Under the pieces are notes generated by a model, which saw nothing but the letters and a program-made list of their open reading frames with translations, searched no databases and was not told the origin of the DNA. A stretch of DNA of 64,000 nucleotides, taken from assembly GCF_016803135.1 (NCBI RefSeq), contig NZ_JAEVFE010000001.1, positions 310,001-374,000 on the forward strand. The letters run 5' to 3'. A program made the position numbers and the translations under genes. Positions 1 to 64,000 of this stretch are shown here, piece by piece (positions within the stretch are counted from its first letter, which is position 1; each line of letters begins with the position of its first letter). Source of the DNA: Altererythrobacter sp. C41. Its GTDB lineage: Bacteria > Pseudomonadota > Alphaproteobacteria > Sphingomonadales > Sphingomonadaceae.

Positions 1-516
1 GGGTCACTGGGCCTGCCCGAGCCGGCCGAGACGGGCACGACTTTTGTCGAGAACGCCTTGATCAAGGCGCGGGCAGCGGCCGAGGCCTCCGGCATCGTCG
101 CGCTCGCCGACGACAGCGGACTCTCGGTCGCGGCGCTTAACGGAAGGCCGGGGGTCTACACCGCCGACTGGGCCGAGCGGCAATGGTTCGAAGGCGAGCC
201 GGGCCGGGACTGGTACATGGCGATGGGCAAAGTGGAAGGGATGCTCGCGCAGCAGGGGCCGGACGCGCCGCGTGACGCCGCGTTCCACTGCGTGCTCGCG
301 ATCGCCTGGCCCGACGGAGAGCACGCGGTCTACGAAGGGAGGGCGCCCGGCACGGTCACATGGCCGCCGCGCGGAGCCCTGGGTTTCGGTTACGATCCCG
401 TCTTCGTGCCGCACGGCTACGAACAGACCTTCGCCGAGATCGCGCCCGAGGAAAAGCACCGCATCAGCCACCGCTCGGACGCCTTCGCGAAGCTCGTGGC
501 GGAGCAATTCGGCTAG
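1..516 (+). CDS. rdgB: XTP/dITP diphosphatase RdgB, 5' end cut off by window
   Basis: Cleans the nucleotide pool by hydrolysing XTP, dITP and ITP to monophosphates. The reading frame is open from base 1, so the start codon lies before the window. About 171 codons remain of a family that is usually near 200 residues. Family hallmarks are visible: the [10 protein letters not shown] segment, LADDSGL (the metal-binding acidic pair), GVYTADWA, and the C-terminal GFGYDPVF and HRSDAF motifs. hemW follows on the same strand after a REP-like inverted repeat. In many alphaproteobacteria rdgB and hemW are neighbours, which supports the call. Confidence 0.95.
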
Positions 517-528
517 CCAAAGCGTGAG

Positions 529-600
529 TCTCCGCGAAGGCGGGGACCTCAGCCCATCGGCGCTGCGCCAGCGGCGCGAGGCCCCCGCCTTCGCGGGGGA
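529..600. repeat. REP-like inverted repeat between rdgB and hemW
   Basis: Two arms of about 22 bases (529-550 and 578-600) are near-perfect reverse complements, each with the core CGCGAAGGCGGGG or its complement. An inner CGCTG/CAGCG hairpin sits between them. There is no T-run after the outer stem, so it is not a textbook Rho-independent terminator. Short palindromic elements of this kind are common between genes in sphingomonads. It could still attenuate or stabilise the rdgB-hemW transcript. Confidence 0.7.
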
Positions 601-624
601 ACAGGTGTATGCTAAGGAATTCCT

Positions 625-1776
625 GTGGCACGCGCACTCTACATCCATTGGCCCTTCTGCCTGAAGAAGTGCCCCTACTGCGACTTCAACAGCCATGTGC
701 GCGACGGAGTCGATCACGCGGCATGGCAGCGCGCACTCGTGGCAGACATGCGGCACGAGGTCGCGCTTGCAGGCGGCGAACCGCTCACCTCGATCTTCTT
801 TGGCGGCGGTACGCCCTCGCTGATGCCGCCTGCGTTGGTCGCTCACCTGCTCGCGGAAGCGGAGCGGCTGTGGGGTTTTTCGGACGAGATCGAGATCACG
901 CTCGAAGCGAACCCGTCCTCGGTCGAGGCGGCGGCGTTCGACGACCTCGCCGCAGCGGGAATCAATCGCGTCTCGCTCGGCCTGCAGGCGCTCGACGACG
1001 CGGCGCTGCGGTTCCTCGGACGGCTGCATGACGTCCGCGAAGGGCTTTCTGCGCTGGAGATCGCCCAGCAGCATTTCGCGCGGGTCAGCTTCGACCTGAT
1101 CTATGCCCGTCCCGGGCAGACCGCCGCCGAGTGGAGGGCCGAGCTGACTCGTGCGCTCGGCTTCGGCACCGATCACCTCTCGCTCTATCAGCTCACGATC
1201 GAACCCAACACGCGCTTCGCCACCGACGTCCGGCTCGGCCGCTTCGCGCCGCTCGACGACGATCCGGCAGCCGAACTGTTCGAAGTCACCCGTGCGGTCA
1301 CGTCGGAGGTGGGCCTGCCTGCCTACGAAGTCAGCAATCACGCACGGCCCGGGCAGGAGAGCCGGCACAACCTCACTTACTGGCGCTACCGCGACTACTG
1401 CGGGATCGGTCCCGGTGCGCATGGGCGGCGCGGCAGTGTGGGGACGCTTCGCCACAAGAAGCCCGAGAACTGGCTCGCCGCCGTGGATGAGCAAGGGCAC
1501 GGCATCCGCGAGGAAACGGTGCTGTCTCCCCTTACCCGGGCCTCCGAGGCGTTGCTGATGGGCTTGCGTCTCTCCGAAGGCGTTTCGCTACCGGATATCG
1601 CAGGGCGTTTCGGACTCGATGCCAACCGCCTGATCGATCACCATCGCTGCGAAATGCTCGAGCGGCTCGGCTTCGTACGGCGGACGGGTGGCCGTCTCGT
1701 GGTGACCGACAAAGGCATGCCGGTGCTCGACGCGGTGCTGGGAGAACTGGTTCATCCGGAACTCGTCGCGGCATGA
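625..1776 (+). CDS. hemW: radical SAM heme chaperone HemW
   Basis: Binds and delivers heme to target enzymes. The family was long misannotated as oxygen-independent coproporphyrinogen oxidase. The protein is 383 residues and starts at GTG 625. The radical-SAM cluster motif CxxxCxxC is at C12, C16 and C19 (FCLKKCPYC). The GGGTPS segment and the C-terminal HemN domain follow. HemW proteins keep this CxxxCxxC form and lack the extra cysteine of true HemN (CxxxCxxCxC); here the residue after the third Cys is DF, as in HemW. Its stop overlaps the xerC start by four bases (ATGA), so the two are translationally coupled. Confidence 0.93.
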   Translation: MARALYIHWPFCLKKCPYCDFNSHVRDGVDHAAWQRALVADMRHEVALAGGEPLTSIFFGGGTPSLMPPALVAHLLAEAERLWGFSDEIEITLEANPSSVEAAAFDDLAAAGINRVSLGLQALDDAALRFLGRLHDVREGLSALEIAQQHFARVSFDLIYARPGQTAAEWRAELTRALGFGTDHLSLYQLTIEPNTRFATDVRLGRFAPLDDDPAAELFEVTRAVTSEVGLPAYEVSNHARPGQESRHNLTYWRYRDYCGIGPGAHGRRGSVGTLRHKKPENWLAAVDEQGHGIREETVLSPLTRASEALLMGLRLSEGVSLPDIAGRFGLDANRLIDHHRCEMLERLGFVRRTGGRLVVTDKGMPVLDAVLGELVHPELVAA

Positions 1777-2669
1777 GCGCCGTCGACCTGCTCGCCGACT
1801 GGCACGACCATCTCGCGAAGAACCGCCGCCGGTCGCCGCACACGGTGCGTGCCTACCTCGCGGCGGCAAAGAACCTGCTCCAGGCCATCGGTGCGGAGGA
1901 TTGGCCTGCCGTCGCCCGGATCGAGGGCCCCGGGTTGCGCGCGCAGCTCGCCCGGCGGCGCGCCGATGGGCTCGGCAATGCCTCGGCGGCGCGGGAGCTT
2001 TCCGCGCTCAAGGCATTCGTGAAGCACGCCCGTGAACGTGCGGGCCATGCCGATGCGGCCGCTCCGCGTTTGCGCGGGCCACGAATCAAAAAAGGCCTGC
2101 CCCGCCCTGTCACCCCCGACGACGCGAGCAATCTCGCCGAACTGGTCGCCGCCGACGCGGGCGAGCCCTGGATCGGCGCGCGCGACCGTGCGGTTCTGCT
2201 GCTACTTTACGGCGCCGGCGTGCGGATCGCGGAGGCGCTATCGCTGAAGGGCGGTGATCTGCCTTTGGGCGAGACGCTCTCGGTCACCGGCAAAGGCGGC
2301 AAGCAGCGCGTGGTGCCGATCCTGCCGCTCGTTCGTGAGGCGGTCGCCGACTACGCACGGCAATGCCCCTGGCCGCTGACCAGGGACGAACCGCTGTTCC
2401 GTGGGGCGAAAGGCGGAGCGCTCAACCAGGGCATGGTTCAGAAAGCGATGGCGCGCGCCCGCATCGCGCTCGGCCTACCTGCGACCGCAACCCCCCATGC
2501 GCTCCGCCACTCGTTCGCCACGCATCTGCTCGGTGCCGGGGCGGATTTGCGCAGCCTGCAGGAGCTGCTCGGCCACGCGAGCCTCGGCTCGACGCAGATC
2601 TACACGAAAGTCGATGCGGCGACCCTGCTCGACACCTATCGCAATGCGCACCCACGCGAGCGGGGCTAG
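1773..2669 (+). CDS. xerC: site-specific tyrosine recombinase XerC
   Basis: Resolves chromosome dimers at dif together with XerD. The protein is 298 residues, normal for Xer recombinases. It has an N-terminal SAM-like core-binding domain (about 1-90) and a catalytic domain. Catalytic residues are visible: R151 (GVRIAEAL), a lysine in GKGGK (174-178), H242 and R245 in HALRHSFATHLL, H268 in LLGHASLGS, and the nucleophile Y277 (QIYT). XerC is preferred over XerD on length and on its place behind hemW, but the distinction is inferred. No phage genes or att sites are nearby. Its TAG stop shares a CTAG with the convergent dedA stop. Confidence 0.88.
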   Translation: MSAVDLLADWHDHLAKNRRRSPHTVRAYLAAAKNLLQAIGAEDWPAVARIEGPGLRAQLARRRADGLGNASAARELSALKAFVKHARERAGHADAAAPRLRGPRIKKGLPRPVTPDDASNLAELVAADAGEPWIGARDRAVLLLLYGAGVRIAEALSLKGGDLPLGETLSVTGKGGKQRVVPILPLVREAVADYARQCPWPLTRDEPLFRGAKGGALNQGMVQKAMARARIALGLPATATPHALRHSFATHLLGAGADLRSLQELLGHASLGSTQIYTKVDAATLLDTYRNAHPRERG

Positions 2670-3277
2670 TCGTTCCGCTCCTCACGCGGCGTCCATGTGA
2701 AAACGCGCCAGAGATACCCGACCACCGTCAGCACCACGAAGCCGACGATGATCCAGCCGACGACGTGCTCGTACTCTTCCAGATAGCGTCCCACGGCCGT
2801 CCCCCCGGCCACCAGCAGCACGTTCCAGACCGCTGTGCCGACGAACGTGAAGGCAAGGAAGCGCCAGACCTTCATGTGGGCGAGCCCCGCCGGAAGCGAG
2901 ATGATCGTGCGGAAGATCGGCACCCAGCGCAGCACGAGGACGACCCACTGGCCGTGGCGGCGGAAGAACTCCGACCCGCGCTCGACATGCTCCCAGTCGA
3001 CCGTCAGCCAGCGGCCCCAGCGATCGACAAAGGGCTTCATCCGCTCGTAGCCCCATTTGTCGCCGAGCCAGAACCAGAAATAGTTGCCCACCGTCGAACC
3101 GACGGTGCCGGCCAGCATCAGCGGCCAGAACTCCATCTCCCCCCGCGCGACGAGCATGCCGCCGATGCCCATGATCACTTCGGACGGGATCGGCGGAAAG
3201 ACGTTCTCCAGCGCCATCAGCAGCGCGATTCCGACGTAGCCGCCACGGGCGATGAATTCGATGATGATGTCGTGCAT
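2666..3277 (-). CDS. DedA family inner-membrane protein
   Basis: DedA/VTT-fold membrane protein of 203 residues. Family members are implicated in lipid flipping (undecaprenyl phosphate or phosphatidylethanolamine) and envelope stability; the substrate of this one cannot be read. Visible family marks are the N-terminal ALENVFPPIPSEVIM segment, a re-entrant GTVGSTVGNYFWFWLG stretch, and the FxRxVPxxRxxxxxxAG signature as LRWVPIFRTIISLPAGLAHM. It is the last gene of the run rsmI-yraN-gshB-dedA, with 19 bases after gshB. Confidence 0.92.
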   Translation of the reverse strand: MHDIIIEFIARGGYVGIALLMALENVFPPIPSEVIMGIGGMLVARGEMEFWPLMLAGTVGSTVGNYFWFWLGDKWGYERMKPFVDRWGRWLTVDWEHVERGSEFFRRHGQWVVLVLRWVPIFRTIISLPAGLAHMKVWRFLAFTFVGTAVWNVLLVAGGTAVGRYLEEYEHVVGWIIVGFVVLTVVGYLWRVFTWTPREERND

Positions 3278-3296
3278 GGTTCCGAGTGTTCCGAGC

Positions 3297-4253
3297 CTAG
3301 CGGCTTGCGTGCCGTGCTTCGATGGCGTCCCAGATCAGCGCACCGGTGTCGGTGCCGTTGAACCTGTCGATGGCGACGATCCCGGTCGGACTGGTGACGT
3401 TGATTTCCGTCAGCCACTTGCCGCCGATCACATCGATGCCGACGAACACGAGGCCGCGGCGCTTGAGCTCCGGCCCCATCGCGGCGCAGATCTTTTCCTC
3501 GCGCGCGGTCAGGGTCGCTGCCTCGGCATGGCCGCCCTGTGCAAGGTTCGAACGGAACTCCCCTTCGCCCGGGAAGCGATTGATGGCGCCCGCGAATTCT
3601 CCGTCGACGAGCACAATCCGCTTGTCCCCTTCCGCCACTTCGGGGAGGAAAGGCTGGACCATATGCGGCTCGGGCCATGTCTGGTTGAAGACCTCCGACA
3701 GGGCCGAAAGGTTCGTCCCGTCGGCGTCGATACGGAAGATCGCCTTGCCGCCGTTGCCGTGCAGCGGCTTCACCACCACTGCGCCGTGCTTCTTCTGGAA
3801 GGCGCGAATATCCTCGAGTTTGCGCGCGACGAGCGTCGGCGGCATGAACCGCGCGTAATCGAGCACGAACATCTTCTCCGGCGCATTCACCACTTCGCGC
3901 GGATCGTTGACGACCAGCGTCTCGCCCTTCAGCCGATCGAGCAGGAAAGCCGCGCTGATATAGCCGAGGTGGAACGGCGGATCCTGCCGCATTAGCACGA
4001 CGTCGATCTCGTTCCCCAGGTCGATCCGGCGCAGTTCGCTTTCCCACCGGAAGTGATCGCCCTCGACGCGCTGAACCGAAACCTCGCGCGCCCAGGCGGT
4101 TACGCGCCCTTCTTCCCAGGCGAGCGTCGAAACGTCGTAATGCCACAGCCGATGCCCGCGCGCCTGCGCGGACAGCATCAGGGCGAAGGAGGAATCGCCG
4201 GCGATCCTGACGCTCTCGATCGGGTCCATCTGGATGGCGACGCGTAAGCTCAT
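3297..4253 (-). CDS. gshB: glutathione synthase
   Basis: Joins gamma-glutamylcysteine and glycine with ATP to make glutathione in the cytoplasm. The protein is 318 residues, the usual length. Visible marks are MRQDPPFHLGYI (88-99, substrate region), the ATP-grasp lysine segment VVVKPLHGNGGKAIF (159-173), and a C-terminal EINVTSPTGI motif typical of GshB. It lies 9 bases downstream of yraN, within the rsmI-yraN-gshB-dedA run. Confidence 0.96.
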   Translation of the reverse strand: MSLRVAIQMDPIESVRIAGDSSFALMLSAQARGHRLWHYDVSTLAWEEGRVTAWAREVSVQRVEGDHFRWESELRRIDLGNEIDVVLMRQDPPFHLGYISAAFLLDRLKGETLVVNDPREVVNAPEKMFVLDYARFMPPTLVARKLEDIRAFQKKHGAVVVKPLHGNGGKAIFRIDADGTNLSALSEVFNQTWPEPHMVQPFLPEVAEGDKRIVLVDGEFAGAINRFPGEGEFRSNLAQGGHAEAATLTAREEKICAAMGPELKRRGLVFVGIDVIGGKWLTEINVTSPTGIVAIDRFNGTDTGALIWDAIEARHASR

Positions 4254-4262
4254 TGAGGTTCC

Positions 4263-4613
4263 CTAAGGCTGCCAGGCGTTGACGATGTGGCGGGGGAAGC
4301 TGCCGGGCGCAAGGAGGATCACGTCCAAACGTATATCTTCCCCGCCGGACGCGTATTCATGGGCCACGGCCTCGACCGCCGCGGCGACGCGACTGAGGCG
4401 GAATTCATCGATCGCGAAGTCCAGCTCCGCCGCGGCCTTGCGCCACTTGACCTCGACAAAGGCAACCACATTGCCCCGCTTGCAGATGAGATCGATCTCG
4501 CCCAGCGGCGTCTTGCGGCGGCGGTCGAGCACACGCCAGCCCTTCATCTGAAGCCAGAGCGCCGCCCGCCCTTCCCCGGCCCGGCCTTCACGCTCCGCCC
4601 GCTGGCGTTTCAT
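4263..4613 (-). CDS. yraN: YraN family protein (UPF0102), nuclease-fold
   Basis: Protein of 116 residues, standard for the YraN/UPF0102 family of predicted endonuclease-fold proteins. The conserved core GEIDLICKRGNVVAFVEVKWR carries the E/D...D...ExK arrangement of restriction-endonuclease-like proteins. Its start overlaps the rsmI stop (ATGA), the conserved rsmI-yraN neighbourhood of many proteobacteria. The biological role is not established; DNA repair or recombination has been proposed for the family. Confidence 0.9.
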   Translation of the reverse strand: MKRQRAEREGRAGEGRAALWLQMKGWRVLDRRRKTPLGEIDLICKRGNVVAFVEVKWRKAAAELDFAIDEFRLSRVAAAVEAVAHEYASGGEDIRLDVILLAPGSFPRHIVNAWQP

Positions 4614-5458
4614 GCGCCTCGCAGCTCGAGCGCGCGAGCATATAGCGTCTTGCGATCCTGCCCAGTCGCCCTGGCGACCTGGGCGGCCGCCTGCGACGGC
4701 TTGGCCGATTGCAGGGCCTCGGTGAGCAGTGCATCGACATCCTGCTCGTCTGCGCGCTCGTCACCACCCGGCCCTACGAGCAGCACGATCTCGCCCTTGG
4801 CGGGATAGGCTGCGAAATGCGCGGCGAGCTCGGCTGCCGTGCCGGTCCGGCATTCTTCATGCAGCTTGGTCAGTTCGCGAGCGACGGCGATCTCGCGGCC
4901 GGGCAGCAATTGCCCGATCGCGTCGAGCGATTTCACCAGCCGAGGCGCGGTTTCGTAGAAGATCGCGGTCGCATCCGCCTTCGCGGCCGACTCCAGCGCC
5001 TCGCGCCGCGCCTTGTCCTTGTTCGGCAGGAAGCCCGCGAACAGGAACCGGTCGTTGGGAAGGCCCGACAGGGTCAGCCCGGCGATCGCCGCGCAGGCCC
5101 CTGGCAGCGTCGTCACCGGCACACCAGCCGCGCGCGCATCGCGCACGAGGCGATAACCAGGGTCGGAGACCAGCGGCGTCCCGGCATCGCTTACCAGTGC
5201 GACCGCCTTCTCCTGCATTGCGGCGACGAGACGCGCCCGATCCTTCTCCCCGGCGTGATCGTCGTAACGCCAGAGGGGCTTCGACAAGCCGAGGTGTTTC
5301 ATGAGCTTGCCGGTGACGCGCGTGTCCTCGCAGGCCACCCCGTCGCACCGCGCGAGCGTCTCGGCTGCCCGCATGGTGATGTCGCCGAGATTGCCAATCG
5401 GGGTTGCGACTATATAGAGACCGGGTTGGAGAGGTTGGTGGGCCACTCCCGCATCCAT
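4610..5458 (-). CDS. rsmI: 16S rRNA 2'-O-ribose C1402 methyltransferase RsmI
   Basis: Methylates the 2'-OH of C1402 in the decoding centre of 16S rRNA using SAM. With the ATG at 5458 the protein is 282 residues, normal for the family. A TTG 24 bases further upstream (5482) would add eight residues and cannot be excluded. Marks: YIVATPIGNLGDITMRA near the N terminus, ACEDTRVTGKL, SDAGTPLVSDPGYRLV and PGACAAI. It is divergent from the LpoA-like lipoprotein gene with only 26 bases between starts, so the two promoters must overlap. It heads the run to dedA. Confidence 0.95.
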   Translation of the reverse strand: MDAGVAHQPLQPGLYIVATPIGNLGDITMRAAETLARCDGVACEDTRVTGKLMKHLGLSKPLWRYDDHAGEKDRARLVAAMQEKAVALVSDAGTPLVSDPGYRLVRDARAAGVPVTTLPGACAAIAGLTLSGLPNDRFLFAGFLPNKDKARREALESAAKADATAIFYETAPRLVKSLDAIGQLLPGREIAVARELTKLHEECRTGTAAELAAHFAAYPAKGEIVLLVGPGGDERADEQDVDALLTEALQSAKPSQAAAQVARATGQDRKTLYARALELRGA

Positions 5459-5484
5459 GGACACGACGACGGGGAGCCGCAAGC

Positions 5485-6642
5485 ATGAAGCGTTGGAAAC
5501 TGGATCGGCGGATGCTGGTCATCGCCGGGGCAAGCGCCGTTCTGGCGGGTTGCCAGGTGATACCGAAGGGGCCGACCACTTCCACCGCTCCCGAGCCGAC
5601 GCCGACACCCACGCCGAGCGAGTCCGGCCTGCCCGACGACGAGGAACGGCACCGGGTCGCTCTGCTCGTGCCGATGTCGGGCACCAATGGCGCAGTCGGC
5701 CAGTCGATCGCCAATGCGACGACGATGGCCCTGCTCGACACCAATGCCGACAATCTGCGCATCACCACCTACGATACGTCGACCAACGCCCGTGATGCCG
5801 CTCGCCGCGCCATCGCGGATGGCAACAAGCTGATCCTGGGTCCGCTGCTAGGCAGCAACGTGGGGCCGGTGCTGGCCGAGGCGCGCCCGGCCGACGTGCC
5901 GCTGATCTCGTTTTCCAACGACACTAGCGTTGCCGGCGCCGGCGTGTTCCTGATGGGCCATATTCCCGAGCAGTCGGTCGCACGCAGCGTGGCCTATGCG
6001 CGTCAGCGCGGCTCGGCCAACTTCGCGGCGATCGTGCCAGACGGCGAGTACGGCCGGCGCGCCGAAGCGGCGCTTTCCGCCGCGGTCGTCGAATCGGGCG
6101 GACGGCTCGTCGCGACCGAAACCTACACGCGCAGCAACACCTCGGTGGTCAGCGCCGCCCAGCGGATCGCCGGCGAAGGCGGCTTCGACACCGTTCTGCT
6201 GGCCGACGGCGCGCGGCTCGCCTCGCTGGCCGCGCGCGAGCTGCGCTCTGACGGGGGCAAGATGCAGATCCTCGGCACCGAATTGTGGAGCGGCGAAGGC
6301 GCCGTGACCAGCGCGGCGGCGCTGCGCGGTGCGCTGTTCGCGGCGGTTTCCGATGCGCGCTTCAAGCGCTTCTCCGACAGTTACCGCAGCCGCTTCGGAT
6401 CGCAACCATATCGCATCTCCACGCTCGGCTACGACGGTGTCCTGCTGGCGCTGCGCGTCGCGGAAGACTGGCGGGTCGGGAGCGGCTTCCCGGTTGCGCG
6501 CCTGCGCGAGGAAGGCGGTTTCCTTGGCCTCGACGGCCCGTTCCGGTTCCAGGGCAACGGTGTGATCCAGCGGGCGATGGAAGTGCGCGAGATACGCGAC
6601 GGCCAGGTCGTGATCGTCTCTCCCGCGCCCAGCGGCTTCTGA
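5485..6642 (+). CDS. penicillin-binding protein activator (LpoA-like lipoprotein)
   Basis: Periplasmic, lipid-anchored protein of 385 residues with a type I periplasmic-binding-protein fold. The start at ATG 5485 gives a clean lipoprotein signal, lipobox LAGC with C23. A Pro/Thr-rich linker follows, then HRVALLVPMSGTNGAVGQSI and GPLLGSNV, which match the LpoA/LivK-like domain. In gammaproteobacteria LpoA activates PBP1A; in alphaproteobacteria the role of this family is inferred by homology. The divergent arrangement with rsmI is also seen for lpoA in E. coli, which supports the assignment. An in-frame upstream extension to 5404 lacks a signal sequence and is unlikely. Confidence 0.88.
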   Translation: MKRWKLDRRMLVIAGASAVLAGCQVIPKGPTTSTAPEPTPTPTPSESGLPDDEERHRVALLVPMSGTNGAVGQSIANATTMALLDTNADNLRITTYDTSTNARDAARRAIADGNKLILGPLLGSNVGPVLAEARPADVPLISFSNDTSVAGAGVFLMGHIPEQSVARSVAYARQRGSANFAAIVPDGEYGRRAEAALSAAVVESGGRLVATETYTRSNTSVVSAAQRIAGEGGFDTVLLADGARLASLAARELRSDGGKMQILGTELWSGEGAVTSAAALRGALFAAVSDARFKRFSDSYRSRFGSQPYRISTLGYDGVLLALRVAEDWRVGSGFPVARLREEGGFLGLDGPFRFQGNGVIQRAMEVREIRDGQVVIVSPAPSGF

Positions 6643-6706
6643 GGTTGACGATAACGCACCGCCGCCTGCTTGAAGCCGCGCGAAATCGCGGCCTATAGGC
6701 CGTACG

Positions 6707-8683
6707 ATGCCCGACGACCTGTTTGCGAACACGCCCGCTTCGAGCGGTGACTACGATGCTTCCTCGATCGAGGTGCTCGAGGGGCTCGAGCCCGTACGCC
6801 GTCGGCCCGGCATGTATATCGGCGGGACCGACGACCGCGCCCTGCACCACCTCGCCGCCGAAGTCCTCGACAACGCTATGGACGAGGCGGTCGCGGGCCA
6901 TGCGACGCGGATCGAGGTCAGCCTTGAAGATGGCAACCGCCTGACGATCACCGACAACGGTCGCGGCATGCCGGTGGCCGAGCATCCCAAGTTCCCGGGC
7001 AAGTCGACGCTCGAGGTGATCCTCTCGATGCTGCACTCGGGCGGCAAGTTCTCGGGCAAGGCCTACGCCACGAGCGGCGGCCTGCATGGCGTCGGCGTCT
7101 CGGTGGTAAATGCTCTATCCAGCCACACGCGGGTCGAGGTGGCGCGCGACCGGCAGCTCTACGCGCAGGAGTTCGCACGGGGTGAGACGCTGGGGCCGCT
7201 GCAGCAGCTCGGCCCGACGCCCAACCGCCGCGGCACGACGGTCAGCTTCACGCCGGATACGGAAATCTTCGGCGATCGAACCTTCAGCCCCAAGCGCCTT
7301 TTCAAGCTCGCCCGCTCCAAGGCTTATCTCTTCGCCGGGGTCGAGATCCGCTGGAAGTGCGCCTCCTCGCTCGCGAGCGACGACGTTCCGGCGGAGGCGG
7401 TGTTCAAGTTCCCCGGCGGGCTTGCCGATCACCTCGCTGAGCAGATCGGCGACCGCGAATGCGTGACCTCCCGCCCCTTCACCGGAACGCAGGAATTTCC
7501 CGACGATCAAGGCCGGGTCGAGTGGGCGATCGCCTGGCCGCTCTGGTCAGACGGCGCAGGGAGCTGGTATTGCAACACCGTGCCAACGCCGGACGGCGGC
7601 ACGCATGAGCAGGGCCTGCGCGCCGCGCTGACCAAGGGTTTGCGCGCCTTCGGCGAACTGACCGGGCAGAAGAAGGCGAAGGATCTCTCCGCCGACGACG
7701 TGATGACTGGTGCAGAGGTCATGCTCAGCGTCTTCATCCGCGACCCGCAGTTCCAGAGCCAGACCAAGGACCGCCTGACCAGCCCCGAAGCCACGCGCCT
7801 GGTCGAAAACGCGGTGCGCGACCACTTCGACCACTTCCTCGCCGACAACATGGAGCGCGGGCGCGCGCTGCTGGGCGCCGTGATGGAGCGGATGGACGAG
7901 CGCCTCCGCCGCAAGGCGGAGCGCGAGGTAAAGCGCAAGACCGCGACCAACGCCAAGAAGCTGCGCCTGCCCGGCAAACTCACCGACTGCTCGGGCGAAG
8001 GCGACGGCGAGACCGAGCTGTTCATCGTCGAGGGCGATAGCGCCGGCGGCAGCGCCAAGCAGGCGCGCAACCGCAAGACCCAGGCGATCCTGCCGATCCG
8101 CGGAAAGATCCTCAACGTCGCCTCGGCGAGCGCCGACAAGATCCGCGCTAACAGCGAGATCGCCGATCTGATCCTCGCGCTCGGCTGCGGAAGCCGCAAG
8201 GACTGCGATCCGGAGGCGCTGCGCTACGACCGGATCGTCATCATGACCGACGCCGATGTCGACGGTGCGCACATTGCGACGCTGCTGATGACGTTCTTCT
8301 TCCAGGAAATGCCCGAGGTCGTGCGTCGCGGGCACCTGTTCCTCGCCCAGCCCCCGCTCTATCGTCTGACCTCGGGCAAGGAGAGCGTGTACGCCCGCGA
8401 CGACGCCCACCGCGCCGAGCTGGAGGCGACGGTGTTCAAGGGCAGGAAAGTCGAAGTCGGTCGGTTCAAGGGCCTCGGTGAAATGAACCCGCAGCAGCTT
8501 CGCGAAACCACGATGAACCCGGAAACGCGCAGCCTGATCCGCATCACCCTCCCCGCCGAACACGAGCAGCGCCACGCGGTGAAGGAACTGGTCGACCAGC
8601 TCATGGGGCGCAATCCCGAACACCGCTTCAACTTCATTCAGAACCGCGCTGGCGAGTTCGACCGCGAGCTGATCGACGCCTGA
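6707..8683 (+). CDS. parE: DNA topoisomerase IV subunit B
   Basis: ATPase subunit of topoisomerase IV, which decatenates daughter chromosomes with ParC. The protein is 658 residues, typical of ParE and shorter than most GyrB. The GHKL ATPase is N-terminal: EVLDNAMDEA (N56), DNGRG (83-87) and GGLHGVG (124-130). The TOPRIM domain follows, with FIVEGDSAGG and the metal-binding DADVDGAHI. The C-terminal QLMGRNPEHRFNFIQ end is characteristic. No parC lies in the window. A 40-base hairpin follows the stop codon. Confidence 0.96.
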   Translation: MPDDLFANTPASSGDYDASSIEVLEGLEPVRRRPGMYIGGTDDRALHHLAAEVLDNAMDEAVAGHATRIEVSLEDGNRLTITDNGRGMPVAEHPKFPGKSTLEVILSMLHSGGKFSGKAYATSGGLHGVGVSVVNALSSHTRVEVARDRQLYAQEFARGETLGPLQQLGPTPNRRGTTVSFTPDTEIFGDRTFSPKRLFKLARSKAYLFAGVEIRWKCASSLASDDVPAEAVFKFPGGLADHLAEQIGDRECVTSRPFTGTQEFPDDQGRVEWAIAWPLWSDGAGSWYCNTVPTPDGGTHEQGLRAALTKGLRAFGELTGQKKAKDLSADDVMTGAEVMLSVFIRDPQFQSQTKDRLTSPEATRLVENAVRDHFDHFLADNMERGRALLGAVMERMDERLRRKAEREVKRKTATNAKKLRLPGKLTDCSGEGDGETELFIVEGDSAGGSAKQARNRKTQAILPIRGKILNVASASADKIRANSEIADLILALGCGSRKDCDPEALRYDRIVIMTDADVDGAHIATLLMTFFFQEMPEVVRRGHLFLAQPPLYRLTSGKESVYARDDAHRAELEATVFKGRKVEVGRFKGLGEMNPQQLRETTMNPETRSLIRITLPAEHEQRHAVKELVDQLMGRNPEHRFNFIQNRAGEFDRELIDA

Positions 8684-8698
8684 CGGTTGCCCCGACGT

Positions 8699-8738
8699 CC
8701 GAAGTGAAGTAGTGGGGTAATACACCACCTCACTTCGG
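8699..8738. terminator. hairpin between parE and the DUF5694 gene
   Basis: Arms CCGAAGTGA (8699-8707) and TCACTTCGG (8730-8738) are perfect reverse complements. An inner GTGG (8712-8715) pairs with CCAC (8725-8728), leaving a 9-base loop. There is no T-run after it, so classic intrinsic termination is doubtful. It ends nine bases before the GTG start at 8748, where it would mask or replace the ribosome-binding region. It may therefore act as a 3' stabiliser for parE, a translation-control hairpin, or both. Confidence 0.55.
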
Positions 8739-8747
8739 GAGCTCGCC

Positions 8748-9845
8748 GTGTCTTCTCGCCTTGCCGCTCTAGGGTGTCTCGTCATTATCGGGGGCGTCGT
8801 TACAGGTAAGGCGAGCGCCGAGCCCACGCCCGCTGCTCGGGCGGTCGCGATCGCGGACGCGGCTGTCCGCGAGCCGAAGACCGAAGTCCTGGTGCTTGGG
8901 ACGCCGCATCTCTCGGCTCTTCCCGAGGGAACTGAAAGATCGATGTTCGATCCTCTGCTCGACAAGCTGGCGATTTGGCAGCCGGACCTGATTGCGCTCG
9001 AAGGCCTTGGCGGCGCGCAGTGCGACTACCTCCGGGAGTTTGCCTTCGCTTACGAGGGAACGGCCGAGAGGTATTGTTTCGACGCAGAACCCGCTCGCAA
9101 GGCGCTCGGGCTCAACCAAGCCGGAGCCGAGGCGGCCATCGAGAGCATTCTGACCGAGCCGGCCAGCAGCCGCTCTCCGGCCGAGCGACGGAATCTGGCG
9201 GCACTTTTCCTCGCCGCAGGAGATCGCGCTTCCGCGATGGTGCAGTGGCTCCGCCTTCCGGAGGAGGAGCGGCACGCCGATGCCGTTCTGACCGAAGAAC
9301 TCGCTAAGACGCTCGCGCCCCGCACCAGGCTAAACGAGAACTACGTCATCGGCGCCCAGCTTGCCGCGAGACTGGGGCTCGAACGCGTGCATCTGGTAGA
9401 CGACCATACCGGTGACCGCGCGACCGGGCCCGATACCGACGCGTTCGCGGAGGCAATGCCGCGCATCTGGGACAACGAATGGGCCAAGGTAAACCGCCGG
9501 CGCGGAGACGAGTGGATCGCCCGGCTGAGTGATGCGCCATCGCCCGATGCCGTGATCGACACCTATATCGCCTACAACTCGCCCGAGGCGGCTGAACTGG
9601 CCATCCGCGGCGACTTCGGCGCTGCGGCAGCCGATACAGGTGCTGCCCGTGTGGGCCGCCGCTATCTGGCTTACTGGGAGACGCGGAACCTGCGCATGGT
9701 CGCCAACATCCGGGAAGCGGCGGGGCCGCACCCTGGGATTCGGGTGCTCGCCATCGTCGGCGCCTCGCACAAACCGTACTACGAACGCTATCTCGGCATG
9801 TTGAGCGAGACGCGTCTGGCCGATGTTGCGGAGGTTCTGCGCTAG
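8748..9845 (+). CDS. secreted DUF5694 (TIKI/TraB-clan-like) protein
   Basis: Protein of 365 residues with an N-terminal signal peptide (hydrophobic stretch LGCLVIIGGVVTG, then ASA). The body matches the DUF5694 family: VLVLGTPHLSALPEG near the start, LIALEGLGG, and a C-terminal VLAIVGASHKPYYERYL. The TPH/GTPH and GASH/GSAH histidine motifs recall the TraB/GumN-TIKI clan, whose animal members are metalloproteases; activity here is unproven. The start is a GTG with no clear Shine-Dalgarno sequence, just after a hairpin. The stop shares a CTAG with the convergent hydrolase gene. Confidence 0.8.
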   Translation: MSSRLAALGCLVIIGGVVTGKASAEPTPAARAVAIADAAVREPKTEVLVLGTPHLSALPEGTERSMFDPLLDKLAIWQPDLIALEGLGGAQCDYLREFAFAYEGTAERYCFDAEPARKALGLNQAGAEAAIESILTEPASSRSPAERRNLAALFLAAGDRASAMVQWLRLPEEERHADAVLTEELAKTLAPRTRLNENYVIGAQLAARLGLERVHLVDDHTGDRATGPDTDAFAEAMPRIWDNEWAKVNRRRGDEWIARLSDAPSPDAVIDTYIAYNSPEAAELAIRGDFGAAAADTGAARVGRRYLAYWETRNLRMVANIREAAGPHPGIRVLAIVGASHKPYYERYLGMLSETRLADVAEVLR

Positions 9846-10624
9846 CTACCTAGCGAACCCTCGCCGAGATACCTGCTAGCCCAGGCCGCGATGATCCCGG
9901 CGGCGTAGGCGGCATCGTCGCCGTCGAGCAAAAGATGCCCGGCGCGCTCCAGGCTGACGAAGCTCTTTGGGTGCATGGCCGCGGTGAACAGCGCCCCGGC
10001 ATTCTCGATGCCGACGAATGTGTCTGTCGGAGAATGCATGAGCAGCAGCGGCACACGCAACCGGGCGACTTCGGCGAGGAGGTCGATATTCTCGATCCGC
10101 TCGAGAAATTCGCGGCCCAGCCTGAACTCGCGGCCGCCGATCGAGACTTCCCCCTCGCCCGTGGCGCGTATGGCGTCGAGATCGCCGTCGATCCGTTCGA
10201 GCACATGCGAAACGTCGGCGGGTGCGCCGATCGTGGCGATGCCGGCGATGGCATCGAAGCCGAGATCGTCCGCCACCGCGAGCACCGCCGCGCCGCCGAG
10301 GCTGTGGCCGACGAGCAGCAGCGGCCCGCCGCAGCGCTCGATCATGAACCGGCCGGCGTCGACCAGATCGGCGACGTCGATCGCAAAGCCGGCGCGGCCG
10401 AATTCGCCCTCGCTTTTCCCCAGGCCGGTGAAGTCGAACCGCAGGCTGGCGATGCCGGCACGGGCAAGGGCCCGCGTGACTTCCACCGCGGCCTTGCTCT
10501 GCTGCGTGCAAGTGAAGCAATGCGCAAACACCGCCGCTCCCCTCGCTCGCTCCGCGGGCAGCTCGAGCGAGCCTGCAAGGTCGTACCCCCTGCTCGTCGG
10601 GATCGTCTGGCTTTCGGTCGGCAT
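9842..10624 (-). CDS. alpha/beta hydrolase
   Basis: Cytoplasmic serine hydrolase of 260 residues. The nucleophile elbow is GHSLGG (LLLVGHSLGGAAVL). The acid is probably in MHSPTDTFVG and the catalytic His in RAGHLLLDGDD near the C terminus. An HCFTCTQQSKA segment near the N terminus is typical of the hydrolase half of the bifunctional hydrolase/OsmC proteins. Here no OsmC domain is attached and the protein ends after the hydrolase fold. Substrate unknown. Confidence 0.88.
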   Translation of the reverse strand: MPTESQTIPTSRGYDLAGSLELPAERARGAAVFAHCFTCTQQSKAAVEVTRALARAGIASLRFDFTGLGKSEGEFGRAGFAIDVADLVDAGRFMIERCGGPLLLVGHSLGGAAVLAVADDLGFDAIAGIATIGAPADVSHVLERIDGDLDAIRATGEGEVSIGGREFRLGREFLERIENIDLLAEVARLRVPLLLMHSPTDTFVGIENAGALFTAAMHPKSFVSLERAGHLLLDGDDAAYAAGIIAAWASRYLGEGSLGS

Positions 10625-10747
10625 CGGCTCTCCTTCTGTGGCAGTCCCATAGCAACGTGGGGGCGCTAGAAGAAAGCCTGGGAACCAGGCGCAAATTGCG
10701 GCTTCGCCCGGCGACCGATAGAACGTGCTACCGAGGAGAATGCCACA

Positions 10748-12034
10748 ATGTTACGCACGATCGCCTTCGCGCTTGCCCTCGCCGCCGTCCCTGCGGAGCT
10801 TGCCGCGCAGGTACCGGAAACAGGTGAGGACGCCGCGCCAGGTTCGCTCGAAGCCAGTGCCGAGGGCATCGTCGCCGTGTTCCGGGGCGAGAAGGCGCCT
10901 GCCGAGATCTACTCGCCGGCCTTCCTTGCCGCCGTTCCCGAGGCGCAGCTGGAAGCACTGCATCAGCAGCTCGTGGCGCAGTTCGGCGCATTGCAGGGCG
11001 TCGCAGGCGTCGAACCGCAGGGCGCGAACAAGGCTATCGTGTCGCTGCGCTTCGAGCGGGCGATCGCGCGCGGGTCGATGCAACTCGACGCCGAGGGCCT
11101 GGTCGCCGGATTGCTGATCAATCAGTTCGAGCCGATCGACGACAGCGCGGCGAAGATCGCTGCCGACATCGCCGCGCTTCCGGGTGAAACCAGCGTCTAT
11201 TACGCGCCGCTCGCCGAGGGGACAGAACCGATCGTGGCAGTCAACGCCGACGAGCAGTTCGCCATCGGCTCGACCTTCAAGCTCTACGTCCTCTCGGCGC
11301 TTGCGCGGCAGATCACCGCCGGCGAGCATTCGTGGGACAAGGTGGTACCGCTCAGCACCCATTCGCTGCCAAGCGGCGTGATGCAGAACTGGCCCGAAGG
11401 CGCGCCGGTGACGCTGCATACGCTGGCGACGCTGATGATCTCGATCAGCGATAACACCGCGACCGATCAGCTCATCAAGATCGTCGGCCGGGACGCGGTG
11501 GCCGAGGAATTGCGGGCCAGCGGCCACTCGGCGCCGGCCACGACGCTGCCCTTCCTCACCACGCTCGAACTGTTCGGCCTCAAGGGCGACCTCGCGCGCG
11601 GAAAGGCCTATGCGGCAGCCGGCGAAGAGGAACAGGCGCGGCTGATCGAGGCGTTCGCCACGGAGATCGCGGGCGACCCGGACAGGATCGTCAAGCCGAC
11701 CTTCACGCAACCGACCGCGATCGACAGCCTCGAATGGTTCGCCAGCGGCCGCGATCTCGCCGGGTTGCTGCGCCGGATCGTGGAATTCGACGATCCGACC
11801 GCGCGGGAGATCATGGCCGTCACCCCCGCCGTGCCCGAACCGAAGCGCGCCGACTGGTCCTACATCGGCTACAAGGGCGGCTCCGAGCCGGGCGTCCTCA
11901 ACCTGACCTGGCTCCTGCGGGACAAGGCCGGCGAATGGCGCATCCTGACGATGAGCTGGAACAACCCCGATGCACCGGTGGAGCCGGCTGCCTTCGAACT
12001 CATCGCCCAGCGGCTTCTGTCGCTGCCGCAGTGA
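10748..12034 (+). CDS. secreted serine hydrolase, class A beta-lactamase-like fold
   Basis: Protein of 428 residues with a Sec signal (cleavage likely after AELAA-Q). Residues about 35-130 form a small N-terminal domain like those of DUF3887-type regions. The beta-lactamase-related domain carries S175-T-F-K178 (SxxK nucleophile), S234-D-N236 (SDN loop) and a KGG box (GYKGGSEPG) in place of KTG. These three motifs support a penicillin-recognising fold acting in the periplasm. The family includes true beta-lactamases and peptidases or esterases. No canonical class A omega-loop ExxLN is evident, so resistance should not be assumed. Confidence 0.85.
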   Translation: MLRTIAFALALAAVPAELAAQVPETGEDAAPGSLEASAEGIVAVFRGEKAPAEIYSPAFLAAVPEAQLEALHQQLVAQFGALQGVAGVEPQGANKAIVSLRFERAIARGSMQLDAEGLVAGLLINQFEPIDDSAAKIAADIAALPGETSVYYAPLAEGTEPIVAVNADEQFAIGSTFKLYVLSALARQITAGEHSWDKVVPLSTHSLPSGVMQNWPEGAPVTLHTLATLMISISDNTATDQLIKIVGRDAVAEELRASGHSAPATTLPFLTTLELFGLKGDLARGKAYAAAGEEEQARLIEAFATEIAGDPDRIVKPTFTQPTAIDSLEWFASGRDLAGLLRRIVEFDDPTAREIMAVTPAVPEPKRADWSYIGYKGGSEPGVLNLTWLLRDKAGEWRILTMSWNNPDAPVEPAAFELIAQRLLSLPQ

Positions 12035-12098
12035 TCTTTCCCTTGCCCCTGCGCGCACCGCCGCTTAACGCGAACGTAAAGTGGCAAGAGGAAACCGG

Positions 12099-12947
12099 AT
12101 GAACCAGCGCTTCGAAGGCACGAGCTCCTACATCGCGACCGAGGACCTGAAGGTGGCGGTCAACGCCGCGGTCACGCTGCGGCGGCCGCTGCTCGTGAAG
12201 GGGGAGCCCGGCACGGGCAAGACGGTGCTCGCGCACGAGATCGCCAAGGCGATCGATGCGCCGCTGATCGAGTGGAACGTCAAGTCGACCACCAAGGCGC
12301 ACCAGGGGCTCTATGAATACGACGCCGTCGCCCGCCTGCGCGACGGCCAGCTCGGCGACGAGCGCGTCCACGACATCCGCAACTACATCAAGCGCGGCAA
12401 GCTGTGGGAGGCCTTCACCAGCCCCGAACTGCCCGTGCTGCTGATCGACGAGATCGACAAGGCCGACATCGAGTTCCCCAACGACCTGCTGCAGGAACTC
12501 GACCGGATGAGCTTCGACGTCTACGAGACGCAGGAGCGGATCGCGGCGCAGGAACGGCCGATCGTCGTCATCACTTCGAACAACGAGAAGGAGCTGCCCG
12601 ACGCCTTCCTGCGCCGGTGCTTCTTCCACTACATCAAGTTCCCCGACCGCGACACGATGCGCGAGATCATCGAGGTCCACTTCCCCGGCATCCAGAAAAC
12701 CCTCGTCAGCAAGGCGATGGAGGTGTTCTACGAAATCCGCGACGTGCCGGGCCTGAAGAAGAAGCCCTCGACCAGCGAACTGCTCGACTGGCTCAAGCTG
12801 CTGCTGAATGAGGAAATGCCGCTGGAGGTGCTGCAGGATTCCAACCCGAATAGCGCCATTCCGCCCCTTCACGGAGCGCTGCTGAAGAACGAGCAGGACG
12901 TGATGCTGTTCGAGCGCCTCGCCTTCATGGCGCGGCGGCAGTCGTGA
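12099..12947 (+). CDS. MoxR-family AAA+ ATPase
   Basis: Chaperone-like ATPase of 282 residues, usually working with a VWA-domain partner to activate or assemble target proteins. The start at ATG 12099 is preceded by AGAGGAAACC; an in-frame extension upstream has no such site. Walker A GEPGTGKT is at 35-42 and Walker B LLIDEID at 114-120. Sensor 1 is ITSNN, and the LRRC arginine-finger region follows. The VWA partner lies at 14481-15662 on the same strand, separated by an oppositely oriented chemotaxis receptor gene. Confidence 0.93.
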   Translation: MNQRFEGTSSYIATEDLKVAVNAAVTLRRPLLVKGEPGTGKTVLAHEIAKAIDAPLIEWNVKSTTKAHQGLYEYDAVARLRDGQLGDERVHDIRNYIKRGKLWEAFTSPELPVLLIDEIDKADIEFPNDLLQELDRMSFDVYETQERIAAQERPIVVITSNNEKELPDAFLRRCFFHYIKFPDRDTMREIIEVHFPGIQKTLVSKAMEVFYEIRDVPGLKKKPSTSELLDWLKLLLNEEMPLEVLQDSNPNSAIPPLHGALLKNEQDVMLFERLAFMARRQS

Positions 12948-12954
12948 CGCTGGT

Positions 12955-14355
12955 TCAGTCGAAGCTGTAAGCCAGTTCGAAATCGCCCCAGCGGCGGCCG
13001 GCGATGAACACCGGGACGTAGACGTTGCGCACGACGCGGTAGGTCTTGCCGTCGCCTTCCTGGCGGTAGACGGCCATCATGTAGGGATCGCCGCTGCGCT
13101 TCGCCTTCTGATCGATCGGGTCGAAGATGATGCGGCCGTTGCGGCATGAATGGGTGTCGTGTGCGAGGTCGCCCGTCGGCGTCTGCGAGTGCTTGGTCAG
13201 GTGCGTGGGGAGATAGCCGTTCATGTCGGTGCAGGCTGCGCCCATGACCGAGGCATCGCGTTCCTCCGCGCGATCGAGCAGGTGGCGCCAGGTCTCGTGC
13301 GCCCAGTCCATCAGCGAGGTGCGGTAGCGCTTGGGGTTGCTGCCCTCGATCTCGCGGTAGTCCTGGTCGAACAGTTGCGCCGGATCGAGCTTGCCGGCCG
13401 CGATCGCCTCTTCGGCCAGGCGCTCCACCTCGCGCGCATTCTCCTGCGCGCGCTCGACCATCGCGCCGTCCTGCGGCGAGAGGCCGGCCTTGACGATCGA
13501 ATCGAACATCTCGCTCGCCGTCATCTCGAGATCGACCATGCGGCGATGAGCGCTCTGGAGCTTGCTTTCGTTCTCGATCGCGGCCGCGTCGAAGTTGTCG
13601 AGCACGCGCTGCACCCGGCCGACGTGGCCGCTGATCGTGCCGGTCGCGCGGGCGATCTCGTCGTTCTGGCGGTCGACTTCCTCGACCAGCTCGGCGACGC
13701 CCTGGATGGTCTGCTCGATCTGGAAGACCGAGGCCTTGGCTTCCTTGCTCGCTTCCGCGCCGCTTTCGATCTGCGCGATGACGGAGTTCGCCTCGCCCCC
13801 GAGCGCGTCGATCGTGCGGGCGATTTCCTCGGTGGCTCGCCGGGTGTCGCCGGCGAGGCTCTTCACCTCGTTGGCGACCACCGCGAACGTGCGACCCGCG
13901 TCACCAGCGCGCATGGCCTCGATCGTGGCGTTGAGCGCGAGGATGTTGGTCGTCTCCGCAATCTGCTCGATGTCCTGCGAGCAGCGCCGCACCTGATCCA
14001 TCGCAGCAGCGAAGCCGGTCACATGCTGGGTGAGCGTGTCGACCAGTTCCAGAAGGTCGGTAATCTGGCCGAGCGAGGACTGGATCAAGTCGGTGCCCTG
14101 CCCCAGGCGATCGATCGCACGCTCGGAGAGCATGCGCGCCTCGTCGCTCGCCTGCGAAACCTTGCGCTGGTCGGCCTCGAGTTCCTCGACCGTACCGCGC
14201 AGCGCGGTGTGCTCGGCGCGCAGGATCTCGGATGATTTGATCACCGCCTCGACGATGCCGGCGACGTCGGTGCAGCCGACCGTCACCTCGCCGCAGCTTT
14301 CCGGAATGCGGTCGATCGGCTCGTTCCCACCGGTGCCGATCTTGAGCTCTTCCAT
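12955..14355 (-). CDS. soluble methyl-accepting chemotaxis protein
   Basis: Receptor-type signalling protein of 466 residues with no transmembrane segment, so cytoplasmic. A coiled-coil signalling domain fills about residues 60-270. Its tip reads [20 protein letters not shown], followed by [13 protein letters not shown], as in MCPs. The C-terminal 110 residues carry the [10 protein letters not shown]...[14 protein letters not shown]...[14 protein letters not shown] block found at the C terminus of many alphaproteobacterial MCPs, probably a small sensory domain. No che or flagellar genes are in the window, so the partner kinase is elsewhere. It sits between the MoxR and VWA genes on the opposite strand. 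Confidence 0.9.
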
Positions 14356-14480
14356 GGAAACCGTTCTCCCTCACGCTTGGTCGCGTACGGCATACCGCTC
14401 CATGGTTAGCGAACGTTTAAGCAGGCGCCTTACGCAACGTCACGCTGGCGGTGGGATCGCGGAGACGATAGGACACGCCG

Positions 14481-15662
14481 ATGTTCTTCAACTTCGTCGA
14501 CGAGCTGCGGGCCGCGGGCATTCCCGCCAGCTTCAAGGAGCACCTTACGCTGCTGGAGGCCCTCGACCGCGAGGTGATCGAGCAGACGCCCGAGGCGTTC
14601 TACTACCTTTCCCGTGCGACGTTCGTGAAGGACGAAGGCCTGCTCGATCGCTTCGACCAGGTGTTCCAGAAGGTCTTCAAGGGCATCCTGACCGACTACG
14701 GCCAGAACCCGGTCGATATTCCGGAAGACTGGCTCAAGGCCGTTGCCGAGAAGTTCCTGACGCCGGAGGAGATGGCGAAGATCAAATCCCTCGGCGACTG
14801 GGACGAGATCATGGAGACGCTCAAGAAGCGGCTCGAGGAACAGGAAAAGCGCCACCAGGGCGGCAACAAGTGGGTCGGCACGGGCGGCACGTCGCCGTTC
14901 GGCAATTCCGGCTACAATCCCGAAGGCGTACGGATCGGCGGCGAGAGCCGGCACAAGCGCGCGATCAAGGTGTGGGACAAGCGCGAGTTCCGCAATCTCG
15001 ACAACACCAAGGAACTCGGCACCCGCAACATAAAGATGGCGCTTCGCCGCCTGCGCCGTTTCGCGCGGGAGGGCGCGGCGGACGAACTCGACCTTGATGC
15101 AACGATTGAGGGCACGGCCAAGCAGGGCTGGCTCGACATCCATATGCGGCCCGAGCGGCACAATGCGGTGAAGCTGCTGCTCTTCCTCGACGTCGGCGGA
15201 TCGATGGACCCGTTCATCAAGCTGTGCGAGGAGCTGTTCAGCGCGGCGACGAGCGAGTTCAAGAACCTCGAGTTCTTCTACTTCCACAACTGCCTCTACG
15301 AAGGCGTGTGGAAGGACAACCGGCGTCGCTGGCAGGAGCGGACCAAGACCTGGGACGTGCTCCACAAGTACGGGCACGACTACAAGGTGATCTTCGTCGG
15401 CGATGCGGCGATGAGCCCCTACGAGATCACCCACCCGGGCGGCAGCGTCGAGCACATGAACGAGGAAGCCGGCGCGACGTGGATGCAGCGGGTGACCAAC
15501 ACCTATCCCGCGACCGTGTGGCTCAACCCGGTGCCGGAGAAGCAGTGGGGCTATTCGCAGTCGACTAAGCTGATGAAGCAGCTCGTGAACGACCGCATGT
15601 ATCCGCTCACGCTCGACGGGCTCGACGACGCCATGCGCGAATTGAGCCGGAAACAGGGATAG
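14481..15662 (+). CDS. VWA domain-containing CoxE-like protein
   Basis: Protein of 393 residues of the CoxE-like von Willebrand A family and the expected partner of the MoxR ATPase upstream. The N-terminal half is helical and charged ([12 protein letters not shown]). The VWA domain begins near 230 with [12 protein letters not shown]. The MIDAS motif is D237-V-G-G-S241, that is DxGxS rather than the canonical DxSxS, so metal binding is likely but modified. HEK-type surface loops follow. The function of the MoxR-VWA pair is unknown; related pairs insert cofactors or act in stress responses. Confidence 0.88.
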
Positions 15663-15666
15663 AGGC

Positions 15667-16512
15667 TTGCGCCACACCCGCTTCGGGGCGGTCCGCCGCC
15701 GTCTCGAGACGTTCGATCCGGGCACCGGTTGGCGGCTCTGGCTCTACGAGTTCCTGCTGTTCGGTTTCAAGCAGGCCTGGGCCTGCCTGTTCGGGGCGCT
15801 GCTCCTCGCCTTGTTGCTGGGGACGCACCTGTTCTACCCCACCGATGCGCCGCTCCATCGCTACGATTTCCTGACGCTGGCGGCGATCGCGATCCAGCTC
15901 GCGCTGCTTGCCTTTCGCCTAGAGACGCCGCGCGAGGCGTCGGTGATCCTGATCTTCCATGTCGTCGGCACGGTGATGGAGCTGTTCAAGACCGCCGCCG
16001 GATCGTGGGTCTATCCCGAGGCCAGCCTGCTGCATATCGGCGCGGTGCCGCTGTTTTCGGGCTTCATGTACGCCGCGGTCGGCAGCTATATCGCGCGGGT
16101 CTGGCGGATTTTCGACTTCCGCTTCAGCCACTATCCGCCGCAATGGGTGACGTGGCTTCTGGCGGCGGCGATCTACGTCAACTTCTTCGCGCATCATTGG
16201 ACGGTCGACATCCGCTATCTGCTGTTCGCGGCAACCGCCCTGCTCTTCTGGCGTACGCACGTCCACTTTCGCAATTGGCAGGTGCACCGGTGGATGCCGC
16301 TACTGCTCGGTTTCGGGCTCGTCGCGCTGTTCATCTGGTTCGCCGAGAACATCGCCACTTTCGCCAACGCCTGGCACTATCCGGGGCAGGAGGACGGATG
16401 GGAAATGGTTTCGCCGGCGAAGCTCGGAAGCTGGTATCTGCTGATGCTCATCAGCTTCGTGCTGGTGGCGCTGGTGCAGCCGGTTCGGGAGCCCGAGCCG
16501 AGTCAAAGTTGA
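15667..16512 (+). CDS. DUF817 integral membrane protein
   Basis: Multi-pass inner-membrane protein of about 281 residues, matching DUF817. Seven or eight hydrophobic segments are interrupted by a conserved [21 protein letters not shown] stretch and by [11 protein letters not shown]. The proposed start is TTG 15667, preceded by AGAGG five bases after the VWA stop; this makes the two genes co-transcribed. Biochemical function is unknown. The family is often annotated only as a membrane protein of alphaproteobacteria. Confidence 0.82.
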
Positions 16513-16555
16513 GTTCGAGGGCGAACTCCGGTAATTTGCCAGCGGAGGAGAGGCC

Positions 16556-16963
16556 ATGCACTGGATTTCGCTTCCGCTCGCCGCGGTGGCACTTGCCGGT
16601 CCGATGCCGGACGGAGCTGCCGACATAGGCGCGAAGAACGCGTTGCCGGCCGAGTATCTGCCCTGCGAGGGCACCGTGCCGGTCTTCAATCCGGAAGGCT
16701 GCCCACCAGCGCGGCTGACCGTGGACGAGCCCGAGAAGCCTGCCGAAGCCGCATGTCGTGATCGGATCGCGCTCGTGCGGGAGGAGAACGACCAACCACA
16801 ACTGGACAGGCGTCCCGCGAGTCCCGAGCGCCCCTACCTGATGGCCGCGGTCGACAAGCGGATCGACGGATGCCCGGTAATGCAGATGCTTCACGACGCC
16901 GACGACCTGCGGCCGCTGTCCGCCCCGCCCCACGGCTCCGCGAAGATCTACCCCGGGGGCTAG
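16556..16963 (+). CDS. small secreted hypothetical protein with conserved-looking cysteines
   Basis: Not a family I recognise. The protein is 135 residues with a short signal peptide (ISLPLAAVALAG) and a strong ribosome-binding site, GGAGGAGAGG, before ATG 16556. The mature part has cysteines in LPCEG, EGCPP, AACRD and DGCPV, four in about 80 residues, which would suit two disulfides in the periplasm. The rest is polar and proline-rich with no repeats. It follows the DUF817 gene by 43 bases and may belong to that transcript. Its stop shares a CTAG with the convergent MFS gene. Confidence 0.7.
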   Translation: MHWISLPLAAVALAGPMPDGAADIGAKNALPAEYLPCEGTVPVFNPEGCPPARLTVDEPEKPAEAACRDRIALVREENDQPQLDRRPASPERPYLMAAVDKRIDGCPVMQMLHDADDLRPLSAPPHGSAKIYPGG

Positions 16964-18252
16964 CCCTTCCGGTCGAGCTCCTCGTCGAGCCGCAGACTGC
17001 AGCGCCAGAAGAAGAACGCAGGAACCAGCCCGAGGACGGCCGCGCCGTAGAGAACGTAGCGTACGCTTTCCTCGCCATAGGCAGGTTGCAGCAGGTCCGA
17101 CAGCATGCCGAAGAACAGCGGGCCGAGTCCCAGCCCGATCAGGTTCTGGAAGAACAGCACCATCGCCGCCGCGATCGCCCGCGTGCGCAGCGGCACGAGG
17201 CCCTGCGCGGCCGAATAGGTCGGTCCGTAGTAAAGCGAATTGCAGACCGTCGGCACGATCAACAACAGGAGCGCCACGAACCAGTTCGTCGACTGGTAGG
17301 CGAGGAATGCGAACGGCACCGCCACGGCCATCCCGATAGCGGGCGCGGTCAGCACATGGCGCCGGCTCTTCGACCCGAACCGGTCGGCCAGATAGCCGCC
17401 GAACCAGGTCCCGAAGATGCCGGCCGCGCCGTTGACGACGCCGAACCAGAACCCGACCTCGCCCGGCGAAAGCTCGTGCGTGCGCTGGAAGAAGATCGTC
17501 GTCCAGGTCACTTTGCCATAGGCAAGAAAGGCCGCGGTGGAGCTTGCCGCAAGCAGGAGGACGAAGGCGCGCGAGCCCATCACGGTGCGCACTGCCGCCC
17601 AGATCGACATCCCCGCATCGCTCGCCGCCAGCGTCTGCGCCGCCTCGGTCAGATGCCGCCGCGGCTCACGCAGCGCGAAGTGGACCAGCAGCGCGAGAAG
17701 GACGCCGGGCAAACCGACGATCAGGAATGCCGTGCGCCATCCGACCCAGTCGGCGAGGAAGCCGCCGATCATCATGCCCAGCAGCGTGCCGATCGGAATG
17801 CCGAGGGCGTAGAACGCCAGCGCCGAACTGCGCCGCTCCGGCGGCACGATATCGCTGATCAGCGAATGCGCCGGCGGCGTACAGCCGGCCTCGCCCACAC
17901 CCACGCCGATCCGTGCGAGCAGGAGTTGCACGAAGTTGTTCGCCATGCCGCACAGCGCGGTCATCGCGGACCAGGTAGCAAGCGCCACCGCGATCAGCCG
18001 CGGGCGATTGGTCGTCGGCCGGTCGGCGTAGCGCGCGATCGGCAGGCCGAGCGCGGTGTAGAACAGCGCGAAGGCCAGACCGGTCATCAACCCGATCTGC
18101 GTATCGCTGAGGTTCAGATCGATCGCGATCGGCTCGGCCAGAATGTTGACGATCTGCCGGTCGATGAAATTGAAAATGTAGACGATCAGCAGAATCCAGA
18201 GCGTCGCACGCACCGAGCGCGACGTGTTTTCGGCCTGTGCCGCTGATGCCAT
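16960..18252 (-). CDS. MFS transporter, spinster-like
   Basis: Twelve-helix major facilitator of 430 residues. The N-terminal sequence YIFNFIDRQIVNILAEPI and GLAFALFYTALGLPIARYADR match the spinster-like clade common in sphingomonads. GVGVGEAGCTPPAHSLISD is the diagnostic motif C-like segment in helix 5. Substrates of these transporters are mostly unknown; in animals they move sphingolipid-related molecules. No substrate-linked genes flank it. Confidence 0.9.
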   Translation of the reverse strand: MASAAQAENTSRSVRATLWILLIVYIFNFIDRQIVNILAEPIAIDLNLSDTQIGLMTGLAFALFYTALGLPIARYADRPTTNRPRLIAVALATWSAMTALCGMANNFVQLLLARIGVGVGEAGCTPPAHSLISDIVPPERRSSALAFYALGIPIGTLLGMMIGGFLADWVGWRTAFLIVGLPGVLLALLVHFALREPRRHLTEAAQTLAASDAGMSIWAAVRTVMGSRAFVLLLAASSTAAFLAYGKVTWTTIFFQRTHELSPGEVGFWFGVVNGAAGIFGTWFGGYLADRFGSKSRRHVLTAPAIGMAVAVPFAFLAYQSTNWFVALLLLIVPTVCNSLYYGPTYSAAQGLVPLRTRAIAAAMVLFFQNLIGLGLGPLFFGMLSDLLQPAYGEESVRYVLYGAAVLGLVPAFFFWRCSLRLDEELDRKG

Positions 18253-18331
18253 ATTCGACCTCTCCGAAGCGCGGGTATGCCCGTCGCGAGAGCCGAACCT
18301 TCTTTATGCAGGGCGCTTCGTCAAGCGTGAA

Positions 18332-19531
18332 TCATGGATATCGAAGAATGGGTGCGATTTCCTCGCGCCATTGCGCTTCGTCCGTGCCGGCCGTGCGATC
18401 GAGGTCGCCCGGTTCTGCCGCCGGGTCGTCGACCCATTCGCGCAAGGCCGGGCCGCCGTTGATCACGTCGATCGCGAGACGGTCCAGTTCGTATTCGTAA
18501 GGGAAGTCGCGCCAGAGGTCGTAATCGGGCTGAAGCCGGCGGATCGCCTTGAAGGCCAGCGCCTGCAGACGCCACGGACGGAAGGCTTCGTGCGCGTAGA
18601 ACGGCCCCTCGGCATGGATCATCAGCGCGTTGCAGAGCTTGCCGGCGTGCTTGTGAAAGGTCGGCTCGAGCCAGCATTCGCGCAGGGCGCATCCGGCGAG
18701 CCATTCGGGCGCAAGCCGCTCCATCTCGGCGAGCACCGCGTTCGCATCGATGTCCGGCGCGCCGAACAGCACTTCGAGCGGGCGGGTCGTCCCCCTCCCC
18801 TCGCTCAACGTCGTGCCTTCGAGCATGACCGTGCCGGCATAGGCGCGCGCCATGTTGACGTTCGCCGCATTGGGACTCGGGTTGATCCAGATGCGTTCCG
18901 GCGGCCAGCCATGGCCGGCACCGCCGGGCTGCCAGCCTTCCATCTCGATCACGCGATAGTCGACGTCGAGGCCGAAATGCCGCACGAACCAGTGGCCCAT
19001 CTCGCCTAGTGTCAGCCCGTGGCGCATCGGCATCGGGGCGGCGCCGACGAAGCTTTCCTGCCCCGGCACCAGCAGCGTGCCTTCGACCGGCCGCCCCGCG
19101 GGATTGGGCCGGTCGAGGACCCACACGCTCTTGCCGTACCTCGCGGCTTCTTCCAGCAGATAGAGCAGCGTGGTGACGAAGGTGTAGATCCGGCAGCCGA
19201 GGTCCTGGAGGTCGAACAGAAACACGTCCGCGCTCGCCATCATCTCCGCGGTCGGACGGCGAACCTCGCCGTAGAGGCTGAACACCGGGATGCCGTAGCG
19301 CGGATCGGTCTCGTCCGCGGTCTCGACCATGTTGTCCTGCTTGTCGCCCTTGAGGCCGTGCTGGGGGCCGAAAGCGCTGGTCACATCGACGCCCGCAGCG
19401 ATCAGCGCATCGAGGCTATGCGTCAGGTTCTCCGTGACGGACGCCGGATGCGCGACGAGCGCGACACGCCGCCCTTCGAGCGGCGTCCTGAGGTCGGGTT
19501 CGGCGAGCAGCCGGTCTATGCCGAATTTCAT
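18332..19531 (-). CDS. DUF1343 protein, NamZ-like exo-beta-N-acetylmuramidase
   Basis: Protein of 399 residues from ATG 19531. It matches DUF1343, the family of NamZ, which removes N-acetylmuramic acid from the non-reducing end of peptidoglycan fragments. Marks: GRRVALVAHPASV, SAFGPQHGLKGDKQDNM, VFLFDLQDLGCRIYTFVTT, VLDRPNPAGR and EGTTLSEGRGTTRP. No signal peptide is visible, so this copy would act on recovered muropeptides in the cytoplasm; that location is inferred. The start overlaps the stop of the DOMON-like gene (ATGA). Confidence 0.88.
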   Translation of the reverse strand: MKFGIDRLLAEPDLRTPLEGRRVALVAHPASVTENLTHSLDALIAAGVDVTSAFGPQHGLKGDKQDNMVETADETDPRYGIPVFSLYGEVRRPTAEMMASADVFLFDLQDLGCRIYTFVTTLLYLLEEAARYGKSVWVLDRPNPAGRPVEGTLLVPGQESFVGAAPMPMRHGLTLGEMGHWFVRHFGLDVDYRVIEMEGWQPGGAGHGWPPERIWINPSPNAANVNMARAYAGTVMLEGTTLSEGRGTTRPLEVLFGAPDIDANAVLAEMERLAPEWLAGCALRECWLEPTFHKHAGKLCNALMIHAEGPFYAHEAFRPWRLQALAFKAIRRLQPDYDLWRDFPYEYELDRLAIDVINGGPALREWVDDPAAEPGDLDRTAGTDEAQWREEIAPILRYP

Positions 19532-20070
19532 GCCGGTGCGGGTGCCGCAAGCCTCGCTGCGAAGCAAGCGTCGTTGTGGAAGTCGGGCGGGCCTTCCGGG
19601 TGAACCATCGCCCAATAGCTCTTTATGCCCCCGGTCTCCTCGATCACGGCCGAAAGACCCGCTGCGCATTCTGCACGGGGGAGTCCGGCACGCGGTACGG
19701 TCGCATCGAAGATCGCCATCGCGCTGCCGAGCCGCATCGTGCAATCCGGCTCGCGCGGGAACGGCCGCTCGCTCATCCCCTCGCGGTAGCCGGTGAAGTC
19801 GTAGGCCGCCCAGCGTTCGGAGGGCGAGAGGTTGATCTCGCAGTAGGCCGCTCCGCCCTCGGGCCTCAGGAACAGCTCGAAGCAGGTGGTCCGCCACAGT
19901 TCGTCAGCGCGGCCGCGGCCCGCGAACGGCGGCACCACGAGCGCTCCGATCCCCTCAATCCGCCAGCGTAGCCGCAGCCATTCGCTGTCGGATGTGAGAA
20001 TGCGCGCCTCGATCCGCGTTACCGCCAGCGGCGGATGGTCGGGATGAGCGGTGAGTTCATGCGTTTGCAA
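19528..20070 (-). CDS. DOMON-like domain protein
   Basis: Protein of 180 residues resembling the DOMON-like family of alphaproteobacteria. Marks: [42 protein letters not shown], then a C-terminal [20 protein letters not shown] segment. DOMON folds bind sugars or heme; here the ligand is unknown. There is no signal peptide. It is translationally coupled to the NamZ-like gene, so a linked role in cell-wall sugar handling is possible but only inferred. It is divergent from tyrS with 45 bases between starts. Confidence 0.8.
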
Positions 20071-20115
20071 GCGGGAATCCTCGTGCTACGCGCCGCCCCC
20101 GCATCAGAGGGCCTC

Positions 20116-21342
20116 ATGACGACTTACGAATCCGAACTGCTGCGCGTGCTCGACGAACGCGGCTATGTCCATCAGGCGACCGACGCGAAAGGGCTGGACG
20201 CCCTCGCCGCGCGGCAGGTCGTGCCGGGCTATATCGGGTTCGACGCCACCGCGCCCTCGCTCCATGTCGGCAGCCTGGTGCAGATCATGATGCTGCGGCG
20301 GTTGCAGCAGACCGGCCACAGGCCGATCGTCCTGATGGGCGGCGGCACGACGCGGATCGGCGACCCGACCGGGCGCGACGAGAGCCGCAAGATGCTGACC
20401 GACGCGGCGATCGCGGAGAACATCGCGGGCATCCGCAAGGTGTTCGAGAAACTGCTCACGTTCGGCGACGGTCCGACCGACGCGGTGATGGTCGACAACC
20501 AGGACTGGCTCGGCCAGCTCGGCTATATCGAGATGCTGCAGAAGGTTGGTACGCACTTCACCGTCAACCGGATGCTGACCTTCGATTCGGTACGCCTGCG
20601 GCTCGAACGCGAGCAGCCGATGACGTTCCTCGAATTCAACTACATGATCCTCCAGGGCTACGATTTCCGGCACCTGTCGCAGGAGATGGGCGCACGGCTG
20701 CAGATGGGCGGCAGCGACCAGTGGGGCAATATCGTCAACGGGGTCGAGCTCGGCCGGCGGATGGACGGGACGGAGCTTTTCGGCGTCACCACCCCGCTGC
20801 TGACCACGGCGGACGGCACGAAGATGGGCAAGACAGCGGGCGGCGCGGTGTGGCTCAACGAGGAGCAGCTTCCGGCCTACGATTTCTGGCAATACTGGCG
20901 CAATGTCGACGACCGCGACGTCGGCCGCTTCCTCCGCCTCTTCACCGACCTTCCGCTGGACAAGATCGCGCGCCTCGAGGCGCTCGAGGGGAGCGAGGTC
21001 AACGCGGCCAAGGTCGTTCTGGCCAACGAGGTGACGAAGCTGGTGCGCGGCGACGACGCGGCGCGCTCGGCCGAGGCTACGGCCACGGAAACCTTCGCCG
21101 GCGGCGCGGGTGATGACCTGCCCACGCTCGCGCTCGGAAGCGAAGGCATGCGGATCGGCGCTGTCCTCACCGCGATTGGCTTCACCGCGTCCAACGGCGA
21201 GGCGAAGCGCAAGATCGCCGAAGGGGCCGTGAAGCTCGACGGTGGAGCGGTGACGGATCCGGCGCAGCTCGTTCTGCCGGCCGAGGGGCAGGAGATGCGG
21301 CTTAGCCTGGGGAAGAAGAAGCACGGCGTGCTGACCCGCTGA
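20116..21342 (+). CDS. tyrS: tyrosine-tRNA ligase
   Basis: Charges tRNA-Tyr in the cytoplasm. The protein is 408 residues from ATG 20116. Class I marks: HVGS (50-53, HIGH-type), the tyrosine-binding [12 protein letters not shown] and GGSDQWGNI, and KMGKT (236-240, KMSKS-type). A C-terminal S4 RNA-binding domain carries [17 protein letters not shown]. An in-frame upstream extension would run into the divergent gene and has no family similarity. Confidence 0.96.
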
Positions 21343-21447
21343 TCGCGACACACCGTTCCGGTTTCGGTATAGATTGAAGCCCCGCCGACTTTACCAATTG
21401 TAAGACATTTGAGAACACTAGGGACGGCCGCACCAGGAGAAAAAGGG

Positions 21448-21795
21448 TTGTCGTCAGTGTCCGCCGGAGCGAATCTCAGCGTTACCGATATGCGCCGCGC
21501 GGCGCGGCATCCCGTGGATCATCCGGTGATCGCCGAACATCACGTTCGCGGCGACATGCCGCTCCATATCTGCAACATCTCGGCGCACGGCTTCATGGTC
21601 GACAACGCCGAGGATCTTGCCCGCGGCGACCGGCTGATGATTCGCCTGCCCGTGATCGGCCTCATCGAAGCCTACGTTATCTGGACCCGCGACACGCGCG
21701 CAGGCTTCCAGTTCGAGCGGATCATCCGGCTGGACGACTTCGTGAGCCTGATCGACACCCTCCAGCCCAATCCGCGCCTGCGCCGCCGGCGCTAA
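21448..21795 (+). CDS. PilZ domain protein
   Basis: Single-domain PilZ protein of 115 residues, a likely cyclic di-GMP receptor. The binding motifs are present: an RxxxR element in RRAARHP and NxSxxG in ICNISAHGFMV. TTG 21448 is chosen because AGGAGA (21435-21440) lies seven bases before it. ATG 21490 is the alternative and would place the start just before the RxxxR motif. No cyclase or phosphodiesterase is nearby. Confidence 0.8.
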   Translation: MSSVSAGANLSVTDMRRAARHPVDHPVIAEHHVRGDMPLHICNISAHGFMVDNAEDLARGDRLMIRLPVIGLIEAYVIWTRDTRAGFQFERIIRLDDFVSLIDTLQPNPRLRRRR

Positions 21796-21866
21796 AGGCA
21801 TACGCGGCAAGGGCCGCTTCTCACGTTGCTTGATCAGATTGCTTGGCTTGCGCCGCGGGCGATGTC

Positions 21867-23171
21867 ATGAGCCCGCCGGTGAGCCAGCCACGGTCCCCCT
21901 TCCGCATCGCCAACTTCCGCGCCTACTGGGTCTCGCGCCTGACGATGACGCTGGCGCAGTACGCGATGATGCTCATCATCGGGTGGCAGACCTACAACAT
22001 CGCGCGCGACGGCGGGATGAGCGTCGCCGGCGCCTCGGGCCAGCTTGCGCTGATCGGGCTGCTGCAGTTCGTCCCGCTGTTCCTGCTGACGCCGTTTTCC
22101 GGTCTGGCGGCGGACCGGTTCGACAGGCGCAATGTCGCGCGGCTGACGATCGTTCTCCAGCTTGCCTGCGCCGCAACCCTGGCGCTGCTCACGTGGCACG
22201 AGGCGATCGAGCTGCACTGGCTGTTCTCGGTCGCCGTCGTGCTCGGCGTCGTGCGCGCCTTCAACGGCCCCGCGCTTTCGGCACTCGCGCCGAACCTCGT
22301 GCCCAAGGCCATCCTGCCCAACGCGATCGCGCTGAGCTCGATCGCGTGGCAGTCGGGGATGATCGTCGGGCCCGCGATCGGCGGCTATTTCTACGCCATC
22401 GTTCCGGCCCTTCCCTACGCCGTCGCTGCGGGTCTGCTCACGATCTCGATCATCGCGCTCAGCACCATCGGCAAAGTGCCGCAGCCGCCGATCCCGGGCG
22501 CCACGCGTCCGATCGGGCAGATGATCGACGGGCTGCACTATGTCGTGCGCAACAAGATGGTGCTGGGCGCCATCACGCTCGACCTGTTCGCGGTGTTTCT
22601 CGCCGGCGCGACCGCGCTCTTCCCGGTCTATGCGCGCGACATCCTGAAGGTCGGCGAGACCGGGCTGGCGCAGCTCGCCATGGCGCCGGCCACCGGTGCC
22701 GCGCTCACCGCGCTGTGGTTCTCGTTCCGCCCGCTCAAGAACAATGTCGGGCCCAAGATGCTCGTGTCGGTTGCCGTGTTCGGTTTCGCCACCGTGATCT
22801 TCGGCATTTCCACGTGGATGCCGCTCAGCCTCGCGATGCTGTTCATCGTCGGCGCGGCGGACATGTTCTCGGTCTACATCCGCCAGTCGCTGATCCAGCT
22901 TCACACGCCCGACGACAAGCGCGGGCGCGTATCGTCGGTCTCGCTGCTGACGATCTCGGCCTCCAACGAATTCGGCGACTTCTTCTCCGGCACGCTCGCG
23001 TGGCTGATCGGCCCGGTGCTCGCCGTGGTGAGCGGCGGGATCGGCGCTATCGTCACCGTTGCGCTGTGGGCGAAGATTTTCCCCGTCCTGCGCACCACCC
23101 GGACCTTTGACCCGCCGGAAGAATTGGACGATCATACACCGGAAGAAAAGTTGCAGGAGCACGTCCCATGA
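21867..23171 (+). CDS. MFS transporter, EntS/MFS_3-like
   Basis: Twelve-helix transporter of about 434 residues. The N-terminal [23 protein letters not shown] and the motif-A-like loop [17 protein letters not shown] place it with the EntS-like MFS_3 exporters. It overlaps cysK by four bases (ATGA), so the two are co-translated. Such transporters next to cysteine synthase genes recur in sphingomonads, and a link to thiol or amino-acid export is plausible. ATG 21867 is preferred over a TTG at 21843. Confidence 0.85.
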
Positions 23172-24088
23172 AAGCTGCCAGCGTCCTCGAAACGATCGGC
23201 CGCACGCCGCACATCCGCCTGGCGCGCATGTTCCCCGACCACGAAGTCTGGGTGAAGAGCGAGCGGGCCAATCCCGGCGGCTCGATCAAGGACCGCATCG
23301 CGCTCGCCATGGTCGAAGATGCGGAGAAGTCGGGCGCGCTCAAGCCCGGCGGCACGATCATCGAACCGACCAGCGGCAACACCGGCATCGGCCTCGCCAT
23401 GGTCGCCGCGGTAAAGGGCTACAAGCTCATCCTCGTCATGCCGGAGAGCATGAGCATCGAGCGCCGCCGCCTGATGCTGGCCTATGGCGCGAAGTTCGAT
23501 CTCACCCCCAAGGAAAAGGGCATGAAAGGCGCGATCGAGCGCGCCGCCGAACTGGCCCAGCAGACCGAGGGGGGATGGATTCCGGCGCAGTTCGACAACG
23601 AGGCCAACTGGAAGGTTCATTTCGAAACGACGGCGAAGGAGATCTACGAGGATTTCCGCGATACGCCGATCGACGTCCTCATCACCGGCGTGGGCACAGG
23701 CGGCCATCTGACCGGCTGTGCCGAGGAGCTGAAGAGCCACTGGAGCGGGATGAAGGCCTATGCGGTCGAGCCCGATCTCTCGCCCGTGATCGGCGGCGGC
23801 CAGCCCGGCCCGCATCCGATCCAGGGCCTGGGCGCGGGCTTCATTCCCGGCAACCTCCACACCCAGTCGATCGACGGGGCGATCGAGGTTTCGGGCGACG
23901 ATGCCAAGGAAATGGCCCGCCGCTGCGCGCGTGAGGAAGGGCTGCTGGTCGGCATCTCCAGCGGCGCCACCCTGGCGGCGATCGCGCAGAAGCTGCCCGA
24001 GCTGGACGCGGGCGCTCGCATTCTCGGCTTCAACTACGACACTGGCGAGCGTTACCTCTCGGTGCCCGACTTCCTGCCGGAGCAGTAA
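23168..24088 (+). CDS. cysK: cysteine synthase A (O-acetylserine sulfhydrylase)
   Basis: PLP enzyme that makes cysteine from O-acetylserine and sulfide. The protein is 306 residues. The PLP lysine is K41 in [11 protein letters not shown]. The substrate loop [12 protein letters not shown] and the phosphate-binding [11 protein letters not shown] follow. The C-terminal GISSGAT motif is complete. It sits in a two-gene unit with the MFS transporter and is followed by a good intrinsic terminator. Confidence 0.95.
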
Positions 24089-24103
24089 GCGCCCCCGGGA
24101 ACA

Positions 24104-24136
24104 GGCCGCGCGACGCTTGTCGAGCGGCCGCTTTTC
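24104..24136 (+). terminator. intrinsic terminator after cysK
   Basis: GGCCGC (24104-24109) pairs with GCGGCC (24124-24129). An inner GAC/GTC stem lies inside, and the hairpin is followed by GCTTTTCC. The position 15 bases after the cysK stop fits Rho-independent termination. Confidence 0.75.
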
Positions 24137-24210
24137 CATCTAGCGTAGCGCTTGAGGAACGTGCGGTGCTCCCACGAGCTCGGCGCGAACGGGTTTCGGG
24201 AGGTCGCTGA

Positions 24211-25362
24211 ATGCATGTCAGGCGTCGCACTGTACTGATCGGAGGCGCCGCCACCCTCCTCGCCGGGTGCACTGATGCGGGAACGCGGATTGCATCGGCA
24301 TCTGCTGGCCCGCGTATCGCGCCGCTTCGTCTCGATCCCGGCGAGGTGATGAAGATCACCGTGTGCCTGCGCCCGTTCCGTCCGTCAGGGCCCCGCCTCG
24401 AAGCCGAGCGGCTCGGCGAAAAGACCGTGATCCATAACTACGGCCATGGCGGCGCAGGGTGGTCGCTCGGATGGGGCTGTGCCGCAGAGGCGGCGGCGCT
24501 CGCCCGGTCCGGTGGTGCGAGCGAGTTCGCGGTGATCGGCGCGGGCGTTATCGGGCTCACGACCGCCCTGCGTCTGATCGAAACCGGCGCGAAGGTGGCG
24601 ATCTACGCCGAGGAGTTCCCCGCCGAAACCCGCTCGGCGCGTGCCACCGGAGTATGGTCCCCGAGCAGCCGAATCGCACTAGCCGGCGCTGCGCCGGTCG
24701 GCTTTGCGGACCGCTGGGAAGGCTGGGCGCGCGCCTCCTACGCCGCACACCTGCGGATGATCGGCCTCCTTGGGGATCCGGTCGAGTTCCTCCCGCAGTA
24801 CGAAGTCAGCGGAGGCGCGCCGGAGACCGAGGCGCCCCCCGCGGCGCACGATTTCCTCCACATCCACCGCCGGGTGCGCGACCTGCAGCCACCCTGGCGC
24901 CAAATGGCCCTGGAAGAGAACCCCTTCGCGCCGCGCGAAACCGCAACCGGCAACGGAATGGTGTTCAACGTCGCCAGCTACGCGGACCGGCTCGCACGGC
25001 TCTTCATGCTGCGCGGCGGACGGATGATCCGCCGCACCTTTCCCGACCGCGCTGCAGCACTCGCATTGCCGGAACCGGTAATAGTGAACTGCATGGGTTA
25101 CGGCGCAAAGGCGATCTGGGGCGATGCCGACATGGTGCCGGTTCGCGGCCAGATCGGATGGCTGATCCCGCAGCCGGAGGCGCGCTACTCGCTCTACTAC
25201 GGCGGGGTTAACGCGATCTCGCGGCGCGATGGCGTCGTGATCCAGTATTACGGACCGAACGAGGACTTCGGCTACGGCGATGCGAACGAAACGGTTGACC
25301 CTGCGGAAACCGAACGTGCGCTCGCGATCCTGCGGCAGGCTTACGTGACACCGGCGGAATAG
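24211..25362 (+). CDS. Tat-type FAD oxidoreductase, DAAO-like with circularly permuted motif order
   Basis: Flavoprotein of 383 residues. It opens with a twin-arginine leader and lipobox (RRRTVLIGGAATLLAGC, C20), so a folded, exported and probably lipid-anchored enzyme is expected. The sequence clearly belongs with D-amino-acid oxidases, but in the wrong order. LRPFRP (53-58) and VIHNYGHGGAGWSLGWG (73-89), which form the C-terminal end of normal DAAOs, come first. The FAD-binding VIGAGVIGLTTALRL (108-122), normally residue 1 onward, comes after them. The usual mid-protein segments VNCMGYGAKAIWGD and VRGQIGWLIP (about 292-320) then follow. The protein ends at AETERALAILRQAYV, just where a normal DAAO would enter its RPxRP motif. 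Active-site equivalents look present: R54 (pig R283) and Y326/Y330 (pig Y224/Y228). A dienelactone hydrolase gene starts five bases later. Confidence 0.85.
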   Translation: MHVRRRTVLIGGAATLLAGCTDAGTRIASASAGPRIAPLRLDPGEVMKITVCLRPFRPSGPRLEAERLGEKTVIHNYGHGGAGWSLGWGCAAEAAALARSGGASEFAVIGAGVIGLTTALRLIETGAKVAIYAEEFPAETRSARATGVWSPSSRIALAGAAPVGFADRWEGWARASYAAHLRMIGLLGDPVEFLPQYEVSGGAPETEAPPAAHDFLHIHRRVRDLQPPWRQMALEENPFAPRETATGNGMVFNVASYADRLARLFMLRGGRMIRRTFPDRAAALALPEPVIVNCMGYGAKAIWGDADMVPVRGQIGWLIPQPEARYSLYYGGVNAISRRDGVVIQYYGPNEDFGYGDANETVDPAETERALAILRQAYVTPAE

Positions 25363-25367
25363 CGATC

Positions 25368-26066
25368 ATGGCGAGTTTCGAAGCAGTCTCTTACGCCGAT
25401 GGCGACCGCGCGCTCACCGGCCACCTGATCCGGCCCGCTGGCGCGCCTCGCGCGGCCATCGCCGTCTTCCCGACGATCATGAATCCCACGCCCGCCGTAG
25501 AGGCCAAGGCCCGCGCCTTGGCCGATGCGGGCTATCTGGCCATGATCTGCGACTTCTACGGCGCTGCTCCGCAGGACTTCGCGCAAGCGAACGAATGGGC
25601 GAACGACCTGCGCACCGATCCGCGCGCCTACCGCGCCCGGCTTCATGCAGCACTCGCCGCCTTGCGCGAGGCTGCGCCGGGCCTTCGGCAGGCCGCAATC
25701 GGCTTTTGCATGGGCGGGCAGGCCGTGCTCGAACTCGCGCGCGATGGCGCGGACCTGACGCTGGTGACGAGCTTTCACGGTTTGCTGGACACCAAGGCTC
25801 CTGCCGAGCCGCGCGCCGTCGGGACGCGCATTCTGGTCTGCCACGGCGATGCCGACCCTCTCGTCCCGCGCGAACAAGTGCTGGCCTTCTGGGAGGAAAT
25901 GGACCGTGCCGGCGCGAACTGGCATTTTCACAGCTACAGCAGCGTGAAGCACGGTTTCACCAATCCCGATCCGCCGCCCGGCAACGCCGCCGTGGACTAC
26001 GACGCCAGCGCCGATCGGCAAAGCTGGGGCGCAATGCTGGAAATGCTGGACGAAGTGCTGGCGTAA
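25368..26066 (+). CDS. dienelactone hydrolase family protein
   Basis: Alpha/beta hydrolase of 232 residues with a cysteine nucleophile in GFCMGGQ, aspartate in CHGDADPLVP and histidine in SVKHGFTNPD, the dienelactone hydrolase triad pattern. The AVFPTIMN oxyanion region is also present. It begins five bases after the permuted flavoprotein and is surely co-transcribed. No aromatic degradation genes are nearby, so the true substrate is probably another ester or lactone. Confidence 0.88.
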   Translation: MASFEAVSYADGDRALTGHLIRPAGAPRAAIAVFPTIMNPTPAVEAKARALADAGYLAMICDFYGAAPQDFAQANEWANDLRTDPRAYRARLHAALAALREAAPGLRQAAIGFCMGGQAVLELARDGADLTLVTSFHGLLDTKAPAEPRAVGTRILVCHGDADPLVPREQVLAFWEEMDRAGANWHFHSYSSVKHGFTNPDPPPGNAAVDYDASADRQSWGAMLEMLDEVLA

Positions 26067-26191
26067 GCGTGCCCCGGGGCACCAGCGCCTGCTCCCTTGG
26101 TGAAAGTTCTCGAAACACTTTTTCTCTTGGCACTTACGCTATCCCGATGGCACCTTAACAAAGGTGAAGACAATGAGAGGGAGGAGCGAAC

Positions 26192-26917
26192 ATGGTCCGT
26201 AAGTTGGGGGCCGAGTTTTTCGGCACGTTCTGGCTCGTTTTCGGCGGCTGCGGCGCAGCGGTTCTCGCGGCAGGATTTCCTGAACTTGGCATCGGCTTCG
26301 CCGGGGTCGCGTTTGCCTTCGGACTGACCGTCCTGACGATGGCTTACGCAGTCGGGGGCATTTCGGGGGCACATTTCAATCCCGCGGTGACGCTGGGCCT
26401 CGCGATCGCCAACCGCATGTCGTGGAAAGAGGTGATCCCGTACTGGATCGTGCAGGTCGTGGCGGCGATCGTGGCGGGTGCTGCGCTGCTGGCGATTGCC
26501 TCCGGGCAAACCGGGTTCGAGGCGGGCGGATTTGCCACCAACGGGTTCGGCGAACTGTCGCCGGGCGGCTATTCGATGGAGGCGGCGTTGCTGATCGAGG
26601 TGATCCTGACCGCCGGGTTCCTGATCGTGATTCTCGGCTCGACATCCCGGGTCGCACCGGCAGGTTTCGCGCCGCTGGCGATCGGCTTGGCGCTCACGTT
26701 GATCCACCTCATCTCGATCCCGGTGACCAACACTTCGGTCAACCCGGCGCGTTCGACCGGCGTGGCGCTGTTCGCGGACACCGCAGCGATGGGGCAGCTA
26801 TGGTTCTTCTGGCTCGCTCCACTGATCGGCGGGGCGCTGGGTGCGCTGATCTGGCGCTTCCTGTTGATGCCGGGCGAAACGCTGGATCACGTCGGCGGAG
26901 ATGCCGAGCGAGCGTGA
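26192..26917 (+). CDS. aqpZ: aquaporin Z
   Basis: Inner-membrane water channel of 241 residues with six helices. Both pore boxes are intact: NPA at 63-65 (HFNPAVTLG) and NPA at 184-186 followed by the selectivity-filter arginine R187 (NPARST). Cysteine in FGGCG near residue 20 is typical of AqpZ. ATG 26192 has a strong ribosome-binding site (GAGGGAGGAG). A 14-base perfect palindrome, GTGCCCCGGGGCAC, lies at 26069-26082 in the 125-base upstream gap. Confidence 0.94.
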
Positions 26918-26927
26918 CTTGCGCGCG

Positions 26928-26960
26928 TGCCGCCCTGCCCCTGAAAGGTGCGGGGCGGCA
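26928..26960. terminator. hairpin after aqpZ
   Basis: Arms 26928-26941 and 26947-26960 pair at 12 of 14 positions (TGCCGCCC...GGGCGGCA type) around a short loop. There is no T-run. It lies 11 bases after the aqpZ stop and could act as a transcript end or stabiliser. Confidence 0.45.
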
Positions 26961-27027
26961 TCGACCATAGGGGTCCGTAGCGGGAAGATTGCGCCGGGCT
27001 CGCCAAACCGCCATCAGCGTTCGCACG

Positions 27028-27756
27028 ATGGCACAGAATGTCTATGACGATCCCGCGTTCTTCGCGGAATACAGCAAGCTGCCCCGCCAGGTGCATGGTC
27101 TCGACGGCGCACCGGAATGGCCGGCAATCCGCGCACTCCTGCCTGATCTCGCCGGCAAGGATGTCGTGGATCTGGGATGCGGCTTCGGATGGGCCTCGCG
27201 CTGGATGAGAGCGCAAGGGGCTGCGTCGGTCCTCGGGCTGGATCTCTCCGAAAACATGATCGATCGCGCCCGCGCGAGTACCACGGACTCCGCCATCGAG
27301 TACCGGATTGCCGATCTCGATACGTTGGTTCTACCGGCCGGCGCGTTCGATCTCGCCTACAGTGCGCTCACTTTCCACTATGTCGAGAATTTCGGGCGCC
27401 TGGTCCGCATGGTCCGAGCCGCTCTCAGGCCGGGTGGTAATCTCGTCTTCACGATCGAGCACCCGATCTACATGGCGGCCACTCATCCGAACTGGATCGT
27501 CGACTCGGACGGTCGCATGACGTGGCCCGTGAATGGCTACTTCAGGGAGGGCGAGCGCACTACGACGTGGTTCGTCGAAGGCGTAAGGAAATATCATCGG
27601 ACGCTCGACACGACCTTGAACACCCTGCTCGATGCAGGCTTCCGGCTTCAGCGGGTCGTCGAGTTCGTACCTATGGCCGAGCAGATCCGGCAGATGCCGC
27701 AACTGGCCGAAGAATTGGAGCGACCGATGATGCTGCTGGTTTCCGCATCGCTCTAG
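27028..27756 (+). CDS. class I SAM-dependent methyltransferase
   Basis: Cytoplasmic methyltransferase of 242 residues from ATG 27028; a TTG at 26989 would add 13 residues. SAM-binding motif I is VVDLGCGFGWASRWM, motif II LGLDLSENMID, and motif IV FDLAYSALTFHYVEN. The ending resembles small-molecule methyltransferases of the UbiE/tellurite type. No substrate can be inferred from context. Confidence 0.85.
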   Translation: MAQNVYDDPAFFAEYSKLPRQVHGLDGAPEWPAIRALLPDLAGKDVVDLGCGFGWASRWMRAQGAASVLGLDLSENMIDRARASTTDSAIEYRIADLDTLVLPAGAFDLAYSALTFHYVENFGRLVRMVRAALRPGGNLVFTIEHPIYMAATHPNWIVDSDGRMTWPVNGYFREGERTTTWFVEGVRKYHRTLDTTLNTLLDAGFRLQRVVEFVPMAEQIRQMPQLAEELERPMMLLVSASL

Positions 27757-27900
27757 CGGCCAACAAGCCCGCCTCATCTATAGCAAGGCACCGCCCAGCC
27801 GCGTCGTCACAGCGACAGCTGGATCGCGCTCCGATCAAGCACAGGGCAGCAAAACAACCCTGCTTTCCGCTGAGATGAAGACGAGCGGGATGCCACCGGC

Positions 27901-29706
27901 CTAAACGGCCGTCGCGAACGCTTCCTCGCCGAGCGCCATCATCGCCTCGCTACCCGTTTCGAGCTTGCGCCGCAGCGCGCCCGCATCGGGCAGGAAGCGT
28001 TCGGCGTAATAGCGCGCGGTGACGAGTTTCGCCTCATAGAACTCCTTGTCCTCCGCCCCGCTGGCGAGCTTTTCCTGCGCGACTTTCGCCATGCGCAGCC
28101 ACATCAGGCCCAGCGTCACCAGTCCCATGATGTGCATGTAGTGATGCGCGCCCGCGCCAAGGTTGTTCGGGTTCTGCATCGCATTCTGCATGAACCACAT
28201 GGTCGCGGCCTGCTGCTCGTTCAGCGCTTTCTCGAGCCGCTCCGCGAGTGGGCCAAGTGTCTCATCGCCCTTGGCCGCGGCGGCTTCCTCGCCCACCAGC
28301 TTGAAGAACGCCTGGATCGCCGCGCCGCCATTCTGCGCCAGCTTGCGGCCGCAAAGGTCCATCGCCTGGATGCCGTTGGTGCCTTCGTAGATCTGGGTGA
28401 TGCGGGCATCGCGCACGAACTGCTCCATGCCCCATTCCTTGATGTAACCGTGCCCGCCGAAGACCTGCTGCATGTTGACCGCGGTCTCGAACCCCTTGTC
28501 CGTGCCGTAGCCCTTGATGACCGGCGTCATCAGCCCGAGCAGCATGTCGGCCTCGGCCCGCTCTTCCTCGCTCGCGGCCTTGTGCGTCAGGTCCACCAGC
28601 AGTGCGCCCCACAGCGCGAGCGCGCGAAAGCCTTCGGTAAAAGCCTTCGCATCCATCAGCATACGGCGCACATCGGGGTGGACGATAATCGGATCGGCCT
28701 TCTCTTCCGGTTCGGCCGGGCCGGTCAATGCCCTGCCCTGCCGCCGGTCGAGTGCGTAGGCGACTGCGTTCTGATAGGCGGCTTCCGCCTGGCTGAAGCC
28801 CTGGATGCCGACGCCAAGCCGCGCCGCATTCATCATGATGAACATGGCGGCGAGACCCTGGTTCTCCTCGCCGACCATCCAGCCCTTCGCTCCGTCGTAG
28901 TTGAGCACGCAGGTCGAGTTGCCATGAATGCCCATCTTGTGCTCGATGGAGCCGCAGCTCACGCCATTGCGTTCGCCGAGGGAACCGTCGTCGTTCACCA
29001 GCACCTTTGGCACCACGAACAGCGAGATGCCCTTGGTCGAATCGGGCGCGCCAGGGGTTTTCGCCAGCACGAGGTGAATGATCTGCTCGGTCAGGTCGTG
29101 CTCGCCGGCCGAGATGAAAATCTTCGTGCCGGTGATCGCGTAGCTGCCGTCTGCCTGCGGCTCCGCCTTGGTGCGGATCAGACCCAGGTCGGTGCCGCAC
29201 TGCGGCTCGGTCAGGTTCATGGTGCCGAGCCATTCGTTCGCGATCATCTTCGGCACGTACTTCGCCTGCTGCTCGGGCGAGCCCTTCGCGAGCAGCGCCG
29301 ATACTGCGCCGTTTGTCAGCCCGGGGTACATGCCGAACGCCTGGTTGGCCGACGAGATGAACTCCTCGATCACGAAGCCGAGGACGTGCGGCATGCCCTG
29401 CCCGCCGAATTGCTCCGGAGCCGAGATCGTGCCCCAGCCTGCCTCGCGGAACTGCTCGAACGCCTGCTTGAACCCCGGCGGCGTGGTGACCGATCCGTCG
29501 TCGTTCCGGGTGCAACCGTGCTCGTCCCCCGCCTGGTTGAGCGGCGCGAGAACCTCGGCGCAGAACTTGCCTGCCTCGTTGATCACCGTGTCGATCATGT
29601 CAGGCGTGGCGCTTTCGAAGCCCGGCAACTCGCCGTAGCTCGCCAGGTCGAGAAGCTCGTTGACGACGAAACGCGTGTCGCGGGTCGGAGCGGTATAAGT
29701 CGGCAT
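27901..29706 (-). CDS. acyl-CoA dehydrogenase, long form with C-terminal extension
   Basis: FAD enzyme of 601 residues, introducing a double bond into acyl-CoA. The length and the C-terminal extension place it with the DmdC-like/long acyl-CoA dehydrogenases rather than the 380-residue type. Marks: MNLTEPQCGTDLGLIRTKA, GTKIFISAGEHDLTEQIIH, VFGGHGYIKEWGMEQFVRDARITQIYEGTNGIQAMDL. ATG 29706 begins MPTYTAPTRDTRFVV, the normal family start; sequence further upstream in the frame is the MerR gene in another frame. A MerR regulator gene lies 29 bases upstream on the same strand. Confidence 0.92.
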   Translation of the reverse strand: MPTYTAPTRDTRFVVNELLDLASYGELPGFESATPDMIDTVINEAGKFCAEVLAPLNQAGDEHGCTRNDDGSVTTPPGFKQAFEQFREAGWGTISAPEQFGGQGMPHVLGFVIEEFISSANQAFGMYPGLTNGAVSALLAKGSPEQQAKYVPKMIANEWLGTMNLTEPQCGTDLGLIRTKAEPQADGSYAITGTKIFISAGEHDLTEQIIHLVLAKTPGAPDSTKGISLFVVPKVLVNDDGSLGERNGVSCGSIEHKMGIHGNSTCVLNYDGAKGWMVGEENQGLAAMFIMMNAARLGVGIQGFSQAEAAYQNAVAYALDRRQGRALTGPAEPEEKADPIIVHPDVRRMLMDAKAFTEGFRALALWGALLVDLTHKAASEEERAEADMLLGLMTPVIKGYGTDKGFETAVNMQQVFGGHGYIKEWGMEQFVRDARITQIYEGTNGIQAMDLCGRKLAQNGGAAIQAFFKLVGEEAAAAKGDETLGPLAERLEKALNEQQAATMWFMQNAMQNPNNLGAGAHHYMHIMGLVTLGLMWLRMAKVAQEKLASGAEDKEFYEAKLVTARYYAERFLPDAGALRRKLETGSEAMMALGEEAFATAV

Positions 29707-29735
29707 GATGAATCCTGCGAAGAAAGAGGTGCTGG

Positions 29736-30170
29736 TCAGTCGATCGATTCGACGAGCTTGATGAAGGCGCTCAATTCCTTGATGGACGAGTCGATATCCG
29801 CCTTCTGGCGCTTGAGCTTGGCAACGTGCGCGCGGCATTTCTCGACCGTAACGCGCCGTTGCTCCACACGTCCGTCGCCGAGGTCGTAGAGGTCGATCAT
29901 TTCGCGGATCTCGGACAGTGAGAATCCGACGTTTTTCGCCCGCATGATCCATGCAAGCCGTGCACGATCGCGCTTCGAGTAGACCCGCGTGAGGCCGAGG
30001 CGCTTTGGACAGATCAGCCCTTCGTCCTCGTAAAAGCGCAGCGCACGCGCGGTGCAACCGAATTCCGACGTCAGATCGGAGATGGAGTACTGTTCACGCG
30101 AATGCTTGTCGGGGCGCTCGAGATGCGCTCCGGAATGCGGTTCGGGAAGCTTGCGGGCGGGATCAGGCAT
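29736..30170 (-). CDS. MerR family regulator, LiuR-like
   Basis: Transcription factor of 144 residues. The MerR winged helix reads YSISDLTSEFGCTARALRFYEDEGLI, followed by a coiled-coil dimer helix (VEKCRAHVAKLKRQKADIDSSIKEL). There is no metal-binding cysteine cluster at the C terminus, as in the acyl-metabolism regulators of the LiuR type. It precedes the acyl-CoA dehydrogenase gene, its likely target, and follows hisI by 30 bases. Ligand unknown. Confidence 0.85.
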   Translation of the reverse strand: MPDPARKLPEPHSGAHLERPDKHSREQYSISDLTSEFGCTARALRFYEDEGLICPKRLGLTRVYSKRDRARLAWIMRAKNVGFSLSEIREMIDLYDLGDGRVEQRRVTVEKCRAHVAKLKRQKADIDSSIKELSAFIKLVESID

Positions 30171-30200
30171 GGCCGCAGAATAATACCCTTTACGTAAACG

Positions 30201-30563
30201 TCAATCTTCGGCCGAAACCAGGCTGTCGCCATCGAGCTTGCGGAAGAAGCAGCTCTCCGCCCCCGTATGGCAGGTCGGCCCCCGCGGCCGGCAACGAAGC
30301 ACGATCGCGTCCTGATCGCAATCGACGAGGATCTCGTCGACCTCCAGGGTGTTGCCCGAAGTCTCCCCTTTGAGCCAGAGCGTGCCGCGGGAGCGCGAGT
30401 GGAAGTGGGCAAGGCCTGTCTCGCGCGTCCTGGCCAAGGCTTCCCGATCCATGAAGGCCACCATCCGCACCGCCCCGCCGACGCTGTCGACCACCACTGC
30501 AGTGAGCAATCCGCTGCTGTCGAACTTGGGTTCAAATCGGTCGATCAAGGCGTTCTCCATCAT
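30201..30563 (-). CDS. hisI: phosphoribosyl-AMP cyclohydrolase
   Basis: Third step of histidine synthesis: opens the adenine ring of phosphoribosyl-AMP, using zinc. The protein is 120 residues from the first of two adjacent ATGs (30563). Marks: MVAFMDREAL, FHSRSRGTLWLKGETSGN, VDEILVDCDQDAIVLRCRP and the zinc site GPTCHTGAESCF. It stands alone, away from the other his genes, and without a fused HisE domain. Confidence 0.94.
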   Translation of the reverse strand: MMENALIDRFEPKFDSSGLLTAVVVDSVGGAVRMVAFMDREALARTRETGLAHFHSRSRGTLWLKGETSGNTLEVDEILVDCDQDAIVLRCRPRGPTCHTGAESCFFRKLDGDSLVSAED

Positions 30564-30659
30564 GGCAATCGGACGCGCAGCCCCGCCCGTTAGTTGATTT
30601 GTTGCACGATAACCACAGCGGCTGTCCAAAATCCGCACCTGCCGCACATGTCGCTTTGA

Positions 30660-30906
30660 TGAACAGCCTGCAGGTGGGAAGAAGTGCAGGCAGCTCGCAA
30701 GAGCCGCCCGCCGACCTTTCGGTGCCGCAAGAGCGCCAGGTTCAGGGGGAATTGGGGACGCAGCCCGCCGCACGGTGATGGCGCCCCCGCAACGTTGAGG
30801 GATCGGGTCTCGTGCCCGCAGTCGATGGGGGCGACTGCGCAGCTAAAGCGGGACCGACGATTTTCGTCACGTGGCGCCCGGAGCTTCGGCTTCGGGCGTT
30901 TCGTTT
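30660..30906 (+). ncRNA. candidate structured RNA with its own intrinsic terminator
   Basis: There is no credible protein gene on either strand between hisI and comF (30564-30904), yet the plus strand is full of stable hairpins. GCCTGCA (30666-30672) pairs with TGCAGGC (30685-30691). GCTC-GCAA-GAGC lies at 30693-30704 with a GNRA loop. CCGA/TCGG lies at 30711-30722. GGTCTCG (30806-30812) pairs with CGGGACC (30849-30855, one wobble) and encloses CGCAGTCG (30817-30824)/CGACTGCG (30832-30839). A strong terminator ends the region at 30875-30906. I could not match it to tmRNA, 6S RNA, RNase P RNA or SRP RNA by their conserved sequences. The 5' end is uncertain; a promoter is not clear. Confidence 0.45.
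30875..30906 (+). terminator. strong intrinsic terminator, plus-strand orientation
   Basis: A ten-base-pair stem, CGCCCGGAGC/GCTTCGGGCG (30875-30884 and 30889-30898, one G-T wobble), is closed by a TTCG tetraloop and followed by TTTCGTTT. The T-run lies only on the plus-strand side, so it cannot serve comF, which ends here on the minus strand. It implies a plus-strand transcript arriving from the gap to the left. Confidence 0.8.
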
Positions 30907-31711
30907 ATGAGCGGTGGGGCTCCGACATACTGGCCCTTCCCATTCCGCCGTCATCCAGAACTCTCGCAAAACATGCAACGACGACCCGCGTGGCGCCCGC
31001 GCGCTTGAGGGCGGTCACGCAGGCATCGCTCGTCGCTCCGCTCGTCAGCACATCGTCCACTAGCAGGACTTGCGCTCCGCGCAGGCGCGCGCGGCGGCGG
31101 GAGTCGACGGCGATCGCCCCCTGAAGTGTCCGCATTCGCGCCTTGCGCCCCAGCCCGCCCAGAGCCGGCGTGCGTTTGCGCCGCTCGAGACCGTCGACCA
31201 TCAACTCCGCATCGGTCAGACGCGCGATCTCGGCCGCGAGGAGAACGGCCTGGTTAAAGCCCCGATGCCACAGGCGCCACCGGTGAAGCGGCACCGGCGC
31301 CACCAGCCACTCGCCTTCCATTGGCGGTAGCCGCGCCGCGATCAGACGTGCCAGCATCGGCGCCAGCGCGATGCGCCTGCCGTGCTTGAACGCCAGGACG
31401 AGCTTGCGCGCGGTATCGTTGTAGAGCGTTCCTGCGGCAATCCCGTCGTGGCGCGGTGGCTGCGCCAGGCACGGTGCGCACAACGCGCCCTCGCCCGTCG
31501 AGGCGCCTGCAAACGGCCGCTGGCAGGCGGCGCATGCAGGCTCGCCGGGGATGACGAGGTCGCTCCAGCACGACGCGCACAGTCCGGCCTGCTGCGCGAT
31601 TGCCGCTCCGCAAACCGGGCAGCGGGGCGGATATATCAGATCGACCAGCGGAGCGATCGATTCGCGCAAGGTCGTGACGGCGCTCACCCGGCGATGCTGT
31701 CGCTCTTGCAA
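30905..31711 (-). CDS. ComF family phosphoribosyltransferase-like protein
   Basis: Protein of 268 residues. An N-terminal zinc-ribbon-like region contains CPVCG, CASC, CAAC and CAPC pairs. The C-terminal phosphoribosyltransferase domain has the PRPP loop VLLVDDVLTSGATSDAC. ComF proteins are linked to DNA uptake in competent bacteria and to DNA repair in others; which applies here is not known. The start could be TTG 31711 or GTG 31687. It is divergent from the methyltransferase gene by about 30 bases. Confidence 0.88.
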   Translation of the reverse strand: MQERQHRRVSAVTTLRESIAPLVDLIYPPRCPVCGAAIAQQAGLCASCWSDLVIPGEPACAACQRPFAGASTGEGALCAPCLAQPPRHDGIAAGTLYNDTARKLVLAFKHGRRIALAPMLARLIAARLPPMEGEWLVAPVPLHRWRLWHRGFNQAVLLAAEIARLTDAELMVDGLERRKRTPALGGLGRKARMRTLQGAIAVDSRRRARLRGAQVLLVDDVLTSGATSDACVTALKRAGATRVVVACFARVLDDGGMGRASMSEPHRS

Positions 31712-31740
31712 CGCGAAGGCAAGCCCGGCAGGGCCGGCAC

Positions 31741-32496
31741 ATGACGGCAGCCCGCGTTCCGCAGATATTCTCTCCTCACCGGCGGCGCGCGCGCTGGCGC
31801 CGGGCGCTCGCGGAGCAGCGCCGCGACGGGGCGGCCGATTTCGTCTTCCAGTCGATGGCCGAAGATCTGCAGGAGCGGCTCGCCTTCATGAACCTCCGCC
31901 CCGTCACCGCGCTGCTCTCCGGCGATCCGACCGGGCTGGCGCGGGCTGCGTTGGCGGCGCAGACCGAGACGATCCGGACGATCGATCCGCTCGAACACGA
32001 CGAGGAGGCGGCGATCGATGGCGCGTTCGACCTGATCGTCAGTCTCGGTGCGCTGGACACGGTCAACGACGTGCCGGGTGCGCTGATCCATCTGCGCAAC
32101 GCGCTCGCGCCGGACGGCATCGCGATGGTGAGTTTCGTCGGCGCAGGCAGCCTGACCAATCTCAGACGTGCGCTGCTGGCGGCGGAGCCCGACCGCCCCG
32201 CGGCGCGGATGCACCCCATGATCGACGTGCAGGCCGGCGCCGCGCTGATGCAGCGTGCGGGCTTCGGCCGCCAGGTAGCGGATGGCTACCCCTTGCGCGT
32301 GCGCTACGGCGCGCTGGACAGGCTTGCCGAGGATCTGCGCAGCCAGGCGCTGACGAACGTTCTTGCCGCCGCCCCGCCCCCGCTATCACGGACCGCGCTC
32401 CAGCGAGCGCGGGAGGCCTTTCTCGAAACCGCGGATGCGGACGGTCGAGTTACCGAAACCTTCGAGATCGTCACTCTAACAGGCTGGAAGAACTAG
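31741..32496 (+). CDS. methyltransferase domain protein, BioC/NDUFAF5-like
   Basis: Protein of 251 residues resembling the alphaproteobacterial relatives of NDUFAF5. Opening segment IFSPHRRRARWRRALAEQ is typical. The SAM-binding motif I is degenerate (ALLSGDPTGLA in place of DLGCGTG). The later FDLIVSLGALDTVNDVPGALIHLRNALAPDGIAMVSFVG segment is normal. Human NDUFAF5 hydroxylates an arginine of complex I, so a non-methyltransferase activity is possible. The stop shares a CTAG with the convergent ppdK stop. Confidence 0.8.
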   Translation: MTAARVPQIFSPHRRRARWRRALAEQRRDGAADFVFQSMAEDLQERLAFMNLRPVTALLSGDPTGLARAALAAQTETIRTIDPLEHDEEAAIDGAFDLIVSLGALDTVNDVPGALIHLRNALAPDGIAMVSFVGAGSLTNLRRALLAAEPDRPAARMHPMIDVQAGAALMQRAGFGRQVADGYPLRVRYGALDRLAEDLRSQALTNVLAAAPPPLSRTALQRAREAFLETADADGRVTETFEIVTLTGWKN

Positions 32497-35165
32497 CGAA
32501 GCGCCGCCTGCGCCGCAGCCAGTCTGGCGATCGGCACACGGTAGGGCGATGCGCTGACGTAATCGAGCCCGACCGTATTGCAGAAGGCGATGCTTGCCGG
32601 ATCGCCGCCATGTTCGCCGCAAATGCCGAGCTTGAGGTCGGGCCGCGCCCTCCGCCCCCTCTCCGCCGCGAGCTCCACGAGTTGTCCCACCCCCTCGATG
32701 TCGAGGCTTACGAACGGGTCGCGCGCGAAGATGCCCTTCTCCACGTAAGGCGCGAGGAAGCGCGCTGAATCGTCCCTCGAAACGCCCAGAGTGGTCTGGG
32801 TCAAATCGTTGGTTCCGAAGGAGAAGAATGTCGCCTCCTCGGCAATCTCGCCGGCCATCAGGGCAGCGCGCGGAAGCTCGATCATGGTGCCGACGAGATA
32901 TTGGAGCGTGCGCCCCTTTTCGGCGAACACTTCACCCGCAACACGGTCGACCAGGGCCCGCAGGAGCTCGAGCTCGCGCCGGGTAGCGATCAGGGGAATC
33001 ATGATCTCGGGCACCGGCGCATCACCCGATTGTTCGGCGACTTCGCAGGCTGCTTCGAAGATCGCGCGCGCCTGCATTTCGTAGATCTCGGGATAAGTAA
33101 TGCCGAGGCGGCAACCGCGATGGCCGAGCATGGGATTGAACTCGTGCAGTTCGTCCGCGCGGCGCCGGAGGCGATCGACGTCGACACCGGTCACTTCCGC
33201 CAGTTCGGCAAACTCGGCATCGCCATGAGGCAGGAATTCGTGCAGCGGCGGATCGAGCAGGCGGATCGTGCACGGCAGGCCGGCCATGACTTCGAAGATC
33301 TCGCGGAAGTCCGCTCGCTGCTCGGGCAAGAGCTTGGCGAGTGCCGCGCGGCGACCCTGCTCGTTTTCGGCCAGGATCATCTCGCGCACCGCGCTGATCC
33401 GGCTTGCATCGAAGAACATGTGTTCGGTCCGGCACAGGCCGATGCCTTCCGCCCCGAACTGGCGCGCCATGCGGCAGTCGGTCGGAGTCTCGGCATTGGT
33501 GCGCACCTTCATTCGCCGGTGGCGGTCGGCCCACTCCATCAGCGTACCGAAGTCGCCGGCCAGTTCGGGCTCGACCGTCGCGACCTCACCCGCCATGACC
33601 TGGCCCTTGCTGCCGTCGAGCGTGAGCGTGTCGCCCTCCGCCAGCTCCCGCTCCCCGATGCGCAGCGTGCGGGTCTTGAGATCGATCGACACACCAGGCG
33701 CCCCCGATACGCAGGGCCGTCCCATGCCGCGAGCGACCACGGCGGCGTGTGACGTCATCCCGCCGCGCGCCGTGAGGATACCCTGCGCGGCGTGCATGCC
33801 GTGGATGTCCTCGGGGCTGGTCTCCACACGAACGAGAATCACCTTCTCGCCCCGCTGCGACCACTGCTCGGCAGTGTCGGCGTCGAGTACGATGCGGCCC
33901 GAGGCGGCCCCCGGCGAGGCAGGCAAGCCGGTGGTGAGCACGTCGCGCGGCGCATTCGGGTCGAGCGTCGGGTGAAGGAGCTGGTCAAGCGCCATCGGAT
34001 CGACGCGCAGAACGGCCTCTTCCTCGCTGATCAGGCCCTCGCCCACCATGTCGACCGCCATCTTGAGTGCGGCCTTCGCGGTGCGCTTGCCGCTGCGGGT
34101 CTGCAGCATCCAGAGCTTGCCGCGCTCGACGGTGAATTCGATGTCCTGCATGTCGCGGTAGTGCCGCTCGAGCAGGTCGAACACGCGGGCGAGTTCGGCA
34201 TAGGCCTGGGGCATCGCCTCTTCCATCGACAGCGGTTTCGCCCCTGCGGCCTCGCGCGCGGCTTTCGTCAGATATTGCGGCGTCCGGATGCCGGCAACGA
34301 CGTCCTCGCCCTGTGCGTTGATGAGGTATTCGCCGTAGTAGACCTTCTCGCCCGTTGCCGGATCGCGGGTGAAGGCAACCCCGGTGGCGGACGTATCGCC
34401 CATATTGCCGAAGACCATCGCCTGGACGTTGACTGCGGTGCCCCAGTCGCCCGGGATGTCGTTCAGGCGGCGGTAGACTTTGGCGCGTTCCGAATCCCAG
34501 CTATCGAACACGGCGCGGATCGCGCCCCAGAGCTGGCGTGACACGTCCTGCGGGAACTGCTCGCCAAGCTCGTCCGCGACGATGCGCTTGTATTCGCCGA
34601 CCAGCGCCTGCCAGTCCTCGCACTCCATCTCGGTATCGTTGTAGAAACCTTTGTCTTCCTTCGCGATTTCGAGCGCTTCCTCGAAAAGTCCGTGATCGAT
34701 GCCGAGCACGACGTCGGAATACATCTGGATGAACCGACGGTAGGAATCCCAGGCGAAACGCGGGTCGCCCGAGGCGCTGGCGAGCCCCTCCACCGTCTCG
34801 TCGTTGAGGCCGAGGTTGAGCACGGTGTCCATCATTCCGGGCATCGATACGCGCGCTCCCGAGCGGACCGAGACGAGCAAGGGATCTTTCGCGTCGCCGA
34901 GACGCTTGCCGACCATTTTCTCGATATGTTGCAAAGCCTTGGCGACTTCTTCTCGCAAGGCATCGGAGAAATCGCCACCGTGCTTGAGGTAACGGACGCA
35001 TTCTTCCGTCGCGATCGTGAAGCCAGGCGGCACAGGCAGGCCGATCGAGGCCATTTCGGCTAGATTTGCGCCCTTGCCGCCGGTAACGGTCTTGTCCTTC
35101 TGCCGCGCATTCGTATGCGATGAAGTGCCGCCGAAGGTGAAGACCGTCTGTTCCATCCTGCCCAT
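32493..35165 (-). CDS. ppdK: pyruvate, phosphate dikinase
   Basis: Interconverts pyruvate plus ATP and Pi with phosphoenolpyruvate plus AMP and PPi. The protein is 890 residues, full length. The N-terminal ATP-grasp domain has VTGGKGANLAEMASIGLPVP (27-46). The swivelling domain has the phosphorylated H473 with T471 two residues before (GGMTSHAAVVARG), the site targeted by regulatory-protein kinases. The C-terminal TIM barrel has GLCRTEHMFF and the catalytic cysteine in GICGEHGGDP. M4 is an alternative start. Together with acs at 42 kb it suggests gluconeogenic growth on acetate or pyruvate. Confidence 0.97.
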   Translation of the reverse strand: MGRMEQTVFTFGGTSSHTNARQKDKTVTGGKGANLAEMASIGLPVPPGFTIATEECVRYLKHGGDFSDALREEVAKALQHIEKMVGKRLGDAKDPLLVSVRSGARVSMPGMMDTVLNLGLNDETVEGLASASGDPRFAWDSYRRFIQMYSDVVLGIDHGLFEEALEIAKEDKGFYNDTEMECEDWQALVGEYKRIVADELGEQFPQDVSRQLWGAIRAVFDSWDSERAKVYRRLNDIPGDWGTAVNVQAMVFGNMGDTSATGVAFTRDPATGEKVYYGEYLINAQGEDVVAGIRTPQYLTKAAREAAGAKPLSMEEAMPQAYAELARVFDLLERHYRDMQDIEFTVERGKLWMLQTRSGKRTAKAALKMAVDMVGEGLISEEEAVLRVDPMALDQLLHPTLDPNAPRDVLTTGLPASPGAASGRIVLDADTAEQWSQRGEKVILVRVETSPEDIHGMHAAQGILTARGGMTSHAAVVARGMGRPCVSGAPGVSIDLKTRTLRIGERELAEGDTLTLDGSKGQVMAGEVATVEPELAGDFGTLMEWADRHRRMKVRTNAETPTDCRMARQFGAEGIGLCRTEHMFFDASRISAVREMILAENEQGRRAALAKLLPEQRADFREIFEVMAGLPCTIRLLDPPLHEFLPHGDAEFAELAEVTGVDVDRLRRRADELHEFNPMLGHRGCRLGITYPEIYEMQARAIFEAACEVAEQSGDAPVPEIMIPLIATRRELELLRALVDRVAGEVFAEKGRTLQYLVGTMIELPRAALMAGEIAEEATFFSFGTNDLTQTTLGVSRDDSARFLAPYVEKGIFARDPFVSLDIEGVGQLVELAAERGRRARPDLKLGICGEHGGDPASIAFCNTVGLDYVSASPYRVPIARLAAAQAALR

Positions 35166-35264
35166 CCGTTCGTGTGAGTTACCGGGAGGCCGCGCTACCC
35201 GTTCCCGGCCGCACTCGACAAGAGCGGCCCGTCGCCAGCTTCGGCAGGAACGGTGGAGTAGCGC

Positions 35265-37526
35265 CTACCCCTCGATGCTTGAGAAGTCCGCCACTTTGTG
35301 CACCGCAGCACGGAAGCGCGCAAGCAGATCGAGCCGCGCGGCGCGCTTCTTTTCTTCATCCGCGTTTACCGTCACTTCGTCGAAGAAGCGGTCGATCGGA
35401 GCCCGCAGCGACGCAAGCGCGGCCATGGCGGCGGAAAAGTCTTCCTCCTCGACCGCCCGTGCGGCCTTCGGCTCGGCGGCGTCGAGTGCCTCCATCAGCG
35501 CCCGCTCGGCGGGCTCGGGCTCGTAGGAGAGTTCCCGCCCATGGCGTTCCGCCATCTTGGCGGCCACCACCGGGGCGAGATCGGGATCGTCGACATTGGC
35601 CAGCGGGTCTTCCTCGCCGGTATGCGCGATCTCCCCCTCGATCCCACGCCAGTCCTCTTTCCTGAGGATGTTCGCGGCGCGCTTGTAGGCGGCGAGCAGA
35701 TTGGCGCCGTCCTCGGTCTCGATGAAAGTTTGCAGCGCGTTCACACGGGCAAGAAGGCGCACAAGGTCGTCTTCGTTCCCGAGCGCGAACACGGCGTCGA
35801 TCAGGTCGTGACGGACGCCGGCTTCGCGCTGCTGGACCTTGAGGCGGTCAGCGAAGAAGGCGGGGAACTCTTCATAAACGAAGTTCGCGTCGCATTCGAT
35901 GTCGAGCATGGAACCCTGAGCGGTGTTGCCCAACGCGGTGCGAACGGCATCAGGAGTGCGTAGAGCCCGCACGTTCGTCATCTTTGCGCCTTCCACGCGC
36001 AGCAGTGCCGCGTAGTAGGCCCCATTCTGGAGCGACAAGCGTAGGGCGTTCCTGAGCACGATCGCGATAACGCCAAGCACCGCGCGCCGCAGGGCAAAAG
36101 GATCCTTCGATCCGGTCGGCTTTTCCCTGATCGAGAAGAACGCAGCCAGCGTATCTAGCTTGTCCGCCAAGCTCACCGCCACCGTCACCGGCGCGGTGGG
36201 CACTTCATCCCCCTGCCCGACCGGCTTGTAGTGATCGCGGATGGCATCGGCGACTTCGTCGGGCAGGCCCTCGGCGCGAGCATAGTAGCCACCCATAAGG
36301 CCCTGGAGTTCGGGGAATTCGCCGACCATCTCGGTGACGAGATCGGCTTTGGCGAGCCGGGCGGCCTGTTCGGCCAGATCGGCGTTCGCGCCCTTCACGA
36401 TCCCTTCTTCGACGAGCCAGCGCGCCAGCTTCGCGACGCGTTCGACTTTATCCGCGACGGTGCCGAGCTTTTCGTGGAAGGTGATCCGCTCGAGCTTCTT
36501 CGCTTGGTCGGCGAGCGGCGTCTTGCGGTCCTGCTCCCAGAAGAAGCGCGCGTCGGATAGCCGCGCGGCGAGGACCTTGCGGTTCCCGTCGACGATCGCG
36601 GCTCCGCCGTCCTGCGCCTCGATATTGGCCGTGCAGACGAACGCGTTGGCGAGCTTGCCGCCTTCACACTCGCATACGAAATACTTCTGGTTGGTGCGCG
36701 CGGTGAGCTGGATCACTTCCGGCGGGACGTCGAGGAACGCCTCGTCGAAGCGGCCGAGCAGGGGCACGGGCCATTCGGTGAGACCGGCGTTCTCGACCAC
36801 CAATCCTTCATCCTCGATCAGGGCAAGTCCGGCTTCCGCGGCCGCCTTGCGCGCGCCTTCGCGGATCAGCACCGCGCGCTCCTCGTGATCGACGACTACG
36901 TGGCACGCGCGCAGCTTCTCGGCGTAGTCGTGTGCGCCGCCGATGGTGATCTCGCCCGGGCAATGGAAGCGATGGCCGAGCGTGGCATAGCCGGAGCGGA
37001 CCCCATCTACCCCGCACTCGACCAGGTCCTCCCCCAGGATGGCGACGATGCCGGAGAGCGGCCGGACCCAGCGCAGGGACCCGGTGGAGATCGAGGCGGT
37101 GCCCCACCGCATAGACTTGGGCCAGGCGAAGTCGCGCACGATCGCGGGGATTGCTTCCGCAAGCAGATCACGGGTGGCGCGGCCCGGTTTGTCGATCACG
37201 GCGAACCATGTCGGCCGTCCCTTGACTTCGCGCAACTCAAGCTGGTCGCGGCCCACGCCATTCTTGCGGCAGAAGCCGTCGATCGCCGCGTCGGGCGCGC
37301 CTTCGGGCGGGCCCTTTGCCTCCTCGCGCACGGCGCGGGTGCTTTCGGGCAGGCTGTGCGCGATCAGGGCAAGGCGGCGCGGGGTCGACCATACGGCGAT
37401 CTCGCCGATCTCGACACCGGCCGCATCCATCTCGCGGCGGAACAGTTTCTCCAGTTCCGCCCGCGCGCCAGCCTGCATCCGGGCGGGGATCTCTTCGCTG
37501 CGGAGTTCGAGGAGGAAGTCGCTCAC
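35265..37526 (-). CDS. glyS: glycine-tRNA ligase beta subunit
   Basis: Beta subunit of the bacterial tetrameric glycyl-tRNA synthetase. The protein is 753 residues starting at GTG 37526 with [16 protein letters not shown], the classical beginning. The GTGA overlap with the glyQ stop fixes this start; a frame extension of ten residues upstream is not supported. Internal marks include [26 protein letters not shown] and the C-terminal anticodon-binding HD-like region ending in [13 protein letters not shown]-type sequence (here [13 protein letters not shown]). Confidence 0.95.
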
Positions 37527-38422
37527 TTCGACCACTCCGGATATTTCTCCGCCCACGCGGGCGCTTCCTTGGCCATGTAGGCCTCACAGCTACCGCGCGC
37601 GAGGTCGCGCACCTGAGCCATGTAGCTGGCGCGCTCCTGCACGCTGATGACGCCGCGGGCCTGGAGAAGGTTGAACACATGGCTCGCCTCGATCGCCTGT
37701 TCGTAGGCGGCGATCGGCACGTTGTTGTCGAGGCAGTTGCGGCATTCGGCCGCCGCCTTGCGGAACAGATCGAACAGCGCGTCGGTATCGGCGATCTCGA
37801 AGTTCCACTTCGACATCTGCTTCTCGTTCTCGAGAAATACGTCGCCGTAGGTAGTCCCGCGGCCGTTGAAATCGAGGTCGTAGACGTTGTCGACGCCCTG
37901 GATGTACATCGCCAGGCGTTCGAGGCCGTAGGTCAGCTCGCCCGCGACCGGCTTGCAGTCGAACCCGCCCATCTGCTGGAAATAGGTGAACTGCGTCACC
38001 TCCATCCCGTCGCACCAGACCTCCCAGCCCAGACCCCAGGCGCCGAGTGTCGGGCTTTCCCAGTCGTCCTCGACAAAGCGGATATCGTGCAGCAGCGGGT
38101 CGATCCCGATCACGCGCAGGCTTTCGAGATAGAGGTCCTGGATGTCCGCCGGGCTCGGCTTCAGGATCACCTGATACTGGTAATAGTGCTGCAGCCGATT
38201 GGGATTCTCGCCATATCGGCCGTCGGTCGGGCGGCGGCAGGGCTGGACGAAAGCCGCGCTCCATGGTTCCGGCCCCAGCGCGCGCAAAGTTGTCGCGGTA
38301 TGGAAGGTGCCCGCGCCCATCCGCATGTCGTAAGGCTGGAGGATAAGGCACCCCTGCGCGCTCCAGAAATCGTGGAGCGCGAGGATCATGTCCTGAAAGC
38401 TGTTCGCGGGATTCCGGTCCAT
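37523..38422 (-). CDS. glyQ: glycine-tRNA ligase alpha subunit
   Basis: Catalytic class II alpha subunit, 299 residues. Opens with [20 protein letters not shown] and continues with [26 protein letters not shown] (all split here across the family's motif 1 and 2 regions) and [22 protein letters not shown]. Forms an operon with glyS. Upstream lies the promoter region of the divergent XRE gene. Confidence 0.96.
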
Positions 38423-38495
38423 CGCGCTGCGCCATGACGGCTCACGCCGGGAGCGTCAATGGCAGGCAGCGCGGCGCAAGCAGCACTGGCTATTT

Positions 38496-38572
38496 GTCAG
38501 GTATTCTTGACACCGTCAGCGAATCGCGACATATAGTCAGGTATTCCTGACATTAAGGCAGGTATAGGTGAC
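38496..38572. promoter_or_regulatory. three 16-bp operator-like repeats before the XRE gene
   Basis: Site 2 (38536-38551, GTCAGGTATTCCTGAC) is a perfect 6-4-6 palindrome. Site 1 (38496-38511) differs from it by one base. Site 3 (38557-38572) is a degraded copy with GCAGGTAT conserved and GTGAC at its end, directly abutting the ATG at 38573. Sites 1 and 2 are 40 bases apart start to start, about four helical turns. They overlap the -35 and -10 hexamers of the promoter, as expected for an autorepressor. Confidence 0.75.
38507..38536 (+). promoter_or_regulatory. sigma-70-type promoter of the XRE-membrane protein operon
   Basis: TTGACA at 38507-38512 is a perfect -35. After 17 bases, CATATA (38530-38535) or the adjacent ATATAG serves as the -10. 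Both hexamers lie inside the repeated palindromes described for this region. Confidence 0.65.
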
Positions 38573-38767
38573 ATGAACAACCGGCTGAAAGTGCTGAGAG
38601 CGGAGCGGGACTGGAGCCAGGCCGAACTGGCCGTCCGGCTCGACGTCTCGCGTCAGGCGGTCAACGCGATCGAGACCGGCAAGCACGATCCGTCGCTGCC
38701 GCTCGCCTTTCGCATCGCCCGCCTGTTCGGAATGCCGATCGAGGAGATTTTCGATGACCAGTCCTGA
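38573..38767 (+). CDS. small XRE/Cro-type regulator
   Basis: DNA-binding protein of 64 residues, essentially only the helix-turn-helix (LKVLRAERDWSQAELAVRLDVSRQAVNAIE, then the KHDPSLPLAFRIARLFGMPIEEIF signature). This short form commonly pairs with a downstream small membrane protein gene. Here it overlaps that gene by 14 bases. The upstream palindromes suggest autoregulation. Confidence 0.92.
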   Translation: MNNRLKVLRAERDWSQAELAVRLDVSRQAVNAIETGKHDPSLPLAFRIARLFGMPIEEIFDDQS

Positions 38768-39398
38768 ACGGGATGAACGGCCAATGTCCGGAGCGGTCCG
38801 CCTGTTGGTGATCGTCGCGGCGGCGCTCGTGGCGATCTTCGCGATCGGCGTAATCGCCGGAATGATCGGCGCGGCAATGAACGACGGCGGAGCGCACAGC
38901 GCGATCTTCTACCTCATCCTTCTTGCCGCCGTAGCGCTCGCTGCAGGGGCAATCTGGCTGATCGTTCGCAACCGCGCCGTCATGGACCTCCCCGTCAGCC
39001 CGCGCATGCGGAAATCGCGCATGCTCCTCTATTCTTGCGGAGTGATCGGAATCGCTGGCGGCATGGCCTTCGCACTCGTCGGTGGGGGTGGCGAGATGGG
39101 CGCTTGGGCGCTTTTCTCCGCAAACGAGCCGATCTCGCCGACGGCAGTGCTAATCCTGTTGTCCGTTCTGATCCTTGCGACGGCGCTCTCCATTCGCTGG
39201 CACATGCTTCTCGACGAGCACGAGCGCGCCGCCTACGATTTCGGAGCGGTCGTTTCGATCTACATCTACTTCGTCCTCAGTATCGGCTGGTGGCTGCTTG
39301 CGCGTGGCGGCTTCGCCCCGGCGCCGGACGGCCATCTCATCTTCTGGGTGGTTATGATCACCTGGCTGATCGGCTGGCTCATTCGCCGCTATCGTTGA
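38754..39398 (+). CDS. membrane protein paired with XRE regulator
   Basis: Integral membrane protein of 214 residues with about six hydrophobic helices and short loops. A charged stretch PVSPRMRKSRM lies between helices 2 and 3, and HMLLDEHERAAYDFGAVVS is the most conserved-looking loop. The start overlaps the end of the XRE gene by 14 bases, implying coupled translation. Function unknown; similar XRE-membrane pairs are common in Erythrobacteraceae and may sense the membrane state. Confidence 0.75.
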   Translation: MTSPERDERPMSGAVRLLVIVAAALVAIFAIGVIAGMIGAAMNDGGAHSAIFYLILLAAVALAAGAIWLIVRNRAVMDLPVSPRMRKSRMLLYSCGVIGIAGGMAFALVGGGGEMGAWALFSANEPISPTAVLILLSVLILATALSIRWHMLLDEHERAAYDFGAVVSIYIYFVLSIGWWLLARGGFAPAPDGHLIFWVVMITWLIGWLIRRYR

Positions 39399-39439
39399 CC
39401 AGACCGGCATTTTCTCTCTCAATTAAGGATTCGAGAACG

Positions 39440-40381
39440 ATGAAACTGAATCGCCTGTCGACCCGTATCCGTACGCTGTCCCTTGGCATTTCCGCCTGCG
39501 CCTTCGCCTTCGTCGCGCCTGTGCATGCACAGGAAGCAGCGCCCGCGCCCGCTCCTGTCGAGGCACAGGAGGTCGAGGTCGCAACTCCCGCTCTGTGGAA
39601 AGTCGCGGACGAGGACACGACCATCTATCTCTTCGGCACGGTCCACGCGCTGCCTGACGGGATCGAATGGTATCACGGCCCCATCGCCGACGCGCTCGGC
39701 GCCTCCGACATCCTGGTAACGGAGATCGAGATGTCGCCCGAATCGATGGCGACGACCCAGAATCTCGTGATGACCAAAGGCGTGCTGCCCGAAGGCGAGA
39801 CGCTGCGCGACATGCTTACCAAGGAGCAGCGCACGGCTTACGAGACGGCGCTGGCCCGTGTCGAACTGCCGCCTGCCGCCTTCGACCGGTTCGAGCCGTG
39901 GTACGGCGCGATGATGCTGACCATGCTGCCGCTCCTCAAGCAAGGCTATACGACCGATGCCGGCGTCGAGGCGGTGCTCGAAACAAAGGCGAACACGGGT
40001 CTGGAGCGCGGCGCGCTCGAGACGGTCGAGGAACAGCTTTCCATTTTCGACAACCTACCGCCCGACACGCAGATCGCGTTCCTGATGGAGACGGTGGACG
40101 CCGTCGACGAGATCAAGGCGCTGCTCGACGCGATGGTCGCGGAATGGGCCGAAGGCGACGCGGACGAGCTCGCGCGGCTCATGAACGAGGGCATGACCGA
40201 CCCGGTGCTGGCCGAGCGTCTGCTCTATGCGCGCAATGCCAATTGGGCGAAGTGGATCGACGAGCGGATGGATGCGCCGGGGACCGTGTTCGTCGCGGTC
40301 GGCGCCGGGCATCTCGCGGGCGAGCAGAGCGTGCAGGACAAGCTCGCCGAGCTCGGCATCGAGACCGCTCGCGTTCAATGA
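39440..40381 (+). CDS. TraB/GumN family protein, first of tandem pair
   Basis: Periplasmic protein of 313 residues with a clear Sec signal (VAPVHAQ). The TraB/GumN motifs are complete: IYLFGTVHALPDG near residue 65, LVTEIEMSP, and a C-terminal VFVAVGAGHLAGEQSVQDKL. The GxxH histidines and the Glu suggest the metal site proposed for the TIKI-type protease clan; activity is untested for bacterial members. Its neighbour is a paralogue. Confidence 0.88.
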   Translation: MKLNRLSTRIRTLSLGISACAFAFVAPVHAQEAAPAPAPVEAQEVEVATPALWKVADEDTTIYLFGTVHALPDGIEWYHGPIADALGASDILVTEIEMSPESMATTQNLVMTKGVLPEGETLRDMLTKEQRTAYETALARVELPPAAFDRFEPWYGAMMLTMLPLLKQGYTTDAGVEAVLETKANTGLERGALETVEEQLSIFDNLPPDTQIAFLMETVDAVDEIKALLDAMVAEWAEGDADELARLMNEGMTDPVLAERLLYARNANWAKWIDERMDAPGTVFVAVGAGHLAGEQSVQDKLAELGIETARVQ

Positions 40382-40394
40382 TCGGCCGCATTCA

Positions 40395-41279
40395 GTGATC
40401 CGGCCCACCGCCTTCGCGCTGGTGGCGCTGCTTGCGCTCGCCGCCTGCGGCAAAGCCGATCCGCCGCCGGGGTTCGAGGGGCCGCCTTCGCCTGCGCTGT
40501 TCGAGATATCCTCTCCCGGCGGCGCGGTCGAAGGGTGGATGTTCGGCACGATCCACTCGTTGCCTGACGGTGTCGCGTGGGAAACCGCCGCCCTGGAAGG
40601 CGTGCTCGACCGGGCGGACTTGCTGGTTGTCGAGGTGCGTGATCTCGACGATGCCCCTGCGCTCCGCAAGGCTTTTACCGAGCGTGCCTACACGGCCCGT
40701 CAGCCGCCGTTGACCGAGAGGGTTCCGGCGAAGGCGCGCGACGACCTGTCCGCGGTCCTCGCCGAGCACGACGTCGCGGCGGACACCTTCGCCGGACTGG
40801 AAACCTGGGCAGCGGCGCTAACGCTCGCGCAATATGCCGAGACCGGGGAGGCTGCGAACGGCGCCGACCGGGCGCTGATCTCCCGCGTTCCCCGGGAGAA
40901 AGTGGTTGAACTGGAAGGCGCTGCGCGGCAGCTTGAGGTGTTCGACCGTTTGCCCGAGGCGGAGCAGCGCGATCTTCTGGCAGCAGTGATCGCCGACATG
41001 GCCCGGAAAGATGAGGATCCCCTGCGCCATGCAGCCGACTGGTACGCGGGGCGGATCGACCACCTCGCCGATCCCGCTACCAGCGCCATCCTCGGCGATC
41101 CCGAGCTGCGCGAGGCGCTCTATGCCGGTCGCAATCGCGAATGGGTGGCGCACCTCGCAGCATTGCTCGAACGTGAGCCACGCCCGCTGATCGCGGTTGG
41201 ATCGGCCCATCTTGCGGGCGAGGATGGCCTGCCCGCCCTGCTCGCCGCGCGCGGCTACACCGTGCGGCGCATCCAGTAG
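40395..41279 (+). CDS. TraB/GumN family lipoprotein, second of tandem pair
   Basis: Paralogue of the preceding gene, 294 residues, starting at GTG 40395. Unlike its neighbour it has a lipobox (LALAAC, C18), so it should be anchored in the membrane. Motifs GWMFGTIHSLPDG, LLVVEVRDLDD and LIAVGSAHLAGEDGLPALL align one to one with those of the first copy. It begins 14 bases after the first copy's stop. Confidence 0.87.
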   Translation: MIRPTAFALVALLALAACGKADPPPGFEGPPSPALFEISSPGGAVEGWMFGTIHSLPDGVAWETAALEGVLDRADLLVVEVRDLDDAPALRKAFTERAYTARQPPLTERVPAKARDDLSAVLAEHDVAADTFAGLETWAAALTLAQYAETGEAANGADRALISRVPREKVVELEGAARQLEVFDRLPEAEQRDLLAAVIADMARKDEDPLRHAADWYAGRIDHLADPATSAILGDPELREALYAGRNREWVAHLAALLEREPRPLIAVGSAHLAGEDGLPALLAARGYTVRRIQ

Positions 41280-41297
41280 CGGCCCTCGTTCGCCTGT

Positions 41298-41350
41298 CGC
41301 TTCGCTACGTGAGGCGTTTCTTGTTGCCGACCGCTTCGCTACCTGAGGCG
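41298..41350. repeat. two direct copies of a 19-bp sequence before rplY
   Basis: Copies at 41298-41316 and 41332-41350 read CGCTTCGCTACNTGAGGCG with one difference. They are 34 bases apart start to start. They lie in the 181-base gap before rplY; no role is evident. Confidence 0.6.
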
Positions 41351-41460
41351 CAGCTTGCATTTCCGCCCGGGCCCGCTATAGGCGCCCGCTTCCGGCCATG
41401 GTCATCCCTGGAGGCGTGGCGGAAACCTGTACTCAAGAAGCATTTCGAAAGGTAAGCGAC

Positions 41461-42126
41461 ATGAGCGAAGCTCTGACTCTGCCGGCCGAGACGCGCGATC
41501 GGGCTGGCAAGGGAGCCTCCCGTGCACTGCGTCGCGAAGGCCGTGTTCCCGCCGTCATCTACGGTGGCAAGGAAGCCCCCGCCACGATCCACGTCGAGGA
41601 AAGGCTGCTGGTAAAGCAGCTCGGCACCGGCCACTTCATGAACTCGATCGTCGAGATCGAACTGGGCGGCAAGAAGCTGCGCACCCTGCCGAAGGACGTC
41701 GCTTTCCACCCCGTCACCGACCGTCCGACCCACGTCGACTTCCTGCGCCTGGCGAAGGGCGCCAAGGTGGACGTCGCCGTGCCGGTGGTGTTCGTGAACG
41801 AAGAAGCGAGCCCCGGCCTCAAGAAGGGCGGCGTGCTCAACGTCGTGCGTCACGAACTCGAGCTGGTCTGCGAAGCCGACAAGATCCCGAACGAGATCGA
41901 GATCGACGTCACCGGCCTCGAAGTCGGCGATGCGATCCACATCAGCCACATCACGCTGCCTGAAGGTTCGGAGAGCGCGATCACCGACCGCGATTTCACC
42001 ATCGCCACCGTCGTCGCACCGTCCGCGCTCAAGCGCGCCGAGGCTGCCGAGGGCGAGGAAGCCGCGGCCGACGCAGTTCCTGCCAGCGAGCAGAGCGACG
42101 AGGAAGAGGAAGCCGGCGAGGAGTAA
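41461..42126 (+). CDS. rplY: 50S ribosomal protein L25/general stress protein Ctc
   Basis: Binds 5S rRNA in the large subunit. The protein is 221 residues: the L25 domain ([12 protein letters not shown]) followed by the TL5/CTC domain ([24 protein letters not shown]) and an acidic low-complexity tail of Glu/Ala/Asp. The long form is usual in alphaproteobacteria. A strong terminator follows. rplY, pth and ychF are normally adjacent; here acs lies between rplY and pth. Confidence 0.96.
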
Positions 42127-42156
42127 TTCCGCCCTTCCCTTTCGCGGCATTTTCGA

Positions 42157-42192
42157 AGCGCCGGTCCAGCGATGGGCCGGCGCTTTGTCTTT
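42157..42192 (+). terminator. intrinsic terminator after rplY
   Basis: AGCGCCGG (42157-42164) pairs with CCGGCGCT (42177-42184), extended inward by TCC/GGG to 11 pairs, with loop AGCGAT and a following TTGTCTTT. Placed 31 bases after the rplY stop. Confidence 0.85.
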
Positions 42193-42269
42193 GCGCGCTC
42201 GCTTGTCTATCTCCGCCGCCGCGATACGATGATGCTGACTCGCATCGCGAGCCCCCGGGAGATACCGAC

Positions 42270-44219
<1,950 letters not shown>

Positions 44220-44254
44220 GGGGCCGCACGCCCTCTCTCATTCATTCCCGCACC

Positions 44255-44343
44255 GTCATGCTGAACTCGTTTCAGCATCCATTGCGCAATCTGGACCGAA
44301 GGTGCGTGGTGAGAAATGGACCCTGAAACGAGTTCAGGGTGAC
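44255..44343. repeat. inverted-repeat element after acs
   Basis: Arms of 28 bases (44255-44282 and 44316-44343) are near reverse complements with the core TGAACTCGTTTCAG or CTGAAACGAGTTCA, around a 33-base spacer. No transposase is present. Such palindromic units are interspersed in many sphingomonad genomes. The element may terminate or stabilise the acs transcript. Confidence 0.75.
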
Positions 44344-44426
44344 GGCCAGAGGGTGGTTGAGGTGGCGGCGCGCATGCCGTGGTCTCGTCGCTTGCCGCGC
44401 CTGCCCCTCGCCTCTAGAGCGCGCGC

Positions 44427-44996
44427 ATGCAGATTTGGGCAGGCCTCGGTAACCCCGGACCGCAATACGCGCTCCACCGCCACAACGTGGGCTTCATGGC
44501 CTGCGACGTGATCGCGGAGATGCACGGCTTCGGTCCCGTGCAGAAGAAGTTCTCCGGCTGGGTGCAGGAAGGGCGGATCGGCGGCGACAAGATCCTGCTG
44601 CTCAAGCCCGCGACCTACATGAACGAAAGCGGCCGCAGCGTCGGCGAGGCGCTGCGCTTCTACAAGCTCGGCACCGATGCGCTGACGGTGTTCCACGACG
44701 AGCTCGATCTGGCTCCGTTCAAGGTCAAGGTCCGCACCGGTGGCGGGCTCGCCGGGCACAACGGTCTCCGGAGCATCGACAAACATCTTGGGCCGGATTT
44801 CCGCCGAGTCCGCATCGGAATCGGCCATCCCGGCCACAAGGACCGCGTGACCGGCCACGTCCTCGGCAACTACGCAAAAGCCGAACTGGACGATCTGACC
44901 GACATGCTCGCCGCGATCGGCGCCGAGGCGGAATGGCTCGCCAAGAGCGACGACGCGCGCTTCATGAGCGACGTGGCACTGCGGATGAGGGATTGA
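44427..44996 (+). CDS. pth: peptidyl-tRNA hydrolase
   Basis: Recycles peptidyl-tRNA that drops off ribosomes. The protein is 189 residues. Marks: GLGNPGPQYALHRHNVGF with the catalytic His (H19) and N9, KPATYMNESGRSV, FHDELDLAPF (conserved Asp) and GGGLAGHNGLRSI. It precedes ychF, the usual order. Confidence 0.96.
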   Translation: MQIWAGLGNPGPQYALHRHNVGFMACDVIAEMHGFGPVQKKFSGWVQEGRIGGDKILLLKPATYMNESGRSVGEALRFYKLGTDALTVFHDELDLAPFKVKVRTGGGLAGHNGLRSIDKHLGPDFRRVRIGIGHPGHKDRVTGHVLGNYAKAELDDLTDMLAAIGAEAEWLAKSDDARFMSDVALRMRD

Positions 44997-45068
44997 CCCC
45001 TCCTCCCTAGCTTTTCGGCCCCGCCGCGCCTATCGGGCCGGGCAAATCAGTTCTTTCCGGAGTTATCG

Positions 45069-46169
45069 ATGGGTTTCCGTTGCGGAATCGTCGGGCTGCC
45101 CAATGTCGGCAAGTCCACCCTGTTCAACGCGCTGACCGAGACGCAGGCAGCGCAAGCGGCGAACTATCCGTTCTGCACGATTGAACCGAACGTCGGCCAG
45201 GTCGCCGTGCCCGACGACCGGCTCGAGAAGATCGCCTCAATCGCCGGGTCGGCGAAGATCATCCCGACCCAGCTCGCCTTCGTCGACATCGCGGGCCTCG
45301 TGAAGGGCGCGAGCAAGGGCGAAGGGCTCGGCAACCAGTTCCTCGGCAACATCCGCGAGGTCGACGCGATCGTCCACGTCCTGCGTTGCTTCGAGGATGA
45401 CGACATCCAGCACGTCGCCAACAAGGTCGATCCCATCGCCGACGCCGAAGTGGTCGAGACCGAGCTGATGCTGGCCGATCTCGAAAGCCTCGAAAAGCGC
45501 GTCCCCGCCGCGGCCAAGAAGGCGACAGGCGGCGACAAGGAAGCGAAGGCGATGGCGAGCGTTCTCGGCCAGGCGCTCGACCTTCTCCGCGACGGCAAGC
45601 CCGCCCGCTTGACCGAGCCGAAGGACGACGAGGAGGCGCGCCTGTTCGAACAGGCGCAGCTCCTCACCGCCAAGCCGGTGCTCTACGTCTGCAACGTCGC
45701 CGAGGAAGACGCGGCCGAGGGCAATGCGTTGAGCGCGCAGGTCTTCGAGAAGGCCAAGGCCGAGGGCGCCGAAGCCGTCGTGGTCTCCGCCGCGATCGAG
45801 AGCGAACTCGTCGCGATGGAAGCGGAAGAGCGCGCCGAATACTTGACCGAGCTGGGCCTCACCGAAAGCGGCCTCAGTCGGGTGATCCGCGCCGGGTACA
45901 CGCTGCTCGGCCTGCAGACCTTCTTCACCGCCGGACCGAAGGAGGCGCGCGCCTGGACCTTCCCCGCCGGCGCCAAGGCGCCGCAGGCCGCCGGCGAGAT
46001 TCATTCCGATTTCGAGCGCGGCTTTATTCGTGCTGAAACAATTGCCTTCGACGACTACGTCGCGCTCGGCGGCGAGACGGGTGCGCGCGAGGCCGGAAAG
46101 CTGCGGCAGGAAGGCAAGGAGTACCTCGTCCAGGACGGCGACGTCCTGCTGTTCAAGTTCAACGTCTGA
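45069..46169 (+). CDS. ychF: redox-regulated ATPase YchF
   Basis: OBG-family P-loop protein of 366 residues that prefers ATP and binds ribosomes. The P-loop is GLPNVGKS (9-16). Switch region FVDIAGLVKGASKGEGLGNQFL and the NKVD-equivalent NVAEED are present. The C-terminal TGS domain (RAETIAFDDYVALGG...LVQDGDVLLFKFNV) is complete. Confidence 0.97.
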   Translation: MGFRCGIVGLPNVGKSTLFNALTETQAAQAANYPFCTIEPNVGQVAVPDDRLEKIASIAGSAKIIPTQLAFVDIAGLVKGASKGEGLGNQFLGNIREVDAIVHVLRCFEDDDIQHVANKVDPIADAEVVETELMLADLESLEKRVPAAAKKATGGDKEAKAMASVLGQALDLLRDGKPARLTEPKDDEEARLFEQAQLLTAKPVLYVCNVAEEDAAEGNALSAQVFEKAKAEGAEAVVVSAAIESELVAMEAEERAEYLTELGLTESGLSRVIRAGYTLLGLQTFFTAGPKEARAWTFPAGAKAPQAAGEIHSDFERGFIRAETIAFDDYVALGGETGAREAGKLRQEGKEYLVQDGDVLLFKFNV

Positions 46170-46186
46170 ACACGCGGAGCGACGAG

Positions 46187-47464
46187 ATGCGCAGGCTTGC
46201 GAGTGCCCTCACCCTGACGGCGGCGGCGCTGCTCGCCGCCTGCGCATCGGTTTCCCAAAGCACTGCTCCCACCGCAGCCACGGTCGTACAGGCCGAACAG
46301 CGCCCACCCGTTACGATCCTCGTATCGATCGACGGCTTTCGCGCCGATTATCTCGACCGCGGATTGACGCCGACGCTGTCCGCGCTCGCTGCCGAAGGCG
46401 TGCGCGCGCCGATGCAGCCGTCCTTTCCCAGCAAGACCTTCCCCAACCACTGGACGCTGGTGACCGGTATGGTCCCCGACCATCACGGTATCGTGGCCAA
46501 CCGGATCGAAGACCCGGCCCGGCCGGGCGAAGTGTTCACCATGGCCACACTCGACCCCTGGTGGTGGAACGAAGCGAAGCCGGTCTGGGTCGCCGCCGAG
46601 GAAGCCGGCATTCGCAGCGCGGCAATGTTCTGGCCCGGTTCGTCGGTCGCCTGGGGCGGCACCATGCCCGAAGGAGGTTGGGGACCGGTCTCCGACGGAA
46701 CCGTGCCGCAGGACTGGCAGCAGTTCAGCATGCAGGTGACGAACGTCCAGCGCGTCAACACCGTGCTCGACTGGCTGCGCCGCCCTGCCGAGATCCGCCC
46801 CGAGTTCGTCACCCTCTATTTCGATACGATCGACACCGCCGGTCATGGCGGCGGCCCCGACAGCGCGGAGCTGAACGAGGCGCTGCGCGGCATCGACGGC
46901 GATATCGCGAGGCTGGTCGGCGGCCTGAGCGATCTCGGTCAACCGGCCAATCTGATGATCGTCTCCGACCACGGCATGGCGGCAACGAGTTCGGAGCGCG
47001 TGATCGCGCTCGACGAACTGCTCGACGCCTCGCTCTATCGACTTGTCGAGAGCGGCGCCTATGCCACGTTCGAGCCGACCGAAGGCAACACGGCTGCGCT
47101 GGAGAAGGCGCTTCTGCGAAAGCACGAGCATATGGAGTGCTGGCGCAAGGGCGAGATCCCGGAACGCTTCGCTTACGGCACGCACCGCCGCATTCCGCCG
47201 TATTTCTGCTTGCCGGAGACGGGCTGGACGATCGCCCTCACGCAGCCCGAGGAGGCATGGACCGGCGGCAGCCACGGTTACGATCCTGCAGCACCTGAGA
47301 TGGCCGCGCTGTTCGTCGCTCACGGCCCGGCCTTCCGCAGCGGTGCGACCCTGCCGCCCTTCCGCAACACCGCGATAACGCCGCTGATCCGCGAGCTGAT
47401 CGGGCTGTCGCAGGCGACTGAGACCGACGGCTCTCTCGAGCCGGTGCGCGGGGCGCTGCGTTAG
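46187..47464 (+). CDS. NPP-type alkaline phosphatase superfamily lipoprotein
   Basis: Ectonucleotide pyrophosphatase/phosphodiesterase-like protein of 425 residues, anchored through a lipobox (LLAAC, C19). The metal and nucleophile sites are visible: ILVSIDGFRADYLDR (first Asp) and FPSKTFPNHWTL (nucleophile Thr, then NHW). YFDTIDTAGHGGGPDS and VSDHGMA complete the metal ligands. Expected to cleave phosphodiester or pyrophosphate bonds in the periplasm; substrate unknown. It follows ychF by 17 bases. Confidence 0.9.
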   Translation: MRRLASALTLTAAALLAACASVSQSTAPTAATVVQAEQRPPVTILVSIDGFRADYLDRGLTPTLSALAAEGVRAPMQPSFPSKTFPNHWTLVTGMVPDHHGIVANRIEDPARPGEVFTMATLDPWWWNEAKPVWVAAEEAGIRSAAMFWPGSSVAWGGTMPEGGWGPVSDGTVPQDWQQFSMQVTNVQRVNTVLDWLRRPAEIRPEFVTLYFDTIDTAGHGGGPDSAELNEALRGIDGDIARLVGGLSDLGQPANLMIVSDHGMAATSSERVIALDELLDASLYRLVESGAYATFEPTEGNTAALEKALLRKHEHMECWRKGEIPERFAYGTHRRIPPYFCLPETGWTIALTQPEEAWTGGSHGYDPAAPEMAALFVAHGPAFRSGATLPPFRNTAITPLIRELIGLSQATETDGSLEPVRGALR

Positions 47465-47548
47465 TCAGCCTCACCCCGAGCCCGGCTGCCCGCGCCGGGC
47501 ACCAATTCCCTCCCCGCCCGTTCCGCTAGGAATTTCAAGGGGAGAGTG

Positions 47549-48352
47549 ATGATCGACAAATCCGAGAAGTTCCGCTGGCTCGTCCGCCTTGGCTTCGCGG
47601 CGCGAGGGGTGGTCTATCTTCTGCTCGGCTATATCGCGCTCGGCACCGCGGGCGAGGCAAAGAACGGCCAGTCGGCCGTGTTCGACTATATCCAGGAGGT
47701 TCCGCTGGGCACCCCGCTCCTGTGGGTCATGGCGATCGGCCTGCTGGGCTATGCCGCATTCAAGTTCCTCTCCGCGATCGCCGACATCCAGCATCGCGGC
47801 AGCGACACGACGGGCGCTCTGCACCGTGTCGGCGATGCGGCGAGCGGCGTGGCGCACACCTTTCTCGCCTATGCCTGCTATCAGTTCGCCACGGGCGAAC
47901 AGCAGAGCTCCGGCGGCGGCGCGAGCGGGGAGGAAATGGCCGGTTCCGTGCTGTCGATGGAGCTCGGCTCGGTGCTGATCGGTCTTGTCGGGCTGGGCTT
48001 TCTCGTGGCCGGTGCCATGCAGGCGAAGAAAGCCTGGACCTGCGATTTCATGCGCTGGATCAGCGGCGCCGCCCCCGCAGGCGTGCGAACCGTGGGCCGG
48101 ATCGGACATGCGGCGCGGGCGATCGTCTTCGCCATCATCGGGTGGTCGATGGTTCAGGGTGCGTGGTTCGCGCAGGAAAGCCAGATCAAGGGCCTTGGCG
48201 AAGCGATACTTTCGCTGCGAGACATGGGCGCGCTCTACACGCTGGTCGCCGTGGGTCTGATGCTGTTCGGCGCCTTCAGTCTCGTGCTGGCGCGCTACCG
48301 GATCATCCCGGATCTCGGCCCGCGCGGACTGCGGCCGAGCTTTCGCACCTAG
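47549..48352 (+). CDS. DUF1206 membrane protein
   Basis: Inner-membrane protein of 267 residues matching DUF1206: three similar two-helix units, each starting with an LGFAARGVVYLLLG, VGDAASGVAHTFLAYACYQF or IGHAARAIVFAIIGW segment. The internal repeat is visible by eye. ATG 47549 sits after AAGGGGAGA; a GTG three bases earlier is too close to that site. Function unknown. The stop shares a CTAG with the convergent MerR gene. Confidence 0.85.
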   Translation: MIDKSEKFRWLVRLGFAARGVVYLLLGYIALGTAGEAKNGQSAVFDYIQEVPLGTPLLWVMAIGLLGYAAFKFLSAIADIQHRGSDTTGALHRVGDAASGVAHTFLAYACYQFATGEQQSSGGGASGEEMAGSVLSMELGSVLIGLVGLGFLVAGAMQAKKAWTCDFMRWISGAAPAGVRTVGRIGHAARAIVFAIIGWSMVQGAWFAQESQIKGLGEAILSLRDMGALYTLVAVGLMLFGAFSLVLARYRIIPDLGPRGLRPSFRT

Positions 48353-48735
48353 GCGAACGCCGCGAGGATCGGACAGGGTCCCTCTCCGCCCCTTGCGCAG
48401 TCGGAGGCGAGCTTCGCAAGCGAAGCGCGCGCGGCAGTGAGCTGCGCGATCTGCTCGTCCAGCGCCGCGATTCGCTCACGGGCCATGTCGCGGGCGCGCG
48501 GCCGGTCGTCGGTGCGGTCGAGGTCGATCAGCTCGGCAATCTCCGCCAGCGTGAACCCCGCCGTCTGCGCCTGCTTGACGTAGCGCAGGCGGCGCAGGTC
48601 GTCGGGGCCGTAGTGCCGCCCACCGGGCGCATCGCCGCGCGGAACCTGCAGCAGTCCCTTGCGCTGATAGAAGCGCACGGTCTCCACTCCGACTTTGCCG
48701 GCCTTTGCGAGATCAGAGATGCGCATCGCTTTCAT
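48349..48735 (-). CDS. MerR family regulator with CueR-like cysteine pair
   Basis: Regulator of 128 residues. The N-terminal MRISDLAKAGKVGVETVRFYQRKGLL is close to metal-sensing MerR proteins. Only two metal-type cysteines remain at the C terminus, DCARGGEGPCPI, spaced C-x7-C as in the Cu(I)/Au(I) sensor CueR. Mercury sensors have C-x8-C. The upstream cysteine of MerR/ZntR (near residue 80) is absent. Its operator between the divergent genes instead resembles the mercury operator. It is divergent from the glutaredoxin-MauE gene, the obvious target. Confidence 0.88.
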   Translation of the reverse strand: MKAMRISDLAKAGKVGVETVRFYQRKGLLQVPRGDAPGGRHYGPDDLRRLRYVKQAQTAGFTLAEIAELIDLDRTDDRPRARDMARERIAALDEQIAQLTAARASLAKLASDCARGGEGPCPILAAFA

Positions 48736-48737
48736 GC

Positions 48738-48768
48738 TTGACTCCGTACCGTAGTACGGAGGTTATGG
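48738..48768 (+). promoter_or_regulatory. MerR-type promoter/operator of the glutaredoxin-MauE gene
   Basis: TTGACT (48738-48743) and TTATGG (48763-48768) are separated by 19 bases, the long spacer diagnostic of MerR-activated promoters. The spacer holds a perfect 8-4-8 dyad, CTCCGTAC-CGTA-GTACGGAG (48742-48761). Half-site TCCGTAC/GTACGGA is that of the classical mercury-resistance operator. Confidence 0.88.
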
Positions 48769-48776
48769 ATGCTTTC

Positions 48777-49517
48777 ATGACTGGAAACAAGACCGCCCGC
48801 CTCCATCGCATGGTGATGGACAAACACATCTGCCCTTACGGCGTGAAAGCGAAGTGGCTGCTCGAACGCCACGGCTACACGGTCGAGGACCACTGGCTGA
48901 CGACTCGCGAAGAGACCGACGCGTTCAAGCGCGAGCACGACGTCGCGACCACCCCGCAGACGTTCATCGATGGCAAGCGCATCGGCGGCTATACCGAGCT
49001 GCGCGCCTTCCTCGGCAAGCCGCTGCCCGAGAAGGGCGCGACCAGCTACACGCCGGTGATCGCCGTGTTCGTCATTGCGGCCGCGCTGGGGATGGCCGTC
49101 AGCCAGTTCATGTTCGGCTCGCCCTTCACCATTCGCGCGGCCGAATGGTTCGTCGCCTTCACCATGGCGATCCTCGCCATGCTCAAGCTCCAGGACGTCG
49201 AGCAGTTCTCGACCATGTTCCTCGGCTACGACCTGCTTGCCAAGCGCTTCGTGCCCTACGCCTATGCCTACCCCTTCCTGGAGGCCGGCGCCGGCGTGCT
49301 GATGGCGGCGCATGCGCTCGACTGGCTCTCCATCCCCGTGGCGCTGTTCATCGGTACGATCGGCGCTGTGAGCGTGTTCTACGCCGTCTACGTGCAGAAG
49401 CGCGAGATCAAATGCGCCTGCGTCGGCGGATCGAGCAACGTGCCCCTGGGCTTCGTCTCGCTGACCGAGAACCTGTTCATGATCGGCATGGCGATCTGGA
49501 TGATCTTCATGCCCTGA
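48777..49517 (+). CDS. glutaredoxin-MauE/DoxX-type membrane fusion
   Basis: Two-part protein of about 246 residues. The N-terminal glutaredoxin domain has HICPYGVKAKWLLERHGY (CPYG redox motif) and TTPQTFIDGKRIGGY. The C-terminal half has four hydrophobic helices of the MauE/DoxX redox-membrane type and a CACVGGSSNVP motif. The promoter -10 covers the ATG at 48765, so ATG 48777 is preferred; the transcript may be nearly leaderless. Expected at the inner membrane, with a thiol-transfer or metal-stress role inferred from the MerR partner. Confidence 0.85.
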   Translation: MTGNKTARLHRMVMDKHICPYGVKAKWLLERHGYTVEDHWLTTREETDAFKREHDVATTPQTFIDGKRIGGYTELRAFLGKPLPEKGATSYTPVIAVFVIAAALGMAVSQFMFGSPFTIRAAEWFVAFTMAILAMLKLQDVEQFSTMFLGYDLLAKRFVPYAYAYPFLEAGAGVLMAAHALDWLSIPVALFIGTIGAVSVFYAVYVQKREIKCACVGGSSNVPLGFVSLTENLFMIGMAIWMIFMP

Positions 49518-49591
49518 GGCGCTCGCCCTCTATGGCCTTGACCGCCGGATGCGTTACACGATCCGTGCCCGATTCAGCGTGAGGGGACGAG

Positions 49592-50056
49592 ATGAACTAC
49601 TACGAGGATATCGAAGTCGGCGCGAAGCAGAGCTTCGGCCGCTATGAAGTCACGCGCGAGGAGGTGACCGATTTCGCCTCGAAGTACGATCCCCAGCCCT
49701 TCCACCTCGACGATGAAGCCGCGGCGAAAACGCACTTCGGGCGGCTCTCCGCCAGCGGATGGCACACTTGTGCGATGACCATGGCGATGCTGGTCGAGAA
49801 CATGAAGTCGCAGACGCAGGCGGGGCTGGGTTCGCCCGGCGTCGACCAGCTCAAATGGCTGCGACCCGTCTATCCCGGCGACACGCTGCGGTGCGAAACG
49901 GAAGTGATCGAGAAGCGGCGCAGCAAGTCCCGGCGCGACATGGGCCTGTTCAAGTCGCGCATCCGGGTCTTCAACCAGGACGACACGCCGGTGCTGGAAA
50001 TGACCTCCAACGGACTGATCAGCGTGCGCGACCCCGAGGCGCCGATCGAGGACTAG
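49592..50056 (+). CDS. MaoC family dehydratase
   Basis: Hotdog-fold protein of 154 residues. The hydratase motif DPQPFHLDDEAAAKTHFGRLSASGWHTCAM carries the catalytic D and H. The C-terminal VDQLKWLRPVYPGDTL is standard. Acts on an enoyl-CoA-type thioester; the pathway is not clear from the neighbours. Confidence 0.92.
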   Translation: MNYYEDIEVGAKQSFGRYEVTREEVTDFASKYDPQPFHLDDEAAAKTHFGRLSASGWHTCAMTMAMLVENMKSQTQAGLGSPGVDQLKWLRPVYPGDTLRCETEVIEKRRSKSRRDMGLFKSRIRVFNQDDTPVLEMTSNGLISVRDPEAPIED

Positions 50057-50062
50057 GGCGGC

Positions 50063-50581
50063 TCACGAGCCGCACTGCGCTATGCCCGTTTCGGCATAGA
50101 CAGTCTGGTCGCGCGCATTGCGCAGCACCAGGCGTGCGGGGAAGTCGATCGTCTCGGTTCCGCTCGGCGTGCCTTCTTCGGCCGCGATGTCGAGGATCAG
50201 GGCGAACTCCCTGCCATCGTACTTGCCGCGCGTTCCGAGCGGCAGTTGCGGGCTGCCGGCGTCGGGCGCGAGGCGGTGGAGCTCGCCCTCGACCTTGATG
50301 TAGGCGCCGCTCTCGCTGGTGAGCGCAAGCACGCCCGCTCCGTCCGGCGCCTCGGCAGCCTCGCCCCGGGGAAGGAAGCTGCATCCGGCGCCGAACAGGT
50401 CGTATCGTTCGATATCGGCGAAGAGGATCGGCTCCGGCGTCACGGGCTCCGGAGGGATGATCTGCGCCGCCTCGACCGCGGCGATGGCGCGTTCTTCCGC
50501 GGCCTCCCGCTGCTCGGGCGACAGTTCTGGCTCGCTGCAGGCCATGACCAGGAGCGGGAGGAAGAGAACCGCTTTTCTCAT
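50063..50581 (-). CDS. hypothetical lipoprotein downstream of mutL
   Basis: Not recognised. Protein of 172 residues with a short lipoprotein signal (LPLLVMAC, C15). A helical Glu/Ala-rich stretch follows, then a compact C-terminal part with FGAGCSFLPRGEA, GELHRLAPDAGSPQLP and ETGIAQCGS; the two cysteines could form a disulfide. It starts one base after the mutL stop, so it is co-transcribed with mutL. Confidence 0.75.
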   Translation of the reverse strand: MRKAVLFLPLLVMACSEPELSPEQREAAEERAIAAVEAAQIIPPEPVTPEPILFADIERYDLFGAGCSFLPRGEAAEAPDGAGVLALTSESGAYIKVEGELHRLAPDAGSPQLPLGTRGKYDGREFALILDIAAEEGTPSGTETIDFPARLVLRNARDQTVYAETGIAQCGS

Positions 50582-50582
50582 C

Positions 50583-53627
<3,045 letters not shown>

Positions 53628-53637
53628 GGGGAGATAT

Positions 53638-54543
53638 ATGGCGCCGCCTTCGTCACGGCGCTCGAGCTATTCGCGCAGGGCGCAATACGGGGTTTTTACC
53701 GGCTACGTGATTGCCGGGGTCGGCGCGCTGATCGGCGCCATCCTGCTCGCTCTCTCGCTCTGGCGGCCCGCCAGCTTCAACGGCCCGCGCACGGTCGCGC
53801 AGGACGCAGTAGCCCCCGCCGCAGAAGCCAGCGCGGAAGTTCGGGCCGAAAGCCAGAATCTGATCGAGGCGATCCGCGGCTATCTGCGCGCGGGTAGCCA
53901 GAATGCCGAGCTGAAGCAGGAAGTCGAACTCGCGCGTATCCGCCTGGCGGAGGCCGAGGCGATCAAGCGCGAGAACGCGCGGCTCAAGGCGCTGCTCGGC
54001 CTCGAGCAGCAGGAGAACACGCGGCCAGTTGCCGTCGCACGGCTGATCGGATCGAGCTCCGCCAGCGCCCGGCGTTTCGCCTACCTTGGCGCGGGTAGTG
54101 CCGATGGCGTCAGGGTCGGAATGCCAGTGCGCAGTCCGCGCGGCGTGGTCGGCCGGGTGCTGGAAGTCGGGCGGCACAGCTCCCGCGTGCTCCTGCTGAC
54201 CGACAGCCAGAGCGTTCTCCCCGTCCGGCTGACCGACAGCAACGTCGTCGCCTACGCCGAAGGCCGGGGCGACAGCATGCTGCGGATCCGCCTGATCAAC
54301 CTCGGCATCAATCCGCTCGAGAAGGGCGATATCTTCGTGACCAGCGGCGCCGGCGGGTATTACCGGCCCGGTACTGCGGTCGCCATCGTCGCCGAAAAGA
54401 CCGAAGACGGCGCGCTCGCGCGGATCATCAGCGATCCTGCGGCGACCGACTACGTGGCGATCGAGGAGATCTGGCAACCGCAGGCGATCAGGGCCGCCGA
54501 AACCCCGGTCGAGCAATCCGTCGCCGACGCGGACGACACCTGA
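53638..54543 (+). CDS. mreC: rod shape-determining protein MreC
   Basis: Membrane-anchored scaffold of the elongasome, 301 residues. One transmembrane helix (about 22-43), then a coiled coil (about 80-125, LKQEVELARIRLAEAEAIKRENARLKALLGL), then the two-barrel periplasmic domain (GMPVRSPRGVVGRVLEVG, LTDSQSVLPVRL). Its stop overlaps the mreD start. Confidence 0.94.
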   Translation: MAPPSSRRSSYSRRAQYGVFTGYVIAGVGALIGAILLALSLWRPASFNGPRTVAQDAVAPAAEASAEVRAESQNLIEAIRGYLRAGSQNAELKQEVELARIRLAEAEAIKRENARLKALLGLEQQENTRPVAVARLIGSSSASARRFAYLGAGSADGVRVGMPVRSPRGVVGRVLEVGRHSSRVLLLTDSQSVLPVRLTDSNVVAYAEGRGDSMLRIRLINLGINPLEKGDIFVTSGAGGYYRPGTAVAIVAEKTEDGALARIISDPAATDYVAIEEIWQPQAIRAAETPVEQSVADADDT

Positions 54544-55097
54544 TGGAACGGGCCGATCCGAGATCGCGGAGGGACGCCTACGGTTCGCGGATCAATCGCG
54601 CGCACTCGCCGCTTCTCGCCTACGCCGTGCCGTGGGCGACGATCCTGTTCGCCAGCCTTCTCCCGCTGTTTCCGATCGCCTCGGCCGCGCCGATCGTGCC
54701 GCCGGTCGGGCTGATGACGCTCCTCGCCTGGCGGCTCGTGAGGCCGGGGCTCCTGCCGGTCTGGGCGGGTTTCCCGCTCGGCATGTTCAGCGACCTCTTT
54801 AGCGGTCAGCCCTTCGGCAGCGGCATCATGCTGTGGTCGCTGGCAATGATCGTGATCGAAGCGATCGAAACGCGCTTTCCCTGGCGCAGCTTCGTTCAGG
54901 ACTGGTTGATCGCGGTGGGGATAGTCGCCTGCAGCATCGTCGCGGCGGCCTCTCTCTCGGGCGCTTCGCTGGGTCCGCCCCTGTTCGCGGCCCTCGTTCC
55001 TCAGGTCTTGCTGTCGCTGATGCTCTATCCCATTATCGCGCGAATGGTCTCCACTCTCGATCGGTTCCGGCTGCTGCGCGTTCGGATTCTCGGCTGA
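54543..55097 (+). CDS. mreD: rod shape-determining protein MreD
   Basis: Inner-membrane elongasome component of 184 residues with five hydrophobic helices. Marks: PVWAGFPLGMFSDLFSGQPFGSG, as in MreD. Linked at both ends by TGATG overlaps to mreC and mrdA. Confidence 0.9.
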   Translation: MERADPRSRRDAYGSRINRAHSPLLAYAVPWATILFASLLPLFPIASAAPIVPPVGLMTLLAWRLVRPGLLPVWAGFPLGMFSDLFSGQPFGSGIMLWSLAMIVIEAIETRFPWRSFVQDWLIAVGIVACSIVAAASLSGASLGPPLFAALVPQVLLSLMLYPIIARMVSTLDRFRLLRVRILG

Positions 55098-57139
55098 TGT
55101 TCCGCAGGAAACCGCTGTTCCGCAAAGCATCGCAGGTCCAGATCACCTCCGCCACGCTCGAGAATACCTACGACCGGCGCAGCTTCGTCGTGGCCGGCTT
55201 CGGCGCAAGCATCGGCCTGCTGCTGGCCGGCCGGATGAGCTATCTCGCGATTGCCGAGAACGAGAAGTACGCGACGGAAGCGGAAAGCAACCGGGTCAAC
55301 CTGTCGCTGATCCCTCCCCGCCGCGGGTGGATCGTCGACCGCAGCGGAGCCCCGCTCGCATCCAACCGTGCGGATTTCCGCGTCGACGTGATCCCCGAGC
55401 GGATGAGTCGTCCCGAACAGCAGATGGCGGTCCTGCAGGAGGTGCTGAACCTCGATCAGGCGGCGATGGCCGATCTGCGCGAGCGCATCGGCCGGACGCG
55501 CGGCTTCCGACCGGTCGAAGTCGCCAGCGGCCTTTCCTACGAGCAGTTCGCGGCGCTGAGCGTTCGCCTGCCGAACCTCCCCGGCGTCGTCCCGCAGCGT
55601 GGCTATTCGCGCTATTATCCCACCGGCCCGTCGGTCGGACACCTGATCGGCTACGTCGGTCCCGCTTCCGCCGAAGAGTACGAGAAGGACCGCAACCCGC
55701 TGCTGATCACGCCCGGATACAAGATCGGCAAGGACGGTCTGGAGAAGCAGTTCGAGCAGCGGCTTCGCGGTGTGCCAGGTGCGCGCCGCGTGGAGGTGAC
55801 CGCATCCGGCCGCATCGTGCGCGACCTCGAAACGCGCGAAGACATTCAGGGCAAGCCGGTCAAGCTGACCATCGACGGCCCGCTGCAGGACTATGCGGCG
55901 CGCCGCATCGGGCCGGAGTCGGGCTCCGTCGTGGTGATGGACTGCCGCACGGGCGACGTGCTGTGCATGGCCTCGATGCCCAGCTTCGACCCGAACAGCT
56001 TTTCCGACGGCATCGGGCGCGTCGAATACGCCATGCTGCGCGACGACGAGCGGGTGCCGCTGCGCAACAAGGTGCTGAAGGGCCTCTATCCGCCCGGCTC
56101 CACCGTGAAGCCGATGGTGTCGATGGCGCTCCTGCGGGAAGGCGTCGACCCGGAAGAGACCGTGTACTGCGGGGGCGGCTTGCGGGTGGGCAACCGCGTG
56201 TTCCACTGCTGGCAGCGCCGCGGCCACGGCCAGGTGAACATGGCGAAGGGCATCTATCAGAGCTGCGACGTCTATTTCTACCACTTGGCGCAGCGCATCG
56301 GGATGGATCCGATCGCGGCGATGGCCCGCCGCTGCGGCATGGGGCAGGAATTCGACCTGCCGGTCCTCAGCCAGTTCTACGGCACGGTGCCCGATCCGGC
56401 GTGGAAGCTGGAGAAGTACGGCACGAAATGGCAGGCCTACGATACGGTCAATGCCACGATCGGTCAGGGTTACATGCTCGCAAACCCGCTCCAGCTCGCG
56501 GTCATGGCCTCGCGCCTGGCGAGCGGGCGCCATGTCGAACCGCATCTGCTGTTCGGCGAATCCGACGGCGAGTTCCCCCCCGCCGACTTCGCCCCCGAGC
56601 ACGTCGCCCTCGTGCGTCAGGCGATGAGCGACGTGATCAACGGGCCCGGCACCGCCGGCCGCGCGCGGCTGCCGATTGAAGATGTGCTGATGGCGGGCAA
56701 GACCGGCACCGCGCAGGTGGTGTCGCTGTCGGTGTCCGATGGCACCTCCGGCCCATGGAAATATCGCGACCACGGGCTGTTCATCTTCTTCGCGCCCTAC
56801 GACAATCCACGCTATGCCGGGGCAGTCGTGATCGAACACGGCGGCGGGTCCAGCTCGGCTTACCCGATCGCCCGCGACGTGATGACGTTCCTGTTCGACC
56901 CGCGCAAGGGAATGGACGCCCTGCACGCGCTGGAGAAGCAGTGGGGGGGCAACGCACAGGAACGGCTCGCCGCCCGCTATGCCGCCTATGCGGCGCAGGC
57001 GGGCGAAGCCGTGGCGCCTGCACCGCGGCGTGATGAGGAGATCTTCGCTCGCGTCGACGCGGAAGCGCGCGCCGCCGCGATGATCCCTGTCACCGAGGCG
57101 ACCGACGCAGCCATCAACCGTTCGGATGTCGCCGAATGA
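55097..57139 (+). CDS. mrdA: penicillin-binding protein 2
   Basis: Class B transpeptidase of the elongasome, 680 residues. Single N-terminal membrane anchor (about 29-50), dimerisation domain (PPRRGWIVDRSGAPLA), then the transpeptidase: S335-TVK (SxxK), S389-C-D391 (SxN position, here SCD) and K535-TG (KTGTAQ). The target of mecillinam-type drugs in the family. An alanine-rich C-terminal tail of about 60 residues follows the domain. Confidence 0.95.
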   Translation: MFRRKPLFRKASQVQITSATLENTYDRRSFVVAGFGASIGLLLAGRMSYLAIAENEKYATEAESNRVNLSLIPPRRGWIVDRSGAPLASNRADFRVDVIPERMSRPEQQMAVLQEVLNLDQAAMADLRERIGRTRGFRPVEVASGLSYEQFAALSVRLPNLPGVVPQRGYSRYYPTGPSVGHLIGYVGPASAEEYEKDRNPLLITPGYKIGKDGLEKQFEQRLRGVPGARRVEVTASGRIVRDLETREDIQGKPVKLTIDGPLQDYAARRIGPESGSVVVMDCRTGDVLCMASMPSFDPNSFSDGIGRVEYAMLRDDERVPLRNKVLKGLYPPGSTVKPMVSMALLREGVDPEETVYCGGGLRVGNRVFHCWQRRGHGQVNMAKGIYQSCDVYFYHLAQRIGMDPIAAMARRCGMGQEFDLPVLSQFYGTVPDPAWKLEKYGTKWQAYDTVNATIGQGYMLANPLQLAVMASRLASGRHVEPHLLFGESDGEFPPADFAPEHVALVRQAMSDVINGPGTAGRARLPIEDVLMAGKTGTAQVVSLSVSDGTSGPWKYRDHGLFIFFAPYDNPRYAGAVVIEHGGGSSSAYPIARDVMTFLFDPRKGMDALHALEKQWGGNAQERLAARYAAYAAQAGEAVAPAPRRDEEIFARVDAEARAAAMIPVTEATDAAINRSDVAE

Positions 57140-58251
57140 ACTCCGTGATCCCTACGCCCATCGCTCGCCAGCCCTGGTCGATGCTGTTCCCGCTGATCGC
57201 GTTGGTCGGTTTCGGCGCCATGGTGCTGTTTTCCGCGGCCGGCGGAAGCTGGGAGCCCTACGCGACCTCGCATGTCGTGCGCTTCCTGCTCTTCCTCGTC
57301 ATGGCCTCGGTAATGACGCTGTTCAGACGCGAGTTCGTGCGTTTCGCGGCTTATCCCGTCTATGGCATCATTCTCGTCCTTCTGATGGCCGTGGAAGCGA
57401 TGGGTTTCGTCGGCGGCGGCAGTCAGCGCTGGCTCAACCTCGGCATCATCCACCTGCAGCCGTCGGAGTTCATGAAGCCGGCGATCGTTCTCGTCCTCGC
57501 GAAGTTCTACAGCGAGCTTCCCCCGGGCATGATCACTTCGTGGCGCGCGCTGGTGCCCGCGGCGGGATTGATCGCGATGCCGATGGGCCTCGTCCTGCTG
57601 CAGCCCGATCTCGGCACCGCCCTGGCCATCGGCTTCGGCGGCGCCACGGTGATGTTCCTCGCCGGCCTGCCGCTCCGCTGGTTCCTCACGGCAGGCGCCG
57701 CGGCCGTGGTGATCGCCCCGCTCGCCTATTTCTTCGGCCTTCACGACTACCAGCAACGCCGCGTGACGACGTTCCTCGATCCGGAGAGCGATCCTCTCGG
57801 CGCGGGCTACCACATCACGCAGTCGAAGATCGCGATCGGATCGGGCGGACTGTTCGGCAAGGGATTCAATGAAGGCTCGCAGAGCCACCTCAACTATCTC
57901 CCCGAGCCGCACACCGACTTCGTCTTCGCCACCATGGCAGAAGAATGGGGTCTCCTGGGCGGATTCGCCGTGATCCTGATCTACGGCCTCATCATGCGCT
58001 GGGGCCTGAGCGTTGCGCGCAAATCGCACGACCGCTTCGGCACGTTGCTCGCCTCGGGCATGGTGGCGACGATGTTCTTCTATGTCGCGATCAACCTGAT
58101 GATGGTGATGGGGCTCGCCCCGGTCGTGGGCATCCCCCTGCCCTTCATGAGCCACGGCGGCTCGTCGATGATGACCAACATGATCTGCATCGGCACGTTG
58201 ATGATGGTGAACCGCTGGAACAACCGCGCCCCGCGCAGCCGATTGAGTTAG
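57136..58251 (+). CDS. rodA: rod shape-determining protein RodA (SEDS glycosyltransferase)
   Basis: SEDS-family polymerase that makes glycan strands with PBP2. The protein is 371 residues with about ten helices. Marks: GGGSQRWLNLGIIHLQPSEFMKPAIVL (catalytic-region loop), QPDLGTALAI, YHITQSKIAIGSGGLFGKGFN and LPFMSHGGSSM at the end. Overlaps mrdA by four bases (ATGA). Confidence 0.96.
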   Translation: MNSVIPTPIARQPWSMLFPLIALVGFGAMVLFSAAGGSWEPYATSHVVRFLLFLVMASVMTLFRREFVRFAAYPVYGIILVLLMAVEAMGFVGGGSQRWLNLGIIHLQPSEFMKPAIVLVLAKFYSELPPGMITSWRALVPAAGLIAMPMGLVLLQPDLGTALAIGFGGATVMFLAGLPLRWFLTAGAAAVVIAPLAYFFGLHDYQQRRVTTFLDPESDPLGAGYHITQSKIAIGSGGLFGKGFNEGSQSHLNYLPEPHTDFVFATMAEEWGLLGGFAVILIYGLIMRWGLSVARKSHDRFGTLLASGMVATMFFYVAINLMMVMGLAPVVGIPLPFMSHGGSSMMTNMICIGTLMMVNRWNNRAPRSRLS

Positions 58252-58347
58252 AGCGAAAATCGCCCCTTTTCATGCGCGCGGAGATCGCTATATGCAGCGC
58301 CTCCCGAGTCGGACGGCAGCAGCCGGCCCGACAGTCCGACGGGATGT

Positions 58348-58423
<76 letters not shown>

Positions 58424-58635
58424 CCTTTTCAATGACTTAGCGGAAATCGCGCGGCGTCATTCCGACAATCGTACGGGATCGACGGAACCGCAGAACGAGC
58501 GCACGAGACGCTGTCGAGAAAACCAGTGCGGAACCGCTGGAAGATCGCACATCGCCGCAATCGACGCCCGAGTTGCTCGCTTCTCGGGCCGCTTCCCCCC
58601 GCATCCCGGCGAAGTGCCCGGACGTCTCCTCAAGT

Positions 58636-59199
58636 TCATCCCCTCGCGTAGGCAACGAAACCCTCGAGGAACGCCCCGAGCCGCTCCCTCGATTTCGGGT
58701 CGGTGAGCTTACCCGCATCATCGAACGCTGTGCTGGCCCGCGGGACCAGCATTCGCCCGCTGGACCACAAGTTTACGCCGAGGGTTCGCAGCACGGGTAA
58801 CCATGCGTTCTGTGAAAGGATCGTCCCGAACGCTCCAGGCGAAGCGCCCATCAGCGCCGCTTTCTTGCCGCCGAACACCCGCTCGATGTCCGAGGCCGGC
58901 CGCGTCGTCCAATCGATCGCGTTCTTGAAGACACCGGGAATTCCGTTGTTATACTCGGGCGTTGCCAGCAGCAGGCCGTCCGCGCGTGCGATTTGCTCCT
59001 TGAGAACGACCACCGGCTCGGGAAGTCCATGCTCAGCCTCGAGATCACCATGATAGAGCGGGATGCCCTCGATCGTGCCGATCTCGAGCGTCGCGCCCTC
59101 CGGCATCAGGTCCGCGGCGGCTCGCAGCAGCGCGGAGTTGAACGAACCTTCCCGAAGACTGCCCGAGAGACCGAGTATCTGAACCATCTGTCGTTCCAA
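58636..59199 (-). CDS. NADPH-dependent FMN reductase
   Basis: Flavodoxin-like reductase of 187 residues. The flavin-phosphate loop is GLSGSLREGSFNSALL and the second flavin motif is ATPEYNNGIPGVFKNAIDW, both diagnostic. Likely supplies reduced FMN or reduces quinones or chromate-type oxidants; substrate not determined. ATG 59187 (MVQILGLSG) is an alternative start. The 212 bases between it and the tRNA contain no gene I can support. Confidence 0.92.
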   Translation of the reverse strand: MERQMVQILGLSGSLREGSFNSALLRAAADLMPEGATLEIGTIEGIPLYHGDLEAEHGLPEPVVVLKEQIARADGLLLATPEYNNGIPGVFKNAIDWTTRPASDIERVFGGKKAALMGASPGAFGTILSQNAWLPVLRTLGVNLWSSGRMLVPRASTAFDDAGKLTDPKSRERLGAFLEGFVAYARG

Positions 59200-59377
59200 T
59201 CCTGCTAGGTGGCTTTCGCGAGTTGGCCCGGTCGGCTACGTGGGGAGCCGGGACTTCAGGCCACCCACTAGCCGAAAAGACCGCTCATTTCCTCAGCGAT
59301 ACGCAGCAACGAAGCCCCTTCTGCGGCTCTTCTGCAAGCTGGATCCCCGTTGTCGTTCGCGCCTCCTGCCCGTTCTG

Positions 59378-59674
59378 TCAGCCCACAACCACGTCCGCAT
59401 AGTCGGGATGCTTGGCAAACCATGCCGCCATGAACGGACATTTGAGGACGAGCTTGTCACCCCGCTCGCGGGCCATGTCGAACACGCCGAGAGCGAGAGT
59501 CGAGCCAAGCCCCCGGCCGCCGTATTCGCTCGGCACTTCGGTATGGGTGAGGACGAGATAGCCGTTCTCGTCGCGGCGATAATAGGCAGCGGCGATATCT
59601 TCGCCATCGAGCGCGAGTTCGAAGCGGTGCTCGCCTGGGTTGTCGATGACGTCGGTAGAAGTGCGGTCAGGCAT
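59378..59674 (-). CDS. small GNAT-fold N-acetyltransferase, YjdJ/COG2388 type
   Basis: Protein of 98 residues, the short GNAT form. Marks: YYRRDENGYLVLTHTEVPSEYGGRGLGSTLA (acetyl-CoA loop) and a C-terminal CPFMAAWFAKHPDY, the COG2388 signature. Substrate unknown. Confidence 0.9.
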   Translation of the reverse strand: MPDRTSTDVIDNPGEHRFELALDGEDIAAAYYRRDENGYLVLTHTEVPSEYGGRGLGSTLALGVFDMARERGDKLVLKCPFMAAWFAKHPDYADVVVG

Positions 59675-59845
59675 ATCTCTTCTCCTGGTGCGGCGGCGTG
59701 CCTTTCGGTTCCCTGCGACCTGCTGGACCTGACTCGCACGTCGCGCCGGATGTTATTCCACCATATTGGAGCGAGCCAACTTCCTGTCAGCCGTCACCTT
59801 GGTAGCTGCCATCGCCTTCTGGCGGCGAACGGGGCTCAGCTCTAA

Positions 59846-61525
59846 CTATCTATGGTTACCGCGGCTGCGCTCCCGCCGCGCATCCTGTCTGGCGCGCGGT
59901 GCCTGGGTCCGGACTTGCTGCTGCGAGCGCGCATCGGCTTGGCGGACCACCTGACGCTGTGCTCGCTGCTGATCTCGTTGGCGATCGACGTGTCGGCGCT
60001 GTTGCGTCTGCCGGGCAGCTTCCTGCCTCACCTGTTGCTGGCGGCGGACTTCCTGCCGTTGCTGCTGCATCCTCTCCCGGCGAGCCTCTGCGTTCACAGC
60101 TGCCTGGCGTTCACGACCAGCACGCTGCGTCTGCTGCTCGTTGCGGCGTCGCTCCACTTGCCGCGCCTGGGTCCCGCGCTCACCCGCCCAGTCCTTCTGG
60201 ACCGAAGCGCGCTGCTGCCGTTCGGCGTTCTGACGAGGGGGTGCGGCCTGTCGCTGAAGATCCTGACGCGGCGTCGCGCGTTCCTGATGGCGCTCGGCGG
60301 CACGCTCCGAGCGCTGCGGGCGATCGACCTCGCGGCGTAGCTCGGCCCGGCGATTCCCCCCCTGCCCCGCTCGATCGGCACGGCCATTGTCCCGCTCGGG
60401 TGCAAGGTTGGCTCTCCGGAATTGCTCCCCGGATGGGCCATTGCCGCGCCGCTCCAACCGATCGGGTTCGGCGCTCCGAACCAGAGCGAGCCGTTCTTCG
60501 CGGCGCAGCATCTCGCGAGGCTCGCCCGCTCGCTCGCGCCTGATATCGGCCACCTTGAGTAGTTGCGCACGGCGGTTTTCAGCGGTGTAGAATTTCGGTG
60601 CGGGCGTGCGGTAGTCGGCCTTCTGCCAGCTGGCAAAGCCGCGCTCCGCCTTGCGCCTCAGCAGAGCCTCGCCGGCCCAGTCGCGATGAAGTCGCTGCCG
60701 ATGTCGAACATCCCAGCGCTGCCAGTTGTCGTGATCGCGGCGCGCTTCTTGCCATTCGCGCCGTTCCTGCGCGACCTTGTCGCGATGCCTGTCCCAGAGC
60801 GGCGCCGGGACGCCGAAGCGCTTCTGTTGGTGGCCGGCCCGGTAGAGGCGTTCGCCGCGCAAATAGTAATCGCGCGCCGCCAGGCGTTGGTGCCTGGCCC
60901 GCCCGCCGTCGATGATCTGGCCATGACGGTCATAGATGACCATCAGCCGGTCGTCGCGGTAGCCATAGCTGTAATAGGGATCTCGCACGAGGAAGGGACG
61001 ATAGGCGTCCGGCTCGTAATAGTAATAGCGGTAGCCGCCATAGACCGGCTCCGCATAGCGAACATAGCGGTCGCCTGTCTCCCAGGCCCAAGGCTGGATG
61101 CCGTCGTAGCCGAAAGCATAATCCGGCGGGGAATCGCCGAGCATGCCCGCCAGCGCGGCCGCCAGTGCAAGCCAGAGATAATCGTCGGAGCTAGAGGACT
61201 CAGTGTAGTAGCTCTCGTCCAGCGGCTCATAATATTCATCCGCGTACGGTGCATAATCATAGGCGGGGGCATAATCATACCCGCCATCCCAGGACGCCTG
61301 CATCGGCAGCGCTTGGGGCATTTCGGAATAGTTGCCGCTCAGCAGGCCAGGCTCCAGTCCAGCTAGATCGGTCATCGACCAGCCCGGCCCCAATGCCGCG
61401 TCGGATAACAGTGAACTGTGCTGCAGCTGATTCTTACTATCCTCGGGCTCGCAGGCGGAAAGCATGACCGTGAGCCCGGTCATCGCGCCCAGGAACAGCA
61501 TCCTGCGGAGTTTCGACGTCGTCAT
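59846..61525 (-). CDS. large Tyr-rich then Arg/Gln-rich lipoprotein, function unknown
   Basis: Not recognised. Protein of 559 residues with a lipobox (VMLSAC, C25). The N-terminal part (about 75-200) is rich in Tyr, Asp and Pro (DYAPAYDYAPYADEYYEP) and contains DDYLWLALAAALAGMLGD, one hydrophobic segment. From about 200 the protein is very basic, and the last 190 residues are mostly Arg, Gln, Ala and Glu with no stable motif. The whole is probably an extended, positively charged envelope protein that may bind nucleic acid or polyanions. Codon use matches the GC-rich host. Low-complexity sequence makes homology unreliable. Confidence 0.75.
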   Translation of the reverse strand: MTTSKLRRMLFLGAMTGLTVMLSACEPEDSKNQLQHSSLLSDAALGPGWSMTDLAGLEPGLLSGNYSEMPQALPMQASWDGGYDYAPAYDYAPYADEYYEPLDESYYTESSSSDDYLWLALAAALAGMLGDSPPDYAFGYDGIQPWAWETGDRYVRYAEPVYGGYRYYYYEPDAYRPFLVRDPYYSYGYRDDRLMVIYDRHGQIIDGGRARHQRLAARDYYLRGERLYRAGHQQKRFGVPAPLWDRHRDKVAQERREWQEARRDHDNWQRWDVRHRQRLHRDWAGEALLRRKAERGFASWQKADYRTPAPKFYTAENRRAQLLKVADIRRERAGEPREMLRREERLALVRSAEPDRLERRGNGPSGEQFRRANLAPERDNGRADRAGQGGNRRAELRREVDRPQRSERAAERHQERATPRQDLQRQAAPPRQNAERQQRASVQKDWAGERGTQARQVERRRNEQQTQRAGRERQAAVNAEARRERMQQQRQEVRRQQQVRQEAARQTQQRRHVDRQRDQQRAQRQVVRQADARSQQQVRTQAPRARQDARRERSRGNHR

Positions 61526-61902
61526 AGTCTATCTCCTTTCCCGTCGACCACGCGGAATCGGGAATCATTCTTCGGATTATGACCTAACGACTGAACCGAA
61601 GGTGGGAGCTCCGTTCATCGAAGATTTTGCCTGGCTAACTGGCTCTCGCAGGATGACGAGTTCGCTCCTCATTCTGTGCGAGACGCTCACCGAAGGAGAA
61701 GCTCAAGAGCAATCCAATTCGACAATGCCTTATAACCCGTTGATTTATGGTATCGAAACAAACCACGAATTCACGGGATAACCGTTAGAAGAGTTGCATT
61801 CTATGGACTCTTGATCAGGCCTAGATTCATGCCCTGTGCCTCCTGTCGCCGGTTCCTGCCTCACCCTGGAGCTTGTACGGTCTGATCCGAAAGGGACTGC
61901 CG
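61526..61902. other. intergenic region without a supported gene
   Basis: A 377-base gap between the divergent lipoprotein gene and ynfA, visibly richer in A and T than its surroundings. It should hold both promoters. An imperfect inverted repeat (CCCGT...ACGGG with inner TGGT/ACCA, about 61737-61781) is the only structure seen. A short frame on the plus strand (61464-61781) has no ribosome site or family resemblance. Confidence 0.6.
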
Positions 61903-62229
61903 TTGAAAACATTCCTGCTCTACGCCGCAACGGCGCTGGCGGAGATCGCCGGTTGCTACATGGCCTATCTCTGGCTGCGTGAGGACAAGTCCGTCTGGTT
62001 GCTCGTGCCGGCGGCGATCGCGCTTGCGTTATTCGCATGGTTGCTGACGATGCACGAGACCGCGGCGGGGCGTGTCTACGCGGCCTATGGCGGAGTCTAC
62101 ATCGGCGCCGCGATCGCGTGGCTCTGGGTGGTCGATGGTGTCCGCCCGACGGTGTGGGACGTCGCCGGCGTGCTCGTTGCGCTCGCGGGCATGGCTATCA
62201 TCATGTTTCAGCCTTCGGTGGCCAGTTGA
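61903..62229 (+). CDS. ynfA: YnfA family membrane protein (UPF0060)
   Basis: Four-helix inner-membrane protein of 108 residues, the standard length for the family. Start TTG 61903 follows AAAGGGA. Marks: [43 protein letters not shown] and [10 protein letters not shown]. Family members resemble small multidrug-resistance pumps in fold; transport is unproven. Confidence 0.92.
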
Positions 62230-62340
62230 GGGCGGCTTCGCCACGCGCCCCAACATTTCTTGGGCTAGGTTCGTCGTTCGCGATCCGGCAGAAGCGACCG
62301 GCGACCCGAAGGGCTCGTGTTAGCACGGCTCTCACCTCCA

Positions 62341-62369
62341 AGCCCCGCCTTCGGGTGGGGCTTTCTTTT
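62341..62369 (+). terminator. intrinsic terminator between ynfA and ribH
   Basis: AGCCCCGCC/GGTGGGGCT (62341-62349 and 62354-62362, one wobble) with a TTCG loop, followed by TTCTTTT. It ends 66 bases before ribH and 111 bases after ynfA. It probably ends the ynfA transcript, or it could attenuate ribH. Confidence 0.85.
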
Positions 62370-62435
62370 GCAGCCCCCTTCCCCTGTAGCGATCGCGTAG
62401 CTACGCCGCGGTGGTTCATTGCCGCGGAGAAAGAC

Positions 62436-62855
62436 ATGGCGCGCTTCCTGATCGTCGAAGCCCGGTTCTACGACCACCTCAACGACATGCTGATCGACGG
62501 CGCACGTAGCGCTCTCGAAGCAGCCGGTCACGAGGCGGATCTGCTGACCGTTCCGGGTGCGCTGGAAATTCCTGGCGCGATCGCGCTTGCGGCGGAAAGC
62601 GGACGCTATGAAGGCTTCGTGGCGATCGGTGTGGTCATTCGCGGCGAAACCTATCACTTCGAGATCGTCGCGGGCGAAAGCGCACGCGGGATCATGGCGC
62701 TGACGATGGACGGCATCGCCATCGGCAACGGCATTCTGACGGTCGAGGACGAGCAGCAGGCGCTCGTCCGAGCGGACAAGGCGCAGAAGGACAAAGGCGG
62801 CGAAGCGGCCAAGGCCGCACTTGCGCTGCTCGCGCTTCAGGAGAAGTTCGCATGA
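62436..62855 (+). CDS. ribH: 6,7-dimethyl-8-ribityllumazine synthase
   Basis: Penultimate step of riboflavin synthesis. The protein is 139 residues, a short RibH form. Marks: [60 protein letters not shown] and [18 protein letters not shown]. No other rib gene and no FMN riboswitch sequence are nearby. It overlaps the next gene by four bases (ATGA). Confidence 0.95.
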
Positions 62856-63781
62856 GCGCGCATCCTGCCATCGGCGGCATTCCGCTCGTGCTGGGCGGGA
62901 ACGTCTTCGGCTGGACCGCCACGCGCGACGAGAGCTTTGCGGTTCTCGACGCCTTCCACGAAGCGGGCGGGCGGATGATCGACACCGCCGACGTCTACTC
63001 TGCCTGGGTCGAAGGCCACCAGGGCGGGGAATCGGAACGGGTGATCGGCGAATGGCTCGAGACGCGCGGCGTGCGCGGCGAGATGCTGATCCACACCAAA
63101 ACGGGGATGATGGGCGGTAAGGAGCTTTACGAGCCTGCGCGGGTCCTGCACTCGCTCGACGCCTCGTTGGAGCGGCTGCGGACCGACTATCTCGATCTCT
63201 ACTACGCCCATAAGGATTATCCCGAATTGCCCGCCGGGGACATCGTCGAGGCATTCGATGGCGCGGTGGCGAGCGGCAAGGTCCGCGAGATCGGCGCCTC
63301 CAACTTCGATGCAGTGCGCCTTGCCGCCGCGCTGGAAGCCGCCGATGCGGCGGGACGGACGCCGTTCACCGTGCTGCAGAACGAATACAATCTCGTATCC
63401 CGCGGCAGCTACGGCGGCGACCTGCAAGCCCTGTGTACGGCGCGCGGCATCGCCATGCTGCCGTTCTATGGCCTCGCCTCCGGCTATCTGACCGGCAAGT
63501 ACCGCACTCCGGAGGATTTCGAACGAGGTGCGCGGTCGGGCAGCGCCCGGGCCTACGCCGAAAAGGGCGCGCCCGTCCTGTCCGCCATGGACGAAGTCGC
63601 CGCCGAAACCGGTGCAAGCCTGCCCGCGATCGCGCTCGCATGGCTGGTGCGCCAATCGGGCATTCCCGCGCCGATCGCGAGCGCGCGCACCGTCGAGCAG
63701 CTAACCGATCTGCTTGAGTTCACTCGCGTGGAGCTGAGCGACGATCAGGTCGCCCGGCTGTCGGCAGCCCTCCCCGGCTAA
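62852..63781 (+). CDS. aldo/keto reductase
   Basis: NADPH-dependent TIM-barrel oxidoreductase of 309 residues. The catalytic tetrad is visible: D44 and Y49 (IDTADVYS), K83 (LIHTKTGMM) and H120 (LYYAHKDY). The C-terminal NADPH-phosphate region is [14 protein letters not shown]. Translationally coupled to ribH. Confidence 0.92.
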
Positions 63782-63820
63782 GCTCAGGAACCTTCTCCCG
63801 CGCCGAGCGCTCGGCAAGCG

Positions 63821-64000
63821 ATGAACGGTTCGCTCGAATGGATCGCCGCGGTCGGCACGATGATCGCCGCCGGTCTGATTGCCGCCGACCTGGGGCGCCG
63901 GGCTACCGGCTGGGGGTTTGTATTGTTCTGCGCGGTCGCGGTGACATGGATCGTCTCCGGCCTCACCAGCGACGCCCTGCCGATCGCGGCCATGAACGCG
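63821..64000 (+). CDS. membrane protein, 3' end cut off by window
   Basis: Sixty codons are visible from ATG 63821 to the window edge. Two hydrophobic helices (about 6-24 and 33-48) are separated by DLGRRATGWG. Not recognised. It follows the aldo/keto reductase by 39 bases. The AAGCG before the ATG is a weak ribosome site. Confidence 0.6.
   Translation, partial: MNGSLEWIAAVGTMIAAGLIAADLGRRATGWGFVLFCAVAVTWIVSGLTSDALPIAAMNA

Follow-up and report, generated by a model that had tools for sequence, protein, structure and literature searches.

D-Amino-acid oxidase (DAAO) is a textbook flavoenzyme, in which the FAD loop comes first in the chain and the RPxRP and HNYGHGG motifs come last. How is a protein to be understood, then, that shows whole-domain homology to the DAAO/D-aspartate oxidase family with this linear order reversed? 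Such a protein is encoded in a 64,000-nucleotide stretch of DNA from Altererythrobacter sp. C41 (contig NZ_JAEVFE010000001.1, positions 310,001 to 374,000; hereafter the window; table 1). A first-pass annotation had read it as a circular permutation without duplication, placing RPFRP at residues 54-58, VIHNYGHGGAGWSLGWG at 73-89 and VIGAGVIGLTTALRL at 108-122, and all three motifs are indeed found there. Among the best 25 of 50 NCBIfam rows, no specific family for the protein was found. The reading we favour, and hold with good confidence, is that the protein belongs to a natural, circularly permuted branch of the DAAO/D-aspartate oxidases; it would be exported, bind an amino-acid-type substrate through Arg54 and probably carry its FAD on Cys52.

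Table 1. The permuted gene, its parts and its two neighbours, in window positions.
Feature	Position	Strand	Basis or remark
PLP-dependent enzyme, PF00291, cysteine-synthase-like	23168..24088	+	122 nt upstream of the permuted gene; adjacency only
GGGAGG, Shine-Dalgarno-like	24198..24203	+	7 nt 5' of the ATG; by eye
ORF of the window protein	24211-25362	+	383 aa, ATG start
Leader, residues 1-20: twin-arginine RRRTVLI and lipobox LAGC (Cys20, 24268-24270)	24211..24270	+	sequence; kept in relatives
Moved block, residues 41-99: ordinary DAAO C-terminal segment (RPxRP strand, HNYGHGG strand, last helix)	24331..24507	+	sequence searches; strands and helix from the predicted model
Cys52	24364..24366	+	Cys in 101/101 clade-A rows; opposite a Cys conserved in sarcosine-oxidase-like proteins
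Arg54, DAAO Arg283 equivalent	24370..24372	+	alignment; substrate-carboxylate role presumed
VIHNYGHGGAGWSLGWG motif, residues 73-89	24427..24477	+	sequence and homology searches
Junction, residues 100-104: old C-terminal helix to first Rossmann strand	24508..24522	+	rotation scan, motif spacing
Core, residues 105-377: N-terminal four fifths of ordinary DAAO (FAD loop, substrate domain)	24523..25341	+	homology searches
FAD-binding VIGAGVIGLTTALRL, residues 108-122	24532..24576	+	sequence
Asn334, at the DAAO Tyr228 position (conserved active-site Tyr)	25210..25212	+	alignment; DAAO numbering presumed
Dienelactone-hydrolase-family gene, PF01738	25368..26066	+	5 nt downstream of the permuted gene

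When the window protein is compared with PDB sequences by phmmer, residues 45-103 align with the C termini of DAAO and D-aspartate oxidase (308-365 of 9vpf; residues 52-97 fall on 281-329 of 2du8), and the Rossmann part, from about residues 104-106 onward, aligns with their N termini; a 25-member profile returns the same two swapped blocks, with E down to 5.1e-35. The Pfam DAO family (PF01266) also matches the gene twice in swapped order, with a core match of 66.6 bits (profile 2-299, genome coordinates 334526-335356) and an upstream match (profile 247-353, genome coordinates 334184-334501) that at 27.5 bits lies just below the cut-off of 27.9, begins 27 bases before the ATG and crosses one stop there. 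An ordinary-order HMM, built from seven sequences (six actinobacterial proteins and human D-aspartate oxidase), matches residues 41-99 at profile positions 257-315 and residues 105-315 at positions 4-192, with E values of 3.1e-17 and 1.9e-24, respectively.

The same HMM matches both blocks in each of 127 unique permuted proteins, a set selected by a motif pattern that itself requires the permuted order. Three groups of rows are distinguished: (i) clade A, the 101 rows with a GW motif after YGHGG, the window protein included; (ii) clade C, five rows (L065, L066, L172, L177 and L178) that form one clade in both trees described below; and (iii) group B, the remaining 21 permuted rows, which belong to the window's family and to a second family in the same class; this group is only a label, since L061 and L063 lie nearer clade A in the larger tree. 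The distance from YGHGG to GxGxxG is 34 residues in 115 of the 127 proteins (range 33-39). None of the 127 has a second YGHGG after the Rossmann motif, and duplication is thereby ruled out.

The position of the junction emerges from a scan in which the native-order profile of the 101 clade-A proteins was rotated at 27 cut points and compared each time with a nine-row ordinary profile: the score, 221.6 without rotation, peaks at 343.6 (residue 104) and 343.3 (residue 100), drops on either side, and corresponds to an E value of 2.2e-48 for the rotated profile against the ordinary rows. With hhalign, rotated clade A and the nine ordinary rows align with probability 100 and E 2e-50. Rotation of the single window sequence brings a small gain in phmmer (best E from 6.9e-15 to 9.3e-16), the match to 6rkf becoming continuous and some chains, e.g. 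9vpf, scoring slightly worse. The swapped blocks, the rotation peak at residues 100-104 and the single YGHGG bear out the proposal of a permutation without duplication, and the window protein is thus confirmed, on the strength of these sequence comparisons, as a real natural circular permutation of the DAAO family.

An AlphaFold model computed with 25 alignment rows (pLDDT 89.5, pTM 0.86; residues 1-31 mostly unsure) has DAAO and D-aspartate oxidase as its top solved matches in Foldseek, the first with E 8e-13. The TM scores by target for these rows, 0.51-0.65, come from a sequential aligner with which both blocks cannot match together, and Foldseek therefore speaks neither for nor against the placement of the moved block; residues 50-95 would pack at the DAAO C-terminal position.

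A swapped order might also come from a mistake in sequencing or assembly, or from two gene fragments that fused in this strain alone; the probability of this is negligible. All seven genomes of the genus carry the permuted gene, the other six at 73-92% identity and in the same order, and the ordinary-order HMM classes as permuted every one of 80 loci (the best 80 of 474 confirmed stretches) from a scan of named genomes, made with a permuted query, which come from Alphaproteobacteria, Acidobacteriota and Verrucomicrobiota; the linker spacing, moreover, is almost constant among members. Since the order is kept across genus, family and named loci, error and local fusion are ruled out, and the conservation among homologues that the first-pass annotation proposed to look for is found.

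Among 199 genomes of the family, 44 match at an E value no worse than 1e-20; in each of these the match is permuted and unbroken, starting no later than query residue 34 and ending no earlier than 344. A profile search at 1e-15 finds the gene in 24 of 196 genomes in the order and in 20 of 398 in the phylum. Permuted members also occur in plasmid records, in Nonomuraea (Actinomycetota), Rhizobium and Bradyrhizobium. The outcome is not merely the product of a permuted query, because loci found with other queries are permuted as well by the ordinary-order HMM: 15 of 15 with a core-only query (in 15 of 299 genomes) and seven of seven with an ordinary-order query (in seven of 299, all among those 15), few candidates having been scored per genome and the ordinary-order query having missed the window gene itself. 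Across 191 collected loci, the ordinary-order HMM assigns 172 to the permuted form (a redundant set) and eight to the full-length ordinary form; three match with an N-terminal part only (L008 and L162, which are other flavoproteins, and L173, which is broken), and eight, all of them other PF01266 proteins of the window's genome, do not match. Pseudomonadota also contain DAAO-like proteins of ordinary order (Vibrio L190 and L191; Burkholderia plasmid matches). With more than 100 related proteins (127 unique) of several bacterial groups in the same rearranged order, the permuted form of DAAO is, by sequence, widespread.

Some of these records deserve mention for their own sake. The features annotated beneath the plasmid matches, where present, are named only ‘FAD-dependent oxidoreductase’. 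In plasmid pOM4 of Mesorhizobium onobrychidis (L173, 2735-3798) the annotation divides a clade-C-like permuted gene, near the Rossmann motif, into two CDSs that overlap in different frames, and the gene looks like a broken copy; in Parerythrobacter lacustris (L011 and L071, by length the same contig) an internal stop divides the permuted gene into two ORFs, apparently a decayed copy. The Nonomuraea record (L172, NZ_LT559118.1), filed as a plasmid, measures 11.85 Mb and is probably a chromosome.

In a tree of rotated sequences, a single branch (100/99) separates nine ordinary from 34 permuted proteins, and a smaller tree gives the same separation, with the same support, for seven ordinary and 24 permuted rows. 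To our knowledge, the wider DAO superfamily has the ordinary order, and the permuted order is therefore taken as derived. One origin of the permuted proteins is likely; the trees being midpoint-rooted and the ordinary proteins few (nine), the single branch is consistent with one origin and permits it without proving it.

What the permuted chain does with its flavin is best approached through the active site. Arg54, Arg57, Tyr77 and His79 are present in all 127 permuted and all nine ordinary rows, and the HNYGHGG motif is nearly invariant. The identification of Arg54 with pig Arg283, made in the first-pass annotation, thus holds in every row, and Arg283 is the residue that we take to bind the substrate carboxylate. 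The companion proposal, that Tyr326 and Tyr330 correspond to pig Tyr224 and Tyr228, is ruled out by the alignment, which puts Asn334 in the column of the conserved active-site tyrosine (Tyr228 in what we presume to be the DAAO numbering), so that the window protein lacks an equivalent of this residue. The column holds Tyr in seven and Phe in two of the ordinary rows and Tyr in 26/26 of group B plus clade C; in the 101 clade-A rows it is mostly Ser (47), Asn (20), Leu (8), Gly (7) or Gln (6), and Tyr in only five. Clade A differs at further places: the GG motif is missing, position 345 is Gln in 97 rows and Met in four (Gly in all other rows), and position 52 is Cys in 101/101 (Gly in 9/9 ordinary, 21/21 group-B and four of five clade-C rows, the fifth having Ala). 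The carboxylate pocket of the window's clade being without its tyrosine, something other than an ordinary D-amino acid may be the substrate, and the absence of both the Tyr228 equivalent and the GG motif speaks, as far as alignments go, against plain D-amino-acid oxidase activity in clade A.

The cysteine at position 52 recalls monomeric sarcosine oxidase, which carries a covalent cysteinyl FAD. From 115 genomes, none with a protein above the curated TIGR01377 cut-off, 13 of 20 TIGR01377-like loci were taken, of which 11 were readable with the search pattern and nine had the C-x-Y/F motif, these nine alone being aligned. Against these nine sarcosine-oxidase-like proteins, hhalign places Cys52 of rotated clade A on their cysteine both in global mode (probability 97.7, E 6.9e-12) and in local mode (94.8, 5.2e-8), and a Gly of the ordinary DAAO rows, as of the group-B and clade-C rows, stands opposite the same cysteine. 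We assume this cysteine to be the flavin-linking one (Cys315) of monomeric sarcosine oxidase, and Cys52, lying at the flavin-linking position, therefore leads to the prediction of covalent FAD: in the window's clade, the coenzyme is probably tied to Cys52.

As for cellular location, the Tat-plus-lipobox leader proposed in the first-pass annotation is borne out as a sequence pattern, the twin-arginine and the lipobox Cys being present and conserved among relatives. An RR pair precedes the moved block in 100 of the 101 clade-A rows (the exception, L097, begins near a contig end), in 21/21 of group B and in two of the five of clade C, where the RR of L178 lies upstream of the annotated start and so is not counted; the lipobox pattern occurs in 66 of the 101 clade-A rows and in 15 of the 26 permuted rows outside clade A. 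The enzyme of the window's clade is therefore, by its predicted Tat leader, probably exported. Four of the five clade-C members are leaderless, so that export is not general across the permuted branch.

The gene neighbourhood was surveyed by clustering ORFs at 81 loci, with nearest neighbours assigned by a rough base-composition rule; the gene was not located in L131, leaving 80 loci (79 from the named-genome scan, best 80 of 474), across which no shared neighbour or operon was found. Of 132 nearest neighbours 66 same-strand ones remained after filters, to which the cytochrome c genes of L142 and L175 were added by hand, giving 68 scanned; among the 25 most frequent of 57 families, the top count is 4/68 adjacent same-strand proteins, shared by eight Pfam families that include PALP and Cytochrome_CBB3. 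A small cytochrome c gene lies directly 3' in three of the 79 located named-scan loci, i.e. L142 (Gluconacetobacter), L143 (Komagataeibacter) and L144 (an alphaproteobacterial MAG, where an amidohydrolase gene, PF07969, follows the cytochrome c), beginning 3-14 bases past the stop of the permuted gene. In Kozakia (L175), included because its annotation showed a cytochrome c, the annotated gene lies 5 bases downstream. All four cytochromes c have, by eye, a signal-peptide-like N terminus; in eight further loci a C-x-x-C-H ORF is more distant or on the opposite strand and was not scored as linked. The adjoining gene in L142, L143, L144 and L175 suggests cytochrome c as the electron acceptor there, and thus a dehydrogenase in those relatives, which says little on the window's species. 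No cytochrome c gene stands beside the window gene.

Other neighbours are recorded here as observations. In Bradyrhizobium and Rhizobium plasmids (L177 195-4522; L178 302-4528) a leaderless permuted gene is flanked by genes for a TPP enzyme and an FAD-binding oxidoreductase (in L177, from Bradyrhizobium, of berberine-bridge-like type according to Pfam), a compact set that is perhaps a small biosynthetic cluster. Hydantoinase/oxoprolinase-type genes follow on the same strand, 33-166 nt downstream, in L090 (6199-9774), L086 (1740-5303) and L129 (6185-8323). In the window itself, a 458-aa ORF at 16870-18246 has no Pfam match at E 1e-10, and may be a non-coding frame or a gene without assignment.

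In the light of these data, three alternatives concerning function and selection have to be weighed. The permuted protein might be a classical, H2O2-producing D-amino-acid oxidase that is exported by chance, as DAAO and D-aspartate oxidase are its nearest solved relatives by sequence and fold and Arg54 is retained; we consider this unlikely, since clade A lacks both the Tyr228 equivalent and the GG motif, carrying Cys52 and Gln345 where Gly would stand, and cytochrome c genes adjoin four relatives. Likewise doubtful is a substrate outside the amino acids, or an N-substituted amino or imino acid as in sarcosine-oxidase-like enzymes, the DAAO likeness being then a matter of ancestry only: the changed carboxylate pocket of clade A and the alignment of Cys52 with the conserved cysteine of sarcosine-oxidase-like proteins would fit, but the invariance of Arg54 and near invariance of HNYGHGG would not.

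An advantage to the cell has also to be considered, namely that the permutation was selected for freeing the N terminus to carry a Tat lipoprotein leader. Ordinary DAAO begins straight at a buried Rossmann strand, and RR precedes the moved block in 100/101 clade-A rows and 21/21 rows outside clades A and C; however, the leaderless permuted members in clade C indicate that permutation and export are separable, and many Rossmann flavoproteins bear Tat leaders without permutation, which makes such selection an improbable explanation. Still tentative, although somewhat better placed, is the more specific proposal that the window's clade consists of exported permuted DAAOs with FAD covalently bound to Cys52, acting as periplasmic dehydrogenases that feed cytochrome c; if true, a natural permutation would come together with changes in how the flavin is linked, where in the cell the enzyme lies and which electron acceptor, and probably which substrate, it uses.

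Set beside known systems, the window protein is closest to pig and human DAAO (1kif and 2du8) and human D-aspartate oxidase (6rkf), the family to which the top Foldseek matches of its model belong: both blocks align, and the Arg283 equivalent, HNYGHGG and GxGxxG are retained. It differs from them by the swapped segment order and the export leader, and its clade by the missing Tyr228 equivalent, by Cys for Gly before LRP and by Gln for Gly at 345. The ordinary-order actinobacterial DAAO-like proteins of plasmid records (Streptomyces L174, Tsukamurella L176, and L186-L189) resemble it in that their HMM, with human D-aspartate oxidase added, matches both permuted blocks; they themselves match the profile in one piece, from about 2 to 316, and the two ORFs read whole, L174 and L176, are without a leader. 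The sarcosine-oxidase-like proteins (TIGR01377-like, none above the curated cut-off) belong to the same superfamily and, in nine of them, have a conserved Cys opposite Cys52, but are remote (17% identical), of ordinary order and without HNYGHGG in the alignment.

Permutation is found among other flavin proteins, as described for the barrels of PutA proline dehydrogenase and MTHFR (PMC3779223) and for LucY, which was circularly permuted by engineering (PMC4408115); in these, too, a flavin-binding fold is permuted or tolerant of permutation, with folds other than that of DAAO. No prior report of a permuted DAAO was recognised in the open-access literature, which was the scope of the survey, subscription papers and preprints lying outside it; the accessible part of PMC4699246 has no word starting with ‘permut’. 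A ‘D-amino acid oxidase’, A0A060QKK3, appears in PMC12502724 among the proteins found for Asaia bogorensis; it may belong to the permuted family, in which case one member has been observed extracellularly before.

Returning to the favoured reading, that of an exported member of a naturally permuted branch, the following picture may be drawn. As the sequence shows, the part of ordinary DAAO that spans roughly residues 265 to 330 of the human enzyme lies ahead of the FAD Rossmann motif; a short linker, residues 100-104, bridges the old ends, and the new ones fall in the loop that precedes the RPxRP strand. A single ancient event would account for the permuted proteins sampled. The chain would adopt the DAAO fold and bind FAD, which in the window's clade would probably sit on Cys52 beside a carboxylate pocket without its tyrosine. 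Tat would export the folded protein, which in the window's species would be anchored as a lipoprotein. Arg54 would hold the carboxylate of the substrate, an amino acid or a similar small amine acid, and the electrons would pass to oxygen or, in some relatives at least, to the product of the adjoining small cytochrome c gene.

A natural, old and widespread permuted DAAO would show that the fold tolerates chain ends near the active-site arginine, and would give both a ready scaffold for engineering and a clean case for the origin and spread of circular permutations. The family points, moreover, to an unstudied class of exported amino-acid-type oxidoreductases.
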